DNA of 64,000 bases from Tistrella mobilis (lineage in GTDB: Bacteria > Pseudomonadota > Alphaproteobacteria > Tistrellales > Tistrellaceae). The DNA lies in NCBI RefSeq assembly GCF_041468085.1, contig NZ_CP121017.1, positions 124,001 to 188,000 on the forward strand, given 5' to 3'. The position numbers and the translations under genes were made by a program. Shown one piece after another: positions 1 to 64,000 of the stretch. Below the pieces are notes generated by a model, which worked only from the letters and a program-made list of their open reading frames with translations, was not told the origin of the DNA and did not search any database. Positions within the stretch are counted from its first letter, which is position 1. Every line of letters starts with the position of its first letter.

Positions 1-536
1 CGGCCTATGAGCGGATCGCCGCCTCGGCGAAGGCCGCCGGCCGCGGCGTGGTCGCCAGCGGCAATTTCGCCATCACGGCGGCGCTCGCCACCCGCTTCTC
101 GCTGATCGCCGCCCGCTATATCCCGCATGTGGAGGTGGTGGAGATCGCAGGCCCCGCCAAGCCGGATGCGCCTTCGGGCACCGCGCGGGAACTGGCCGAG
201 CGGCTGGGGCGCGTCGCGCGGCCTGAGATGCCCCGGGGCACCGTGCCGGTGGCCCCCGACAAGGTGCTGGGGGATCCGGCGCTGCGTGGTGGCACGATCG
301 GCGGCGTGCAGGTCCATTCGCTGCGCCTGCCCAGCTATGCCGCGTCGATCGATGCCCATTTCGCCGTCGCCGGTGCGCGGCTGGTGATCTCCCACGATGC
401 CGGGAAGGATGCCAAAGCCTATGTCGACGGCACCTTGCTCGCCATCCGCAAGGTGTCGGAGGTGACCGGTCTGGTGCGCGGGCTCGACGTCCTGCTCTTC
501 GGTCCCGATGATGCGGCGGCGGGAGTGCAGGCATGA
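1..536 (+). CDS. DapB-like dihydrodipicolinate reductase homologue, C-terminal part (cut by window start)
   Basis: The reading frame is open from the first bases, so the gene begins upstream; only the C-terminal substrate and tetramerisation domain is seen. The line KPDAPSGTA (lysine codon 159-161) is the DapB hallmark KxDAPSGTA, which in true DapB binds the tetrahydrodipicolinate substrate. In DapB this hallmark is preceded by EAHH/EGHH, where the first histidine of the pair is the catalytic acid/base. Here the same place reads E-I-A-G, so both histidines are replaced (codons 147-152). The protein therefore looks like a DapB-fold paralogue rather than the standard lysine-pathway enzyme. It may have another substrate, or be an NAD(P)-binding partner of the next gene. 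Its stop overlaps the next start by 4 nt (ATGA), which indicates translational coupling. Family membership is confident; function is not. Confidence 0.75.
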   Translation, partial: AYERIAASAKAAGRGVVASGNFAITAALATRFSLIAARYIPHVEVVEIAGPAKPDAPSGTARELAERLGRVARPEMPRGTVPVAPDKVLGDPALRGGTIGGVQVHSLRLPSYAASIDAHFAVAGARLVISHDAGKDAKAYVDGTLLAIRKVSEVTGLVRGLDVLLFGPDDAAAGVQA

Positions 537-2185
537 CCGCGAAGACCGAAATCGGCGGAGCGGAACGCAGCATCACGCTCGACCGGACCATCCGGCACGG
601 CACCTTCATCCTGATCGCCTGCGCCACCCTGTGCTGCCTGGTCCTGGGGGCCGCGGTCGAGGCCGAGATCCTGTGGGCGCTGGTGGTGCTGGTTCCGCTG
701 GTGGTGCTCGGAATCGTCGATCTCGGCCAGGAGCGGCATGCGATCCGGCGCAACTATCCGGTGGTCGGGCATCTGCGCTGGGCCTTCGAGGCGCTTCGGC
801 CATATCTGCGCCAGTACATCGTGGAAGACGATCTGGAAGGTCGTCCTTATGACCGTCTGGCCCGCAGCCTGGTCTACGAGCGTGCCAAGGGGGACGAGGA
901 CGCCCAGCCACTTGGCACCCAGCTCGACGTCTACGCGCCGCGCTACGAGGCGATCGTGCATTCGATCGCTCCCCGGCCGGTGGCGACCGAGCCCTTCCGG
1001 GTGAAGGTGGGCGGGCCACAATGCACAAGGCCCTATCACGCGCAGGTGCTCAACATCTCGGCCATGAGCTTCGGCTCGCTCAGTGCACGCGCGATCGAGG
1101 CGCTGAACCTGGGGGCGGCCCGTGGCGGCTTTTATCACGACACCGGCGAGGGCGGGCTCAGCCCTTATCACCGCATGCATGGCGGCGATCTGGTCTGGGA
1201 GCTGGGATCGGGCTATTTCGGTTGCCGTGACGAGCATGGCCGCTTCGACCCCGACCTCTTTGCCGAGACCGCCCGGCTCGATCAGGTGAAGATGATCGAG
1301 ATCAAGCTGAGCCAGGGCGCCAAGCCCGGCCATGGCGGCATGTTGCCCGGCCCCAAGGTGACGGCCGAGATCGCCGCCACCCGCAAGGTGCCGCAGGGCG
1401 TCGACTGCATCTCGCCGGCCCGGCATTCCGCCTTCGACGACCCGCAAGGCATGATGCGTTTCGTGGCCCGGCTGCGGGAGCTTTCCGGCGGCAAGCCGGT
1501 CGGGATCAAGCTTTGTGTCGGCCAGCCGCACGAGATCTTCGCCATCGTCAAGGCGATGCGCAGCACGGGCATCCTGCTCGACTTCATCGTCGTCGACGGC
1601 GCCGAAGGCGGGACTGGTGCGGCGCCGCGTGAATTCTCGGACCATCTGGGCCTGCCGCTGCGCGAAGGGCTGGTGCTGGTGCGCAATGCCCTGGTGGGTG
1701 CGGCCCTGCACCCGCATGTGCGTATCGGTGCGGCCGGCAAGATGGTCAGCGCCTTCGACATCGCCGCGGCGCTCGCGATCGGTGCCGACTGGTGCAACGC
1801 CGCCCGGGCCTTCATGTTCTCGATCGGCTGCGTACAGTCGGTGAAGTGCCATACGGGGCGCTGCCCGACCGGCGTGGCGACCCAGGATCCCGATCGTCAG
1901 AAGGGGCTGGTGGTGGAAGACAAGGCCGAGCGGGTGCGCCGCTTTCAGTCGCGAACGGTGCATGCCCTGGCGGAACTGGTCGCGGCCGCCGGGCTGGACC
2001 ATCCCTCCGACCTGGAGCCGCGCCATCTGCTCCACCGGCGGTCACCCAACGAGATCGTGCCGATGGACCGGCTCTATCCCTTCCTGACCCCCGGCGCGCT
2101 GATCGATGCGCCGGATGCCACGCCCTATGCCTCGGAATGGGCGGCCGCGGATCCCGCGAGCTTCGCGCCGCGTCGCGCTGCCTGA
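533..2185 (+). CDS. Membrane-anchored FMN-binding glutamate-synthase-domain protein
   Basis: This 550-residue protein has the FMN-binding TIM barrel of the glutamate synthase large subunit, but no N-terminal glutaminase domain and no C-terminal GXGXG domain. About residues 20-65 form two hydrophobic membrane segments, and the barrel fills the rest. Visible motifs are FGSLSARAIEALNLGA, TGEGGLSPYH, KLSQGAKPGHGG, DGAEGGTGAAP, and the cysteine cluster CxxxxxCHTGRCPTGVATQ that holds an Fe-S cluster in this family. With no glutaminase half it cannot be a stand-alone GltB; it may use free ammonia or act as a flavin/Fe-S oxidoreductase at the membrane. It is coupled by a 4-nt overlap to the DapB-like gene, so the two probably work together. 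Family assignment is strong; the reaction is unknown. Confidence 0.85.
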   Translation: MTAKTEIGGAERSITLDRTIRHGTFILIACATLCCLVLGAAVEAEILWALVVLVPLVVLGIVDLGQERHAIRRNYPVVGHLRWAFEALRPYLRQYIVEDDLEGRPYDRLARSLVYERAKGDEDAQPLGTQLDVYAPRYEAIVHSIAPRPVATEPFRVKVGGPQCTRPYHAQVLNISAMSFGSLSARAIEALNLGAARGGFYHDTGEGGLSPYHRMHGGDLVWELGSGYFGCRDEHGRFDPDLFAETARLDQVKMIEIKLSQGAKPGHGGMLPGPKVTAEIAATRKVPQGVDCISPARHSAFDDPQGMMRFVARLRELSGGKPVGIKLCVGQPHEIFAIVKAMRSTGILLDFIVVDGAEGGTGAAPREFSDHLGLPLREGLVLVRNALVGAALHPHVRIGAAGKMVSAFDIAAALAIGADWCNAARAFMFSIGCVQSVKCHTGRCPTGVATQDPDRQKGLVVEDKAERVRRFQSRTVHALAELVAAAGLDHPSDLEPRHLLHRRSPNEIVPMDRLYPFLTPGALIDAPDATPYASEWAAADPASFAPRRAA

Positions 2186-2189
2186 CGGA

Positions 2190-3020
2190 TCAGCGGGCGG
2201 CGAGCCTGTCCAGGATCGCCGCAACCAGCACCGCCGGGGCGTCGGTCTGCACCAGATGACCGGCACCGGCGATGCCTGTGAAACGGCAGCCGATGGCGCG
2301 GGCGAGGTCGTGTCCCTGTCCCGCCGGCAGCCAGCGATCCTCCAGCCCCCACAACACCTCGGCCGGGCAGCGCAGACGGCCCAGATGCGGCACCGTTTCG
2401 TCGGTGGCGGCCGGATCCATCCATGCGATCTGGGCGTAGAAAGCCTGTCGGCCATGGGCATCTCCCCAGGCATCCAGGATATCGGTGAGGATGTCGTCCG
2501 GGATCGGCCTGTGGGCGGCTTCGGCCACATAGGCCGCAACCAGCGCCCGATGCAGATGGTCGGGCAGGCCGGCGAAGGCCGCAGCGTGGTCGCGTACATG
2601 GGCGACGAAGGGGGAGCCCCAGGGCCGGAGCATCACCGCATCCGCCAGGATCAACCCCGACATCTCCGTCCCGCGGAGCAGATGGGCGCGGAGTGCCGTC
2701 GCCCCGCCGAAATCATGGGCGACAACCAATGGCGGTCCGGCGAGATCCAGATGCGCCATCCAGTCGGCCAGGATCCCGTCCTGGACATGGAGTGACACAT
2801 CGGATCCCGGCGGTACCCGCGACTGACCATAGCCGGCCAGATCGAGCAGATGCACCCGGGCCCGCGATACGAGCGCCGCGGCGACCGGTGCCCAGACCGC
2901 GGCGTTGAACGGGGTGCCATGGATCAGCACGAGATCCGGTCCTGTCTCTCCGAAACGGTCCCAGGCGATGGTGCCGGCGGGATGGTCGAAGCGACGGCAG
3001 AGCGGCAGGTTGTGACGCAT
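2190..3020 (-). CDS. Alpha/beta hydrolase with an aspartate nucleophile (epoxide hydrolase / haloalkane dehalogenase type)
   Basis: This 276-residue protein has the alpha/beta-hydrolase layout: the oxyanion motif HGTPF near residue 34, a nucleophile elbow reading VAHDFGGA with Asp103 in the nucleophile place, and a late GAGHLVQTDAP segment carrying the catalytic histidine. An Asp at the elbow instead of Ser is typical of epoxide hydrolases, haloalkane dehalogenases and fluoroacetate dehalogenases, and HGxP fits the same group. No signal peptide is seen, so it is probably cytoplasmic. It runs convergent with the glutamate-synthase-like gene, with a 4-nt gap between their stop codons. The substrate cannot be read from the sequence. 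Confidence 0.8.
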   Translation of the reverse strand: MRHNLPLCRRFDHPAGTIAWDRFGETGPDLVLIHGTPFNAAVWAPVAAALVSRARVHLLDLAGYGQSRVPPGSDVSLHVQDGILADWMAHLDLAGPPLVVAHDFGGATALRAHLLRGTEMSGLILADAVMLRPWGSPFVAHVRDHAAAFAGLPDHLHRALVAAYVAEAAHRPIPDDILTDILDAWGDAHGRQAFYAQIAWMDPAATDETVPHLGRLRCPAEVLWGLEDRWLPAGQGHDLARAIGCRFTGIAGAGHLVQTDAPAVLVAAILDRLAAR

Positions 3021-3120
3021 GATCGGCCTCCGGTCGACGTTGGAGATGTCTCAGCCAACCACGGTGCCTGCCGGTGCGGCCAATTCAATGGCCTGATCCG
3101 ATCATGACCGATGCTGATCT

Positions 3121-3558
3121 TCAGCCGCTGCAGAAGCCGAGCATCGTGGCCAGCCAGCATTCCACCCGGCGGCGGTTGGTGCCCATGTCCCAGCGGCCGA
3201 TGCGGGAGCGTGACAGGATCACCGGCGCGGCTGCGATACGGCCGTCCGGCATCGGTACCGGCATGGCCCAGAGGGAGACGTCGTCGGTGAAGCGGCAGAC
3301 CCGGGTGCGCTGGATGGCGTCGATCCGGTAGAGCGTGGTATCGGCCGCCAGGATCCGGCTGCGCGGCTGGGCCCGCACGCAACGGGCCATGGCGGCGAGC
3401 AGACGGTCGGGGCCGGCCTGCAGCGGGCCGGTCGGGATATGCGGCCGCACGCGAAGCGCGCCTTCAGGAGCGGCCAGACACCAGCCCGGCTTCTGGTCGC
3501 CGCTGAACGCCGGAAGGTCGAACAGCTCGGGGGGAAGTGCGCTATCGTCCAGAGGCAT
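3121..3558 (-). CDS. DUF1499 family protein
   Basis: This 145-residue protein fits the DUF1499 family. It has the early KPGWCLAAPEG segment, then LAADTTLYRIDAIQRTRVCRFTDDVSL, which matches the family's pattern of a basic strand followed by a R-x-R-F-x-D-D turn. The end, SRSRIGRWDMGTNRRRVECWL, gives the typical S-R-S-x-x-G-x-x-D-x-G-x-N motif. Members are small proteins of unknown role, some membrane-associated; this one has no clear signal peptide. It ends about 100 nt upstream of the hydrolase start and may share its transcript. No function can be claimed. Confidence 0.75.
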   Translation of the reverse strand: MPLDDSALPPELFDLPAFSGDQKPGWCLAAPEGALRVRPHIPTGPLQAGPDRLLAAMARCVRAQPRSRILAADTTLYRIDAIQRTRVCRFTDDVSLWAMPVPMPDGRIAAAPVILSRSRIGRWDMGTNRRRVECWLATMLGFCSG

Positions 3559-3594
3559 CGAAGGAAGGCTCCTCGGGCGGCCTGCCCGGCGATG

Positions 3595-4527
3595 TCAGGA
3601 GAAGGGCATCTCCTGGCGCCGCTGGCGCAGCCAGTCGACGTAATGATCGATGAAGGCACGGACCTTTGCCGACAGATGCCGGTTATGTGGATATACCGCG
3701 TAGATATCGACGGGGGGCGGTGCGAATTCCGTGAGCACTGCCTCAAGGCGTCCGGCCGCGACGTCTGAACCGATGATGAAGGCGGGCAGTCTGGCGACGC
3801 CGGCGCCGGCAAGGGCGGCATCGCACAGGATCTGGCCGTTATTGGCGTTGAGGGAGCCCGAGACCCGGACGGCGATGCTTTCACCACCATCGATGGTCCG
3901 GAAGCGCCATTCGTTGCGGGTGGAGAGATAGGCATATTCAAGGCAGTTATGCCGGGAGAGGTCGCGTGGATGGCGGGGCCGACCATGAGTTTCCCAATAG
4001 GCCGGGGTGGCGACGATCATCGTCCGGCTCTCGGCCAGCTTGCGGGCGATCAGGCTGCTGTCGGCCAGATTGCCGATGCGGACCACCAGGTCGTAGCCTT
4101 CCTCGACCACGTCGACGAAACGGTCGTCGAGTGCGACCTCGACCCGGACATGGGGGTGGGCCTTCATGAAGCCGGGCAGGCAGGGGGCCAGATGCAGCAG
4201 GCCGAAGGACATCGGCGCGTTGATGCGCAGCGTGCCGCGCGGCTCGTCCTGCAGGCGGCCGACCTCCAGATCCGCCTCCTCCGCCTCGCGCAGGATGCGG
4301 GCGCAATGGCGGTAATAAACCTCGCCCATCTCGGTGAGGCTGAGCCGGCGGGTGGTGCGGTTCAGCAGCCGGGCACCGAGCCTGTCCTCCAGCCGGCCGA
4401 TATGTTTGGACACGGCGGATTTGGACAGGCCCAGCGCCCGGGCGGCGGACGAGAAGCTCTGCGCCTCCACCACCCGCGCGAAGACCGCCATGCTGGTCAG
4501 ATGGTCCATGCCGCCCTCATCGCGCAT
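3595..4527 (-). CDS. LysR family transcriptional regulator
   Basis: This 310-residue LysR-type regulator has an N-terminal winged helix (MAVFARVVEAQSFSSAARAL, then LSKSAVSKHIGRLEDRLGARLLNRTTRR) and a C-terminal periplasmic-binding-protein-like effector domain from about residue 95. The start at 4527 has a good ribosome site (AAGGA, four to five bases ahead). An internal ATG at 4509 (MDHLTSM) is the usual start in homologues and also has a GAGG site, so either is possible. It is divergent from wrbA across a 128-nt gap, the classical layout for a LysR protein controlling its neighbour, so wrbA is its most likely target. The effector is unknown. Confidence 0.9.
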   Translation of the reverse strand: MRDEGGMDHLTSMAVFARVVEAQSFSSAARALGLSKSAVSKHIGRLEDRLGARLLNRTTRRLSLTEMGEVYYRHCARILREAEEADLEVGRLQDEPRGTLRINAPMSFGLLHLAPCLPGFMKAHPHVRVEVALDDRFVDVVEEGYDLVVRIGNLADSSLIARKLAESRTMIVATPAYWETHGRPRHPRDLSRHNCLEYAYLSTRNEWRFRTIDGGESIAVRVSGSLNANNGQILCDAALAGAGVARLPAFIIGSDVAAGRLEAVLTEFAPPPVDIYAVYPHNRHLSAKVRAFIDHYVDWLRQRRQEMPFS

Positions 4528-4655
4528 TGTTTCCTTAAGGCTGACAATTCATTTCCATTGTTGCCGGTGGCGCGCAAAACCGCCAGTGCTACATTTAAAG
4601 CGACGACAGGGGCGGCCTCTCCGACCGGCTGCGCCCATACCCTCATCAACCGGGA

Positions 4656-5270
4656 ATGACGGCGATGACCAAGGTTCTGGTTCTCTACTACAGCACGTAT
4701 GGCCACATCGAGACCATGGCCGGCGCCGTGGCCGCCGGTGCCGCCGAGGTAGACGGCGTCGAGGTGACCGTGAAGCGGGTGCCCGAGCTGATGCCGCGCG
4801 ACGTGGCCGAAAAGGCCGGCGCCAAGCTGGATCAGGCGGCCGAGGTGGCCTCGCCTGCCGAGCTGGCCGATTATGACGCGATCATCTTCGGCGCACCGAC
4901 CCGTTTCGGCAATGTCGCCTCGCAGATGCGCAACTTCCTCGACCAGACCGGCGGCCTCTGGGCCCAGGGCAAGCTGCTCGGCAAGGTCGGCAGCGTGTTC
5001 GTGTCGACCGGCACCGGCGGTGGCAACGAGTCGACCGCGCTGACGCTCTGGCCGACGCTGGCGCATCACGGCATGGTCATCGTCGGCCTGCCCTATGCGG
5101 TGGCGCCTGAACTGGCCGACATCTCGGAAGTGATGGGTGGCAGCCCCTATGGCGCCGGCACCATCGCCGGCCCCGACGGCAGCCGGATGCCGAGCGAGAA
5201 GGAACTCTCCACCGCCCGCGCCCAGGGGCGTCACGTCGCCGGCATCGCGAAGAAGCTGGCTGCCGGCTGA
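4656..5270 (+). CDS. wrbA: NAD(P)H:quinone oxidoreductase, type IV (WrbA)
   Basis: WrbA is a flavodoxin-fold FMN enzyme that reduces quinones by two electrons and so avoids semiquinone radicals. The protein begins [17 protein letters not shown], the phosphate loop for FMN. It continues with the family segments [25 protein letters not shown] and [21 protein letters not shown], then GLPYA. The length of 204 (or 201 from the ATG at 4665) is close to the 198 of E. coli WrbA. The second ATG has better spacing to the GGGA ahead of it. The divergent LysR gene probably regulates it, and the following GST-type hydroquinone reductase gives a second quinone-related enzyme. Confidence 0.93.
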
Positions 5271-5355
5271 TGCCCGCCTGACTCCTGTACCGCCGCCTGT
5301 GCCGTTCTGCAGGCGGCGGTTTCCGTCACCTTCAGCCATCCCGGGGAGACCGCTC

Positions 5356-6372
5356 ATGGGCGTGATGATCGACGGCGTCTGGCACGACCGCTGGTACGAC
5401 ACCGCAAAAACCGGCGGCCGCTTCGAACGCGAAGCCAGCCGTTTCCGCGACCGGCTGGCGACCGAACCCGGTGGTGAGGGGCTGCCGGCTGAACCCGGGC
5501 GCTACCATCTTTATGTCTCGCTCGCCTGCCCCTGGGCGCATCGCACGCTGATCTGGCGGCGGCTGAAGCGGCTGGAACAGGCGATTTCGGTGAGCGTGGT
5601 CGATCCGCGCATGGGCAGTGCCGGCTGGACCTTCGGCGCACCCGCCGAGGCGGGGGAGGGGGCTGCCCCCTTCGCTGGTGCCACCGGTGACGGGTTGTTC
5701 GGCAACCGGGCCCTGTACGATGTCTATGCCCGTGCCAACCCCCGATACAGCGGCCGGGTGACCGTGCCAGTGCTCTGGGACAAGGCCCGTGGCACCATCG
5801 TCAATAATGAGAGCGCCGAGATCGTGCGCATGTTCGACCGCGCCTTCGACCATCTGGCGCCTGAGCATGGCAATCCCGATCTGATCCTGTGCCCCGACGC
5901 ATTGCGCGATGAGATCGACGCGGTCAACGCCGACGTCTACGACAGCATCAACAACGGCGTCTACAAAGCGGGCTTCGCCACCACCCAGGACGCCTACGAG
6001 GCGGCCGTCGTGCCGCTGTTCGATGCTCTCGACCGCATGGAAGCCCGGCTCGCGGACGGGCAGGGCTGGCTGGTCGGCGGCCGGATGACCGAGGCGGATC
6101 TGCGCCTGTTCACCACGCTGGTGCGCTTCGACCCGGTCTATCACGGGCATTTCAAGTGCAACCTGCGCCGCATCGCCGATTATCCGATGCTGACCGCACT
6201 CACCGCCCGGCTGCTGGCGGTGCCGGCGATCCGCGAAACGGTCGACGACGCCCATATCCGCTGGCACTACTACTGGAGCCATACGACCATCAATCCGACC
6301 CGGGTGGTGCCGCTCGGCCCGGCGGAGCCGCCGCGCCTCGATCCGTCCTGGCCGGCGCCTGCGCTCGACTGA
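5356..6372 (+). CDS. yqjG: Glutathione S-transferase family protein, glutathionyl-hydroquinone reductase type (YqjG-like)
   Basis: Xi-class glutathione transferases reduce glutathionyl-hydroquinones using a catalytic cysteine. This 338-residue protein carries the defining CPWAHRT motif (Cys58) at the end of the first strand, then SVVDPRM, then RVTVPVLWDK and NNESAEIVRMF of the thioredoxin-fold half. An all-helical C-terminal domain follows (WLVGGRMTEADLRLFTTLVRFDPVYHGHFKCN), where the tyrosine and HFKCN are family signatures. The start at 5356 follows a GGGGAGA ribosome site; the frame is open further upstream, but that part overlaps wrbA. Its neighbour wrbA also handles quinones. Confidence 0.9.
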   Translation: MGVMIDGVWHDRWYDTAKTGGRFEREASRFRDRLATEPGGEGLPAEPGRYHLYVSLACPWAHRTLIWRRLKRLEQAISVSVVDPRMGSAGWTFGAPAEAGEGAAPFAGATGDGLFGNRALYDVYARANPRYSGRVTVPVLWDKARGTIVNNESAEIVRMFDRAFDHLAPEHGNPDLILCPDALRDEIDAVNADVYDSINNGVYKAGFATTQDAYEAAVVPLFDALDRMEARLADGQGWLVGGRMTEADLRLFTTLVRFDPVYHGHFKCNLRRIADYPMLTALTARLLAVPAIRETVDDAHIRWHYYWSHTTINPTRVVPLGPAEPPRLDPSWPAPALD

Positions 6373-6598
6373 GAGCCATTCCCGGCATCACGCTTTCGTT
6401 GCATCGCACAACCGGTGCGCCCATCCGGTATACCAACATGAAGCGCCAGCGTGTGTTGCAGCGGCGTTGACGCTCCCCGGAAAGCTGGCATAGGCTTTCG
6501 GAAATCCGCGGGCAGGAGGAGGGCCGAGGAGCCCGGTATCTTGGGGGAGATGCCGCCGACGCCCTGGTCCCGCGGGACGATTTCCGGAGGGAGACTTC

Positions 6599-8194
6599 AT
6601 GAATAAGGCTCTGATGGGCGCGGTTGCCGCCGCGGCCCTGCTCGGCGCGGTCGGCGCTGCCGAAGCCAAGACGATGGTTTACTGCTCGGAGGGCAGCCCC
6701 GAGGGGTTCAACCCGCAGCTGTTTACGACCGGCACGACCTTCGATGCCAGCTCGCGCAATGTCTACAACCGGCTGGTCGAGTTCGAGCGCGGCACCACGA
6801 CCGTGCAGCCCGGCCTGGCCGAGCGCTACGAGGTGTCGGATGACGGCCTGACCTACACCTTCCATCTGCGCAAGGGCGTGAAGTTCCAGACCACCAAGGG
6901 CTTCACACCCAGCCGTGACTTCAATGCCGATGACGTCGTGTTCAGCTTCATGCGCCAGCTGGACCCGAACCATCCGTACAACAAGGTCTCGGGCGGCACC
7001 TACGAGTACTTCCAGGGCATGAGCATGCCCTCGCTGCTGAAGACGGTGGAGAAGGTGGACGATCATACCGTCCGCTTCGTCCTCAACCGTCCCGAAGCGC
7101 CCTTCATCGCCAATATCGCGATGGATTTCGCCTCCATCCTGTCGGCCGAATATGCCGATCAGATGATGAAGGCCGGCACGCCCGAGAAGGTCGATCTGGA
7201 GCCGGTCGGCACCGGTCCGTATCAGCTGGTGAACTACCAGAAGGACGCGGTGATCCGCTACAAGGCGCATCCCGACTACTGGCGTGGCAAGAGCAGTCTT
7301 GACACGCTGGTGTTCTCGATCACGCCGGATGCTTCGGTCCGCTACGCCAAGATCCAGGCGGGCGAATGCCATGTGATGCCTTATCCGAACCCGGCCGACC
7401 TCGCCAAGATGAAGGAAGACCCCAAGGTCAACCTGATGTCGCAGGAAGGCCTGAACATCGGCTATCTGGCCTTCAACGTCCGCAAGAAGCCCTTCGACGA
7501 CGTCAAGGTGCGCCAGGCGCTGAACCTTGCGGTCAACAAGGCGGCGATCATCGACGCGATCTATCAGGGCGCCGGAAAGGCGGCCAAGAACCCGATCCCG
7601 CCGACCATCTGGTCGTATAACGACAAGGTCGAGGACTATGCCTACGACCCCGAGAAGGCCAAGGCCCTGCTGAAGGAGGCCGGTTTCGAAAACGGCTTCG
7701 AGACCGATATCTGGGCGATGCCCGTGCAGCGGCCCTACAACCCCAATGCCCGCCGCATGGCGGAGATGATCCAGGCCGACTGGGCGGCGGTGGGGGTGAA
7801 GGCCCAGATCGTGTCCTATGAATGGGGCGAATATCTGAAGCGCGCGCAGGCCGGCGAGCATCAGACCCTGCTGCTGGGCTGGACGGGCGACAACGGCGAT
7901 CCCGACAACTTCCTGGCGGTGCTGCTGGGCTGCGATGCGGCCAATGGCGGCTCGAACTATGCCGGCTGGTGCTACAAGCCCTTCGACGATCTGGTCATGA
8001 AGGCCAAGACGGTCTCGGGTCAGGCGGAACGGACCAAGCTCTATGAAGAGGCCCAGGTGATCTTCAAGGAGCAGGCCCCCTGGGTGACCATCGCCCATTC
8101 GGTGGTCTATCAGCCGATCCGTCCCGAGGTCACCGACTGGAAGATCGACCCGCTTGGCGGTCACTACTTCTACGGCCCGGGCCTCAAGGACTGA
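6599..8194 (+). CDS. dppA: Dipeptide ABC transporter substrate-binding protein DppA
   Basis: This periplasmic family-5 peptide-binding protein is 531 residues long. It starts with a signal peptide (MNKALMGAVAAAALLGAVGAAEA) that is probably cut after AEA. The mature part is very close to E. coli DppA as I recall it: MVYCSEGSPEGFNPQLFTTG, NADDVVFSFMRQ, RPEAPFIANIAMDFASILS, SITPDASVRYAKIQAGEC, WAMPVQRPYNPNARRMAEM and WTGDNGDPDNFLAVLLGCD. That likeness supports dipeptide specificity, possibly with heme or 5-aminolevulinate as extra ligands as in E. coli. A strong GGAGGGAG ribosome site precedes the ATG. It heads the dppABCDF operon and is followed by a large intergenic stem-loop. Confidence 0.96.
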   Translation: MNKALMGAVAAAALLGAVGAAEAKTMVYCSEGSPEGFNPQLFTTGTTFDASSRNVYNRLVEFERGTTTVQPGLAERYEVSDDGLTYTFHLRKGVKFQTTKGFTPSRDFNADDVVFSFMRQLDPNHPYNKVSGGTYEYFQGMSMPSLLKTVEKVDDHTVRFVLNRPEAPFIANIAMDFASILSAEYADQMMKAGTPEKVDLEPVGTGPYQLVNYQKDAVIRYKAHPDYWRGKSSLDTLVFSITPDASVRYAKIQAGECHVMPYPNPADLAKMKEDPKVNLMSQEGLNIGYLAFNVRKKPFDDVKVRQALNLAVNKAAIIDAIYQGAGKAAKNPIPPTIWSYNDKVEDYAYDPEKAKALLKEAGFENGFETDIWAMPVQRPYNPNARRMAEMIQADWAAVGVKAQIVSYEWGEYLKRAQAGEHQTLLLGWTGDNGDPDNFLAVLLGCDAANGGSNYAGWCYKPFDDLVMKAKTVSGQAERTKLYEEAQVIFKEQAPWVTIAHSVVYQPIRPEVTDWKIDPLGGHYFYGPGLKD

Positions 8195-8219
8195 GGCGCG
8201 CGCTGGCGCCATCTGCGGC

Positions 8220-8262
8220 GGCCGGCCGGAGGTGCGGGGGCTCCCCACACCGCCGGCCGGCC
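8220..8262 (+). other. Large intercistronic stem-loop between dppA and dppB
   Basis: Two 10-nt arms, GGCCGGCCGG at 8220-8229 and CCGGCCGGCC at 8253-8262, are perfectly complementary. Inside them, GGTG (8231-8234) pairs with CACC (8248-8251), and GGGG (8236-8239) pairs with CCCC (8243-8246), leaving a 3-nt loop. That gives 18 base pairs with only single-base interruptions and no following T-run. It starts 25 nt after the dppA stop. Such structures after a binding-protein gene usually stop 3'-5' decay and raise binding-protein output over the membrane subunits; that role is inferred here. Confidence 0.75.
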
Positions 8263-8346
8263 TCGGTGCATCCCAACTCCCCCGTCCATGTGCCATCCCG
8301 TGTCCGCGGATGATGCCGGCCGCGCCGCAGCTGCGGTCGCCGTCAG

Positions 8347-9357
8347 ATGTTCGCTTTCGTGTTCCGACGCCTCGGGCTGGTCGTGCCGACCTTCCTCGGC
8401 GTCACCCTCTTCGCTTTCGTCCTCATCCGGCTGATTCCGGGCGATCCGGTCGCCCTGATGGCGGGCGAGCGCGGTCTCACACCTGAACGCCACGCGCAGA
8501 TGCTCGCCCAGCTCGGCCTCGACCGGCCGATGGTGGAGCAGTATTTCAGCTATCTGGCAGCTCTCGCCCAGGGTGATTTCGGACGTTCCCTCGTCACCCG
8601 CTCGCCGGTGCTGAACGACTTCCTCACCCTGTTTCCTGCCACGCTGGAACTCAGCTTCGCCGCGATGCTCTTCGCGGTGGTGATCGGCTTGCCGGCGGGC
8701 ATTCTTGCCGCGGTGCGCCGCGGCTCGACGCTCGACCATACGGTCATGGCGGGGGCGCTCACCGGCTATTCGATGCCGATTTTCTGGTGGGGGCTGCTGC
8801 TGATCATGCTGTTCTCGGTGACACTCGGCTGGACGCCGGTGTCGGGCCGGATCAGCGTCATGTACTACGTGGAGCCGGTGACCGGCTTCATGCTGATCGA
8901 TACCCTGCTTTCGGACGAACCGGAGGCCTTCTGGTCGGCGCTGCACCATCTGGTGCTGCCGGCCATCGTGCTCGGCACCATCCCGCTCGCGGTCATCGCG
9001 CGCATGACCCGTTCCTCGATGCTTGAGGTGCTGGGCGAGGATTATGTCCGCACCGCCCGTGCCAAGGGGCTGAACCCGACCCGGGTGGTGCTGGTCCATG
9101 CGCTCAGAAACGCGCTCATCCCGGTGATCACCGTGATCGGCCTGCAGGTCGGCCTGCTGCTGGCCGGCGCGATCCTGACCGAGACCATCTTCGCCTGGCC
9201 CGGCATCGGCAAGTGGCTGATCGAATCGATCGGCCGGCGTGACTATCCGTCGGTCCAGGGCGGCATTCTGCTGGTCTCCTGCGTGGTGATCGCCGTCAAC
9301 CTGATCGTCGACCTGCTCTATGGCATCATCAATCCGCGGATCCGACATGCACGCTGA
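8347..9357 (+). CDS. dppB: Dipeptide ABC transporter permease DppB
   Basis: This is the first inner-membrane subunit of the Dpp transporter: 336 residues against 339 in E. coli, with about six membrane spans. The N-terminus FVFRRLGLVVPTFLGVTLFAFVLIRLIPGDPV is the family signature. The segment EDYVRTARAKGLNPTRVVLVHALRNALIPVITVIG is the EAA loop that contacts the ATPases. It is followed by ILTETIFAWPGIGKWLIESIGRRDYPSVQGG. It lies in the operon after the dppA stem-loop and pairs with DppC. Confidence 0.95.
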   Translation: MFAFVFRRLGLVVPTFLGVTLFAFVLIRLIPGDPVALMAGERGLTPERHAQMLAQLGLDRPMVEQYFSYLAALAQGDFGRSLVTRSPVLNDFLTLFPATLELSFAAMLFAVVIGLPAGILAAVRRGSTLDHTVMAGALTGYSMPIFWWGLLLIMLFSVTLGWTPVSGRISVMYYVEPVTGFMLIDTLLSDEPEAFWSALHHLVLPAIVLGTIPLAVIARMTRSSMLEVLGEDYVRTARAKGLNPTRVVLVHALRNALIPVITVIGLQVGLLLAGAILTETIFAWPGIGKWLIESIGRRDYPSVQGGILLVSCVVIAVNLIVDLLYGIINPRIRHAR

Positions 9358-9438
9358 TCTCTGCTGCCGCATGCCCGCGGCGGTCTTGCCCCCTCCGGGC
9401 ATGACCTCTTCCGATGCGGCCGGGGACCGCGGGTGCCG

Positions 9439-10335
9439 ATGAGCACCGCCGCCCCGCCGACCACTGCACCGACGCCACCAGGGGCGATTGCTGCCTTCTG
9501 GTCCGATTTCCGGCGCAATCCCGGCGCCGTCGCCGGGCTGGTGGTGATCGTGATCCTCACCCTGCTCGCGGTCTTCGCCGATGTCGTGGCGCCCCACGAC
9601 CCGTCGGCACAGTTCCGCGATGCCCTGCTGGTGCCCCCGGCCTTCGCCGATGGCGGCAGCTGGCGCTTCCCGCTCGGCACCGACGATGTCGGCCGGGACA
9701 TGCTCTCGCGGCTGATCCACGGCGCCCGGCTCAGCCTGCTGATCGGCGTCATCGTCGTGACCCTGTCGCTGGCGGCCGGCATTCTGCTCGGTCTGCTCGC
9801 CGGCTATTTCGGCGGGGTCGTCGACACTGTGATCATGCGGCTGATGGACATCATGCTGGCCCTGCCCAGCCTGCTGCTCGCCATCGCCATCGTCGCCATC
9901 CTGGGCCCCGGGCTCGCCAATGCCATGTTCGCGATCGCGATCGTGGTGCTGCCACATTACGTCCGTCTCACCCGCGCGGCGGCGATGGGCGAGGTGAACA
10001 AGGAATATGTCACCGCCTCGCGCCTGGCCGGTGCCGGACCGTTGCGACTGATGTTCAGCGCCATTCTGCCCAATTGTATGGCACCGCTGATCGTGCAGGC
10101 GACGCTCGGCTTCTCGACCGCGATTCTCGACGCCGCGGCCCTCGGCTTTCTGGGCCTCGGCGCCCAGCCGCCGACCCCGGAATGGGGCACCATGCTGGCC
10201 GGCGTGCTGCAGTACATCCAGCGCGCCTGGTGGGTGGTTACCCTGCCGGGCCTTGCGATCCTCATCACCGTGCTTGCCTTCAACCTTCTGGGTGATGGTC
10301 TGCGCGATGCCCTCGATCCCAGGATGAAACGCTGA
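9439..10335 (+). CDS. dppC: Dipeptide ABC transporter permease DppC
   Basis: This is the second permease subunit, 298 residues from the ATG at 9439 (a GTG at 9433 is an alternative start). It has a cytoplasmic N-terminus, a first span at [25 protein letters not shown], then [22 protein letters not shown], a motif common to DppC/OppC proteins. The EAA loop reads [32 protein letters not shown] and is followed by [18 protein letters not shown]. The 81-nt gap from dppB holds no obvious signal. Its stop overlaps the dppD start by one base (TGATG). Confidence 0.95.
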
Positions 10336-11339
10336 TGGCCCTGCTCGATATCGACGGCCTGACCGTCACCTTCGGCACGGGGGACCGTGCCTTCCGGGCG
10401 GTGGACGGCGTCTCGCTTTCCGTGGATGCGGGCGAGGTGCTGGGCATCGTTGGCGAAAGCGGTTCCGGCAAGAGCGTCAGCTCACTCGCCGTCATGGGGC
10501 TGCTGCCGCCAACGGCGCGGGTGGAGGCGAAGCGCCTGAACTTCGCCGGCACCGACCTGCTCTCGCTGTCGGGCCGCGCCCGCCGCAGGCTGACCGGCAA
10601 GGACGTGGCGATGGTCTTCCAGGACCCGCTGACCAGTCTCAACCCCTGTTACACCGTGGGCTTCCAGATCATCGAGGCGCTGAAGGTGCATGAGGGCGGC
10701 AGCCGCCGCCAGCTGCGCGAGCGCGCCGTCGACCTTCTGGCCCAGGTCGGCATTCCCGACCCCCGGGCTCGGATCGATTCCTACCCTCACCAGCTCTCGG
10801 GCGGCATGAACCAGCGGGTGGTCATCGCCATGGCGATCGCCTGCAACCCGAAGCTGCTGATTGCCGACGAGCCGACCACCGCGCTCGACGTCACCATTCA
10901 GGCCCAGATCCTGGATCTGTTGCTGGGGCTGCAGCGCGATCGGGGCATGGCGCTGATCCTGATCACCCATGATCTGGCCGTGGTGGCGGAAACCGCAAGG
11001 CGGGTTGCGGTGATGTATGCGGGCCAGGTGGTGGAGGCGGGGCAGGTGCCCGGGATCTTCCGCCATCCCCGTCATCCCTATACTGCGGCCCTGCTGGAGG
11101 CCCTGCCGGAGCGGGCGGCGGGCAAGCGGCGGCTGAATGCCATCCCTGGTGTCGTGCCCGGCCAGTATGACCGCCCGCCCGGCTGCCTTCTGGAGCCGCG
11201 CTGCCCGCATGCAACGCCGCATTGCCGGGCGGTGCAGCCTTCCCTGCGCCCCTGGGGGCCTGATGCGGCAGTGCGGTGCCACACCCCGCTCGACGATGCC
11301 GGCCGGCCGATCCCGGCGGAGGAGGCGGCCCATGGCTGA
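10335..11339 (+). CDS. dppD: Dipeptide ABC transporter ATP-binding protein DppD
   Basis: This is an ABC ATPase of 334 residues. It shows Walker [10 protein letters not shown]-loop [11 protein letters not shown], signature LSGGMNQRV, Walker [15 protein letters not shown] and the H-loop ITHDLAVV. The C-terminal oligopeptide-transporter extension contains [17 protein letters not shown], the cysteine pattern that can bind an Fe-S cluster in DppD/OppD-type subunits. It starts one base inside the dppC stop and ends 8 nt inside dppF, so the last three genes are coupled. It works as a heterodimer with DppF to power import. Confidence 0.95.
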
Positions 11340-12321
11340 GCCGATTGCACCGATTCTGGTATCTGAAAACCTCACCCGTCACTACGAGGTCCCGCGCGGC
11401 TTCCTGAAGGGCTCTGCCGTGCTCAAGGCGCTCGACGGGGTCAGCTTCGAAGTGGCGCCCGGTCGCACGCTGGCGGTGGTCGGCGAAAGCGGCTGCGGGA
11501 AATCCACGCTCGCCCGCCAGCTGGTGATGATCGAGAAGCCGACGGCGGGCCGGCTGGTCATCGGCGGCGCCGATGTTGCGGGCGCCGATGCCGCCACCCT
11601 GCGCGGACTGCGCCGGCGGGTGCAGATGGTGTTCCAGAACCCCTATGCCTCGCTCAACCCGCGCAAGACCGTTGCTCAGACGCTGGAGGAGCCGCTCGCC
11701 ATCAACACCGGCCTCGACCGCGCGGCCCGGCGGGAGCGGGTGGCGGCGATGATGGCGAAGGTCGGGCTCCGGCCGGAACAGGCGGGGCGCTACCCGCATA
11801 TGTTCTCGGGCGGTCAGCGTCAGCGTGTCGCCATTGCCCGGGCCCTGATGCTCGATCCGGCGGTGGTGGTGGCGGACGAGCCGGTCTCGGCGCTCGATGT
11901 GTCGATCCAGGCCCAGGTGCTGAACCTGCTGATCGATCTGCAGCAGGAATTCGGCGTCGCCTATGTCTTCATCAGCCATGATCTGTCGGTGGTGCAGCAC
12001 ATCGCCGATGAGGTGATGGTGATGTATCTGGGCCGGGCCGTGGAACAGGCCGATAAGGCGGTGCTGTTCGACACACCCGCGCATCCCTATACCCGGGCCC
12101 TGCTTGCCGCCACGCCCAGGATCGACCCGGATGAGCGGGCGGTGCGCCAGCCGATCGGCGGCGAGTTGCCCTCACCGCTGGCGCCGCCGCCGGGCTGCAC
12201 CTTTCACCGCCGCTGTCCGTTTGCCATCGACCGCTGCAAGGCCGAGCGGCCGGAACTTCGGCCGGTGGGGCCGCGACGGGTGGCCTGCCATCGCGCCGAG
12301 GAGGTACTGGCCCAGGCCTGA
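11332..12321 (+). CDS. dppF: Dipeptide ABC transporter ATP-binding protein DppF
   Basis: This second ATPase has 329 residues from the ATG at 11332 (334 in E. coli). It has Walker [10 protein letters not shown]-loop [15 protein letters not shown], signature [15 protein letters not shown], Walker [15 protein letters not shown] and H-loop [10 protein letters not shown]. The C-terminal segment [19 protein letters not shown] repeats the cysteine pattern of DppD. The frame is open upstream, but the start at 11332, overlapping dppD by 8 nt, gives the family's usual N-terminus. It is the last gene of the operon and is followed by a terminator. Confidence 0.95.
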
Positions 12322-12346
12322 TCTCCATCCCGGCGCTCGTCTTCCG

Positions 12347-12381
12347 GCCGGCCGTGACATCATCCTGTCACGGCCGGCTTT
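12347..12381 (+). terminator. Intrinsic terminator after dppF
   Basis: A perfect 13-bp stem pairs 12347-12359 with 12366-12378 across a 6-nt loop, followed by TTT and a TTGCCGTTG-like stretch. It starts 25 nt after the dppF stop, where the end of the dpp transcript is expected. The T-run is short, so some read-through is possible. Confidence 0.75.
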
Positions 12382-12576
12382 GCCGTTGTGGGGGCCGGTC
12401 CGTCGACAGCCATCAACAGGACATGTCACGGCCACTGGCGGTGCCGTCCGGAATTGTCTAAACTCCGACCATTCCAGGCGTTTCCGTCCCGTACAGCCTG
12501 TTCCGCCGATGCCTGGACCCTTCCGCATCCCCCATATCTTCTGCTCGACTGCATTTTCGGGAGCCTTCGGCTGTCC

Positions 12577-13134
12577 ATGTCCGCGCTCGACGCCATCCGC
12601 CGTATCGAGACGGCCCGCCCGGTTCCGGGCTGGGGTGGGGCGACGACGCGCAGCCCCATCGTGGGCGAAGGCTGGCAGGATGAAATCCGGCGGGTCGATC
12701 CCTCGGGCACCGGCGGCGAGGATGGCGGCAATGCCTTCGAACAGGCGCTGGCGCGTGATCAGCAGAACCAGGAACAGCAGCGGGGCTCCGGTTTCGGGCA
12801 GCGCTTTTCCTCCGGGACGCTTTCGGCCCTGATTGCGCTGCAGGCGGATCCGGGGTTCGCAACCCGGAGCTACAGCTCTGCCGATGTGACCAGCCCGTCT
12901 CGCGCGGCCGCCCGCTACGAAGCGACGGCCAACTCAACTCTCGTTGACGATGCCGCCGGCAGTGCGGAGAGCGACGCCGCGACGTCGCGTGGCATCGGCA
13001 GCCTGTTCGGCCTGTTCCAGAATTTCGTCGCCAATCGCCCCGAGGCGGCATCGGTGGTGGCCGCCTATAAGGCCGTACAGTCGGTGCGTGCCGATGATCT
13101 GGGGCGGCAGCTGGCGGTCACCCGTTTCGGCTGA
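12577..13134 (+). CDS. Hypothetical protein, alanine/serine-rich
   Basis: I do not recognise this 185-residue protein. From the ATG at 12577 it reads MSALDAIRRIETARPVPGWG, followed by a glycine/glutamine-rich, probably unstructured stretch (EDGGNAFEQALARDQQNQEQQRG). Then comes the short segment GQRFSSGTLSALIALQ, and a C-terminal part with one possible amphipathic helix (LFGLFQNFVANRPEAASVVAAYKAVQSVRAD). Short linear FSSxTLSALIxxQ-like segments occur in small alphaproteobacterial proteins of unknown role. No signal peptide or membrane span is seen. It stands alone after the dpp terminator; its stop abuts the stop of the convergent PaiB-like gene. Confidence 0.6.
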   Translation: MSALDAIRRIETARPVPGWGGATTRSPIVGEGWQDEIRRVDPSGTGGEDGGNAFEQALARDQQNQEQQRGSGFGQRFSSGTLSALIALQADPGFATRSYSSADVTSPSRAAARYEATANSTLVDDAAGSAESDAATSRGIGSLFGLFQNFVANRPEAASVVAAYKAVQSVRADDLGRQLAVTRFG

Positions 13135-13794
13135 TCAGGGCGCGGCATCGTCGCCCGGAAAATCATAGGCGAGATCCGGGCGCAGGGCCCGCATCCGGCG
13201 GGCAAGCTCCCGCGCCGGCGTTGTCCCGGCCCTGGCCAGCCGGTTGGCCACTGCCACGTGGTCGGCGTCGACCTTATGCTGGTTGAGCTTGGACTGACCC
13301 TCGATCCGGTCGACGAGCACCTCGACGACCCGAATGGCCTCCAGCATCGCCTGACGTTTCCGGTGCTCCATCGTCGCAAGGCTCCAGGCGGGCTTGGGCA
13401 GCCGTGCCTCGGCCGTGGCGAGGAGGGCATCGCCATGTCTGCGATTGCCGTCCATCTCCTCCAGGCGCGCCGGGCCCGAGAGGTGCACCGCCTCGTAGAG
13501 CCAGGTCGAGACCTGATCTTTCGAGGCGTACCAGTCGTTGGAGACATAGGCGTCCGCCCCGGCGACGGCGATCAGGAACCTGGCACCTGCGGCTGCCTGT
13601 GCCACCAGCGGATTGCCCGCCGTCAGGTGGAACTGCACCACGACCTGATCGGGCTCCCGCCGGATGATGAAGGGCACGTGCGCCCCCACAGGATCGCCGC
13701 CATCTGCCGCGACAGCCAGACCGAAGCCACGGCTGGCTGCGAATTCCAGGGCGGCGTCGTCCTCCATACGGAACGGCGGACGCAGGATGTGCAT
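13135..13794 (-). CDS. FMN-binding negative transcriptional regulator family protein (PaiB-like)
   Basis: This 219-residue split-barrel flavin-binding protein of the PaiB family carries the signatures AHVPFIIRREPDQVVVQFHL, then DAYVSNDWYASKDQVSTWLYEAVHLSG, and the late GQSKLNQHK, matching GKxKLSQN in the family. PaiB of Bacillus was described as a regulator of sporulation and protease genes, but most members are uncharacterised flavoproteins. The ATG at 13794 has a GGAG site just ahead; a GTG three codons upstream (13803) is the alternative. It is convergent with the orphan gene before it. Its function here is not known. Confidence 0.85.
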   Translation of the reverse strand: MHILRPPFRMEDDAALEFAASRGFGLAVAADGGDPVGAHVPFIIRREPDQVVVQFHLTAGNPLVAQAAAGARFLIAVAGADAYVSNDWYASKDQVSTWLYEAVHLSGPARLEEMDGNRRHGDALLATAEARLPKPAWSLATMEHRKRQAMLEAIRVVEVLVDRIEGQSKLNQHKVDADHVAVANRLARAGTTPARELARRMRALRPDLAYDFPGDDAAP

Positions 13795-13901
13795 GCTCTC
13801 CACTCCCTTGCGCCCCTCCGGGTCTTCGGCCGGTCATGCTGCGGCGGGGCAGTCTTTCGTGGTTAGCACGGGCCCATGCGGCCGGCCAGTGATCCATACG
13901 A

Positions 13902-13935
13902 AAAAGCCGGCCTCCCGATCGGGAGGCCGGCTTTT
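13902..13935 (-). terminator. Bidirectional intrinsic terminator after asd
   Basis: A perfect 34-nt inverted repeat has a GC-rich core (GCCGGCCTCCCG and its complement) flanked by AAAA on one side and TTTT on the other, so it can work on either strand. It sits 25 nt after the asd stop (minus strand). It separates asd from the PaiB-like gene downstream. Confidence 0.85.
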
Positions 13936-13959
13936 CTGCAGGGGGTCCGAGGCTGCCGG

Positions 13960-14952
13960 TCAGACCAGCAGTTCGGCGATCTGCACGGTGTTGAGGGCGG
14001 CGCCCTTCAGCAGCTGGTCGCCGCAGACGAAGAAGTCGAGACCGGTTTCGCCGAAGACCAGGCTCTCGCGGATCCGGCCGACTTCCACGTCATACTTGGA
14101 CGACGCCGTCAGCGGCATCGGGTAGAGCTTGTTGGCCGGATCATCGGCCAGCGTCACGCCCTGGGCCCGGGCCAGAACCTCGCGGGCGGCAGCCGGGGTG
14201 ACCGGGCGCACCGTCTCGATGGTCACGGCTTCGGCATGGGCGCGCATGGTCGGCACGCGCACGGCCGTGCAGCTCAGCAGCACCTCGGGCGCCTCCATGA
14301 TCTTCCGCGTCTCCCAGAGGACTTTCATCTCCTCGCGGGTGTAGCCATTGCCCTGGAAGCTGTCGATATGCGGGATCAGGTTGAAGGCCAGCGGGTGGGC
14401 GAACTTCGAGGCCGTCACCGGCTCACCCGCCAGATACTGGCGCGCGCCCTGTTCCAGCTCGGTCATGCCTTCGGCACCGGCGCCGCTTGCCGCCTGATAG
14501 GTCGAGACGATGGCGCGCTTCACGCCGAAGGCCTCGTGCAGGGGGGCGAGCGCCATCAGCAGGATGGCGGTGGTGCAGTTCGGATTGGCGATCAGCTTCT
14601 GGCCCATCGCCCGGCGCCCGTTGATCTCGGGCACGACCAGCGGTACCGCGTCGTCGTAGCGGAAGGCCGAGGAGTTGTCGATCACCACCGCACCGCCTTC
14701 AGCGGCAATCTGCGGCGCGTATTCCTTGGCGAACTCACCCGAAACCGCCAGGAACACGATATCCATGCCCCGTGCGGCCTCCACCGAGAACGGCTCGATG
14801 GTGATGGTGCCGAACGCGGTTTCGGTGGTTTTGCCGGCGCTCCGCTCGGAGGCGAAGAGATGAAGCTCGGTCACGGGGAAACCACGGTCCTTCAGGACCT
14901 GGATCGTCTCCTGACCGACCGCGCCGGTGGCGCCGACGATACCGATCCGCAT
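13960..14952 (-). CDS. asd: Aspartate-semialdehyde dehydrogenase
   Basis: Asd reduces aspartyl phosphate to aspartate semialdehyde with NADPH, the branch point to lysine/diaminopimelate, threonine and methionine. The protein (330 residues) begins [20 protein letters not shown] with the NADP-binding glycine loop. It contains [17 protein letters not shown] with the catalytic cysteine, and [31 protein letters not shown] holds the active-site histidine. The start at 14952 is chosen because the N-terminus then begins at the Rossmann strand, with AAGGA eight bases ahead; the longer open frame adds a tail not seen in the family. A strong terminator follows. Confidence 0.96.
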
Positions 14953-15064
14953 GGGTCTGTTCCTTGGAGGCAGAGGGGTTGATGAGCGCAGGACGGAGAT
15001 ATGACAAAAACTGCCGCCTGCAAGCGCGGCGCACGCTAACAGCTTGGACAGCCACACGCAATGG

Positions 15065-15082
15065 GCGCCGGTATACCGGCGC
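15065..15082. repeat. Perfect 18-nt palindrome upstream of asd
   Basis: GCGCCGGTATACCGGCGC is fully self-complementary. It lies 113 nt upstream of the asd start and 40 nt after the stop of the gamma-glutamyltransferase gene. It could be a protein-binding operator for asd or a weak terminator of the upstream gene (no T-run). Nothing in the sequence decides between these. Confidence 0.5.
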
Positions 15083-15122
15083 GCTCAGGTGAAAACTTCT
15101 CGGGGGATCCTGTGACGCAGGA

Positions 15123-16721
15123 TCAGTAACCCAGCGCGCAACCGTCCTTGCGCGAATCGGAGCCGCCGATCAGCACGCCGCGCTCCCAGTCGATCCGGAT
15201 CGCCTGGGCGCCGCCCAGCGGCTGAGCGGCCGCCCGCACCCGGTGACCAAGGCCGATCAGCCGGGGCATCAGGGCAGGATCCGACCCGGTCTCCACCTCC
15301 AGAACGCCGCCCATCGCCATGGAGCGCGGCAGGTCGATCGCGGCCTGGGGATCCAGACCATGATCGATGATCCGCGACAGCAGTGTCGCATGGCCTATGG
15401 CCTGGTAGTGCCCGCCCATCACCCCGAAACTCATCACCGGCCGCCGGCCGTCGCCGGTCATACCCGCGACCAGAGTGTGTGGCGGCCGCAGACCCGGCCG
15501 GTAGTGCCCGGCCTTGCCCGGGGCGAGCCGGAAGCCGGTGCCCCGGCTGTTGAACAGCACGCCCGATCGGGGACAGGTGATGCCGCTGCCGAAGGCATGG
15601 AAGATCGAGTTGACCATGGATACGGCCGTCTGGTCGCGGTCGACCACACTGACATATACGGTATCGCCGCTGCCGCCGGGGCGGTGTGAGGCAGGCTCCG
15701 CCCGGCCGCCCGCGGCAATGCCGGCGGCCGCGGCGCGGGCGCCCTCCATGATCTGTGCAAGCCCGCCATCAGCGGCACCGTGATCATCCGCGGGGTCGGC
15801 CAGAAACCGGTCACGCAGGGCAATACCGGCCTCGGAGGCCCGGGCGATCAGGTCGTGGAAGGCGGCGCCGTCCGGGTCGAGGGCGGCAAGATCGGCCGGC
15901 TCCATCATCGCCAGCAGGGCAAGCACGATGGCCCCCTGGCTGTTCGGCGGGGTTTCGAACACCCGCGTGCCGCGATAGCTTCCGGTCGCCGGGTCGACAT
16001 AATTGCCGGTATGGCCGGTGAAGTCCTCCAGTTCGTGCGGGCCGCCCAGCGCCTTCAGGGTGGTCACCATGTCGTCTGCCACCCAGCCGTCGTAAAAGCC
16101 GCGCGCGCCATCTTTCGCGATGGCCGACAACGTGCGGCACATCTGGGTCTGGGGCATGCGGGTGCCCACCACGGGTGCGCGGGTTCCGGCCAGGAAGCTC
16201 TGGGCGGTGATGTCGTTCGCCTGCAGCAGGGGCACGTGGCGGATCCAGTCGGCGGCGACCCGCGGGGCCACCGGTGCGCCGGCACGGGCCAGATCTATGG
16301 CCGGCGCCAGGATCCGGTCCAGGCCCAGGCGACCGTGATCGGCGGACAACCGGTCCCAGGCTTCCACGGCGCCGGGGATGGTGACGGCAAGCGGATGGGA
16401 TTGCGGCACGGTGGCGGCCCCCGCATCCAGCAGCTGCCGGACCGCAGGTTCCGCGCCGCGGGCGGCACGGCCGGTGCCGTTATAGCAGAGCGGGGCCTCA
16501 TCGCCGGCGCGCTGGATCAGCATCCAGCAATCTCCGCCGATACCGGTCATATGCGGTTCCAGAAGCCCCAGCACCGCGACGGCGGCTATGGCGGCATCGA
16601 CCGCATTGCCGCCGGCGCGAAGTGTCTCGATCGCCGTCAGGGTCGCGAGCGGGTGCGATGTCGCCGCCATCGCCTCGTTGGCATAGACGGCGGAGCGGCC
16701 GGGGCGCTGGAAGTCACGCAT
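15123..16721 (-). CDS. ggt: Gamma-glutamyltransferase family protein
   Basis: This N-terminal-nucleophile hydrolase splits glutathione and other gamma-glutamyl compounds after cleaving itself into two subunits. The 532-residue protein shows EAMAATSHPLA near the start, then TGIGGDCWMLI and HPLAVTIPGAVEAWD. The processing site reads GDTVYVSVVDRDQTAVSMV; Thr354 fits the place of the nucleophile that becomes the new N-terminus. It continues with LFNSRGTGFRL and RPPHTLVAGM. No clear signal peptide is visible from the ATG at 16721, so it may be cytoplasmic, unlike E. coli Ggt. The frame is open further upstream, but that part overlaps zapE. Confidence 0.88.
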   Translation of the reverse strand: MRDFQRPGRSAVYANEAMAATSHPLATLTAIETLRAGGNAVDAAIAAVAVLGLLEPHMTGIGGDCWMLIQRAGDEAPLCYNGTGRAARGAEPAVRQLLDAGAATVPQSHPLAVTIPGAVEAWDRLSADHGRLGLDRILAPAIDLARAGAPVAPRVAADWIRHVPLLQANDITAQSFLAGTRAPVVGTRMPQTQMCRTLSAIAKDGARGFYDGWVADDMVTTLKALGGPHELEDFTGHTGNYVDPATGSYRGTRVFETPPNSQGAIVLALLAMMEPADLAALDPDGAAFHDLIARASEAGIALRDRFLADPADDHGAADGGLAQIMEGARAAAAGIAAGGRAEPASHRPGGSGDTVYVSVVDRDQTAVSMVNSIFHAFGSGITCPRSGVLFNSRGTGFRLAPGKAGHYRPGLRPPHTLVAGMTGDGRRPVMSFGVMGGHYQAIGHATLLSRIIDHGLDPQAAIDLPRSMAMGGVLEVETGSDPALMPRLIGLGHRVRAAAQPLGGAQAIRIDWERGVLIGGSDSRKDGCALGY

Positions 16722-16939
16722 GGGGCGTGGCCCTTTCCGGAAAGATCGTGATACAGGGGGCATTGTGGCATAAATGTGCGCCATGCGCGAGACATGGCGC
16801 CGACCGGCACCGGTTGCATGGCCGCCACCCGTGCTCTGCGGGTTGTGCAATGCGGCAGAATGCCCCATCTTCAGGGCCGATGCAGCCCGCCGCCCGTTGC
16901 GGGCCGCTTTCCGCCGGTCGCCCTCCAACCCGTCGACGA

Positions 16940-18118
16940 ATGTCCGCACCCGTGCCCGACGCAGCCCAAGATCCTGCACGCGCCTATGCCGCCCTGGTGG
17001 CCGAGGGGCGTATCGCCGCCGATCCCGCCCAAGCCGCGGCGGCCGACCGGTTGAGTGCGTTGATCCGGCGCATGCGCGATGACAAGGGGGTGCCGCCACC
17101 GGCACCGGCCCCGAAGCGCGGTCTGCTGGGCCGGCTGTTTGGCGGCAGCGCGCCTGAAGAGGGCCCGCCGCCCATGCCGCCCGGACCGCGCGGCCTCTAT
17201 CTTTGGGGCGGTGTGGGTCGCGGCAAGTCGATGCTGATGGATATGGCCTTCCGGGCAGCCCCGGTCGCGCCGAAGCGCCGGGTCCATTTCCACGCCTTAA
17301 TGCTCGACGTCCACGCCCGTCTGCACGCCTGGCGGACGACGGGCGATCAGAACCGCGAACCGGATCCGTTGCCGCGCATCGCCGATGCGGTGGCGGCCGA
17401 GGCGAAGCTGTTGTGCTTCGACGAGTTTCAGGTGCGCGACGTCGCCGATGCCATGATCCTGGGCCGGCTGTTCACCCATGTCCTGGCCCGCGGCGTTTAC
17501 GTGATTGCGACATCCAACCGCCCGCCCGAGGATCTTTATCTCGACGGGCTGCAGCGCGATCGCTTCATCCCCTTCATCCGCCTGGTCCGCGACACGCTCG
17601 ACGTGATGGAACTCGATTCCGCCCGCGACTATCGTCTGGATCGACTGACGCTGATGCCGGTCTATCATGTGCCGGCCGATGCCGCAGCGCGTGCGGCGCT
17701 CGACGCGGCCTTCCGGGATCTGTCGGGCGGCGCGCCGGCCACGGCCGAAGTGCTTGACGTCTCCGGGCGGCGGATCGAGGTGCCCAAGGCGGCGGGCGGG
17801 GTTGCGCGTTTCGGCTTCGACGACCTGTGCAACCGGCCGCTCGGTGCCGCGGACTATATCGAAATCGCCCGTCACCACCACACGGTGATCATCGACGGTA
17901 TTCCGGCGATGGGGCCGGACAGCCGGGATCGTGCCGCGCGGTTCGTGACCCTGATCGACGAGCTGTACGAACACCGGGTGAAGCTGGTCTGTTCGGCGGC
18001 GGCCCTGCCCGATGATCTGTACCCCGCCGGTGACGGATCTTTCGAATTTGCCCGCACCGCATCGCGGCTCGCCGAGATGCAGAGCAAAGAGTATCTGGCC
18101 CTGCCGCATCTGGTCTGA
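16940..18118 (+). CDS. zapE: Cell division protein ZapE (AFG1-like ATPase)
   Basis: ZapE is an AFG1-type P-loop ATPase that acts at the division ring; mitochondrial AFG1 aids turnover of respiratory-chain proteins. The 392-residue protein has Walker A GGVGRGKSMLMDM, then RRVHFHALMLDVHARLH. Walker B reads LLCFDEFQVRDVADAMIL, and ATSNRPPEDLYLDGLQRDRFIPFI is the sensor region. The start at 16940 (MSAPVPDAAQDPARAYAALV) gives the family's usual N-terminal helix. In alphaproteobacteria zapE commonly lies just ahead of mdh, as here. The gap to mdh is 400 nt. Confidence 0.93.
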   Translation: MSAPVPDAAQDPARAYAALVAEGRIAADPAQAAAADRLSALIRRMRDDKGVPPPAPAPKRGLLGRLFGGSAPEEGPPPMPPGPRGLYLWGGVGRGKSMLMDMAFRAAPVAPKRRVHFHALMLDVHARLHAWRTTGDQNREPDPLPRIADAVAAEAKLLCFDEFQVRDVADAMILGRLFTHVLARGVYVIATSNRPPEDLYLDGLQRDRFIPFIRLVRDTLDVMELDSARDYRLDRLTLMPVYHVPADAAARAALDAAFRDLSGGAPATAEVLDVSGRRIEVPKAAGGVARFGFDDLCNRPLGAADYIEIARHHHTVIIDGIPAMGPDSRDRAARFVTLIDELYEHRVKLVCSAAALPDDLYPAGDGSFEFARTASRLAEMQSKEYLALPHLV

Positions 18119-19463
<1,345 letters not shown>

Positions 19464-19477
19464 TCGGCACCGCGCGT

Positions 19478-19534
19478 GAAACCCTGTTGCAGCCTTGCCG
19501 AGACGGTCTCGGAAAAGGTCCGGAGCCGGGTTTC
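19478..19534 (+). other. Nested inverted repeats between mdh and sucC
   Basis: Three layers of pairing share one centre. GAAACCC (19478-19484) pairs with GGGTTTC (19528-19534), CCTT (19493-19496) with AAGG (19515-19518), and CCGAG (19498-19502) with CTCGG (19508-19512). There is no long T-run. It lies 14 nt after mdh and ends 50 nt before the likely sucC -10 box, so it may end mdh transcripts or protect their 3' ends. Confidence 0.45.
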
Positions 19535-19562
19535 AAGCGCTTGATTTCGCGGGGGACGGCGG

Positions 19563-19590
19563 TTGCGCACCGGGAGACCGGTGCTATAAC
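19563..19590 (+). promoter_or_regulatory. Candidate sigma-70-type promoter for sucCDAB-lpd
   Basis: TTGCGC at 19563-19568 and TATAAC at 19585-19590 are separated by 16 nt. The -10 matches the consensus at five of six bases and the -35 at its first three. Transcription would start near 19597, giving a 5' leader of about 45 nt before sucC. It is the best promoter match seen in the mdh-sucC gap. Confidence 0.5.
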
Positions 19591-19642
19591 TGCAAGCGTC
19601 GGCACCTCCGCGGCTGATCGAGCGGTCTAGGGAAGAGGCTCA

Positions 19643-20812
19643 ATGAACATCCACGAATACCAAGCGAAGGCGCTCCTCGCGAAGTACGGCGTCGCGGTGC
19701 CCCGCGGCGGCGTCGCCTACACGCCGGAAGAGGCGGTCGAGGTCGCCAAGAGCCTGGGTGGCCCGGTCTGGGTCGTGAAGGCCCAGATTCATGCCGGCGG
19801 CCGCGGCAAGGCCGGCGGCGTCAAGGTCGTGAAGTCGCTCGACGACGTCGCGGCGACCGCGAAGAACATGCTCGGCATGACCCTGGTCACGCACCAGACC
19901 GGTCCTGAGGGCAAGGAAGTCAAGCGGGTCTACATCGAGGAAGGCTGCGACATCCGTCGCGAGCTGTATCTCGGCGTCGTCATCGACCGCGAGACCTCGT
20001 CGGTGACCTTCATGGCCTCGACCGAAGGCGGCATGGAGATCGAAGAGGTCGCGAAAGAGACCCCTGAGAAGATCATCAAGGTGCCGGTCGACGTCATCAC
20101 CGGCATGCAGCCCTTCCACGCCCGCAAGATCGCCTATGGCCTTGGCCTCGAAGGCAAGCAGGTGTCGGTTGCGACCAAGTTCATGCTCGCCATGTACCAG
20201 GCCGTGATCGGGACCGATGCGAGCATCGTCGAGATCAACCCGCTGGTCGTGACCGGCGCGGGCGACGTCATCGCGCTCGACGCGAAGATGAATTTCGACG
20301 ACAACGCCCTGTTCCGTCACAAGGACATCGAGGATCTGCGCGACGAGAGCGAGGAGGATCCCTCCGAGCTTGAAGCCTCGCGTCACGCCCTCAACTACAT
20401 CAAGCTCGACGGCAACATCGGCTGCATGGTCAACGGCGCGGGTCTCGCGATGGCGACCATGGACATCATCAAGCTGTATGGTGGCGAGCCGGCGAACTTC
20501 CTGGACGTCGGTGGCGGTGCGACCCGCGAGCGCGTGACCACGGCCTTCAAGCTGATTCTCTCGGATCCCAATGTCGAGGGGATTCTCGTTAACATCTTTG
20601 GCGGTATCATGCGTTGCGACGTGATCGCCGAGGGTGTCGTGGCTGCGGCCCGCGAGATCAGCCTCCAGGTTCCGCTGGTGGTGCGTCTTGAGGGCACGAA
20701 CGTCGAGAAGGGCAAGGCGATCCTGGCCAATTCCGGCCTGCCGATCATGTCCGCCGACGATCTGGCCGATGCCGCCGAGAAGATCGTGAAAGCCGTGAAG
20801 GAGGCCGCCTGA
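19643..20812 (+). CDS. sucC: Succinyl-CoA synthetase (ADP-forming) beta subunit
   Basis: This 389-residue ATP-grasp subunit begins [20 protein letters not shown], the family signature. It binds nucleotide through [17 protein letters not shown] and contacts the alpha subunit. [26 protein letters not shown] and [30 protein letters not shown] are further signatures, and [15 protein letters not shown] lies near the end. With SucD it turns succinyl-CoA into succinate and makes ATP. It is the first gene of the operon behind the candidate promoter at 19563-19590. The gap to sucD is 2 nt. Confidence 0.97.
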
Positions 20813-20814
20813 CC

Positions 20815-21690
<876 letters not shown>

Positions 21691-21755
21691 CGGATCCACG
21701 AACCAGACCCAAACCTGGAGAGGGCGCCGCGTAAGCGGCGCTCCCATTGCTCAAG

Positions 21756-24647
21756 ATGGCTGCGCAAAGCGAGCAACTTTCGTTCCTGTTCGGGAGCAAC
21801 GGCGCCTTTATCGCCGATCTCTACGCGCGTTTCGTCCAGAACCCCATGTCGGTCGATGAGAGCTGGCAGGGGTTCTTCGCCGATCTGGGCGACGAAGCCG
21901 CGTCGGTGCTGGCCGAAGTCCGCGGTGCCCCCTGGGCGCCCGGCATCGTGCCCGGCACTGCGACCAACGGTCATGCCGACACCCTGGCCTTCAAGGCCGA
22001 CGGCGCGACCGGGCTGCGGGTCGGCCCGGTCAACGGCAAGACCGCCGAGGTTTCGACGGAACGTTCCGCAACGGTGGACAGCATCCGCCTGCTGATGCTG
22101 ATCCGCGCCTATCGCGTGCGCGGCCATCTGGTGGCCAATCTGGATCCGCTCGGGCTTGAGAGCCCTTCGGGGCATCCCGAGCTGGATCCGGCTTCTTACG
22201 GTTTCACCGAAGACGACCTCGATCGCACCTTCTATGTCGATGGCGTGCTCGGCCTTGAGAACGCCACGCTCCGCGAGATCCTGCACAAGCTGCAGTCGAC
22301 CTATTGCGGCAAGGTCGGCGTCGAGTTCATGCACATCCAGTCGCCCGAGCAGAAGGCCTGGCTGCAGTCGCGCATCGAAGCCGACCGCCCCGAGCAGGCC
22401 TTCGATGCCGAGACCCGCAAGCGGATCTTCGGCCAGGTGGTGATTGCGGAAGGCTTCGAGCGCTTCCTGAACATCAAATACACCGGCACCAAGCGCTTCT
22501 CGCTCGAAGGCGGCGAGGCTCTGGTCCCGGCTCTTGAGGCGATCCTCGAAAGCGCGTCGGATCTGGGCTGCGAAGAGGTCGTGCTGGGCATGCCGCATCG
22601 CGGCCGCCTGAACGTGCTGACCGCGGTGATGGGCAAGTCCTTCACGGCGGTGTTCAACGAGTTCAACGGCGGCTCGGCGACCCCTGAGGACGTCCAGGGT
22701 TCGGGCGACGTGAAGTACCACCTGGGCACCTCGACCGACCGCACGCTCTCCAACGGCAAGACCGTGCATCTGTCGCTGACCGCCAACCCCTCGCATCTCG
22801 AGGCGGTGAACCCGGTGGTCGTCGGCAAGACCCGGGCGAAGCAGGGTCAGCGCGGCGACACCGACCGGGTGAAGGTGCTGAGCATTCTGCTGCATGGCGA
22901 CGCCGCCTTTGCCGGCCAGGGCGTGGTGGCCGAATGCTTCGCGCTGTCGGAGCTGAAGGGCTACCGCACCGGCGGTACGGTCCACGTGATCGTGAACAAC
23001 CAGATCGGTTTCACCACCAGCCCCAAATACTCGCGTTCCTCGCCCTATCCGTCTGATGTGGCGAAGATGGTCGATGCGCCGGTCTTCCATGTGAACGGCG
23101 ACGATCCGGAGGCCGTGGTCTGGGTGGCGCGTCTGGCGGCCGAGTTCCGTCAGATCTTCCACAAGGACGTCGTTCTCGACATCTTCTGCTACCGCCGCCA
23201 TGGCCATAACGAGGCCGACGAGCCTTCGTTCACCCAGCCGCTGATGTACCGCAAGATCGCGCAGCACCCGACCCTGCTGCAGATCTATGGCGACCGGATG
23301 GTGAATGACGGCGTCATGACCCGCGACGAGGTCGATGGCGCGCTCAAGAGCTTCCATCAGCGCCTTGAGCAGGATCTGGAGCAGTCCCGGACCTATAAGC
23401 CCAACAAGGCCGACTGGTTCGAGGGCGTGTGGAAGGGCTATGAGCGGGCGCCGAACGACGACCGCCGCGGCTCCACCGCCGTGTCGCTGGAGCGGCTGCG
23501 CGAGATCGGCTTCAAGCTGACCGACGTGCCCGAGGGCGTGAACGTCCATCGCAAGATCCAGCGTCAGCTGGGCCAGAAGCGCGAGGCGATCGAGAGCGGT
23601 GAAGGCCTGGATTGGGCACTGGGCGAGGCGCTGGCCTTCGGCACCCTGCTGACCGAGGGCTATCCCGTTCGTCTGTCGGGCCAGGATGTCGGCCGTGGTA
23701 CTTTCTCGCACCGTCATTCGGTCCTGGTCGACCAGAAGACCGAAGAGCGCTATGTGCCGCTGAACAATCTCGGCGCCCCGGCGGGCTATGAGGTCGTGGA
23801 CAGCCTGCTGTCCGAATATGCGGTGCTCGGTTTCGAGTACGGCTATTCGCTGGCCGAGCCGAATGCGCTGGTGGTCTGGGAAGCCCAGTTCGGCGATTTC
23901 GTGAACGGCGCGCAGGTGATGATCGACCAGTTCATCAGCTCCGCCGAATCGAAGTGGCTGCGCATGTCGGGCCTGGTGATGCTGCTGCCCCATGGCTATG
24001 AAGGCCAGGGCCCGGAGCATTCCTCGGCGCGGCCTGAGCGGTTCCTGCAGCTCTATGGCGAAGACAACATCCAGGTCGCCAACTGCACGACGCCGTCGAA
24101 CTACTTCCACATCCTGCGCCGCCAGATCCACCGCAAGTTCCGCAAGCCGCTGATCATGATGACGCCGAAGTCGCTTCTGCGTCACAAGCTGGCGGTGTCG
24201 AAACTGTCGGATATGGGGCCGGGGTCCAGCTTCCATCGGGTGCTGGGCGAGGTGGATCAGCTGCGCCATGCCGACAAGATCCGCCGGGTGCTGCTCTGCA
24301 CCGGCAAGGTCTATTACGACCTGCTGGAAGAGCGTCGCGCCCGTGGCATCGAGGACATCGCCATCATCCGTGTCGAGCAGCTGGCGCCGTTCCCGGCGAC
24401 CTCGATCGCGGAAGAGCTGCGGCGTTATCCGAATGCCGAGGTGCTCTGGGTGCAGGAGGAGCCGAAGAATCAGGGCTACTGGTTCTTCATGAGCCCGCGC
24501 CTGGACGATCTGATCGACAGCATGGGTGCCTCCGGCAAGCGCGTGCGCTATGCCGGTCGTCCCGAGGCGGCGGCACCTGCCACCGGCTCGCACCACAAGC
24601 ATGTCGCAGAACAAAAGGCGCTGATCGACGACGCACTGGCGGGCTGA
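21756..24647 (+). CDS. sucA: 2-oxoglutarate dehydrogenase E1 component
   Basis: This is the thiamine-diphosphate subunit of the 2-oxoglutarate dehydrogenase complex, 963 residues from the ATG at 21756; a TTG at 21747 is an alternative start. The N-terminus LSFLFGSNGAFIADLYARF is the segment that anchors E1 to E2. Later signatures are GMPHRGRLNVL, LTANPSHLEAVNPVVVGK, and LHGDAAFAGQGVVAECF in the diphosphate-binding region. NNQIGFTTSP and LLPHGYEGQGPEHSSARPER follow. No strong ribosome site is seen, so translation may depend on coupling to sucD. A 12-bp hairpin follows the gene. Confidence 0.97.
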   Translation: MAAQSEQLSFLFGSNGAFIADLYARFVQNPMSVDESWQGFFADLGDEAASVLAEVRGAPWAPGIVPGTATNGHADTLAFKADGATGLRVGPVNGKTAEVSTERSATVDSIRLLMLIRAYRVRGHLVANLDPLGLESPSGHPELDPASYGFTEDDLDRTFYVDGVLGLENATLREILHKLQSTYCGKVGVEFMHIQSPEQKAWLQSRIEADRPEQAFDAETRKRIFGQVVIAEGFERFLNIKYTGTKRFSLEGGEALVPALEAILESASDLGCEEVVLGMPHRGRLNVLTAVMGKSFTAVFNEFNGGSATPEDVQGSGDVKYHLGTSTDRTLSNGKTVHLSLTANPSHLEAVNPVVVGKTRAKQGQRGDTDRVKVLSILLHGDAAFAGQGVVAECFALSELKGYRTGGTVHVIVNNQIGFTTSPKYSRSSPYPSDVAKMVDAPVFHVNGDDPEAVVWVARLAAEFRQIFHKDVVLDIFCYRRHGHNEADEPSFTQPLMYRKIAQHPTLLQIYGDRMVNDGVMTRDEVDGALKSFHQRLEQDLEQSRTYKPNKADWFEGVWKGYERAPNDDRRGSTAVSLERLREIGFKLTDVPEGVNVHRKIQRQLGQKREAIESGEGLDWALGEALAFGTLLTEGYPVRLSGQDVGRGTFSHRHSVLVDQKTEERYVPLNNLGAPAGYEVVDSLLSEYAVLGFEYGYSLAEPNALVVWEAQFGDFVNGAQVMIDQFISSAESKWLRMSGLVMLLPHGYEGQGPEHSSARPERFLQLYGEDNIQVANCTTPSNYFHILRRQIHRKFRKPLIMMTPKSLLRHKLAVSKLSDMGPGSSFHRVLGEVDQLRHADKIRRVLLCTGKVYYDLLEERRARGIEDIAIIRVEQLAPFPATSIAEELRRYPNAEVLWVQEEPKNQGYWFFMSPRLDDLIDSMGASGKRVRYAGRPEAAAPATGSHHKHVAEQKALIDDALAG

Positions 24648-24660
24648 CCGCCGGGAACAT

Positions 24661-24685
24661 GGGCCGCATGCGTCGCATGCGGCCC
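24661..24685 (+). other. Strong hairpin between sucA and sucB
   Basis: Two 12-nt arms (24661-24672 and 24674-24685) are perfectly complementary around a single central base, and TTCTCGT follows. In practice the loop would open to about 5 nt. It starts 14 nt after the sucA stop and lies 107 nt before sucB. It may be a partial terminator or an mRNA stabiliser that adjusts E1 against E2 levels. Confidence 0.6.
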
Positions 24686-24792
24686 TTCTCGTGCGTTAAT
24701 GCCTTGTCATCCGTGCGTGGATACGCCACCTAAGCCACGTGTTGTAGCTTCCCGGCCGTCGATGCCGGGACATGAACGAAATCGGGATCGTG

Positions 24793-26001
24793 ATGAGCGT
24801 CGAGATCAAAGTTCCGAGCCTGGGCGAATCGGTTACCGAGGCCACCATCGGCCAGTGGTTCAAGAAGGTCGGTGACCGCGTCGAGGCCGATGAGCCGCTG
24901 GTGGAGCTGGAGACCGACAAGGTCACCCTCGAAGTCAATGCCCCCGCATCGGGCGTGCTGACCGAGATCCTGGCCGAGGAAGGTGCCGACGTCGAGGTCG
25001 GCGCCCTGCTGGGCGTGATCGGCGAGGGCCAGGGCGCCGCTGCGGCGAAGCCCGCCGAGGCGCCGAAGAAGGCAGAGGCGCCCAAGGCCGAGCCTGCGCC
25101 GGCCCCTGCTGCCGAGAAGATCCTGTCGCCGGCGGCCCGCAAGGCCGCTGCCGATGCCGGCATTGATGCCGCTTCGGTCGAAGGCACCGGCCGTGACGGC
25201 CGGGTCATGAAGGATGACGTGCAGCGCGCCGCTGCGGCGAAGCCCGCCGCTCCGGCGGCCCCCGCCGCTGCCCCGGCGCCCAAGACGGCCCAGCCGGCCG
25301 GCGAGCGCGAGACCCGCGTGCGCATGACCAAGCTGCGCCGCCGCATCGCCGAGCGCCTGAAGGATGCCCAGAACACCGCCGCGATCCTGACCACCTATAA
25401 CGAGGTGGACATGTCGCAGGTGATGGCCCTGCGCAACCGCTACAAGGACGGCTTCGAGAAGAAGCACGGCGTGAAGCTGGGCTTCATGTCGTTCTTCGTG
25501 AAGGCCTCGATTGCGGCGCTCAAGGAGTACCCGGCGGTCAATGCCCAGATCGACGGCGACGAGCTGATCTATAAGAACCACTATGACATCGGCGTTGCCG
25601 TCGGCACCGAGCAGGGCCTGGTGGTTCCGGTGGTGCGCGATGCCGATCAGCTGTCCTTTGCCGGCGTCGAGGCGACCATCAATGCGTTGGGCGTGAAGGC
25701 GCGCGACGGGAAGCTCACCATGGAAGAGCTGACCGGTGGCACCTTTACCATCTCGAATGGCGGCGTTTACGGCTCGCTGATGTCGTCGCCGATCCTGAAC
25801 CCGCCGCAGTCGGGCATCCTGGGCATGCACAAGATCCAGGAGCGTCCGATGGCCGAAAAGGGCCAGGTCGTGATCCGTCCGATGATGTATCTGGCGCTGT
25901 CCTATGATCACCGCATCATCGACGGCAAGGAGGCGGTGAGCTTCCTGGTGCGCGTCAAGGAATGCATCGAGAACCCGGAGCGGCTGCTGTTCGATCTCTG
26001 A
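24793..26001 (+). CDS. sucB: 2-oxoglutarate dehydrogenase E2 component (dihydrolipoyl succinyltransferase)
   Basis: This 402-residue core subunit has one lipoyl domain (residues 1-75) with the modified lysine in ETDKVTLEV. An Ala/Pro/Lys-rich linker follows, then a peripheral-subunit-binding domain ([32 protein letters not shown]). After a second linker comes the catalytic domain, starting near [19 protein letters not shown] and ending with [17 protein letters not shown], which holds the HxxxDG catalytic motif. The start at 24793 ([13 protein letters not shown]) fits the family; an upstream ATG at 24772 is also open. Confidence 0.96.
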
Positions 26002-26076
26002 TCGGACCGCAGGCCCCTCCCGCGCCCGCCGCCTTCATCCGGCGGCGGGCGTTCCGACTTCTTGAGGATGCATGAG

Positions 26077-27489
26077 ATGAGCGATACCCAATCCTTCGAC
26101 GTCGTCATCATCGGCGGCGGCCCCGGCGGCTATATTGCGGCGATCCGCGCGGCCCAGCTTGGCCTGAAGACCGCCTGTGTCGAGAAGCGCGGCGCATTGG
26201 GCGGCACCTGCCTGAACGTCGGCTGCATTCCGTCGAAGGCGCTGCTGCAGTCGTCGGAGCTTTATGCCGAGACGAAGCACGGGCTGGAAGAGCATGGCGT
26301 GAAGCTGTCGGGTGTCGAACTCGACCTCGCCGCGATGATGACCCGCAAGGGTAAGGTCGTCTCCCAGCTGACCGGCGGTATCGAAGGCCTGTTCAAGAAG
26401 AACAAGGTCGCCTACTTCAAGGGTACCGGCCGTTTCGTCGATGCGACCACCATCGAGGTGGCGCTGAACGACGGCGGCACCGAGACGATCAAGACCCGTG
26501 AGACGATCATCGCCACCGGCTCGACCCATGTCGACCTGCCGGGTGTCGAGATCGACGAGAAGCGGATCGTCAGCTCGACCGGTGCGCTCGAATTCGAGAA
26601 GGTGCCGGGTCGTCTGGTCGTGATCGGCGGCGGTGTTATCGGCCTCGAACTCGGCTCGGTCTGGAGCCGGCTCGGCTCGGCCGTGACCGTGGTCGAGTTC
26701 ATGGACCGGATCACGCCCGAGATGGATGGCGAGGTCTCCAAGCAGTTCCAGCGCATCCTGGGCCGCCAGGGCCTGAAGTTCCGCCTGTCGACCAAGGTCA
26801 CCGGCGCCGATACGTCGGGTGAGGTCATCAAGCTGACGGTCGAACCGGCCAAGGGTGGCGATGCCGAGACCATCGAAGCGGATGCCGTACTGGTCGCCAT
26901 CGGCCGCAAGCCCTATACCGAGGGGCTGGGCCTGGAGGCTGTTGGCATCGAGACCGGTCCGCGCGGCCGGATCGAGGTCGATGATCATTTCCGCACCAAT
27001 GTGCCGAACATCCGCGCCATCGGCGACGTCATCAAGGGCCCGATGCTCGCCCATAAGGCCGAGGAAGAGGGCGTGATCGTGGCCGAAATGATCGCCGGGC
27101 AGTCGGGTCATATCGACTACAATCTGATCCCGGGCGTGATCTACACCTGGCCGGAAGTGGCCAGCGTCGGCCGGACCGAGGAACAGCTGAAGGCGGAGGG
27201 CATTGCCTACAAGCCCGGCAAGTTCCCCTTCTCTGCCAACAGCCGCGCCCGCGCAGTGGGCGAGACCGACGGCTTCGTCAAGATCCTGGCCGATGCCGAG
27301 ACCGACCGGATCCTGGGCGCGCATATCATCGGCCCCGATGCCGGAACCCTGATCTCCGAGTTGGTGCTCGCCATGGAGTTCAAGGCCAGCGCCGAGGACA
27401 TTGCCCGTACCAGCCATGCTCACCCCACCCTCGAAGAAGCGGTGAAGGAAGCGGCGCTGGCGGTCGATGGCCGCACGCTGAACATGTAA
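26077..27489 (+). CDS. lpdA: Dihydrolipoyl dehydrogenase (E3)
   Basis: This 470-residue FAD enzyme reoxidises the lipoyl groups of E2 and passes electrons to NAD. It shows the FAD loop [21 protein letters not shown] and the redox disulfide [32 protein letters not shown] is the NAD loop, and [20 protein letters not shown] is the second FAD motif. The interface histidine lies in [16 protein letters not shown]. The start at 26077 has GAGG nine bases ahead; an earlier ATG at 26062 is possible. It closes the TCA block and is followed by hairpins. Confidence 0.97.
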
Positions 27490-27497
27490 AAGAAAGA

Positions 27498-27521
27498 TCT
27501 CGTGACAAAAATTTCACGAGA
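27498..27521 (+). repeat. 8-bp inverted repeat after lpdA
   Basis: TCTCGTGA (27498-27505) and TCACGAGA (27514-27521) flank an 8-nt A/T-rich loop, 8 nt after the lpdA stop. There is no T-run. It may be a 3'-end protector ahead of the main terminator, or an operator. Confidence 0.45.
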
Positions 27522-27534
27522 CAATTCGGGAACG

Positions 27535-27570
27535 AACGCCCGGCAGCGGTTTGCGCTGCCGGGCGTTTCC
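27535..27570 (+). terminator. Intrinsic terminator of the TCA operon
   Basis: A 14-bp perfect stem pairs 27535-27548 with 27554-27567 around a 5-nt loop GTTTG and is followed by TTTCC. It ends the lpdA transcript. It also stands between the convergent TCA and metal-sensor operons and, being flanked by AA on the other side, may work weakly in both directions. Confidence 0.8.
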
Positions 27571-27594
27571 ATGTCGGCTTCCGCTCCGGTGGTG

Positions 27595-28056
27595 TCAGCG
27601 GGTTCTGCGGATCTCCGCCACAATCTGTTGCCGGGCCTCAAGAGATGCATCGGCCAGGGTCTCGACGAACATGTCGATCATGAGATCGGCTGAGCGGCTG
27701 CGGATCGATCGCGCCTCGTCGAAAGCTGCATGCAGGGCGGCGCGGTTGACCTCGGGCCGTTCAATCTCGGCGATGACGGTGATCATCGCCTGACGGAATG
27801 CCGTGTCCAGCGCCTCCATTCCGGGGTGCCGCGCCTCGTACAGGGCGGTCAGCCGGGCACCTTCTGCCGGCGGCAGGCGGCTTGAGATCATCTCGACCAG
27901 ATGTGTGGCGCGCGGTGCCAGGTCCCGACCGAAAGGACGCGGCGGTTCGGCGGCAAGCAGATAGACGGCAACCACGAGATTGGCTGCCACCGACAGGATG
28001 AGCGCCAGCCGTTCCACCCCGGGGCGAGGCAGCCGGCGGATGAGGGTGCGGATCAC
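27595..28056 (-). CDS. Periplasmic heavy-metal sensor/resistance family protein (CnrX/ZraP-type fold)
   Basis: The protein has 153 residues. A short basic cytoplasmic tail is followed by a signal anchor, LALILSVAANLVVAVYLLAA (about residues 17-37), and then a long alpha-helical periplasmic region. The helix pattern SRLPPAEGARLTALYEARHPGMEALDTAFRQAM and EIERPEVNRAALHAAFDEAR fits the metal-resistance sensor family (CnrX, Spy/CpxP/ZraP-like helical hairpins). Possible metal ligands are scattered His and Met residues; no cysteines. Its start overlaps the preceding membrane-protein stop by 4 nt. It is the last gene of a four-gene sigma operon, where it would sense the signal and act on the anti-sigma protein. 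Confidence 0.75.
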   Translation of the reverse strand: MIRTLIRRLPRPGVERLALILSVAANLVVAVYLLAAEPPRPFGRDLAPRATHLVEMISSRLPPAEGARLTALYEARHPGMEALDTAFRQAMITVIAEIERPEVNRAALHAAFDEARSIRSRSADLMIDMFVETLADASLEARQQIVAEIRRTR

Positions 28057-28463
28057 CGGGCGGCTCCATCAAGCAGAATAAGATCGCTGTCAAACAACAG
28101 GGTCATCATGGCTGCCCCCTCTGTGGTGCCGGACGGGTCGTGCAGGCCGATCGCAAGCAGGATGGCGGCCGCGCTGGCCAGGGCCGCCAGCGGCCATCCG
28201 ACACGACCTGCCCTGGCCGGGCGCCGGCGGGATGTTTCCAGCCGGTATCCTACGGCGGCGATGGCCGCGGCGATCTCCTGCTCCCTGACCTGTGGGGACG
28301 TTTCCAGGATGGCGGCATCCAATGCGCCTGCCCGGGCAAGCGGGGCAAGCAGCTCCGGATGGGCTGCCAGACAGGCGCGGGCCGCTAGCTGCCGGTCTTC
28401 CGGCCAGCGCGAGATGTCAGCGCCCCAGGCATCGAGCAGCCGGCAGAAGCTGTCTGGGGTCAT
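28053..28463 (-). CDS. Small single-span membrane protein, probable anti-sigma factor
   Basis: This 136-residue protein has an N-terminal cytoplasmic region of about 93 residues (MTPDSFCRLLDAWGADISRWPEDRQ), one membrane span near PLAALASAAAILLAIGL, and a short outer tail. It overlaps the sigma gene stop and the sensor gene start by 4 nt each, so all three are made together. Size, topology and place match anti-sigma factors of ECF systems, but no zinc anti-sigma HxxxCxxC motif is present. The W-G-x-x-x-x-x-W-P opening is seen in similar alphaproteobacterial proteins. The role is inferred from context. Confidence 0.65.
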   Translation of the reverse strand: MTPDSFCRLLDAWGADISRWPEDRQLAARACLAAHPELLAPLARAGALDAAILETSPQVREQEIAAAIAAVGYRLETSRRRPARAGRVGWPLAALASAAAILLAIGLHDPSGTTEGAAMMTLLFDSDLILLDGAAR

Positions 28464-29035
28464 GATCCGGTCTCCTTGCGGCCGGCGCGGGCGTCCGGGT
28501 CGATGGGGGTAAGGCTGCGCCGCAACTTGCGGCGCGCCCGGGCAAGCAGGCTTTCGAAGGCATCTTCGCTGATGTCCAGAATCCGGGCGCAGTCGCGGCC
28601 GGCAATGCCTTCGTAATGGAACAGAACGATGGCGGCGCGCTGGCGCTCTCCCAACTGATCGAGCCCGGCCTGAAGCAGGGCATCGCGTTCCGCGCCGATC
28701 AGGCGCGTGAGGGCGTCGGGTGTTGTATCGGCGACGGTATCCGCGCTCTCCAGCTCCAGCGCAGCCGGCCGCCGCCGGTGATCGAGGGTCAGGTTCAGCA
28801 CGATGCGTGCGAACCAGGGTGTGAAGCCGCCACGAGCCGGGTCGAAACGTGCGGCATGGGTCCATAGTCGCAGAAAGGCATCCTGCGCGATCTCGTCGGC
28901 ATCGGCGGGATTGCGGCCAACACCCCGGGCTATGCCGATGGCGCGCCGCATATGGCGCGCCATCAGCCGGGCGAAGGCGGCGTGATCTCCTGCCGCCACG
29001 CGGCCGACCAGGACGTCGTCTTCGGGCTCATTCAT
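28460..29035 (-). CDS. ECF-type RNA polymerase sigma factor
   Basis: This 191-residue sigma factor has region 2 (AAFARLMARHMRRAIGIARGVG, then ADADEIAQDAFLRLWTHAARFDP and FTPWFARIVLNLTLDHRRR) and region 4 (LDQLGERQRAAIVLFHYEGIAGRDCARILDISEDAFESLLARARRKLRR). Its ATG lies 3 nt after the stop of the EF-hand gene, and its stop overlaps the next gene by 4 nt. This order suggests control by the membrane protein and periplasmic sensor downstream, comparable to CnrH with CnrY and CnrX. Its target promoters are not visible; autoregulation from the 29357-29622 gap is likely but no clear -35 was found. Confidence 0.92.
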   Translation of the reverse strand: MNEPEDDVLVGRVAAGDHAAFARLMARHMRRAIGIARGVGRNPADADEIAQDAFLRLWTHAARFDPARGGFTPWFARIVLNLTLDHRRRPAALELESADTVADTTPDALTRLIGAERDALLQAGLDQLGERQRAAIVLFHYEGIAGRDCARILDISEDAFESLLARARRKLRRSLTPIDPDARAGRKETGS

Positions 29036-29038
29036 GCC

Positions 29039-29356
29039 TCACTCGGATCTGCGGGCGTCCCATTCCGCCTGGGACAGACTGCCATCGCCATCGGCATCGA
29101 GCGACCGGAAGCGGCGATCGAGCATTTCGGTGCGGCGCCCTTCCGGCAACTCGGCAAGACGCTTCGCCGCCCGGCTCTCGCCGGCAGCGATCTCGGCCGA
29201 CACCATCCTGCCCCATTCTTCGCGGCTGATGGCTGCATTCCCGTCGGTATCGATCGAGGTGAAGCTCCGTGGCTCGGCAGCGCCGCCATGACCGGGCAGG
29301 CCCGCGGCAAGGGCAAGGCAGGCGGTCAGGAGAAGGCGGCGGTGATGGCTGGTCAT
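29039..29356 (-). CDS. Secreted EF-hand protein
   Basis: This is a 105-residue protein with a signal peptide (MTSHHRRLLLTACLALAAGLPGHGGA) and two canonical calcium-binding EF loops: DTDGNAAISREE and DADGDGSLSQAE. Both keep acidic or Asn ligands at loop positions 1, 3 and 5 and Glu at 12. The loops are joined by a charged helical stretch, so it would form one paired EF domain in the periplasm. It is the first gene of the sigma operon, 3 nt ahead of the sigma start. It could bind calcium or buffer other divalent metals; its link to the sigma system is inferred from the operon. Confidence 0.85.
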   Translation of the reverse strand: MTSHHRRLLLTACLALAAGLPGHGGAAEPRSFTSIDTDGNAAISREEWGRMVSAEIAAGESRAAKRLAELPEGRRTEMLDRRFRSLDADGDGSLSQAEWDARRSE

Positions 29357-29622
29357 CGGATATCTCCGGTCTGGTTGGCGTGATTCGTCGGCGGCCCCGG
29401 CAGCCCGGCATCTGCCGCTCATTCCGTCTCTACGGACCGGGGCAGGGCTTTCCGTCGCGGGAAATCGGCAGGCGTCGTCGCCGTCGTGCCGTCCGGGCAG
29501 GCAGGGCAAACCCCTTCTTCCCGCGACGGGCCTTCTGATTCGGGGCGAAGCCGGGTATCGTGCGTCGCGGCTGTCCTGTCCTTGCGGCACAGCCATGCGT
29601 GTGGAGACATGGGATCGACGGC

Positions 29623-30951
29623 ATGAGAACCGCCTCCCGGGACAAGACCACCCATCGCCGCCGGTCGCGGAAGGCGTCTCTGCTTATGCTTGCCATGGTG
29701 CTGGCGCCTGCCGCCCTTGCGGAGGAGGTGGCGGATCCAAAGGGTGCAACCGCTCCGGCGGAAGAGATGCCGGCCATTCTGGATGCCGGCCCCGATGACG
29801 AGGCAGAACTGTCGGGTCCGTCGGGACGGTGGATGCGGATCCCCGTAGCCGATGGCCGCCTGATCTTTCGGGCGGCGCGCTATGGTGTAAACACTGCTCC
29901 GGATATCGCGCGTCATCATCTGCGCGCGGACGGGGAGGTCGACGCCGAGGGCGCATTCTGGGCGCCCGCTGACGAGGCAGAACCCATGGCTGGCCTCTAT
30001 GTCGGGGCGCTTGCCGCTTCGGGTGCGCAGACCCGCTCTCCCCGGTTCGACGATCTTTTCGCCTTCAAGGATGATGAGGGGCCGATCCGGCTGGCGGTCG
30101 AGCCTCTGGCCGTCATTCCGAGCCGGTTCGGTCCGCTGCCGGTCGAGCGTTTCCGGGTGACGGAGCGTGATTGCATCGGTTTTCTCGCGCCGATGGAACC
30201 GGGTGCCTACGGTTATGCCCCTCCGCCCGCCATCGAAGAGCTTCCTCCTTCGGTTCCGGCCCCCGAGCCTGCCCTGCCTCCGGTGCCGACGGCCGAGGCG
30301 GCGCCGGTGCCCGCGCCGCCCGCGGCGGTGGTCGCCGGCTTCCATTGCCTGGAGCCGGGCCGGCGCTATGATGCCGATCTCGCCGCCCTGGCCGTAGGGT
30401 CGATCGGCGTGGTGGGAGAGGCGATGCCGCCGCGTACGCCGCTTGGTCGCCCGGTGGTGGTCGACCTTGCCGTGCGGGCCTTGCCTGATGCCGGACCGGC
30501 TGATGCGACACCGACGGATGGTGATACGGGCGGGGCTCCGCCGGCGGATGACGGCCCTCCGATCGGCCTCTGGCGTGGCGTGGCCTATGTGGATGGTATC
30601 GGCCTCGACATGCGCGCCGGAGCGAAGGGCCAGATGCTGATGCTCTTCGCCGGCCCGGGTGCCGAGCGCGATGGCCCGCGCCCGACCATCTGCCGCGGAC
30701 AATGGGAACTGGATTCGATCGCCTACGAGCCGCGGAACATCGGCTCGGAATGGATCGACGATCCGGTGGATCCGATCCCGCTCTCCGGCTACTGGTCGAT
30801 GCTCTGCGACGGCCTGTTCGGCGATCTGCTCGGCCCGGCCGAAGGGCGGCTGCAGGGGCGCATCCCCGACAAGCTCAGGGTGGAGGGCAGGGCGCCCGAG
30901 GGGCGGCGCGCGGTGGAGCTCATGCTTCCGGAATTCGCGCCCGGGCCCTGA
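29623..30951 (+). CDS. Secreted hypothetical protein with a proline-rich linker
   Basis: I do not recognise this 442-residue protein. It has a basic start and a hydrophobic stretch ending in a signal-peptidase-like site (LLMLAMVLAPAALAEE). A first domain runs to about residue 195, followed by a Pro/Ala/Glu linker (EELPPSVPAPEPALPPVPT), and a second domain holds two acidic loops. Four cysteines (in RDCIGF, GFHCLEP, TICRGQ, SMLCDG) could form two disulfides, which fits an exported protein. The segment PIGLWRGVAYVDGIGLDMRAG may be a beta-rich fold. It is divergent from the EF-hand/sigma operon across a 266-nt gap and could be one of its targets. The start at 29623 is the best fit to the signal peptide. 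Confidence 0.65.
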   Translation: MRTASRDKTTHRRRSRKASLLMLAMVLAPAALAEEVADPKGATAPAEEMPAILDAGPDDEAELSGPSGRWMRIPVADGRLIFRAARYGVNTAPDIARHHLRADGEVDAEGAFWAPADEAEPMAGLYVGALAASGAQTRSPRFDDLFAFKDDEGPIRLAVEPLAVIPSRFGPLPVERFRVTERDCIGFLAPMEPGAYGYAPPPAIEELPPSVPAPEPALPPVPTAEAAPVPAPPAAVVAGFHCLEPGRRYDADLAALAVGSIGVVGEAMPPRTPLGRPVVVDLAVRALPDAGPADATPTDGDTGGAPPADDGPPIGLWRGVAYVDGIGLDMRAGAKGQMLMLFAGPGAERDGPRPTICRGQWELDSIAYEPRNIGSEWIDDPVDPIPLSGYWSMLCDGLFGDLLGPAEGRLQGRIPDKLRVEGRAPEGRRAVELMLPEFAPGP

Positions 30952-31218
30952 CGTGGGAGGCATCGCGAGACGCGATGTGACGGATGTCTCAATAACTTGC
31001 CGCGATGCGACGATTACTTTCGCATCGCCGCAGAGACGAGGTGGACAGGCCTTCCGGCCACGGTTAACGTCTCGGAGTAACGGCAGAGTGGTCGGGCGGT
31101 GCAGACAGCCGTCCGCCCCCCGAACGGCTGTCCCCGAGGCGTCGCCCGGGGCATTTCCGTGCCGGCTCCGGGGTTCCGTTCGCCGCCGCATCGCATACCG
31201 CCAGGAGCCCTGTTGCCG

Positions 31219-31944
31219 ATGACGACTCTCGCCGTAGAGCTGGCCCGTGTCGATCTGCTCGCCGATCTGCCGCGCAACAGCCTGGCCGCAGTGGCGGCGC
31301 AGGTGCGTACCATGCGCCACGGCGCCGGCGCGGTGGTGCTGGATGCCGATGACGGCAGCAGCAATCGCGACGTCTTCCTGGTGCTGGAAGGTGTGGTCGA
31401 CGTCATCAACTATGCCCTGACCGGCCGCGAAGTCTCGTTCGCCCGTATTGAGTCCGGGGGCTATTTCGGCGAGCTGTCGGCGATCGACGGGCTGCCGCGC
31501 TCGGCGCGGGTGGTGGCTGCTACCGATTGCCGGCTTGCCGCCCTGTCGCCCCAGCTCTTCGACCGGCTGGTGACCGAGGAGCCGACGGTGGCACGCAAGG
31601 TGATGCTGCGCCTGGCCCGGATCATCCGTGCCTGCGACGAACGGATCATGGATCTGAGCACGTTGCGTGCCGTCGAGCGGGTGGCGGTGGAGATTCTGCG
31701 CCTGGCCCGGCCCTCGGACGGCAATACCGGCGCCCCCGGCCGCTGGGTGGTGGACCGTCTTCCGGCCCAGCGCGACATTGCGGCGCGGGTCGGCACGGCG
31801 CGCGAGACGGTGGCCCGCGTGCTTTCCCAACTTCAGGAAGATGGGGTGGTGGAACGCCGGGGTCGCATGCTGGTGGTGCCGGACCGGATGCGCCTGCTGC
31901 GGGTGGCTGCCGGTGACCGACCCGAAGCGCTGCTCGCCCGCTGA
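31219..31944 (+). CDS. Crp/Fnr family transcriptional regulator with a cAMP-type binding domain
   Basis: This is a 241-residue regulator. The N-terminal beta-roll contains GGYFGELSAIDGLPRSARVVA, which keeps the phosphate-binding-cassette residues GE...RSA that bind cyclic nucleotide in CRP. There is no N-terminal cysteine set, so it is not an Fnr-type Fe-S sensor. The C-terminal winged helix reads AQRDIAARVGTARETVARVLSQLQEDGVVERRG, ending in the recognition helix RETVARVLS. A TTG at 31213 is an alternative start with better spacing to the AGGAG. It lies 22 nt ahead of the small exported protein and the multicopper oxidase, so it may be transcribed with them. Confidence 0.88.
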   Translation: MTTLAVELARVDLLADLPRNSLAAVAAQVRTMRHGAGAVVLDADDGSSNRDVFLVLEGVVDVINYALTGREVSFARIESGGYFGELSAIDGLPRSARVVAATDCRLAALSPQLFDRLVTEEPTVARKVMLRLARIIRACDERIMDLSTLRAVERVAVEILRLARPSDGNTGAPGRWVVDRLPAQRDIAARVGTARETVARVLSQLQEDGVVERRGRMLVVPDRMRLLRVAAGDRPEALLAR

Positions 31945-31966
31945 TACACCCCGCAGGCACGCTCCC

Positions 31967-32296
31967 ATGCGCCGCATCGCCCTCGTCGCCCTTACCGTTT
32001 TTGCCCTGGTCCTGACCGCCTGGTCGGGTGGGGGCATGGCGGCATCGCGTGCGGCAGAGGCGATGCCGGCGATGATGGTCATGGCCGCCGGCCCCTGCCC
32101 CGACCATCATGCCGGGGCGCCTGATCGCCAGCATCGGGCCTGCATGGCCGCCTGTGCGATGCTGTGTGCGCCGGCAACTCTGCCGGTCTTACAGATCCCG
32201 GTCGGTTTCGGCCATGCGGGCCGGCCATCGCTGCCCGCGACTTTCCTGCCCGACGGCCGCAACCCGGCAGGTCCGTTCCGTCCGCCGATCGTCTGA
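31967..32296 (+). CDS. Small exported Cys/His/Met-rich protein next to a multicopper oxidase
   Basis: The protein has 109 residues. A signal peptide or anchor (MRRIALVALTVFALVLTAW) is followed by a short stretch rich in soft-metal ligands: MPAMMVMAAGPCPDHH, then HRACMAACAMLCAPA. The rest is Pro/Gly-rich and looks unstructured. Proteins of this kind are often coded beside copper oxidases and are thought to bind or hand over copper; I infer the same here from composition and place (61 nt ahead of the oxidase). No close family is recognised. Confidence 0.65.
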   Translation: MRRIALVALTVFALVLTAWSGGGMAASRAAEAMPAMMVMAAGPCPDHHAGAPDRQHRACMAACAMLCAPATLPVLQIPVGFGHAGRPSLPATFLPDGRNPAGPFRPPIV

Positions 32297-32357
32297 AGGC
32301 GCCCCGCCCCGGGGCCTCTCTTCAGATATCGGATATCCGGACGGAAAGGGATTTTCC

Positions 32358-33788
32358 ATGTCCATGAACATCACCCGCCGCCGCCTGCTCGGCGCGGCGG
32401 GCGCCGCTGTGGCCCTGGCCGCGGCCGGACGCAGCCTGCTGCCGTCGGCCTATGCTGATACGCCGCGTCATCATCTTTCGGCCGCAAGCCGGGTCATCGA
32501 CATCCGGGGCCGCGCCGCCACGGTCTGGGGTCTCCGCCGTCCCGACGGCGGCAACGGGCTGGAACTGATGCCCGGCGAGCGGTTTCACCTGGCCCTCCAC
32601 AATCGAATGGAGGAGCCGACCATCATCCACTGGCACGGTCTGACCCCGCCGTCGGATCAGGATGGCGTGACCGATACCGGCTATGTCGGGCTGATTCCGC
32701 CCGACGGGCAGGCGGTCTACGATTTTGCGGCCCGGCCCGGGACCCACTGGATGCACTCCCATGCCGGTCTTCAGGAACAGCAGCTGCTGGCGGCGCCCCT
32801 GATCGTGCGCAGTGCCGCCGATCTGGTGGCCGACCACCAGGAGGTGGTGGTCATGCTCCATGACTTCAGCTTCCGGGCGCCGGACGAGATCCTTGCCGGT
32901 CTGACCGGCATGGCCGGGATGGATCACGGCGCCCAAGGCCATGGGGCCATGAACCATGGCACAATGCGTCATGCTCCGGCCGGCCCCGATCTCAACGATG
33001 TCGAGTATGACGCCTTCCTTGCCGAAGACCGCACGCTCGACGATCCGCTGGTGGTGCGCACCGAGCGGCGCGGGCGGGTCCGGCTCAGGGTGATCAATGC
33101 GGCAGCCGCCACCGCCTTCCGGCTCGATCTGGGGGGGCATATCGCCCGCGTGGTGGCTGTGGATGGCAATGCGGTGCCGGCACAGGAGGTGGCAGACGTC
33201 CCGTTGGCGCAGGGGCAGCGGGTCGATCTGCTGGTCGACATGCCGGCCCAGGGCGGGGTGGTGCCGCTGTTTGCCACGCGTGAGGGCGATACGATACGCA
33301 CCGGCATTCTGCTCGCCACACCGGGGGCGGTGGTGGCGAGGCTGTCCGATCGGGCGGCGCAACCGGCGGCACCGGTCGATGCGATGCTGGAACGAATTCT
33401 GGTGCCGGCCGATGCGCCGGTTGGGCCGCCGACACGGCAGGTGGAGATGGTCCTGGAGGGCGGGATGATGCCCTATCGCTGGACCATCGACGGGCGCAGC
33501 TGGGCGGACCGCAGGCCGGTGCAGGCCCGGGCCGGCGACGTGCTGGCAATGACCATGGTCAACCGTTCGGGCATGGCGCATCCCATGCACCTTCACGGCC
33601 ACCACTTTCGGGTGACGGCGATTGACGGCCGGCCTGTGAGTGGTCTCCTGCGCGACACGGTGCAGGTGGTGCCCGGCAGTGCGGTCACCATTGCGGTCAC
33701 CGCCGACAATCCCGGCCGCTGGCTGTTCCACTGCCACAGCCTCTACCACATGGCCACCGGCATGATGACCGAACTGGTCTATGTCTGA
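32358..33788 (+). CDS. Multicopper oxidase, Tat-exported (CopA/CueO-like)
   Basis: This is a 476-residue oxidase with a twin-arginine signal (NITRRRLLGAAGAAVALAAAG). The four copper-ligand motifs are HWHG and HSHAG in the first cupredoxin domain, and HPMHLHGHHF and HCHSLYHMATGM in the last. Together they supply the type 1, 2 and 3 copper sites; the HCHxxxHxxxxM order gives the type 1 Cys-His-Met set. A Met/His-rich insert (MAGMDHGAQGHGAMNHGTMRH) resembles the cuprous-ion-binding insert of CueO. It probably oxidises Cu(I) in the periplasm for copper tolerance. Its stop overlaps the convergent xerC stop by 10 nt. Confidence 0.92.
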   Translation: MSMNITRRRLLGAAGAAVALAAAGRSLLPSAYADTPRHHLSAASRVIDIRGRAATVWGLRRPDGGNGLELMPGERFHLALHNRMEEPTIIHWHGLTPPSDQDGVTDTGYVGLIPPDGQAVYDFAARPGTHWMHSHAGLQEQQLLAAPLIVRSAADLVADHQEVVVMLHDFSFRAPDEILAGLTGMAGMDHGAQGHGAMNHGTMRHAPAGPDLNDVEYDAFLAEDRTLDDPLVVRTERRGRVRLRVINAAAATAFRLDLGGHIARVVAVDGNAVPAQEVADVPLAQGQRVDLLVDMPAQGGVVPLFATREGDTIRTGILLATPGAVVARLSDRAAQPAAPVDAMLERILVPADAPVGPPTRQVEMVLEGGMMPYRWTIDGRSWADRRPVQARAGDVLAMTMVNRSGMAHPMHLHGHHFRVTAIDGRPVSGLLRDTVQVVPGSAVTIAVTADNPGRWLFHCHSLYHMATGMMTELVYV

Positions 33789-34801
33789 GGGGGGCGGTCC
33801 GAGCCGTCCGTCTTGTCCTCGCCGCTGCGCAGCCGCGCCCGGGGATGCGCGGCGGCATAGGCGGCGATCATCCGTTCGGTCGCAACCGCCGTGTAGCGCT
33901 GGGTGGTCGCCAGGCTTTCGTGGCCAAGCAGATCCTGGATGACCCGAAGATCGGCGCCGCCATCCAGCAGATGGGTGGCGAAGGCGTGGCGCAGCGCATG
34001 GGGGGTGGCGGTCGCTTCCAGTCCCAGCGCGCGCCGCGCCGCCGCCATGTGCCGTTCCGCCACCGCCCGATCCAGCCGGCCGCCGCGCACGCCGGTGAAG
34101 ACCGGCCGCTCGGGGGTCTGCGGATGCGGGCAGGCGGCACGATAGGCTTCGACCGCGCTGACCACCGCCGGGATCAGCGGCACCCGGCGCTGCTTGCCGC
34201 CCTTGCCGCGCACCACCAGTGCCGGCTGTCTCGTGTCCGGCGCCGGCCAGTCGCGCCCGTCCAGCGACAGGGCCTCGCCGATGCGCAGCCCCGCCCCCCA
34301 GAGCAGGGCGAAGAGGGCGCGTTCGCGCAGGGCCACCCAATCGCGTCCGCTTTCAGCGCCGATATCGGCGGCGGCGGCGATCAGCCGCCCGGCATCTGCC
34401 GCCGCGACGGGGCGGGGGGCCGGGCGGACGTGTTTCGGAGCCGAAAGGCCCGCCAGCCCCGGGGCCGGCAGGTTGTGGACCCGATCGAGCCGTCGGTAGA
34501 AGCCACGTATGACGGCGAGCGCTCTGGCGGTGGAAGACGGCTTCAGCCCGTCGGCCCGCCGCCGGGCCATCCAGGCGCGAAACCCTTGAATGTCGACGGC
34601 GGCGAGTGCCGGCAGATCGGTGATGCCACCGGCCCAGTCGTTGATGAACCGCAGGAACTGCGTCAGGTCCCGATCATAGGCGGCGACCGTGTTGGCCGAA
34701 GCCCGGCGCTCGGCCACCAGCCAGCGCCGCCAGTCCTCGACTGCCGCTGCGATATCCGTCGGCCAGACGGCCGCGGGTTCCTGCGTCAGCTGGCGGACCA
34801 C
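33779..34801 (-). CDS. xerC: Site-specific tyrosine recombinase XerC
   Basis: This is a 340-residue chromosome-dimer resolvase subunit of the XerC/XerD pair that acts at dif. It has an N-terminal SAM-like DNA-binding domain (VEDWRRWLVAERRASANTVAAYDRDLTQFLRF). The catalytic core has the first Arg in LLWGAGLRIGEALSL, Lys in VRGKGGKQRRVPL, the HxxR box in TPHALRHAFATHLL and the last His and Tyr nucleophile in LLGHESLATTQRYTAV. The likely start is GTG at 34801, 16 nt inside the DUF484 gene. This coupling to DUF484 is the usual XerC neighbourhood, which supports XerC over XerD. Confidence 0.92.
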   Translation of the reverse strand: MVRQLTQEPAAVWPTDIAAAVEDWRRWLVAERRASANTVAAYDRDLTQFLRFINDWAGGITDLPALAAVDIQGFRAWMARRRADGLKPSSTARALAVIRGFYRRLDRVHNLPAPGLAGLSAPKHVRPAPRPVAAADAGRLIAAAADIGAESGRDWVALRERALFALLWGAGLRIGEALSLDGRDWPAPDTRQPALVVRGKGGKQRRVPLIPAVVSAVEAYRAACPHPQTPERPVFTGVRGGRLDRAVAERHMAAARRALGLEATATPHALRHAFATHLLDGGADLRVIQDLLGHESLATTQRYTAVATERMIAAYAAAHPRARLRSGEDKTDGSDRPPQT

Positions 34802-35493
34802 GACCGGGTCAGACAGCGGGCGGCCACTGCGGCCAGAAAGTCGAGCAGATCGCTCGCCTGACCATCATGCCAGGTGGCCTCGCGGCCATTGCCCAGCACC
34901 AGCACCATAGGCGGCATGTCGGCGCGGGTCTCCAGCCGGACGACGGCGTCCGATCGGACGGTGTCGTTGTCGGCCCAGAGCGGTGCGCGGGCGTCGGCCT
35001 CGATCCGGCCACGCAGCCTGAGCGGACGGCCGGCGCCCAGCATCCGGTCGATCGTGCCGGGGGCGAGGGTCATCACACCCGCCGGCATGCGACCGGCATT
35101 CCCTTCGACTGCAACCAGCGCACATTCGATACCCAGTGCCTGTGGCACGGCCTGGACCAGGCGATCGATCACGGCATCGACGGTCTGCGCCTCGACCAGG
35201 GTCAGGACCGACTGGCGGACCCGCTGGTCGATTTCGGCATTGGCCTGAACCGTGCCGATGAGGCGCTTCTGATTGCTGCGCATGTCATCCACCGTCCGTG
35301 CCAGCCGGTCGATCTGGAAGCGCTGCATGTCGACGACGCCGTCGCCGTGGCGACGGCCCGGCAGAACCAGGGCTTCCAGGGCTTCGGGATGGCGCTGGAA
35401 GAAATCCGGATGGCGGGCGAGATGCGCCAGCACGTCGGCGTCCTGGATCGGGCGGCCGGCGGCGGGGGCGGCGGTGTCGGAGCTGCTGGTCAT
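34786..35493 (-). CDS. DUF484 family protein
   Basis: This 235-residue protein from the ATG at 35493 begins near DADVLAHLARHPDFFQRHPEALEALVLP, the N-terminal signature of DUF484. A helical segment follows (QIDRLARTVDDMRSNQKRLIGTV), then a GAF-like domain (LTLVEAQTVDAVIDRLVQAVPQALG). The family is coded next to xerC in many proteobacteria and its role is unknown. It overlaps xerC by 16 nt. A longer frame begins upstream with TTG, but it runs into the hairpin at 35548-35605. Confidence 0.88.
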   Translation of the reverse strand: MTSSSDTAAPAAGRPIQDADVLAHLARHPDFFQRHPEALEALVLPGRRHGDGVVDMQRFQIDRLARTVDDMRSNQKRLIGTVQANAEIDQRVRQSVLTLVEAQTVDAVIDRLVQAVPQALGIECALVAVEGNAGRMPAGVMTLAPGTIDRMLGAGRPLRLRGRIEADARAPLWADNDTVRSDAVVRLETRADMPPMVLVLGNGREATWHDGQASDLLDFLAAVAARCLTRSWSAS

Positions 35494-35547
35494 CTTGGCG
35501 GGTCGGTCTGCCTCGGGGTGTCGGGAAAGGGGGTTGCCCTTCAATAT

Positions 35548-35605
35548 GGAACGGCGCGGCTGCGGGGTCGACCCTCAGGGTCATCGCCGCAGGCCGCGCC
35601 GTTCC
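35548..35605 (-). terminator. Long nested stem-loop between fsa and DUF484
   Basis: A 13-nt arm at 35548-35560 pairs perfectly with 35593-35605. One bulged base is followed by TGCGG (35561-35565) pairing with CCGCA (35587-35591), and the loop holds a small GACCC/GGGTC hairpin. It lies 39 nt after the fsa stop on the minus strand, with no T-run beyond it. It probably ends or trims fsa mRNA before the DUF484-xerC pair. Confidence 0.6.
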
Positions 35606-35644
35606 GCATCGGATGATGCGCAGGGTCAGATGGCCGTGGCTGGC

Positions 35645-36301
35645 TCAGAGAACCGTCTGGCCGGTCTTCTCCCAGTCGGCCATGAATGCGGCCAGGCCCT
35701 TGTCGGTCAGCGGATGCTGGTACATCTGGCGCAGCACCGACGGCGGCACGGTGACGACATCGGCGCCGATGCGGCCGGCTTCGACCACATGCAGCGGGTT
35801 GCGCACCGAGGCGACCAGCACCTCGGTCTGGAAGGTCGGGTAGTTGGCATAGATCTCGACGATCTGCTCGATCAGTTCCATGCCGCGCGCGCCGATATCG
35901 TCATAGCGGCCGACGAAGGGGGAGATGAAGCGGGCACCGGCCTTGGCGGCCAGGATCGCCTGGGCGGGCGAAAAGCACAGCGTGACGTTGACCGGCGTGC
36001 CCTCGTCCGAGAGCGCCTTGCAGGTCTTCAGCCCGTCGATGGTCAGCGGCACCTTGATGGTGACGTTGGGGGCGATGCGGGCCAGATACCGGCCCTCGGC
36101 CAGCATCTTCTCGTGATCGAGGGCGGTGACTTCGGCCGAAACGGGGCCGGCGACCACGGCGCAGATCTCTTCGATCACTTCGACGAACTTGCGGCCGCTC
36201 TTGGCGATCAGCGTCGGGTTGGTGGTGACGCCGTCGACCAGGCCGGTGGCGGCGAGATCGCGGATTTCGGCAACGTCGGCGGTATCGACGAAGAACTTCA
36301 T
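35645..36301 (-). CDS. fsa: Fructose-6-phosphate aldolase / transaldolase-like protein
   Basis: This is a short transaldolase-family TIM barrel of 218 residues (E. coli FsaA has 220). It starts [31 protein letters not shown]. The Schiff-base lysine is in [15 protein letters not shown], and the later strands read [31 protein letters not shown] and [11 protein letters not shown]. Many bacteria use such a short protein as transaldolase in the pentose phosphate pathway, so either activity is possible. In alphaproteobacteria it often lies divergent from priA, as here. Confidence 0.92.
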
Positions 36302-36571
36302 GATGCGGGCCTCTGGAAACCAGGGTATCGGCGGTCGGATGACGGACCGGGGAAAGTGGCGGACCGCCCCGACCGGGCGAAGACAGGGGAAGCCGGCGTT
36401 CGGGCGGGCACTTCCGTGGCGGTCGGGGATGCCTGAAAACCCGGCTCGGGTCTTCCGGCAAGGGATGACGGGTCCGCCGGTTTGGCGCGGAGTTTAACGA
36501 AAGCCTTGCGCCGCCGCCAGTTGCATGATGCCATCCGCCCGACCCGTCCGCACCCGACTGCTGCTTATGCG

Positions 36572-38851
36572 ATGACCGCTCCGGATACAAGTCCGAACCC
36601 GTCTGCCGGGTTGTTTCCCGACCATCCGTCCGTCGAAGCGTCTCGCGTGGCCGTTCTGCCGCTCCAGGCGATAGGCGGCCCGGCTGGGCGCCGGTTGGAC
36701 CGGCTGGACTATCTCGTGCCGCCCGGCATGACCCTTGTGCCCGGTGATGTGGTGCAGGTGCCGCTTGGGCCGCGTACGATCACCGGCGTGGTCTGGGGGC
36801 CAGGGGAGGGTGATCTTGAGGCGCGGCGGCTGAAATCGGTAACCGCACGCCGCGATTGTCCGCCGGTACCCGAGGCACTGCGTCGGCTGGTGAATGCCGT
36901 GGCGGCCTATACCGTATCTCCGCCGGCTGCCGTGCTGCGCATGGTGCTGCCCGTCGACGAGGCGCTGGATCCGCCGCGACCTGAGATCGGGCTGGTAGCG
37001 ACCGGTGCCGCGCCCACCGGCCGGCTGACGCCCCAGCGCCGGGCGGTGCTGGAGAAGCTGGACCAGGTGACGGCCGATGACGGCGGGGTGCCGCCCACGA
37101 TCGCAGCGCTCGCCGCCGCCGCCGGCGTGTCGGACGGCGTGGTCCGCGGCCTGATCGAGGGCGGCGTGCTGGCTGTGGTCGACCGGCCGGTCCCGCCTGC
37201 CTTCGAACGGCCGGATCCCGGGCGGCCGGGACCTGAATTCGGCCCGGATCAGGCAGAGGCCGCCGCGGCGCTGGTTCGTGCCGTAGGCGAAGGGTTTGCG
37301 GTCGAGGTGCTGGATGGCGTCACCGGTTCCGGCAAAACCGAGGTCTATTTCGAGGCGATCGCTGCCGCATTGCGTCAGGGCCGTCAGGCGCTGGTTCTGG
37401 TGCCCGAGATCGCGTTGACCAGCCAGTGGCTGGAACGCTTTCGTGGCCGTTTCGGTGCACCGCCCGTTGTCTGGCATTCCAATCTGGGCCAGGCCCATCG
37501 CCGCCGGGCCTGGCGGGCGGTGGCCGAAGGGGCCGCCCCGGTCGTGGTCGGCGCGCGCTCCGCCCTGTTCCTGCCTTTCCCGGCGCTGGGCGTGATCGTG
37601 GTCGACGAGGAACACGATGCCGCCTTCAAGCAGGAAGACGGCGTCGTCTATCATGCCCGCGACATGGCGGTGATGCGCGGCGCGCTGGAAGGCGTGCCGG
37701 TGGTGCTGGCGTCGGCCACGCCGGCCCTGGAAACGCTTGCCAATGTCGAACGCGGCCGCTATCGCCGCCGCCGTCTGGCCGCCCGCCACGGCGCCGCCGT
37801 GCTGCCGGCGGTGGAGGCGATCGACATGCGTACCGAGCGCCTGCCCGCCACCCGCTTCGTCTCGGAACCGCTCAAGGGCGCCGTGCTTGCCGCGAAGGAG
37901 CGCGGCGAGCAGTCGATGCTGTTCATCAATCGCCGGGGTTATGCGCCGCTCACCCTGTGCCGGGCCTGCGGACACCGGATGCGCTGCCCGTCCTGCGAGG
38001 CATGGCTGGTCGAACATCGTTTCCGTGCCGGCGGCCCGCGTCTGGTCTGCCATCATTGCGGCCACGAGGAGCCTGAACCCGACGCCTGCCCCGCCTGCGG
38101 CGCCGAACACAAATTCGCCCCCTGCGGGCCGGGCGTCGAACGTCTGGCCGAGGAAGCCGGCAGCCTGATGCCCGAATTGCGGGTGGCGGTGATGACCAGC
38201 GACACCATCGCAAGCCCGGTCGAGGCCGCGGATCTGATCGCACGCATGGAGGCGGGAGAGATCGATGTGCTGATCGGCACCCAGATGATGGCCAAGGGCT
38301 ATCACTTTCCCCGACTGACCGTGGTGGGGGTGGTGGATGCCGATCTGGGCCTTGCGGGCGGCGATCTGCGAGCGGCGGAGCGGACCTATCAGTTGCTCGC
38401 CCAGGTCGCCGGCCGGGCGGGCCGGGCCGAACATCCGGGGCGGGTGTTGTTGCAGACCTATGATCCGGGTCATCCCGTCATACGCGCCCTGATCGCAGGT
38501 GATCGCGACGGCTTCCTGGAAGCGGAAGCGGATGCACGGCGTCAGGCCGGTGCTCCTCCCTATGGTCGCTGGGCAGCGGTGATCGTTTCGGCGCCCGATG
38601 CAGGCGATGCGCGCGCCACCGCCGATCTGTTTGCCAGGGCGCTGCGTCGGACCCTGCCCCCCGGCGCCCGCCTGCTGGGCCCGGCGCCGGCGCCGATCAG
38701 CCTGTTGCGCGGCCGCCATCGGATGCGGCTGCTGGTGATGGCCGATCGTGCCGCGGATCTGCCGCTGGCGATGGCGCAGGCGCGCGAGCTGGTGCCGGTC
38801 AGGGGGGCCGTCCGCGTGCAGATCGATGTGGATCCGCAGAGCTTCCTGTAA
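36572..38851 (+). CDS. priA: Primosomal protein N' (replication restart helicase PriA)
   Basis: PriA restarts collapsed replication forks and reloads the DnaB helicase. The 759-residue protein from the ATG at 36572 has an N-terminal DNA-binding domain (VAVLPLQAIGGPAGRRLDRLDYLVPPG). Helicase motif I is GVTGSGKTEVYFEAI, motif II is VDEEHDAAFKQED, and FINRRGYAPLTLCRACG lies further on. Eight zinc-site cysteines occur in CRACGHRMRCPSC and CHHCGHEEPEPDACPAC. IGTQMMAKGYHFP and AGRAGRAEHPG are later helicase motifs. It sits 12 nt from the convergent PepSY gene. In related genomes priA is often followed by atpH, but here an iron module intervenes. Confidence 0.94.
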   Translation: MTAPDTSPNPSAGLFPDHPSVEASRVAVLPLQAIGGPAGRRLDRLDYLVPPGMTLVPGDVVQVPLGPRTITGVVWGPGEGDLEARRLKSVTARRDCPPVPEALRRLVNAVAAYTVSPPAAVLRMVLPVDEALDPPRPEIGLVATGAAPTGRLTPQRRAVLEKLDQVTADDGGVPPTIAALAAAAGVSDGVVRGLIEGGVLAVVDRPVPPAFERPDPGRPGPEFGPDQAEAAAALVRAVGEGFAVEVLDGVTGSGKTEVYFEAIAAALRQGRQALVLVPEIALTSQWLERFRGRFGAPPVVWHSNLGQAHRRRAWRAVAEGAAPVVVGARSALFLPFPALGVIVVDEEHDAAFKQEDGVVYHARDMAVMRGALEGVPVVLASATPALETLANVERGRYRRRRLAARHGAAVLPAVEAIDMRTERLPATRFVSEPLKGAVLAAKERGEQSMLFINRRGYAPLTLCRACGHRMRCPSCEAWLVEHRFRAGGPRLVCHHCGHEEPEPDACPACGAEHKFAPCGPGVERLAEEAGSLMPELRVAVMTSDTIASPVEAADLIARMEAGEIDVLIGTQMMAKGYHFPRLTVVGVVDADLGLAGGDLRAAERTYQLLAQVAGRAGRAEHPGRVLLQTYDPGHPVIRALIAGDRDGFLEAEADARRQAGAPPYGRWAAVIVSAPDAGDARATADLFARALRRTLPPGARLLGPAPAPISLLRGRHRMRLLVMADRAADLPLAMAQARELVPVRGAVRVQIDVDPQSFL

Positions 38852-38863
38852 GGGGCCGACCGT

Positions 38864-39949
38864 TCATGCCGGGCGGGCACGGGCATGGCGCCGCCGGCGC
38901 AGCCAGGCGAGCAGGCCCGTGACATAAAGCAGGGGCAGGGCGAGACCGGCTGCAAACACCACCGCCCGGCCGACATCGCCTGCCAGAAGCCGGCCGTGGA
39001 TCGTGGCGAGCAGATGATGCACCACGCCCTGACGATCGATCGTGACCGCTCCGCAGCCGTCGATGGCTACCGTCAGGGGAGGCAAGATGTCGCCGGTGGC
39101 GAGGCGGATCCGCACCAAGCCGTCGGGTCCGGCCGGGGTGAGGCCGAGGAAGCGGGCCTGCGGCACGGCGTCGTTCGCCATCGCCAGCGCAGCATCCGGG
39201 TCCGGGGCGGAGGCCCGGCAGATCGTGGCCGGACCGGTCGGCCGCGAGGGGCCCGGTGGCCCGCCCAGGGGCCAGGCCAGCATGGCACCGGTGATGGCCA
39301 CCACCAGCATCGGCAGCGCCAGCCACACGCCTGAAGTGTCATGCAGTTCCTGAACCCGCCGGCGTCCCTGCGCGGCACGGGTGAGCCGCGGTAGCCGGAA
39401 CCGCCTCGGCGCACGGGGCCACCAGAGCCATAGACCCGAAACGGTCGACAAGATAAGACCACCGCCAGCGATGGTGCCGGCGATGCTGCCCCAGGGGGGC
39501 GGCAGCAGCAGCCGCCGGTGCAGATCGACCACGATCGAGAACAGCGTGTCGTCATAGGCGATCACGCCCAACGGCCGGGCCGTTGCCGGGTCGATCAGTA
39601 CAATGCTGAACCCGCCTGCCGCCGTGGGGCCATAGACGGTCGCGGCATCGGTGGGCAGGAAGCCGGCACGAGGGGCCGATATTCCCATCACCCGGACGAG
39701 ATCTGGCTGGGCGGTCCGGGCGGTCGCGATCCAGCTGCCGGGGCTGACTGGTCCCGGCGCGGCGATGATGCGGCCGGTTTCCCAGCGGAACAGCGGCCCC
39801 TTCATCACAAGCGCCGCGCCGGTCAGACCGAGCAGGGCAATCACCGCGCCGAGGCTGAGTGCCAGCCAGAGATGCAGCCGACGCCATGTTCGCCGCCGCA
39901 CCATCATCCGTGATGTCGCCTGCCCGGATGTCATCTTCCCCTTCGTCAT
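38864..39949 (-). CDS. PepSY-associated membrane protein, likely iron-uptake partner
   Basis: This 361-residue inner-membrane protein is of the PepSY/iron-regulated type. A first span (LHLWLALSLGAVIALLGLTGAALV, about residues 25-48) is followed by a large periplasmic loop with PepSY-like strands. Three more spans lie near IAGGGLILSTVSGLWLWWP, LALPMLVVAITGAMLAW and AAGLALPLLYVTGLLAWLRRR. Several such proteins are thought to reduce ferric siderophores or help their release. The start overlaps the stop of the secreted protein by 4 nt, and the genes follow a TonB receptor, so they form one operon. It is convergent with priA. Confidence 0.85.
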   Translation of the reverse strand: MTKGKMTSGQATSRMMVRRRTWRRLHLWLALSLGAVIALLGLTGAALVMKGPLFRWETGRIIAAPGPVSPGSWIATARTAQPDLVRVMGISAPRAGFLPTDAATVYGPTAAGGFSIVLIDPATARPLGVIAYDDTLFSIVVDLHRRLLLPPPWGSIAGTIAGGGLILSTVSGLWLWWPRAPRRFRLPRLTRAAQGRRRVQELHDTSGVWLALPMLVVAITGAMLAWPLGGPPGPSRPTGPATICRASAPDPDAALAMANDAVPQARFLGLTPAGPDGLVRIRLATGDILPPLTVAIDGCGAVTIDRQGVVHHLLATIHGRLLAGDVGRAVVFAAGLALPLLYVTGLLAWLRRRRHARARPA

Positions 39950-40509
39950 TTCGCAGGCGACAGCCGGCCGGTGCGCTGGACCGGGCCCTGGACGTGGTCG
40001 CCCGTCAGCACATTGGTCTGATATTGCTGGGTGGGCCCGGACAGATCAGCGGCACTCAGATCAGCACGGAACAGGGCGAAGCCGCTTGCGGTGATGGCGT
40101 CTGGGATCGGTTCCGCGCCGTAAAGGCCGCGCTTTGCGTCATCAGGTGCGGCGTCACGGATACCGCCGGAGGTGACAAGATCGAGCACCAGCCGGTCGGT
40201 GCGCCATCGGCCGCTGCCGGTTACGCCAAGCTCGGCATCGTCGAGCAGAAAGCTGCCGGCGATCAGATAGTCGCCGCTCGGCAGCAGGGTGAAAGCCAGA
40301 CGCAGAGTGGCGGCCTCGCCATCATCGGCGGTCCAGGCCCAGCGATGTTCACCGGCCCAGGCCGGAGCCTCGACGGCGGTCGCTGGCGGGGAAAGCCGGG
40401 CGGCACCGGCGGGCGCGTCCGTCGTCATCGCCAAGATCATGGCCATGATCATGACGAGGCGGGTTGCAGGGTGCTGCATGGCGCGGGATGGGAACGGCGG
40501 GCGGATCAT
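39946..40509 (-). CDS. Secreted hypothetical protein of the TonB-receptor operon
   Basis: I do not recognise a family. The 187-residue protein has a signal-like start (LVMIMAMILAMTTDAPAGAA), after which a small beta-rich domain is likely (HRWAWTADDGEAATLRLAFTLLPSGDYLIAGSFLLDD, then WRTDRLVLDLVTSGG). The start at 40509 has GGAG eight bases ahead; a later ATG at 40479 is possible. It lies 21 nt after the TonB receptor gene and overlaps the PepSY gene by 4 nt. The tight spacing suggests a periplasmic helper for siderophore uptake; that is only inferred. Confidence 0.6.
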   Translation of the reverse strand: MIRPPFPSRAMQHPATRLVMIMAMILAMTTDAPAGAARLSPPATAVEAPAWAGEHRWAWTADDGEAATLRLAFTLLPSGDYLIAGSFLLDDAELGVTGSGRWRTDRLVLDLVTSGGIRDAAPDDAKRGLYGAEPIPDAITASGFALFRADLSAADLSGPTQQYQTNVLTGDHVQGPVQRTGRLSPAK

Positions 40510-40530
40510 GAGATGTGCTCCGGGGGCGGA

Positions 40531-42684
40531 TTACCAGCGATAGCGCAGGCTGGCGATGATCTGGCGGTCATAGCCGGCATTGCAGCTGGTTGCGGAACAG
40601 CTGCTCCAATAGTCGTGACCGGTGAGGTTGGTGGCGTTGATCAGCAGCGCTGTGCCGCTGAATTGCGGATCGACCGCGCCCAGCTCATAGGAAACCGACG
40701 CATCGACCAGGGTGTGGGACGGCACCTTGATGGTGTTGGCGACATCGGCCATGCTGGTGCCGACATAGCGGATGCCCGCGCCGATCCCCAGACCGTCGAA
40801 CGGTCCGGCAGCCACGGCATAATCGGCCCGGAGTGATCCTGAGTGCTCGGGCAGGCCGGTGGGGCGCCGGCCCAGTTCGGCCGCATCGCCCGAGGCGGTG
40901 ACCTCCAGATCAGAGAACGTCCAGGCGGCGGTCAGGGTCAGCCCGGGCAGGGGCCGGGCGCCGCCCTGGATTTCGATACCGCGCGACCGGACTTCGCCGG
41001 TCTGGATGGTGTTCAGCGTGTTGTCGGGGTCGGTGGTCTTGACATTGGTCTGGCGCAGATCGAACAGCGCTGCCGTGACGAAGGCCCCGTCGAGGCCCGG
41101 CGGCGCGAAGCGCAGGCCGATTTCCGCCTGGTCGGCCAGGCTGGGTTTGAAGGCCGCGCCATAGAAATCGGTACCGGATACCGGCATGAAACTGGTCGAA
41201 TAGCCGGCATAGGGGGCGAGGCCGTGATCGCCCAGATAGACCGCGCCGGCGCGCCAGGTGAAGCGCTGGTCGTTCTGGCGGGAGGTGGTCTCAGTCACAT
41301 GATTGTCGGTCGTGGTCCGCACCCAATCCTGACGGCCGCCGAGCGTCAGCACCCAGCGGTCGGCGATCCGGGCCTGCTGCTGGAGATAGAGGCCCAGCTG
41401 GTCGGATGTCTGCCATGTATCGGCGTATGTGGTGGTGAGCGGTCCCATGCCGCCGGTCGACACGCCGGTGATGATGTCGATGTCTCCGGCCCTGCCACCC
41501 TGCAGGACATAGTCTTCGGCGGTATGGCGATAGTCGACCCCGGCAAGGCTGGACATAGTGGCCAGCCCCGTCTGCCAGCGGGCTTCGGCGTGATTGTCGG
41601 TGGCGACCGTATCGCCGGTGATCCGGAAGCGATAGGCCGCGCGATGCAGGGTTCGCATATCCGCATCCAGCCTTATGCCCGAGGCGGTGTTGGTCAGCAG
41701 ATCGACCCGGCCATAGCGGGCCGCCGAGGTCAGGGTCCAGATCTCGTCCGGCCGGTGCTCCAGTTCATAACCGGCCGAGCTTTGGGTGCGCTGGTTCTTC
41801 AATCCCGGCTCATCGAGATACTGGTTGTGCGGGATCGTGCCATTCGGGTTGGGCAGCAATGTGCCCTTCAGCGGGATGAAGGGGCGGGGCGGGCCGAATT
41901 CTTCGCGGGCGTGTTCGGCAAGCAGGGTCAGCCGGGTGTCGGCTCCACTCCACGAGAAGGCGGGCGCGATGAACAGCTTGTCGTCGGGCACGTCGTCGAA
42001 CTGGGTGTCGGAGCGGCGCGCCAGGCCGGTGAGGCGGAAGGCCGATCCCGGGACGATGTCGTCCGCCGGTCCGCCCAGATCGAACCGACCCTGTCTGCGG
42101 CCGAAGCTGCCGCCATCAAGGATGATTTCCCCCATGGCGGTGTCGGTTGGCCGCTTGCTGATCTGATTGACGACACCGCCGGGCGCGTTCTGGCCATAGA
42201 GCACGGATGACGGGCCACGCAGCACTTCCACCGCCTCAAGGCCATAGGGCTCAACCTTCGGCCAGGCCTGGGCGGTGGTGCCGCGCAGGCCGTCACGGAG
42301 CATGCCGGTCGAGCCGACATCGAAGCCGCGGATCGAGATGCCGTCGAAGCGCTGCGATATTGCAGTGGTGGTCACCGTGACGCCGGCCTGATAGCGCAGC
42401 GCGTCGCTCACGCTCTGAACATTGCGGGCCGCCATGTCGTCGGCGTCCACGACACTGATCGATTGCGGGATTTCTACGATCGGCGTTGCGGTCTTGCTGC
42501 CAGTCTGGCCGGCCGGCACCACGTCGACCTCGGTCGTGGCGGCCTCGCCATTGATGGTGAGGGCCGGCAAGGGGGTCGTCTCGCCAGCGAGAGCATCCGC
42601 ATAGGGTGCAAGGCAGGCTACGGCAACAAGGCAGCCGGGTGCGGTGACGATGCGTCGGCGGGCACGGGCGGTCTGGGGAGACAT
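40531..42684 (-). CDS. TonB-dependent siderophore receptor
   Basis: This is an outer-membrane receptor of about 717 residues. After the signal peptide and a likely TonB box (near PLPALTING) comes the plug: IVEIPQSISVVDADDMAARNVQSVSDALRYQAGV, then FDGISIRGFD, and VLRGPSSVLYGQNAPGGVVNQISKRP, the siderophore-receptor signature. The beta-barrel ends with YDRQIIASLRYRW, with a C-terminal aromatic residue as usual for barrel insertion. The start at 42684 (MSPQTARARRR) has GAGG seven bases ahead; a start four codons earlier is also open. It is the first gene of the iron operon and probably takes a ferric hydroxamate-type siderophore, though the ligand is not shown. Confidence 0.93.
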   Translation of the reverse strand: MSPQTARARRRIVTAPGCLVAVACLAPYADALAGETTPLPALTINGEAATTEVDVVPAGQTGSKTATPIVEIPQSISVVDADDMAARNVQSVSDALRYQAGVTVTTTAISQRFDGISIRGFDVGSTGMLRDGLRGTTAQAWPKVEPYGLEAVEVLRGPSSVLYGQNAPGGVVNQISKRPTDTAMGEIILDGGSFGRRQGRFDLGGPADDIVPGSAFRLTGLARRSDTQFDDVPDDKLFIAPAFSWSGADTRLTLLAEHAREEFGPPRPFIPLKGTLLPNPNGTIPHNQYLDEPGLKNQRTQSSAGYELEHRPDEIWTLTSAARYGRVDLLTNTASGIRLDADMRTLHRAAYRFRITGDTVATDNHAEARWQTGLATMSSLAGVDYRHTAEDYVLQGGRAGDIDIITGVSTGGMGPLTTTYADTWQTSDQLGLYLQQQARIADRWVLTLGGRQDWVRTTTDNHVTETTSRQNDQRFTWRAGAVYLGDHGLAPYAGYSTSFMPVSGTDFYGAAFKPSLADQAEIGLRFAPPGLDGAFVTAALFDLRQTNVKTTDPDNTLNTIQTGEVRSRGIEIQGGARPLPGLTLTAAWTFSDLEVTASGDAAELGRRPTGLPEHSGSLRADYAVAAGPFDGLGIGAGIRYVGTSMADVANTIKVPSHTLVDASVSYELGAVDPQFSGTALLINATNLTGHDYWSSCSATSCNAGYDRQIIASLRYRW

Positions 42685-42705
42685 CTGCAACCTCATCTAT
42701 GCGGT

Positions 42706-42720
42706 TGCAAATCACTCGCA
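42706..42720 (-). promoter_or_regulatory. Candidate Fur-type 7-1-7 box upstream of the TonB receptor gene
   Basis: TGCAAATCACTCGCA is an imperfect 7-1-7 inverted repeat with outer TGC/GCA matches and a central A-T core, like Fur-family sites (ideal form TGCAAAT-N-ATTTGCA, two mismatches). It is 22 nt upstream of the receptor start, and a similar element lies ahead of the AraC gene. Iron repression would fit the gene content. Fur itself is not coded in this window. Confidence 0.4.
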
Positions 42721-42810
42721 TCTCAACGCCGGGCCAGACAATGCCGGCGGCTTTCGATTTTCTGGCGCCGGCTTTCGATAATCCGACGTGAGCATGTCGG
42801 CGGCCATGCC

Positions 42811-43695
42811 TTATCTCTGACGAAGGCGGCCCGGTGTGATGCCGAAACGGCGACGGAAAAGCGTGGTGAAATGGGCCGGGCTGTAGCCGACGCGCCAGGC
42901 GGCGTTCACGACATCAAGTCCCTCGGAGCGCAGCAGACGGTGAGCCTCGCAAAGCCGCAATTCCTGAAGCAGAGCATGAACGGAGCGGCCGTGGAGGTCA
43001 TGGACCCCGCGCACCAGCCGGCGTACCGGCAGGCCGACGGCACGAGCGAGGACAGCAGGTTCCGGCGGGTTTGCAAGGCTGCTTGCCAGGATCGCACAGG
43101 CGGCATGGACACGGTCGGTCTCCGCGGGCGAGAGCGGCCGGCCGGTGCCGGCACGGGTGGCATCGGTCGGGAGGCCGCTTTGCGGAGTGAGGGTGTCGAG
43201 GGTGAGGCCTGCAAGTTCCAATGCCTTGCCAGCGAGATAGAGCCGCCGCGCGGTTCCTTGTAAGGGGCAACGGCGGATCTGCGCCGCAAGCTGGCGAAGC
43301 ACTGCCGGTGCCGGTGCATGAAGCAGCCGGGGAGCATCTGCGGGGGTAGTGTCGGCGATGCAGATCATCGAATAGACCAGGGGCGCCGGTGACACCACCT
43401 TCTGCCAGCCGCGCTGTGGCGTCTGCATTCCGTCGACGGGGCCGGCGGTAATGGCACAGATCGCCGGCCCGCGGATCAGGCAATCGGGTTGGCCGGCCAA
43501 GCCGCAGGCGAGGGCGCCGCTTTCGATCAGCACCACCTTCAACCCGGCAAACAGCAGCTCCTCATCGACGGGGGCGGCCGTGGCGGTGGGGGCGAGGGTC
43601 CCGGCCGCGACCGACACACCACCCTCCAGAGTCAAAGCCCAGCCGGCACCTGTCGATGGCAACCGCCCGACGGCCGGGGCCGCGACGGTTTCCAA
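42811..43695 (-). CDS. AraC family transcriptional regulator
   Basis: This is a 294-residue regulator with the AraC DNA-binding domain at the C-terminus (LARAVGLPVRRLVRGVHDLHGRSVHALLQELRLCEAHRLLRSEGLDVVNAAWRVGYSPAHFTTLFRRRFGITPGRLRQ). The N-terminal part is a beta-rich ligand domain of no sure class (VDEELLFAGLKVVLIESGALACGLAG). AraC regulators of this type (PchR-like) often respond to a siderophore and switch on its receptor. It lies 126 nt ahead of the TonB receptor gene on the same strand, so it is the likely local regulator. Confidence 0.9.
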   Translation of the reverse strand: METVAAPAVGRLPSTGAGWALTLEGGVSVAAGTLAPTATAAPVDEELLFAGLKVVLIESGALACGLAGQPDCLIRGPAICAITAGPVDGMQTPQRGWQKVVSPAPLVYSMICIADTTPADAPRLLHAPAPAVLRQLAAQIRRCPLQGTARRLYLAGKALELAGLTLDTLTPQSGLPTDATRAGTGRPLSPAETDRVHAACAILASSLANPPEPAVLARAVGLPVRRLVRGVHDLHGRSVHALLQELRLCEAHRLLRSEGLDVVNAAWRVGYSPAHFTTLFRRRFGITPGRLRQR

Positions 43696-44125
43696 AATGG
43701 CACCTCCTGGTGCTGCATCATGCGCGCCGGTCGTGGCGCACGGGGCCGATCAAGCCACCAGCCGAGGCGGACTCTAGCAGATCAATTTTGCGAATAATAG
43801 GCAGTTGCAACTGAGGGCGGCCTTGCACCGGGCCTGAACCGGGTCGGATCGTACGGCAGACCATTGGCCGACGCGACGGAGAGGTTGCCCGGGTCGTGGC
43901 GGCGGGGCGACGTACACGTCCGACATATCGCGAGAGAAGGGCGATTTTCGCTGTCGCAACGCGGGTTGCACCTACCCGGTGCTTGTGTTAGGTATCGCCT
44001 GCCCTCGGCATGACGGCGTCCACGGACGGCGTGTGTCGTGGCCTTGGTCCTGCTCGCGCGTTCTATTACGTGACCGCAGGGCCTCGTCGCTTTTCTTTTC
44101 ACGACAGGCTTCAGGGACGGTCCCA
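43696..44125 (+). other. 430-nt gap between the AraC gene and atpH
   Basis: I find no gene or tRNA here. The left part holds the minus-strand promoter region of the AraC gene with a Fur-like element at 43789-43803. The right part should hold the ATP synthase promoter. A weak candidate is TTGCAC (43966-43971) with TAGGTA (43989-43994), 17 nt apart, about 130 nt before the atpH start. The reading frame of atpH is open back to 43979, but that part lacks the family N-terminus. Confidence 0.45.
43789..43803 (-). promoter_or_regulatory. Candidate Fur-type 7-1-7 box upstream of the AraC gene
   Basis: TGCGAATAATAGGCA has the TGCnAAT-N-ATnnGCA layout of a 7-1-7 box (ideal TGCGAAT-N-ATTCGCA, two mismatches) and lies 94 nt upstream of the AraC start. 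It resembles the element ahead of the TonB receptor gene, which strengthens both. It is not proof of Fur binding. Confidence 0.4.
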
Positions 44126-44686
44126 GTGGCAGGTGCGCAAGCGGATGCGACCGGACTGGCGGGGCGTTATGCGACCGCCTTGTTCGATTTGGCGCAGGAG
44201 CGTGAAGCGCTCGATGCGGTGACCGGCGATCTCGCCCGATTCAGGCAGCTGCTGGACGAGAGCGCAGAGTTCGCTCGGCTGGTGCGCAGCCCGATCGTGT
44301 CGCGAGACGACCAGGTCAAGGCGGTGACGGCGATCGCCGACAAGCTCGGCATGAACGAGCTCACCCGGAACTTCGTCGGCTATGTGGCGAGCCAGCGGCG
44401 GCTCTTCTCTCTCGCGGCCATGATCCGCTCCTTCGAGGCGCTGGTCGCCCGGGCGCGCGGTGAAGTGATCGCGGAGGTGACCTCCGCCCATGCCCTCACC
44501 GATGAGCAGAAGAGCGCGCTTGAAGGCGCTCTCAAGCAGGCGGTCGGCGGTGCGGTCGCGATCCGCACCGACGTCGATCCCTCCCTCATCGGAGGTCTCG
44601 TCGTGCGTGTCGGTTCGCGCATGATCGACGGCTCGATCCGCACCAAGCTGCACAGTCTGAAACTCGCCATGAAAGGGGTTGGATGA
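44126..44686 (+). CDS. atpH: ATP synthase F1 subunit delta
   Basis: Delta joins the F1 head to the stator stalk. The 186-residue protein from the GTG at 44126 begins [25 protein letters not shown], the family signature. It contains [23 protein letters not shown] in the N-terminal helical bundle, and [29 protein letters not shown] at the end. GTG is chosen because GGGACGG lies ahead and the length matches alphaproteobacterial AtpH. It heads the F1 operon atpHAGDC and overlaps the atpA start region. Confidence 0.95.
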
Positions 44687-46218
44687 TGGACATCCGCGCC
44701 GCTGAGATATCGGCGATCATCAAGGAGCAGATCGCCAGCTTCGGTACCGAGGCCGAGGTTGCCGAGGTCGGGCGGGTGCTGTCGGTCGGTGACGGCATTG
44801 CGCGCGTCTACGGCCTCGACCAGGTCCAGGCGGGCGAGATGGTCGAGTTCGCCGACGGTACCAAGGGCATGGCGCTGAACCTCGAGGCCGACAATGTCGG
44901 TATCGTGATCTTCGGCGAAGACCGCAACATCACCGAGGGCTCGCTGGTCAAGCGGACCAAGGCGATCGTGGACGTGCCCGTCGGTCGTGGCCTGCTCGGC
45001 CGCGTCATCGACCCGCTGGGCAACCCGCTCGACGGCAAGGGTCCGATCCAGGCGACCGAGCGCGCGCTCGTCGAGAGCAAGGCCCCCGGCATCATCCCGC
45101 GCCAGTCGGTGCACGAGCCGATGCAGACCGGCCTCAAGGCGATCGACGCCCTGGTGCCGATCGGACGTGGCCAGCGCGAGCTGATCATCGGTGACCGTCA
45201 GACCGGCAAGACCGCCGTGGCGATCGACGCGATCCTGAACCAGAAGGCCGCTCACGCCGGTTCGGACGAGACGAAGAAGCTTTATTGCATCTACGTCGCG
45301 GTCGGCCAGAAGCGTTCGACGGTCGCCCAGATCGTGAAGACGCTCGAAGACAACGGCGCGCTGGAATACACCGTCGTCGTGGCTGCGACCGCCTCGGACC
45401 CGGCGCCGCTGCAGTTCCTGGCGCCCTATTCGGGCTGCGCGATCGGCGAGTTCTTCCGCGACAACGGTATGCACGCCCTGATCATCTATGATGATCTGTC
45501 GAAGCAGGCCGTCGCCTACCGCCAGATGTCGCTGCTGCTCCGTCGTCCTCCGGGACGCGAAGCCTATCCCGGCGACGTGTTCTATCTCCACAGCCGCCTG
45601 CTTGAGCGCGCTGCGAAGATGAGCAAGGAACGGGGCTCGGGCTCGCTCACCGCGCTTCCGGTCATCGAGACCCAGGCCGGTGACGTCTCGGCCTATATTC
45701 CGACCAACGTGATCTCGATCACCGACGGTCAGATCTTCCTTGAGACCGAGCTGTTCTATCGCGGTATCCGTCCGGCCATTAACGTCGGTCTGTCGGTGTC
45801 GCGCGTCGGTTCGGCGGCGCAGACCAAGGCGATGAAGCAGGTCGCGGGCCGCATCAAGCTCGACCTCGCTCAGTTCCGCGAGATGGAAGCCTTCGCCCAG
45901 TTCGGTTCGGACCTCGACGCCGCGACCCAGAAGCTTCTGGCCCGTGGTGCGCGCCTGACCGAGCTGCTGAAGCAGCCCCAGTTCTCGCCGCTCAAGATGG
46001 AAGAGCAGGTCTGCGTGATCTTCGCGGGCGTGCGCGGCTATCTCGACGCAATCCCGGTCAATTCGATCGGCAAGTTCGAGCAGGCGCTGCTCGCCGACCT
46101 GCGCGGCGAGAACAAGGCGATCCTCGACGCCATCGCGACCGAGGGCAAGCTCTCGGACGAGGTGGAAGCGAAGCTGGCTGCGGTCGTCGACCGTACCGCC
46201 AAGACCTTCGCCGCCTGA
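44686..46218 (+). CDS. atpA: ATP synthase F1 subunit alpha
   Basis: The alpha subunit (510 residues) forms the F1 hexamer with beta and holds the non-catalytic nucleotide sites. It begins [19 protein letters not shown]. Walker A reads [13 protein letters not shown], and RGMMP-type contacts lie in [57 protein letters not shown] and the alpha signature [17 protein letters not shown] follow. Two adjacent ATGs (44683 and 44686) overlap the atpH stop. The gap to atpG is 172 nt with a short palindrome near 46286-46300. Confidence 0.97.
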
Positions 46219-46390
46219 TCCGGCGGATGCCTGAAGGGCGCCGCCCGTATCGCCGGGGCATCCCGGATGATGCGGGCGGCGTCGTCCGGACCCGGTCCGG
46301 GCGGACCGGCCGCGGCCGGGCAAATCAGGTCCGGGTTACCGGGCCGCGACGGACAGGATCCACCTCCGGGGTCGATCAAGGGTCAGCCGA

Positions 46391-47284
46391 ATGCCTAACC
46401 TGAAGAACCTCAAAGTCCGCATCAACAGCGTCAAGGCGACGCAGAAGATCACCAAGGCCATGCAGATGGTCGCGGCGTCCAAACTGCGCCGTGCCACCGA
46501 GCAGGTCGAGGCTTCGCGTCCCTATGCCGAGCGCATGGAGCGTGTGCTCCGCTCGCTCGCCTCGCGCGTGATCGTGACCGACACCACGCCGAAGCTGCTC
46601 GCCGGTTCGGGCAGCGATCAGGTGCATCTGCTGATCCTCGCGACGGCGGATCGCGGCCTGTGCGGCGGCTTCAACACCAGCCTCGTGCGTGCCGCGAAGC
46701 GTCAGATCCAGATCCTGACCGCCCAGGGCAAGACGGTGAAGGTGCTGTGCGTGGGCCGCAAGGGTCGCGACCAGCTGCGCCGTGAATACGGCAGCCTGAT
46801 CATCGACACCGTCGAGGGCATCGGCCGCAAGCGTCTGGCCTTCTCCGAGGCCCAGGCCATCGGCGACAAGGTGATCGCGCTCTACGAAGCCGGTGAGTTC
46901 GACGTCGCCACCCTGATTTTCAGCCACTTCAAGTCGGCGATCAATCAGGTGGTGACCCTGCAGCAGCTGGTGCCGTTTGCGACCCCCGAGGCCGCGAACG
47001 ACAGCCAGGCTTCGGCTGCAGGCAGCGGCGCGGTCTACGAGTACGAGCCCGAGGAGGAGGCGATTCTCGCCGACCTTCTGCCGCGCAACATCTCGGTCCA
47101 GATCTTCAAGGGTCTGCTCGAGAATGCGGCCAGCGAGCAGGGCGCGCGGATGACGGCGATGGACAACGCCACCCGCAACGCCGGCGACATGATCGGCAAG
47201 CTGACGCTGGAGTACAACCGTACGCGTCAGGCGGTCATCACGCGCGAGCTGATCGAAATCATTTCCGGCGCCGAGGCGCTGTAA
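46391..47284 (+). CDS. atpG: ATP synthase F1 subunit gamma
   Basis: Gamma is the rotating central shaft. The 297-residue protein starts [35 protein letters not shown], one half of the coiled coil. It has the Rossmann-like middle ([24 protein letters not shown]) and ends with [44 protein letters not shown], the second half of the coiled coil. It is somewhat longer than E. coli AtpG because of an insert around [21 protein letters not shown], as in other alphaproteobacteria. Confidence 0.96.
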
Positions 47285-48784
<1,500 letters not shown>

Positions 48785-48841
48785 GCCGCAGCCTTTCGTC
48801 ACGCTTAACGGCCCGCCCACCTACGAGAAAGGCGCTGACCG

Positions 48842-49243
48842 ATGTCGGACAAGGTCAGGTTCGAGCTGGTGTCGCCGGAGCGTCTGCTTCTGGCTCGGGA
48901 TGTCGACATGGTCGTCGTCCCCGGGTCGGAGGGACATTTCGGCGTCCTGCCCGGCCACGCACCCCTGATCGCGACCATGCGTCCGGGGGTGATCGAGGTC
49001 TATGAGGGCCAGACGGTCGTCGACCGTCTGTTCGTCGCCGGCGGCATGGTCGAGGTTACCGAAGCGAGCTGCATCGTGCTCGCCGAGGATGCCCTCAACC
49101 TCAAGGACGTCAACCGCGGCGACGCCGAGGCCCGTGCCAAGGCGGCTCGCGAAGATCTGTCGCTGGCGCGCGACGAGGCCGAGCGCCTCTCCGCCGAGCG
49201 TAAGATCGCCGAGGCCGAGGCGCTGCTCCAGGCGGTCGCCTGA
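48842..49243 (+). CDS. atpC: ATP synthase F1 subunit epsilon
   Basis: Epsilon couples the shaft to the c-ring and can brake ATP hydrolysis. The 133-residue protein begins MSDKVRFELVSPERLLLARDVDMVVVPGSEGHFGVLPGHAPLIATMRPG, the beta-sandwich signature. A helical C-terminus ends in DLSLARDEAERLSAERKIAEAEALLQAVA. It is the last gene of the F1 operon and is followed after about 70 nt by a strong terminator. Confidence 0.96.
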   Translation: MSDKVRFELVSPERLLLARDVDMVVVPGSEGHFGVLPGHAPLIATMRPGVIEVYEGQTVVDRLFVAGGMVEVTEASCIVLAEDALNLKDVNRGDAEARAKAAREDLSLARDEAERLSAERKIAEAEALLQAVA

Positions 49244-49311
49244 CCGTCCGGCGCATGACGACATAGCGGCCATCGGCATCATGCGATGCCGTGCAGGTTC
49301 CGTGAAAAAGA

Positions 49312-49345
49312 AGCGGCCGTCCCTCGGGGCGGTCGCTCTTTTTTT
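49312..49345 (+). terminator. Intrinsic terminator of the atpHAGDC operon
   Basis: AGCGGCCG (49312-49319) pairs with CGGTCGCT (49330-49337) with one G-T pair, and a run of seven T follows at 49339-49345. It starts 69 nt after the atpC stop. This is the clearest rho-independent terminator in the window. Confidence 0.9.
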
Positions 49346-49526
49346 GTCACCCGCAACCGGTGCCTTTTCGGTCAGGATGGCAATAGATGATGTGGCCTTG
49401 ACCTTGGTAAAGCGTTCACCACTTGTTAAGAGATGCGCCGCCAACGCTCCGCCTACGAGCGGCGGGGAAGGAAAGTTGGCCCCCTGTCCCCGCCTTGCGT
49501 GAACCGGATTGACGCGGGTAAGCCCT

Positions 49527-50342
49527 ATGAAACATTGGACGATCGACGACATCGCCTGGGACCACTTCGACCGCTCGAAGGTCGATCCCGAGATCCTGAA
49601 GGCCGTGAAGGCGGCCGCGCTGGTTGAGCATAACGGCTACGACTACGCGGCTTACCTGTGCAGCGTGTTCGCCGATGATCCCGACTTCTGCCAGGCCGCG
49701 AAGGACTGGGCGGAAGAGGAAGTGCAGCACGGTCGTGCACTCCGCCGCTGGGCCGAATACGCCGATCCGACCTTCGACTTCGATGACGCCTTCGCCCGCT
49801 TCACGCGGGATATCACCCTGCCGCTCGACGCCAAGCAGTCGATCCGCGGATCACGCTCGGGTGAGCTGGTCGCCCGTTGCATCGTCGAAGTCGGCACCTC
49901 GTCCTTCTATGGCGCCATGGCGGCCGCGACCGAAGAACCGGTGCTGAAATCCATCGCCATGCGCATCAGGGCCGACGAACTGCGCCATTATAAGCTGTTC
50001 TACAACCACCTGAACCGCTATCTGGAGCGGGAGCAGCTGGGCCCCACCCGCCGGCTGATGATCGCGCTCAGCCGCATCCGCGAGACCGAGGATGACGAGC
50101 TGGCCTATGCCTATCACTGCGCCAACGGCCTCGCCGGCCCCTACGACCGCTCCGCCTGCATCGCCGCCTACAGCCGGCGTGCCTATGGGATGTATAAACG
50201 CCCCCATGTCGAGCGTGCGGTCATGATGACTTGCAAGGCGGCCGGACTGGACCCGCAGAGCCGGGTGGCCCGGCTGCTGGGCGATGCATCCTGGTGGCTG
50301 ATGCGCAAGAAGGTCGGCTGGCTGGAGCGGCGCGCCGCCTGA
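49527..50342 (+). CDS. Ferritin-like diiron-type protein
   Basis: This is a 271-residue, mostly helical protein. Likely metal ligands are Glu in ALVEHNGYDYAAYL, then WAEEEVQHGRALRRW (E-x-x-H) on helix two, Glu in CIVEVGTSSFYGAM, and IRADELRHYKLFYNH (E-x-x-H) on helix four. The EExxHG and DExxHxxxF segments resemble the diiron ligands of acyl-ACP desaturases and related ferritin-like oxidases. The substrate is unknown; radical or oxygen chemistry is possible but not shown. The start at 49527 has GGGTAAG ahead. Its stop overlaps the start of the ModE-like gene by one base, so both are coupled. Confidence 0.8.
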   Translation: MKHWTIDDIAWDHFDRSKVDPEILKAVKAAALVEHNGYDYAAYLCSVFADDPDFCQAAKDWAEEEVQHGRALRRWAEYADPTFDFDDAFARFTRDITLPLDAKQSIRGSRSGELVARCIVEVGTSSFYGAMAAATEEPVLKSIAMRIRADELRHYKLFYNHLNRYLEREQLGPTRRLMIALSRIRETEDDELAYAYHCANGLAGPYDRSACIAAYSRRAYGMYKRPHVERAVMMTCKAAGLDPQSRVARLLGDASWWLMRKKVGWLERRAA

Positions 50343-50743
50343 TGGCCGAGGCTACGCCTGCCGCCGTGCACCCTCCTGCCACACTGTCCCTGCGCATCGA
50401 TCTGCCGGGCGGTCGCCGGTTCGGACCGGGGAAGGCCGCCCTGCTTGCCCATATCGAGGCCTTGGGATCGATCGCGGCGGCTGGGCGCGAGATGGGCATG
50501 TCCTATGCACGTGCCTGGCGGCTGATCGAGGCCATGAACGCCGAGTTCGCGGCGCCGCTGGTCCAGCGTCAGGCCGGCGGCGCCGGCGGCGGCGGCGCCC
50601 TGCTGACAGAAACCGGTCATGCCGTGCTGGCGGCGTATAGGGCTGCGCTGGAGGCTGCCTCCGTGGCCGCTGCGGCGCCTCTTGCCCGGTTCGCCGATCT
50701 GGCGGGACCGGTCAGCCCGGCGTCCCCAGAGCCAGGGTCTTGA
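50342..50743 (+). CDS. ModE-type winged-helix DNA-binding protein (HTH only)
   Basis: This 133-residue protein is the N-terminal DNA-binding half of ModE alone. It reads RFGPGKAALLAHIEALGSIAAAGREMGMSYARAWRLIEAMNAEF, which is the ModE/LysR-type winged helix, then APLVQRQAGG and a TETGHAVLAAYR wing. The molybdate-binding Mop/TOBE domains of full-length ModE (262 residues in E. coli) are missing. It starts one base inside the ferritin-like stop and is convergent with modC, overlapping its 3' end by 32 nt (50712-50743). It is the obvious candidate to bind the ModE-type box ahead of modA. Confidence 0.85.
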   Translation: MAEATPAAVHPPATLSLRIDLPGGRRFGPGKAALLAHIEALGSIAAAGREMGMSYARAWRLIEAMNAEFAAPLVQRQAGGAGGGGALLTETGHAVLAAYRAALEAASVAAAAPLARFADLAGPVSPASPEPGS

Positions 50744-51836
50744 TCAGGGCAAGGACCGGTCGCCCGGCCTTGAGGTCCAGATCCCGCGCTGCCCCAGGTG
50801 TGATCCGTGCGAGCAGCCGTCCGCCCCGGCTCCCGCCTTCGGCGCCGTCAATGTCGAGCGCCACCGCGACCAGGCCATCGGCCTCCAGCGTCACGGAGCT
50901 CACCCGGCAGGGCAGACGATTTCGAATGCTGAGGCCGGCGGCATCGAGCGCGGCACCGTCCAGCGCCAGCGCCACGTCGCGGGCCGCCACCCTGAGCCGC
51001 ATCACGCTGCCCGGTGGCGGTGGCGTCGGGCCGGCCGCCAGGTGCAGCCGGCTTCTGCCGGCAGCCAGTTCAAGCAGACCGTCGGCATCCGGCAGCCCGG
51101 TGACCAGCAGATCGAGCACGCCGCCACGCGCAGCCTCGCCGGCGATCCGCGCCAGGGCGGGATCGGCGGCCACCTCGGCGGTGCTCCCGTTCGCGATCGC
51201 GCGCCCGTCTTCCATCAGCACCAGATGGCCGGCCAGCCGCATGACCTCGTCGAGCGCATGGCTGACATAGAGCATGGGAACCTCCCCCGCGCGCGCCAGC
51301 CTGTCGAGGAAGGGCAGGATCTCGTCCTTGCGTGCGCCGTCGAGGGCGGCAAGCGGCTCGTCGAGCAGCAGAAGCCGGGGCTCCGCCAGCAGCGCCCGGC
51401 CCAGCGCCACACGTTGTGCCTCTCCGCCTGAGAGCGTGCGCGGCTTGCGTTCCAGCAGCGCTTCCAGTCCCAGAAGATCGACCACCGCATCGAACCGCCC
51501 GATGGCCGGCCGCGCCGGGCCATGGCGGCGGGCATAGTCCAGATTGCGCCGGACGGAGAGATGCGGGAACAGGCGGGCATCCTGAAACACCACCGCCACC
51601 CGCCGCCTGTGCGGGGCAAGATCGGTACCGGCGGCGCGATCGAACAGGGTGGTGCCGTCGATGCTGATCCGGCCGTCTTCGGGAGAAAGGAAGCCGGCAA
51701 CGGCTGAAAGCAGCGTCGATTTGCCGGCTCCGGAGCGGCCGAAGATCGCGGTGACGCCATGGGTCGGCAAAGCGAGGTCGATATCGAGCGCGAAGCCGGC
51801 GGTCAGCCGATGAGCGATGCGAATGGCGATCGTCAT
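50712..51836 (-). CDS. modC: Molybdate ABC transporter ATP-binding protein
   Basis: This is a 374-residue ATPase of the molybdate transporter. It has Walker A IFGRSGAGKSTLL, Q-loop VVFQDARLFPHLSVRRNLDYA, signature LSGGEAQRVALGRALL, Walker B LLLLDEPLAAL and H-loop VSHALDEVMRLAG. The C-terminal TOBE/Mop region (from about residue 290) can bind molybdate and regulate the pump. It overlaps modB by 4 nt upstream and the ModE-like gene by 32 nt at the 3' end in convergent fashion. The start at 51836 fits the first strand. Confidence 0.94.
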   Translation of the reverse strand: MTIAIRIAHRLTAGFALDIDLALPTHGVTAIFGRSGAGKSTLLSAVAGFLSPEDGRISIDGTTLFDRAAGTDLAPHRRRVAVVFQDARLFPHLSVRRNLDYARRHGPARPAIGRFDAVVDLLGLEALLERKPRTLSGGEAQRVALGRALLAEPRLLLLDEPLAALDGARKDEILPFLDRLARAGEVPMLYVSHALDEVMRLAGHLVLMEDGRAIANGSTAEVAADPALARIAGEAARGGVLDLLVTGLPDADGLLELAAGRSRLHLAAGPTPPPPGSVMRLRVAARDVALALDGAALDAAGLSIRNRLPCRVSSVTLEADGLVAVALDIDGAEGGSRGGRLLARITPGAARDLDLKAGRPVLALIKTLALGTPG

Positions 51837-52579
51837 GCCGGGCCTCGCGACCGTCGCGACCGTGGCAGGTCGAGGCCGAGCCGGCGGCGCATGATCCGGG
51901 TCACGATCTCGGCCAGGATCAGGGCGGCGACGGCAATCACGATCCCGACCAGGGCCAGGCGCAGGGCCGGGCCGTCGCCGCCCGGGGCGGACAGCAGGGT
52001 CTGAATCGCCAGCGACAATGTGCGGGTTTCGCCGGGGATGTTGGAGACGAAGGTGACGGTCGCCCCGAACTCGCCCAGGCATTTCGCAAAGCCCAGAATC
52101 ATGCCGGCAAGAATGCCGGGCAAGGCCAAAGGCAGGGTGATGGTCAGGAAGGACCGCCAGGGCGGCACACCCAGGCTGGATGCCGCCTCGGACAGCCGCG
52201 GATCCGCCGCCTCGAAGGCCAGCCGGATCGGGCGTACCACCAGCGGCAGGGCCATCACCGCCGCGGCGAGGGCGGCGCCGGTCCAGCGAAAGGCGAAGAC
52301 CAGGCCGAAGGCCTGGTCGAGTACGGAGCCGATCGGTCCCTTGCGTCCGAAGGCGAGCAGCAGCAGAAAACCGGTTACCACCGGTGGCATGACCAGCGGC
52401 AGGTGGACGATCACGTCCAGAATCACCCGCGCCTCGGATTTCCAGCGAGCCAGAACCCAGCCTAAGACCAGCGCCACGGGGAGAAGACAGGCCAGCGCCA
52501 CCGAGGCCACCTGCAGGCTCAGCAGGATGGCGTCGCGTTCAGCGGGCCCCAGCCAGTCAAGGCTCTGCCAGCCGGTCAT
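51833..52579 (-). CDS. modB: Molybdate ABC transporter permease
   Basis: This 248-residue inner-membrane subunit has about five spans. The ModB signatures are IVHLPLVMPPVVTGFLLLLAFG near the middle and the EAA loop region EAASSLGVPPWRSFLTITLPLALPGILAGMILGFAKCLGEFGATVTFVSNIPGET. It overlaps modC by 4 nt and lies 31 nt after modA, so modABC is one transcript. It moves molybdate across the inner membrane together with ModC. Confidence 0.95.
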   Translation of the reverse strand: MTGWQSLDWLGPAERDAILLSLQVASVALACLLPVALVLGWVLARWKSEARVILDVIVHLPLVMPPVVTGFLLLLAFGRKGPIGSVLDQAFGLVFAFRWTGAALAAAVMALPLVVRPIRLAFEAADPRLSEAASSLGVPPWRSFLTITLPLALPGILAGMILGFAKCLGEFGATVTFVSNIPGETRTLSLAIQTLLSAPGGDGPALRLALVGIVIAVAALILAEIVTRIMRRRLGLDLPRSRRSRGPA

Positions 52580-52610
52580 ACCACCGTCCTGTCGTTCCGG
52601 TTTCCGCAGG

Positions 52611-53408
52611 TCACTTCGTGATCGGCTCCAATCCGTGTCTGCGCAGGATATCTGCGCCGTCCGGACCTGTCAGGTAGTCCAGAAAGGCGACCGCCGAGGG
52701 GGCCGCTTCTTCATCCGTACCGCCCAGCAGGGCCGCGGGATAGCGGACCGGCTCGTGGAGGCGTTCCGGCAGCACCGCCAGAACCTTGACATCCGGCTCG
52801 GCCGCCGCGTCGGAGGCATAGACGATGCCGGCCGGCGCTTCGCCGCGGGCGACCAGGGACAGCGCAACCCGGACATTCTCCACCGGCGCGGCGCGCGGTT
52901 CGATCTTCGACCAGATGCCGAGAGAGATGAGGGCGTCGCGGGCATATTGCCCCGCCGGCACGCTGGCCGGATCGCCGATCGCCAGGCGGCCGTCGCTCCC
53001 GATCACCGCGCCGATGGCGGCCGAGAGCGCAGCATCGCCGTCATCGGCAGGCGGGATGGCGGCGGAGTCGTTTGCCACCACCAGCACGAGCCGGTTGGCA
53101 GCATAGGGCCGGATCTCCCTGGTCAGCCCGGCCTTCTCGACCTCGTCGACCCATTTCGGATGGGCCGAGATGAACAGCGTCGCCGGCGCGCCGGCGATGA
53201 TCTGTCGTGCCAGGGTGCCCGATCCGGCGAGGGAGACCTGCGGTGCCACACCGCCCTTGGCGACGAAGCCTTTGCCCGCGTCGTCCATCACCTCGGCAAG
53301 GCTGGCGGCGGCAAAGACCAGCAGCGGCCGATCCGCGGCCTGTGCCCGGCTTTGAACGCTGGTGACGGAGAGGGTGGCGAGCAGCAGGCCGGTCAGGAGG
53401 GCTTTCAT
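52611..53408 (-). CDS. modA: Molybdate-binding periplasmic protein
   Basis: This is a 265-residue binding protein with a signal peptide (MKALLTGLLLATLSVTSVQSRAQA). The mature N-terminus LLVFAAASLAEVMDDAGKGF carries the first oxyanion-binding serine. SLAGSGTLARQIIAGAPATLFISAH holds the second, and later signatures are RPYAANRLVLVV, VPAGQYARDAL and NVRVALSLVARGEAPAGIVYASDA. It would bind molybdate or tungstate. A perfect ModE-type box lies 10-34 nt ahead of its start. Confidence 0.95.
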   Translation of the reverse strand: MKALLTGLLLATLSVTSVQSRAQAADRPLLVFAAASLAEVMDDAGKGFVAKGGVAPQVSLAGSGTLARQIIAGAPATLFISAHPKWVDEVEKAGLTREIRPYAANRLVLVVANDSAAIPPADDGDAALSAAIGAVIGSDGRLAIGDPASVPAGQYARDALISLGIWSKIEPRAAPVENVRVALSLVARGEAPAGIVYASDAAAEPDVKVLAVLPERLHEPVRYPAALLGGTDEEAAPSAVAFLDYLTGPDGADILRRHGLEPITK

Positions 53409-53418
53409 GGGGGGGCTC

Positions 53419-53442
53419 CGTTATATCTGAATGGATATAACG
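53419..53442 (-). promoter_or_regulatory. ModE-type operator upstream of modA
   Basis: CGTTATAT (53419-53426) and ATATAACG (53435-53442) are perfect inverted repeats separated by 8 nt, matching the known ModE box form (CGnTATAT...ATATAACG). It lies just ahead of the modA start, where ModE bound to molybdate would repress transcription. The likely binding protein is the short ModE-like gene at 50342-50743. Confidence 0.85.
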
Positions 53443-53517
53443 GTGAATGAACGGATCTCCCGCGTCAATGGGCATGCCACCTGCGGGTGGTGAACATGCC
53501 CCCCATTCGCCGCCGGA

Positions 53518-53994
53518 TCAGCGCAGCAGATGGTCGAACTCTGCCAGCACCTGCTCATAAAGGGCGCGCTTGAACGGCACGATCATCCGCGGCAGGTCGT
53601 GTGCCGGCAGCCAGCGCCAGCGGTCGAATTCGGGGTGTTCGGTGGCGAGGTCGATATCGGCATCGGTGCCGAGGAAGTCCATGGCGAACCATTTCTGGCG
53701 CTGGCCACGATACCTGCCGCCCCAGACCTTGCCGATCAGCTCTTCCGGCAGGTCATAGGTCAGCCAGCCGGCGGTTTCGGCCAGAATCCGGGCCTTGTCG
53801 GTGCCGATTTCTTCCTTCAGCTCCCGCAGGGCGGTGACCTCGGGGCTTTCCCCGGGATCGATACCGCCTTGAGGCATCTGCCAGGCCTCGGCCGTGGTGT
53901 CGATGCGCTGGCCTACGAAGACCTCGCGGGCGGGGTTGAGCAGCATGATGCCGACACAGGGACGGTAGGGAAGATCGGCGGGATCCACGGCCAT
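53518..53994 (-). CDS. rppH: RNA pyrophosphohydrolase
   Basis: RppH removes pyrophosphate from the 5' end of mRNA and so starts decay. The 158-residue protein begins [37 protein letters not shown]. It carries the full Nudix box [50 protein letters not shown] is the RppH-specific segment, and [16 protein letters not shown] the family end. It is the last gene of the minus-strand block starting at proB. A GC hairpin (about 53468-53505, no T-run) lies beyond it, before modA. Confidence 0.94.
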
Positions 53995-54051
53995 GATGTT
54001 CTCCGGAAAGCTGTATGGGGAGCTGCGGGCGGGGGCGACACCGTCGGCGAT

Positions 54052-55323
54052 TCAGTGCCCGCCGCCATGGGTTGCATCGCCCGGCGCGTGTGCCTCGGCT
54101 GCGGGTGCCGTCGGCCCCGATACGGCAGGCGGCACCGCGCCGCCATCGGGGGTGAGACCCGGCGCATCGGCCAGCGCCGTAGCCGGCGCGAAGGCGACCC
54201 CACGGCTCTCGATCGTGCGGATCCAGTTGGCCACCCGTTCCAGGGTGACCGGCCAGGCATCGGCTACGGCCAGCGCCTTGCCCTCGCGTCGGGCCAGGCT
54301 CTCCAGCGCATTCAGCCGCTGATCGATCGCCTGAGGCGTCGCCACGGCGTCGACCGTCAGCCGTGCGGTGGCGCGCGGTACGCCGATCTCGCGGGCAAGT
54401 GCCGCGCCGACATCGGTGTCGCTTTCTTCCTGCACCACCATCATCACGCCCCGCTCCTGCAACTCGTCGAGCACGGGCCGGAGATGCTGGGGGGAGCGCA
54501 TGAACCGGTCGCCCATCAGCGGCTTCACCCCGACATAACCGGTCACCCGGCTGAGCGTCCATTGCAGTCGTTCCCGGTTGCGCGCGGGCTCCAGCGTGGT
54601 GAGCAGAGCGGCAGGGCCGGCATCGTTGCGCGGATAGCCGTCGGGCTCCATCGGCAATTCGATCATCACCTCATGCCCGGCCTGGCGGGCAAGGCCGATC
54701 CAGCGGCCGAGTTCCGGTGCGTAAGGGGAAAAGGCCAGCGTCACGGCGCCCGGCAGATTGATGGCTGCCTTGGTCGCCGTCTCGGAAAAGCCCAGCCCGC
54801 CGATCACCAGCCCGACCCGGGGGCGGGCATCGCTGCGATCGAAGGGGCGGGCATAGACCTGCCAGGGTGCCTCTCCGTCGGTGCCCCGCACCGGCAGGGG
54901 CCCCTGGGTGCTTTCCTGGGTCAATCCCGGCGCAGGAGCGGCGGCCATCGTCACGGCTGCATCCGGTGCCGTGGGCGGCGGCGGTGGCGGCGGGGTTGCG
55001 GGCGGCTGGTTTGCCGCCTCGCGCACCGTCGCCAGCGTGTCGCGGGCCAGTGGTTCCTCACGGCTGGCCTGGATCGGATTGCCAGGCGGGGCCGGGTCGG
55101 TGAAGGCGGGCATCGGCAGCACGATCAACGGCAGATCCCGCTCCGCCTGCTTCTGCGCCTCTGCCTCCGGATCGGGACGGGCGGCGGCAAGCGCGATCAG
55201 CCCGGCCGCGGCGACACCGGCAAGCGCAAGCAGGCCGGTGATGGTCCAGATCGTGCGTGCACCATCTCTCCGGCCGCTTGCAGCGGTCGGCAGGTCGCGC
55301 CTGCGTTTGGATCCTGCGGCCAT
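54052..55323 (-). CDS. Divergent polysaccharide deacetylase family protein (YibQ-type)
   Basis: This is a 423-residue protein with an N-terminal cytoplasmic tail and a membrane anchor (ALAGVAAAGLIALAAARP). A long Pro/Ala-rich linker (about residues 95-140) is followed by the divergent polysaccharide deacetylase domain: RPRVGLVIGGLGFSETATKAAINLPGAVTLAFSPYAPELG, then GHEVMIELPMEPDGYP, GYVGVKPLMGDRFMRS and DVGAALAREIGVPRATARLTVDA. The family usually lies next to ctpA and envC, as here. The substrate is not known, though cell-wall glycans are likely. Confidence 0.88.
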   Translation of the reverse strand: MAAGSKRRRDLPTAASGRRDGARTIWTITGLLALAGVAAAGLIALAAARPDPEAEAQKQAERDLPLIVLPMPAFTDPAPPGNPIQASREEPLARDTLATVREAANQPPATPPPPPPPTAPDAAVTMAAAPAPGLTQESTQGPLPVRGTDGEAPWQVYARPFDRSDARPRVGLVIGGLGFSETATKAAINLPGAVTLAFSPYAPELGRWIGLARQAGHEVMIELPMEPDGYPRNDAGPAALLTTLEPARNRERLQWTLSRVTGYVGVKPLMGDRFMRSPQHLRPVLDELQERGVMMVVQEESDTDVGAALAREIGVPRATARLTVDAVATPQAIDQRLNALESLARREGKALAVADAWPVTLERVANWIRTIESRGVAFAPATALADAPGLTPDGGAVPPAVSGPTAPAAEAHAPGDATHGGGH

Positions 55324-55360
55324 GGTTCGTCCCCGTCCGTCGCGCCCGGCCGTCCGATGG

Positions 55361-56746
55361 TCAGCCGTTGAGGGCGAGCGCGTTGTCCCGCTGGCGGTTG
55401 AACAGGGCGACGCCCCTCAGCAGTTCCAGCGCTCTTTGCAGCTGGTAGTCTTCGTCGCTGCCCGGCACCGGCGGATTGCCGACGGGCGGGCTGCCCGGCG
55501 CCGGCTGCCCGTTCTCAGCGCCGGGCGTCTGGGCACCGGGCTGGGTCGGTGCGGGCTTGGCGTCCTCGGGCAAGGCCGAGGCCGGACCGGTCTTCTCCTG
55601 GTCGTTTTCCAGATGACCGCGCAGATCGGCTTCGCTCCGCGGATGGATCACGACGCCCAGCGGCGAGACGATCGGCTGATCGACAACCACATCCGGCTCG
55701 ATGCCCTTGGCCTGGATCGACCGCCCCGAAGGGGTGTAATAGCGCGAGGTGGTCAGCCGCATGGCCCCGTGGCCCGGCAGCGGGATCAGTGTCTGGACCG
55801 AGCCTTTGCCGAAGGATTTGGTGCCGAGCACCACGGCGCGCCCGTGATCCTGCAGCGCGCCCGCCACGATTTCGGAGGCCGAGGCCGAGCCGCCATTGAT
55901 CAGCACCACCATCGGCAGGCCGTTGATCACGTCGCCGGCGCGGGCGTTGAAGCGCTGCACCGCCTGCGGATCCCGGCCGCGGGTGGACACGATCTCGCCC
56001 TGTTCCAGGAAGGCGTCGGAAACCGCCACCGCCTGGTCGAGCAGGCCGCCCGGGTTATTGCGCAGGTCGAGGATCAGCCCGGTCATGTGCCCGGTTTCGC
56101 GCTCAAGCTTGGCGATGCCGTCTTCCAGCTGCTCGTCGGTCCGCTCGTTGAAGCTGCGCACCCGCATATAGCCGATCGAACCCTTGGCCTCGACCCGCAC
56201 CGCATCCACCGGGATCACCGCCCGGGTGATGCTCACGTCGAAATCCTGGGCGACGCCCTCGCGGCGCAGCGTGACCACGATGCTGCTGCCGGCGGGGCCA
56301 CGCATGCGTTCAACCGCATCGGCCAGGGTCAGGCCCTGCACCTGCTCCCCATCGATCGCCACGATCAGGTCGTTCGGCTTCACCCCGGCCTTGTCGGCCG
56401 GGCTGCCGTCGATCGGCGAAATCACGCGCACCAGACCCAGTTGGGTATCCATGGTGACCTCGATGCCGAGGCCGCCGAACTCGCCGCGGGTCTGGACCTG
56501 CATGTCCCGATAGGCCTTGGCATCCAGATAGCTGGAATGCGGGTCCAGAGACTGGAGCATGCCGTTGATGGCCGCCTCGATCAGCTTCTCGTCGTCCACC
56601 GGCTCGACATAGTCGCGGCGGATGCGCTCGAACACCTCACCGAACAGATTGAGCTGGTTGTAGCTGTCCCGGTTGGCGGCGCTGCCCACCAGGGGCAGGG
56701 AGAGGACCACGAGGCTCACCAGCCCCGTGACGAATCCGCGTCGCAT
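55361..56746 (-). CDS. ctpA: S41 family C-terminal processing peptidase
   Basis: This is a periplasmic serine protease of 461 residues. A signal peptide (MRRGFVTGLVSLVVLSLPLVGSA) is followed by a helical region (VFERIRRDYVEPVDDEKLIEAAINGML), then a PDZ domain around VSPIDGSPADKAGVKPNDLIVAIDGE. In the catalytic core the nucleophile serine is in NGGSASASEIVAGAL and the lysine in VVLGTKSFGKGSVQ, forming the Ser-Lys dyad. A Pro/Gly-rich tail follows. Related proteases degrade cell-wall hydrolases or mature envelope proteins. An earlier ATG at 56833 is possible. The gene follows envC, whose stop is at 56840. Confidence 0.94.
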   Translation of the reverse strand: MRRGFVTGLVSLVVLSLPLVGSAANRDSYNQLNLFGEVFERIRRDYVEPVDDEKLIEAAINGMLQSLDPHSSYLDAKAYRDMQVQTRGEFGGLGIEVTMDTQLGLVRVISPIDGSPADKAGVKPNDLIVAIDGEQVQGLTLADAVERMRGPAGSSIVVTLRREGVAQDFDVSITRAVIPVDAVRVEAKGSIGYMRVRSFNERTDEQLEDGIAKLERETGHMTGLILDLRNNPGGLLDQAVAVSDAFLEQGEIVSTRGRDPQAVQRFNARAGDVINGLPMVVLINGGSASASEIVAGALQDHGRAVVLGTKSFGKGSVQTLIPLPGHGAMRLTTSRYYTPSGRSIQAKGIEPDVVVDQPIVSPLGVVIHPRSEADLRGHLENDQEKTGPASALPEDAKPAPTQPGAQTPGAENGQPAPGSPPVGNPPVPGSDEDYQLQRALELLRGVALFNRQRDNALALNG

Positions 56747-56839
56747 CGTCGTCCCGACCTTTCCTGTCGACCGTCTGCCGCCTGCCGCTGTGCCGGCGTC
56801 GTCCCTGGTTCGACCTGTCGTCCCTGCCGTCATGCGGCT

Positions 56840-58234
56840 TCAGCCTCCGTTGGCGCGGGCGAGAAGCGGCGCCGGATCGACCGGATCGCCGCCACGGCGA
56901 ACCTCGAGATAAAGATAGGCGGTTCCGCCCCCGTCGGCCATGGCGCCGATCGGATCGCCGGCGGTGACGCGATCGCCGACACGGGCGTCGAGCCGGCCAA
57001 GGCCGGCAAGAAGAGTATGATATCCGTCGCCGTGTTCCACGATCAAGAGCAGCCCATAATGGCGGAACGGCCCGGCGAAGGCCACCCGCCCGGCAAAGGG
57101 CGTCAGCACGGTGGCACCGGGCGGTGTTGCATAGGTGATGCCCGGCCGCTCCTGTCCCTGATGCACGTCGCCGAAGCGCGAGACGATCCGGCCCGAGACC
57201 GGCAGCCGCCGTGCGATGCCGGCACCGGGGGCGGGGATCGCCGCGACCTGCCGCTCAGGCGGGTTGCCGGCGGCCCGCGGCATCACCGGATCGCGAGGCG
57301 GCGCCTCGGCGGCCACCGGTGGTGGTGGCGGCGGCGGAGGCGGAGGAGGTGCGGCGACGGCAATCTGCCGCGGGGGCGGCGGCGGTGGGGGAGGTGGCGG
57401 CGGCGGCTTCGGCTTCGCGCGCGGGATCACCCCGGCCCTTGCCTCCGGGCTTGCCGGCTTGACGACCGGGCCGTTCTGCATGCGCTCGGCTTCCAGGGCC
57501 ACCAGCAGATCGCGGATACCGTCGGCCCGTTCGGCGAGCTGGCTGGCGCGGCTGGCTTCCTGGGTGGCCTCGCTGTCCAGCGCGCTGGCGCGCCCCTGGC
57601 GGTCTTCGATCAGTTTCGCGAGGCGGACCCGTTCCCCCTCCAGCATGGTGCGGGTGGCGGCGATGCGCTCGCGCTGGCGTTCGGCCTCGGCCTTCGCATC
57701 GGCCAGTTCGGCGAGCTTGCCCCGCAGCACCTGCGCCTCTGCCTCGATCTCGGGCAAAGTGGCGCCCATCAGGATGCCGGCATGGATCGGGGCGGTCGCC
57801 GGTCCGTCGCGGGCGATCATCGCTTCCGGCGGCTGACGACGAAGCCGGATCAGGGCCTCGGTCAGCCGGCCCAGATGCGCACGTTCCACCTGAAGCTCGG
57901 TCTCGCGCGCCGAGATTTCGGCCTCCAGCCGGGCAAGGGCGTCGCGCTGTTCGGCGAGGGCGGCTTCCTGGCGCTGCACGGCAGCCGCAGCCTCCCGTGC
58001 CTGCAGCCCCAGGGCTTCGGCTTCGGCGCGGGCATCCGCGGCCCGGCGTTCCAGCTCGGCCCGGCGGGCACGGGCCTCGTCGCGGGCGCGCTCGGTGGCC
58101 TGAAGATCACGGCCGCTGGGCGGATCCTCGGCGCGTGCAGACGATATCCCTCCCGGCCAGACCGGGCCGGGCAGGATCAGGGACAAGGAAAGCGCGACCG
58201 CGGCCGCGCGGCGGCGACGGTCGCGTCGGGACAT
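56840..58234 (-). CDS. envC: Murein hydrolase activator EnvC-like protein
   Basis: The protein has 464 residues. A signal peptide (AAAVALSLSLILPGPVWPGG) is followed by a long coiled coil (about residues 40-240, rich in Glu/Arg/Ala heptads) and a proline-rich linker with two long proline runs. A C-terminal LytM/M23 domain follows (PVSGRIVSRFGDVHQGQERPGITYATPPGATV, then VEHGDGYHTLLAGLG, ending YLYLEVRRGGDPVDPAPLL). The final HxH of active LytM peptidases is replaced by Y-L-Y, so it should not cut peptidoglycan itself but activate amidases at division, as E. coli EnvC does. The start at 58234 lies just after the gpmI stop. Confidence 0.9.
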   Translation of the reverse strand: MSRRDRRRRAAAVALSLSLILPGPVWPGGISSARAEDPPSGRDLQATERARDEARARRAELERRAADARAEAEALGLQAREAAAAVQRQEAALAEQRDALARLEAEISARETELQVERAHLGRLTEALIRLRRQPPEAMIARDGPATAPIHAGILMGATLPEIEAEAQVLRGKLAELADAKAEAERQRERIAATRTMLEGERVRLAKLIEDRQGRASALDSEATQEASRASQLAERADGIRDLLVALEAERMQNGPVVKPASPEARAGVIPRAKPKPPPPPPPPPPPPRQIAVAAPPPPPPPPPPPVAAEAPPRDPVMPRAAGNPPERQVAAIPAPGAGIARRLPVSGRIVSRFGDVHQGQERPGITYATPPGATVLTPFAGRVAFAGPFRHYGLLLIVEHGDGYHTLLAGLGRLDARVGDRVTAGDPIGAMADGGGTAYLYLEVRRGGDPVDPAPLLARANGG

Positions 58235-58238
58235 GGGA

Positions 58239-59819
58239 TCAGGCGCCGGCCGCGCGGCGGGCCGGGGTGGCATCGTGGATCAGAACCCGCCCGGTCATCT
58301 CCGCCGGCTGGGCCAGGCCCATCAGCTTCAGCACGGTGGGGGCAAGATCGGCCAGCCGGCCGTCATCCAGACCGACACCCTTGGGCGCTCCGGCGCCGGC
58401 CAGCACCAGCGGCACGACATTGGTGGTGTGGGCAGTGTGGGGGCCGTTGGTCTCGGGGTCGAACATCTGCTCGGCATTGCCGTGATCGGCGGTGATCAGA
58501 ATGCAGCCGCCGACCTCGTCAAGGGCAGCAATCACCTCGCCCAGGGCGGCATCCACCGCTTCGGCGGCCTTGATCGCCGCAGCCAGAACGCCGCTATGGC
58601 CGACCATGTCGCCATTGGCGAAGTTGACCACGATCAGATCGAAGCGCTGTGAACGGATCGCCTCGGCCAGCTTCGCGGTCACTTCCGGTGCCGACATCTC
58701 GGGTTGCAGATCGTAGGTCGCAACCTTCGGGCTCGGGACCAGGATGCGCTCCTCGCCCTCGTAGAGCTGCTCCTCACCGCCGTTCAGGAAGAAGGTGACA
58801 TGGGCGTATTTCTCGGTCTCGGCGATGCGCAGCTGCTTGCGCCCGGCCTTGGCCACCACCTCGCCCAGAATGTTCTTCAGCTGGGTGGGCGGAAACAGGG
58901 CCGGGATCATCTTCGCCAGCGCCGAGGAATACTCCACCATGCCCAGCACGGCGGCGAAGTCGGGGCGGGCGGTCCGTTCGAAGCCGTCGAAGGCGGGATC
59001 GATCAGGGCATGGAGGATTTCGCGGGCGCGGTCGGCGCGGAAATTCGCCATCAGCAGCCCGTCGCCGGGCTTCACGCCGGCATAGTCGCCGATCGCCGCT
59101 GGATCGACGAATTCGTCGGTGGTGCCGGCGGCATGGGCCGCGGCGACCGCTTCCTCCGCCGTGGCGAAACGGCCGCCCTCGGCCTTCACGATCACGTCAT
59201 AGGCACGGACCACCCGTTCCCAGCGCTTGTCGCGGTCCATGCCCCAATAGCGGCCGCCGACGGTGGCGATGGCGATGTCGCCGGCGCCTGCAACCGCGGC
59301 TTCCAGCCGGCGGATGAACTCCGGCGCGCTCTTCGGCGGCGTGTCGCGGCCGTCGAGCAGGGCATGGATGCGGACCGGAACGCCCTGCGCGGCGATGATC
59401 TTCGCCATACCGGCGATGTGATCCTGATGGCTGTGCACGCCGCCATCCGACACCAGGCCCAGGATATGGGCCGTGCCGCCCGATGCCTTGAGTGCCGCGA
59501 TGAAATCCGTCAACCGTGGATTGGTTGCCAGGCTGCCATCGGCAAGGGCGGTGTCGATCTTGGGCAGCTCCTGCATCACCACCCGGCCGGCACCGATGTT
59601 CAGGTGGCCGACTTCCGAATTGCCCATCTGACCGGCAGGCAGGCCGACTTCCTCGGCCGAGGTGTTCAGGAAGGCCATCGGCTGTTCCGAGGTCAGCCGG
59701 TCCCAATTGGGGGTGTTGGCGAGCGCGATGGCATTGTCGTCGGCGGGCGCACGATAACCCCAACCATCCAGGATGCACAGAACGACGGGGCGCGGCGGCT
59801 GCGTATGGGCGGTGGTCAT
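58239..59819 (-). CDS. gpmI: 2,3-bisphosphoglycerate-independent phosphoglycerate mutase
   Basis: GpmI interconverts 3- and 2-phosphoglycerate with two manganese ions and a phosphoserine. The 526-residue protein starts MTTAHTQPPRPVVLCILDGWGYR. The active serine is in QMGNSEVGHLNIGAGR. HIHALLDGRDTPPKSAPEF-type segments, MANFRADRAREIL and ITADHGNAEQMFDP supply the metal ligands. HTTNVVPLVLAG closes the domain. The start at 59819 is chosen over one eight codons earlier by the family N-terminus. It is coded between a flavin reductase gene and envC. Confidence 0.96.
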   Translation of the reverse strand: MTTAHTQPPRPVVLCILDGWGYRAPADDNAIALANTPNWDRLTSEQPMAFLNTSAEEVGLPAGQMGNSEVGHLNIGAGRVVMQELPKIDTALADGSLATNPRLTDFIAALKASGGTAHILGLVSDGGVHSHQDHIAGMAKIIAAQGVPVRIHALLDGRDTPPKSAPEFIRRLEAAVAGAGDIAIATVGGRYWGMDRDKRWERVVRAYDVIVKAEGGRFATAEEAVAAAHAAGTTDEFVDPAAIGDYAGVKPGDGLLMANFRADRAREILHALIDPAFDGFERTARPDFAAVLGMVEYSSALAKMIPALFPPTQLKNILGEVVAKAGRKQLRIAETEKYAHVTFFLNGGEEQLYEGEERILVPSPKVATYDLQPEMSAPEVTAKLAEAIRSQRFDLIVVNFANGDMVGHSGVLAAAIKAAEAVDAALGEVIAALDEVGGCILITADHGNAEQMFDPETNGPHTAHTTNVVPLVLAGAGAPKGVGLDDGRLADLAPTVLKLMGLAQPAEMTGRVLIHDATPARRAAGA

Positions 59820-59980
59820 GGGGCTCGGATCCTCGGGCAACATCGGCGCAGGCGGTCGTGAACGGTCCTGCTTCTATCAGGTTTTCCGCTCTACATATAG
59901 GGGGTTGGCGGGGCGGATCACAGGCCGGAGGGCCATGCCCCCGGCTTGTCACGGGCCGGGCCGGCTGCGGGGACGGCCCG

Positions 59981-60664
59981 TCAGTCTTCGGCCGCCGCTG
60001 TCGTTTCGGACATTGCACGGGCCACCGCCTCGGGATGGTCCGGCGCCCAATCCCGCCAGCTCGGGCGATCGATCGAGAACAGATCGGTGCTGCGCGCATA
60101 CCAGCCGCCGCCATGCATGCGCCCGATCAGGTCGAGCGCCGGGGTGTCGACATGGTGGCGGGCAGCGTCCAGGATGGCGTCGTCGCGGACATGGGCGACC
60201 AGCACCTCGCCCAGGATGATCGCCTGGCGGGGGCCGGTGGTGATGGCGGTGTGCAGCCGGCATTCGAAGGCGACCGGGGCGCTCGCGATCCGGGGCGGGC
60301 GCACGGCCGTGGAGGGCAGGGTATCGAGCCCGGCCAGTGCCAGTTCATTCACGCCGGCCGGGGCGTCGATGCAGGTGATGTTCATCTGCGGCGCCACCGC
60401 TTCCGAGACCAGATGAACCACGAACTCTCCCGTCGCCAGGATGTTGGCGGGGGTGTCCTTGAACCGGTCCTCAGGGTGACGGAGCATGCCGATCGCCAGG
60501 ATCGGCGGCTCATGGCCCATGCAGTTGAAGAAACTGTAGGGGGCGGCGTTCACCCGGCCTTCGGAGGACAGAGAGGTGATCCAGGCGATCGGGCGGGGGG
60601 TGATGGTCGATCCCAGGATCTTGTAGCGGTCGGGTGCCGCCATGCGGCGCATGTCGAATTCCAT
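59981..60664 (-). CDS. Flavin reductase family protein
   Basis: This 227-residue split-barrel FMN protein begins with YKILGSTITPRPIAWITSLSSEGRVNAAPYSFFNCMGHEPPILAIG, the signature of the flavin reductase-like family. NILATGEFVVHLVSEAVAPQMN and the RIASAPVAFECRLH strand follow. Members reduce FMN for partner oxygenases or simply bind FMN. No partner oxygenase is nearby. It sits between rlmH and gpmI, which are adjacent in many related genomes, so it looks like an addition to this block. Confidence 0.88.
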   Translation of the reverse strand: MEFDMRRMAAPDRYKILGSTITPRPIAWITSLSSEGRVNAAPYSFFNCMGHEPPILAIGMLRHPEDRFKDTPANILATGEFVVHLVSEAVAPQMNITCIDAPAGVNELALAGLDTLPSTAVRPPRIASAPVAFECRLHTAITTGPRQAIILGEVLVAHVRDDAILDAARHHVDTPALDLIGRMHGGGWYARSTDLFSIDRPSWRDWAPDHPEAVARAMSETTAAAED

Positions 60665-60699
60665 GGATCCCCCCGGGTCTCTGGCGCTGGCTCGGCGGC

Positions 60700-61164
60700 C
60701 TAGTCCCGATGATAGGGATGGCCGTCGAGGATGGTCTGTGCACGATAGATCTGTTCGGCGATCAGTGCACGTACCAGCATGTGGGGGAAGGTGAGGCGGC
60801 CGAGAGCCAGGACCAGATCGGCCTGATCGCGGAGAGAGGCGTCCAGCCCGTCGGCGCCACCGATGACCAGCGCGACATCGCGCCTGCCGCTTTCGGCGAA
60901 ACCGCCGAGCGCCGCAGCGAAGCCCCGGCTGTCGAGCAGACGTCCGCGTTCATCCAGCGCCACGAGCGCAGCGCCCTGAGGCAGTTTCGCGCGAATCGCC
61001 GCCGCTTCTTCGGCCTTCAGTGCCTCACCCTGCAGGGTGGCCTTGCGGGCCTGGACCTCGACCAGGGTGAAGGGCCAGCGCAGGCGTCGGACATAGTCCT
61101 CGACCAGCGCCGCTTCCGGACCGCCGCGGGCACGGCCGACCGCGACCAGTGTCACCTTCAGCAT
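60700..61164 (-). CDS. rlmH: 23S rRNA (pseudouridine(1915)-N(3))-methyltransferase RlmH
   Basis: RlmH is a SPOUT methyltransferase that modifies pseudouridine 1915 of 23S rRNA in the finished ribosome. The protein from the ATG at 61164 has 154 residues (155 in E. coli). It begins MLKVTLVAVGRARGGPEAALVEDYVRRL, contains VALDERGRLLDSRGFAAALGGF, and the knot with VIGGADGLDASLRDQADLVLALGRLTFPHMLVRALIAEQIYRA. It ends in the signature ILDGHPYHRD. It follows rsfS, the usual order. An ATG three codons earlier is also open. Confidence 0.95.
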   Translation of the reverse strand: MLKVTLVAVGRARGGPEAALVEDYVRRLRWPFTLVEVQARKATLQGEALKAEEAAAIRAKLPQGAALVALDERGRLLDSRGFAAALGGFAESGRRDVALVIGGADGLDASLRDQADLVLALGRLTFPHMLVRALIAEQIYRAQTILDGHPYHRD

Positions 61165-61240
61165 CAGGCTCATGGCGCAAAACGCATGCCCGCGCGGCCC
61201 GGTCCGGACCGCGCGGTGACACCGCGCCGGATGGCAGACG

Positions 61241-61660
61241 TCACTCGGCGACGCGCTGAGCGCCGTCGCCCGGCAGGCTGGCGCCCCACATCTTCTCCAG
61301 ATTGTAGAAGGCGCGCACTTCCGGCCGGAAAAGATGCACCACCACCGGTCCGGCATCGACCAGCACCCAGTCGGCGAGGGGCAGGCCCTCGGTGACCGGC
61401 AACTGGTCGCCCGACGCCTTGATGCGCATCTCGAGCTTCTCGGCAAGCGAGGCGACGTGTCGGCTCGACCGGCCGCTCGCGACCACCATGTAGTCGGCGA
61501 AATCGGTCTTGCCGGCCAGGTCGATGACCACGACGTCCTCGGCCTTGTCGTCGTCGAGTGATGCGCGAACCAGATCGAGCACCTGGTCTGCGCTGAGCGG
61601 TGCCGGCGGCGTCGCGGGCACCGTGATGGGACTGTCGGTCTGCAACAGAGCGAACCTCAT
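61241..61660 (-). CDS. rsfS: Ribosome silencing factor
   Basis: RsfS binds ribosomal protein uL14 and keeps the subunits apart when nutrients are low. The protein from the ATG at 61660 has 139 residues. It contains VRASLDDDKAEDVVVIDLAGKTDFADYMVVASGRSSRHVASLAEKLEMRIK, the family signature, and GLPLADWVLVDAGPVVVHLFRPEVRAFYNLEKMWG at the end. The order nadD-rsfS-rlmH is widespread and supports the calls on both sides. Confidence 0.95.
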   Translation of the reverse strand: MRFALLQTDSPITVPATPPAPLSADQVLDLVRASLDDDKAEDVVVIDLAGKTDFADYMVVASGRSSRHVASLAEKLEMRIKASGDQLPVTEGLPLADWVLVDAGPVVVHLFRPEVRAFYNLEKMWGASLPGDGAQRVAE

Positions 61661-61753
61661 CAAGCGTTGGCGGGGGCGGGGAGGCGGTCTGACCGCGGAT
61701 CCCGCAGGCGCCATGGTGTAACCATAACAGGCATCGCGGCTTTTCGCGATGGT

Positions 61754-62449
61754 CTAGCGAGGCGGGGCGACCGGAAGACCCGGCCGCCTGCCCTCGCGGA
61801 TTTCTGTGGCCGAGCGCGGGTCCAGCCTGCCATGCAGCAGAACCCAGGCCGGGGGCTTCGTCCGGGGCAGGGCGCGGGCCCTGACCTCGGGCAGGCGGTT
61901 GCGGGCGAAGCGGCGGGCTGCCGGCGCCGCCGCAGCCCGTGCGCCATAGCCGGGGCGGTCGATCACCAGGAGCGGCAGCTCTGCCATCAGCTTCGGCCAG
62001 TCACGCCAGCGATGCAGTTCCGCCAGCCCGTCGGCACCCATGATCCAGACGAATCTGATATGGGGACGGCGGGCCTTGAGTGCACGCACCGTATCGAGGG
62101 TGAAGCGGGTGCCGAGCCGGCTTTCGATCGCGGTGACGCGCAGTCGCGGATGGCGGGCCAGGGCGCGGGCGCCGGCCAGACGGTCGGCGAGCGGTGCACT
62201 CACCCGTCCCGCCTTCAGCTTCAGCGGGTTGCCGGGGCTCACCAGCCACCACACCTCGTCGAGGCGAAGCCGCCGGAGCGCCCGCAAGGCAACATGCAGA
62301 TGACCTTCATGCGCCGGATCGAAGGATCCGCCATAAAGACCCACCGTCATGCCCCGGCGGCGGCCGGCGGCCCGCCATAGCGGGTCACCCTGGGCCGCTT
62401 CGGGGGCTGCCCGCTCAGGCGCGAAGCGTGCCCTGGCCGCGAACGACAT
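61754..62449 (-). CDS. nadD: Nicotinate-nucleotide adenylyltransferase
   Basis: NadD joins nicotinate mononucleotide with ATP in NAD synthesis. The 231-residue protein has a 33-residue lead with [11 protein letters not shown], then [26 protein letters not shown], the nucleotidyltransferase motif GxFDPxHxGH. [10 protein letters not shown] and [16 protein letters not shown] follow. The closing [12 protein letters not shown] is in place of the usual ISST-x-IR. The start at 62449 overlaps proA by 35 nt; MTVGLYGG at 62350 is a shorter alternative. In alphaproteobacteria the longer form is common. Confidence 0.94.
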
Positions 62450-63740
62450 ATTTGAACGTGGTCAGCTGTTCGACGCCCACAGGTCCGCGGGCATGCATGC
62501 GGCCGGTGGAGATGCCGATCTCGGCCCCCATGCCGAACTCGCCGCCATCGGCGAACTGGGTGGAAGCGTTGTGCATCACGATGGCGCTGTCGACCTCGGC
62601 CAGGAAGCGGTCGGCAATGGCCTGGTCTTCGGTCACGATGCTGTCGGTGTGGTGCGAGCCATAGGCCTCGATATGATCGATCGCCCCGCCGACCCCGTCG
62701 ACGATCCGCGCGGAGATGATGGCGTCCAGATACTCTGTCCGCCAGTCCTCCTCGGTTGCCGGCACCACGCGGGGATCGGCCGCCTGGACCGCGTCGTCAC
62801 CGCGAACCTCGCAGCCGGCGTCGAGCAGCGCCGTTACGATCGGCGTCAGCATCCGTGGCGCCGCGGCGCGGTCGATCAGCAGGGTCTCGGCCGAGCCGCA
62901 GATACCGGTGCGGCGCAGCTTGGCGTTCATGACGATCGCTTTCGCCATCTCCGGATCGGCGGCGCCGTCGACATAAACGTGGCAGAGGCCTTCAAGATGG
63001 GCGAAAACCGGCATCCGGGCCTCGGTCTGGACGCGCTCGATCAGCGAACGGCCGCCGCGCGGCACGATGACGTCGATCAGCCCCGAGGCGGCGAGCATGG
63101 CGCCGACGGCGGCACGGTCGGTGACCGGCACCAGCTGCACCGCATCGGCGGGCAGGCCGGCCGAGACCAGACCCTCCACCATCGCGGCGTGAATGGCGCG
63201 CGAGGAGTGGAAGCTCTCGGAGCCGCCGCGCAGGATCACGGCATTGCCGGCCTTGAGGCAGAGCGCCCCGGCATCGGCGGTGACATTGGGGCGGCTTTCG
63301 TAGATCACGCCGACCACACCCAGCGGCACCCGGACACGGGCGATATGCAGCCCCGTCGGCCGGTCCCATTCTTCCATCACATGGCCGACCGGATCGGCCA
63401 GACGGGCAACGTCTTCCACGCCTTTGGCGATGCCGGCGATACGGCCTTCGTCGAGCGCGAGGCGATCGAGCAGGGCACCGGTCAGCCCGCGGGCGCGGCC
63501 GGCGGCCATGTCCTCGGCATTTGCGGCCAGAATGGCGGGCACGGCCTTGCGGATTGCCGCGGCGGCAGCCGTCAGCCCGGCGGTCTTGGCCTCGGGCGTC
63601 GCCTGGGCGAGCGCGCGCTGCGCCACGCGGGCGCGGCGGCCCATATCGGCGATCAGGGCGATGGCGTCCACCGGTTCGGCCGGGGTGGCGACCGGAGCGG
63701 CCGAAACGGTCCGGGCGGCGGTGCTCAGGGTGTCGGTCAT
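62415..63740 (-). CDS. proA: Gamma-glutamyl phosphate reductase
   Basis: ProA reduces glutamyl 5-phosphate to glutamate semialdehyde with NADPH, the second step of proline synthesis. The 441-residue protein is a little longer than E. coli's 417 because of an N-terminal Ala/Thr-rich stretch. It contains [58 protein letters not shown] and [19 protein letters not shown]. The catalytic cysteine is in [19 protein letters not shown]. Its start overlaps the proB stop by 4 nt, and nadD overlaps its end. Confidence 0.96.
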
Positions 63741-64000
63741 GACGCTTGGGCCTCCTCCGTGTCGTCTCCGGTCGTGGCGGGGGTATCGCCGCCATGGAAG
63801 ACGAGGTCGTCGCGATGGATCATTTCGTCCCGGCCGCGGAAGCCGAGGATCTGCTCGATTTCCGCCGAGCGATGCCCGGCGATGGCGCGGGCATCGGCAT
63901 CGCCGTAAGCGGCGAGGCCGCGGGCGATCTCGCGGCCCGAGGGATCGACCACCGCCACCGCGTCGCCGCGCTGGAAGCGGCCGGTCACCAGCCGCACGCC
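63737..64000 (-). CDS. proB: Glutamate 5-kinase, C-terminal part (cut by window end)
   Basis: Only the last 87 or so codons are inside the window; the frame stays open to the edge. The piece [68 protein letters not shown] is the PUA domain that ends ProB, with the family's G-x-F-x-R-G-D-x-V opening and a H-R-D-D-L-V-F end. Together with the 4-nt overlap with proA this makes the call firm. ProB phosphorylates glutamate, the first step of proline synthesis; the kinase domain lies outside. Confidence 0.94.

Follow-up and report, generated by a model that had tools for sequence, protein, structure and literature searches.

An EF-hand protein gene leads a conserved ECF sigma factor module in Alphaproteobacteria

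The four-gene operon at positions 27595 to 29356 of the window (the whole 64,000-nt stretch of Tistrella DNA that we analysed) belongs to a conserved alphaproteobacterial module and is no one-off. The reading that we regard as probable is that of an autoregulated ECF sigma factor module in which the EF-hand protein acts as a Ca2+-responsive feedback component and a CnrX/Spy-fold protein acts as the gate. Clear routes from receptor to transcription are lacking in bacterial calcium signalling, and one EF-hand/ECF circuit has been published, that of Caulobacter. The EF-hand/ECF pairing in this one species and sets of sigma factor, anti-sigma factor and CnrX-fold protein were already known. The present analysis adds the module of four genes, the range over which it occurs, its promoter and candidates for the partner of SigV, part of which may be contained in the large ECF classification. 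Roughly half of the examined family groups keep the pairing, and the promoter predicts targets. With two candidate link genes and such a promoter, the question of how the sigma factor is linked to the membrane becomes testable.

The four open reading frames of the window run on the minus strand from 29356 to 27595, and all were found where the original prediction had placed its operon. The gap between the EF-hand stop codon and the sigma factor start is 3 nt and the next two junctions are each 4-nt overlaps, as had been claimed. The first gene (29039..29356) encodes a 105-aa EF-hand protein with a signal-peptide-like N-terminal hydrophobic stretch and two EF loops (Pfam EF-hand_5, 1.1e-8). It is followed by a 191-aa ECF sigma factor (28460..29035) with sigma2 and sigma4 domains (Sigma70_r2, 8e-18; Sigma70_r4_2, 2.9e-10) and by a single-pass membrane protein of 136 aa (28053..28463), a putative anti-sigma factor for which the Pfam scan found no family. 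The last gene (27595..28056, GTG start) encodes a 153-aa membrane-anchored periplasmic protein of the PF13801/CnrX/Spy superfamily (Metal_resist PF13801, 1.4e-15), a putative sensor or adaptor. An intrinsic-terminator-like hairpin with a T-rich tail lies 3' of this gene (27497..27522, minus strand). The convergent neighbours (24772-27489) resemble genes for 2-oxoglutarate dehydrogenase E2 and dihydrolipoyl dehydrogenase; the one closer to the operon stops ~106 nt from the operon's 3' end, with the hairpin in between.

A profile of the cassette-type sigma factor was used to search 387 alphaproteobacterial genomes and 249 genomes of one Caulobacterales-like order, in which 228 of the 249 genomes carry such a sigma factor, mostly one each. 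The neighbourhoods of 203 distinct sigma factors scoring >180 bits were examined. The sigma factor is followed by a membrane protein of the same type in 193 of them and by a PF13801-type protein in 189. Since the same order recurs across Alphaproteobacteria, the arrangement is far beyond chance. An EF-hand ORF ending ≤300 nt upstream on the same strand was present in 117 of the 203 cassettes, and 30 of 61 family groups have such EF-led cassettes. In these counts, genomes of the Caulobacterales-like order are over-represented, and some family groups are defined by group codes and others by NCBI names. Comparative genomics thus shows the EF-hand/sigma pairing to be conserved, and the EF-hand gene, far from being absent in all relatives of the window's operon, leads the cassette in many. 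None of 20 other ECF genes of the same class had any of the three partners; the partners were likewise absent around weaker sigma matches, except for one locus cut by a contig end. In the three Tistrella genomes, the EF-hand gene is kept as cassette leader, and all EF-hand_5 matches at E<0.05 fall in the leaders of two cassettes. The window's genome has just two PF13801 genes, and these lie in the same two cassettes. Fifteen other genomes, picked for having an EF-led cassette, contain ~2 EF-hand genes each, which puts chance adjacency near 5e-4.

The EF-hand gene is absent from 86 of the 203 cassettes, and its presence requires at least 21 state changes on the sigma factor tree compared to 58-71 in the shuffles listed, suggesting that the core of the cassette can work without it. 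Apart from RND pump genes in Azospirillum, no shared alternative leader was apparent when the sequences of the EF-less cassettes were read by eye. The second, distinct cassette of the window's genome (L083; G000:C4, about 1321900-1323800) has all four gene types; its EF-hand protein has three recognised loops and its sigma factor is ~46% identical to that of the window. In a Roseitalea locus (L036, 3038-5377), an inserted gene for a small secreted protein separates the EF-hand gene from the sigma factor gene.

When spaced tetramers in the DNA ahead of the first gene were counted without bias, the motif GCGACGGAA-N14-CGTT emerged. The window carries the variant GCGACGGAA-N15-CGTA ahead of the EF-hand gene (29458..29431, minus strand), with a group-specific ECF -35 element, GCGACGGAA, at 29450..29458 and a -10 element, CGTA, 15 nt after GGAA at 29431..29434. 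This promoter is kept in all three Tistrella species; the distance to the gene and the flanking intergenic sequence have diverged. Of 110 EF-led cassettes, 50 have GACGGAA-N14/15-CGT ahead of the first gene, as do 13 of 85 cassettes without an EF-hand gene; shuffles expect 0.05. With a relaxed motif, 44 of the 110 EF-led loci had a site ahead of the EF-hand gene and 2 of the 110 had one ahead of the sigma factor gene, and in those EF-less cassettes that have the motif it is placed directly before the sigma factor gene. The location of the motif ahead of the first gene suggests that the EF-hand gene heads the sigma factor's own autoregulated operon. The promoters of the EcfG general stress response have the spacing GGAAC-N16/17-CGTT. 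The dominant form found here, GGAA-N14-CGTT with a conserved GCGAC extension, does not have this spacing. The second Tistrella cassette, L083, has GGAA-N12-CGTA at its promoter, which does not clearly fit the motif.

No second target was visible in Tistrella. Each of its genomes has 4-7 copies of the motif, as many as of the reversed control. A wider Tistrella regulon was considered and set aside: the motif sites outside the operon lie inside long ORFs, and the operon site is the only one both common to the three species and placed before the cassette. In the Caulobacterales-like order, the motif count exceeds the reversed control, and in five genomes the motif also stands before genes for a CusB/HlyD-type adaptor and an AcrB-type RND pump. 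The gene preceded by GCGACGGAA-N14-CGTT in L279, L292, L294, L296 and L299, all of one genus-level group, encodes an RND efflux adaptor and is likely a further target of this sigma factor group. Other genes behind the motif in this order, identified by Pfam on one representative of each, encode another HlyD, TonB-receptor-like proteins and RcnB and, in another family, a beta-lactamase-like protein (L252, L253, L256, L267, L270), a DUF1800 protein (L251) and a di-haem peroxidase (L255, L283, L284). In Azospirillum (L032, L033, L034), a long gene, of RND-pump type as judged from its sequence, stands immediately 5' of the EF-less cassette on the same strand. The common theme of these neighbours is envelope and efflux, and from the efflux targets found in relatives the signal may be a stress on the envelope or on efflux.

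The published circuit is that of Caulobacter vibrioides, in which CaBP, a periplasmic EF-hand protein, is encoded upstream of the ECF sigma factor SigV (PMC13171946, 2026). In that work, cabp was induced by EGTA and by acid, SigV was found to drive its own gene and cabp, and CaBP altered sigV expression; two genes were described and the membrane link to SigV was left as a question mark (PMC13171946). The cabp promoter determined by 5'-RACE, GGAAA-N13-CGTTCA, has exactly the spacing of the motif found here, and the published cabp primer, which reads GTCCATTGGCGCGACGGA and contains GCGCGACGGA, supplies the GCGAC extension (PMC13171946). The Procabp5 primer was found exact and in place among close Caulobacter relatives (L215, L217 and L219); in these loci, the sigVForw primer matches with one mismatch, 15 nt ahead of the sigma factor start, and the sigV del 5' primer with 1-2 mismatches. 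The published primer sequence was absent from all Caulobacter genomes in the searched set, so the orthology rests on how the primers fit the close relatives. L215, L217 and L219 lack the cabp promoter string, but GGAAA-N12/14-CGTTCA was present in L216 and L224. Judged by these sequence matches, the published cabp-sigV locus is orthologous to members of the module. In L215, L217 and L219, the sigma factor gene is followed by genes for a membrane protein and then a PF13801-like protein, and these two genes downstream of the sigma factor are candidates for the missing SigV membrane link.

The published 5' ends place the sigV promoter and start inside cabp, and the two genes were reported as separate transcripts (PMC13171946). 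By this account, the EF-hand and sigma factor genes would be two independent, adjacent transcription units, which we consider very unlikely for the module: in the window 3 nt separate the two genes, the motif precedes the EF-hand gene and only in 2 of 110 loci the sigma factor gene, and it is the EF-less cassettes that carry it directly before the sigma factor gene. In the chief rival to a feedback role, the EF-hand protein would serve purely as output: induced by the sigma factor, it would act on the envelope or buffer Ca2+ and have no signalling role. The position of the EF-hand gene behind the sigma factor's own promoter, its dispensability in 86 of 203 cassettes and the occurrence of the same motif before unrelated envelope and efflux genes in relatives are all consistent with such an output. 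However, among all possible targets it is the EF-hand gene that is repeatedly found directly upstream of the sigma factor gene, in 30 family groups, and CaBP changes sigV expression in Caulobacter (PMC13171946). We therefore judge pure output to be rather unlikely and prefer feedback by the EF-hand protein.

The EF-hand protein itself was predicted to have two intact calcium loops. Loop 2 (DADGDGSLSQAE) is canonical, and loop 1 (DTDGNAAISREE) keeps its ligand positions but has Ala rather than Gly at position 6, which makes the description slightly generous. The same Ala is found in one sister species, and T. mobilis has the canonical DTDGNGTLSRTE. Two other identities for the protein were rejected. 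Lanmodulin gave only a weak match (0.0026); the loops of LanM have proline at position 2, which the Tistrella EF loops do not. A match to the effector XopAW (8.7e-8) reached 32 bits against 120, far under the cut-off, and reflects general EF-hand similarity.

The resemblance to a Cnr-type set that had been proposed is borne out for the sigma factor and for the last protein. The best solved-structure match of the sigma factor was CnrH (4cxf, 4e-13); other ECF sigma factors follow closely, so this is likeness rather than orthology. The structure model of the membrane protein confidently predicts a four-helix N-terminal cytoplasmic domain, and a hydrophobic segment at ~88-107 forms the single membrane pass, leaving a short periplasmic tail. 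The family shares a (Y/W)GAD..RWP motif, and its membrane helix carries a GxxxG pair, whose first Gly is replaced by Leu in the protein of the window. As the original prediction held, the protein has no zinc motif: HxxxCxxC, the mark of zinc-binding anti-sigma (ZAS) factors, is absent from it and from the downstream membrane proteins of the screened cassette loci. No similarity to CnrY was detectable, and no sequence or fold similarity to solved anti-sigma factors was found in searches that had no positive control and for which small helical domains are hard. From its position and topology, we infer that the membrane protein is an anti-sigma factor. In L007, L016 and L233, it is short (85-107 aa), divergent and without the YGAD..WP motif; its shortening in several lineages suggests that the N-terminal part can be lost.

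The PF13801 protein was modelled as a membrane helix followed by a helical hairpin (pLDDT 87). In a fold search, the top eight hits were NccX/CnrX, with probabilities of 0.99-1.00 and E-values of only ~0.1, followed by ZraP and Spy. A profile search matched Spy (3e-6), NccX (9.4e-5) and CpxP (2e-4), and also CnrX. Residues conserved across 189 homologues are one Arg and, within the membrane helix, a Ser and an Asn. The metal ligands of CnrX are His42, His46, Glu63, His119 and Met123. Given that its nearest relatives are CnrX/NccX and CnrH, that in related genomes the module has RND efflux genes at or under it and that in one of these the motif precedes an RcnB-family gene, the module could be a true Cnr-type system that senses a transition metal (Ni, Co, Zn or Cu). 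The ligands argue against this. No His, Cys or Met is conserved across the 189 sensor homologues, and the columns aligned with NccX His119 and Met123 are unconserved even within Tistrella, where the window Met at the His119 column is Ile in both sister species; the N-terminal ligand positions of CnrX were mapped by eye only. Transition-metal sensing is therefore improbable, and the label "periplasmic metal sensor" in the original prediction, inherited from the family name, is unsupported.

We propose that, in the autoregulated module, the membrane protein would hold the CnrH-like sigma factor at the inner membrane as its anti-sigma factor. The CnrX/Spy-fold protein, anchored beside it, would read an envelope signal and gate this hold. 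Once freed, the sigma factor would transcribe its own operon from the GCGACGGAA-N14/15-CGT promoter and, since the EF-hand gene leads that operon, the EF-hand protein would be the first product, and an abundant one, once the system fires, and would be exported to the periplasm. There, it may feed back in a Ca2+-responsive manner, tuning the sensor or the signal, as reported for CaBP and SigV in Caulobacter. The sequences show the conserved gene order, the promoter ahead of the EF-hand gene, the orthology with cabp-sigV and the fold of the sensor; the anti-sigma activity, the contact between sensor and anti-sigma factor and the calcium step are what we infer here. A more far-reaching version is put forward tentatively, as possible but doubtful: a calcium-gated ECF pathway, widespread in Alphaproteobacteria, in which the EF-hand protein, induced by its own sigma factor, would report the Ca2+ status of the periplasm to a CnrX-fold sensor lacking a metal site and, through it, to a new class of zinc-less membrane anti-sigma factor, also setting RND efflux.

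Several known systems resemble the module in part. The last protein belongs to the same superfamily as the CpxP/Spy adaptors but is membrane-anchored and encoded with an ECF sigma factor. CnrYXH of Cupriavidus metallidurans shares with it a CnrH-like sigma factor, a CnrX-fold sensor anchored by an N-terminal membrane helix and, in relatives of the cassette, a link with RND efflux genes. In contrast to CnrYXH, the gene order differs, an EF-hand gene is added, the CnrX metal ligands are unconserved, similarity to CnrY was undetected and no RND genes adjoin the operon in the window. The RpoE8 operon of Azospirillum brasilense consists of a sigma factor, a hypothetical protein and a "periplasmic heavy metal sensor" (PMC12826043); the passages that describe it assign no function to RpoE8. 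By that annotation it has the same three-gene core, and the Azospirillum cassettes L032-L034 were recovered here; unlike the window operon, these have no EF-hand gene and lie behind an RND pump gene. The closest counterpart is CaBP-SigV. Two genes on separate transcripts were described there, whereas in Tistrella and in L215, L217 and L219 two further genes follow, and the Tistrella EF-hand protein, with two loops, is shorter than CaBP. In both systems, the gene for a secreted EF-hand protein immediately precedes that for the ECF sigma factor on the same strand and has the same type of promoter ahead of it, and by this analogy a calcium-linked response of the Tistrella operon is plausible.
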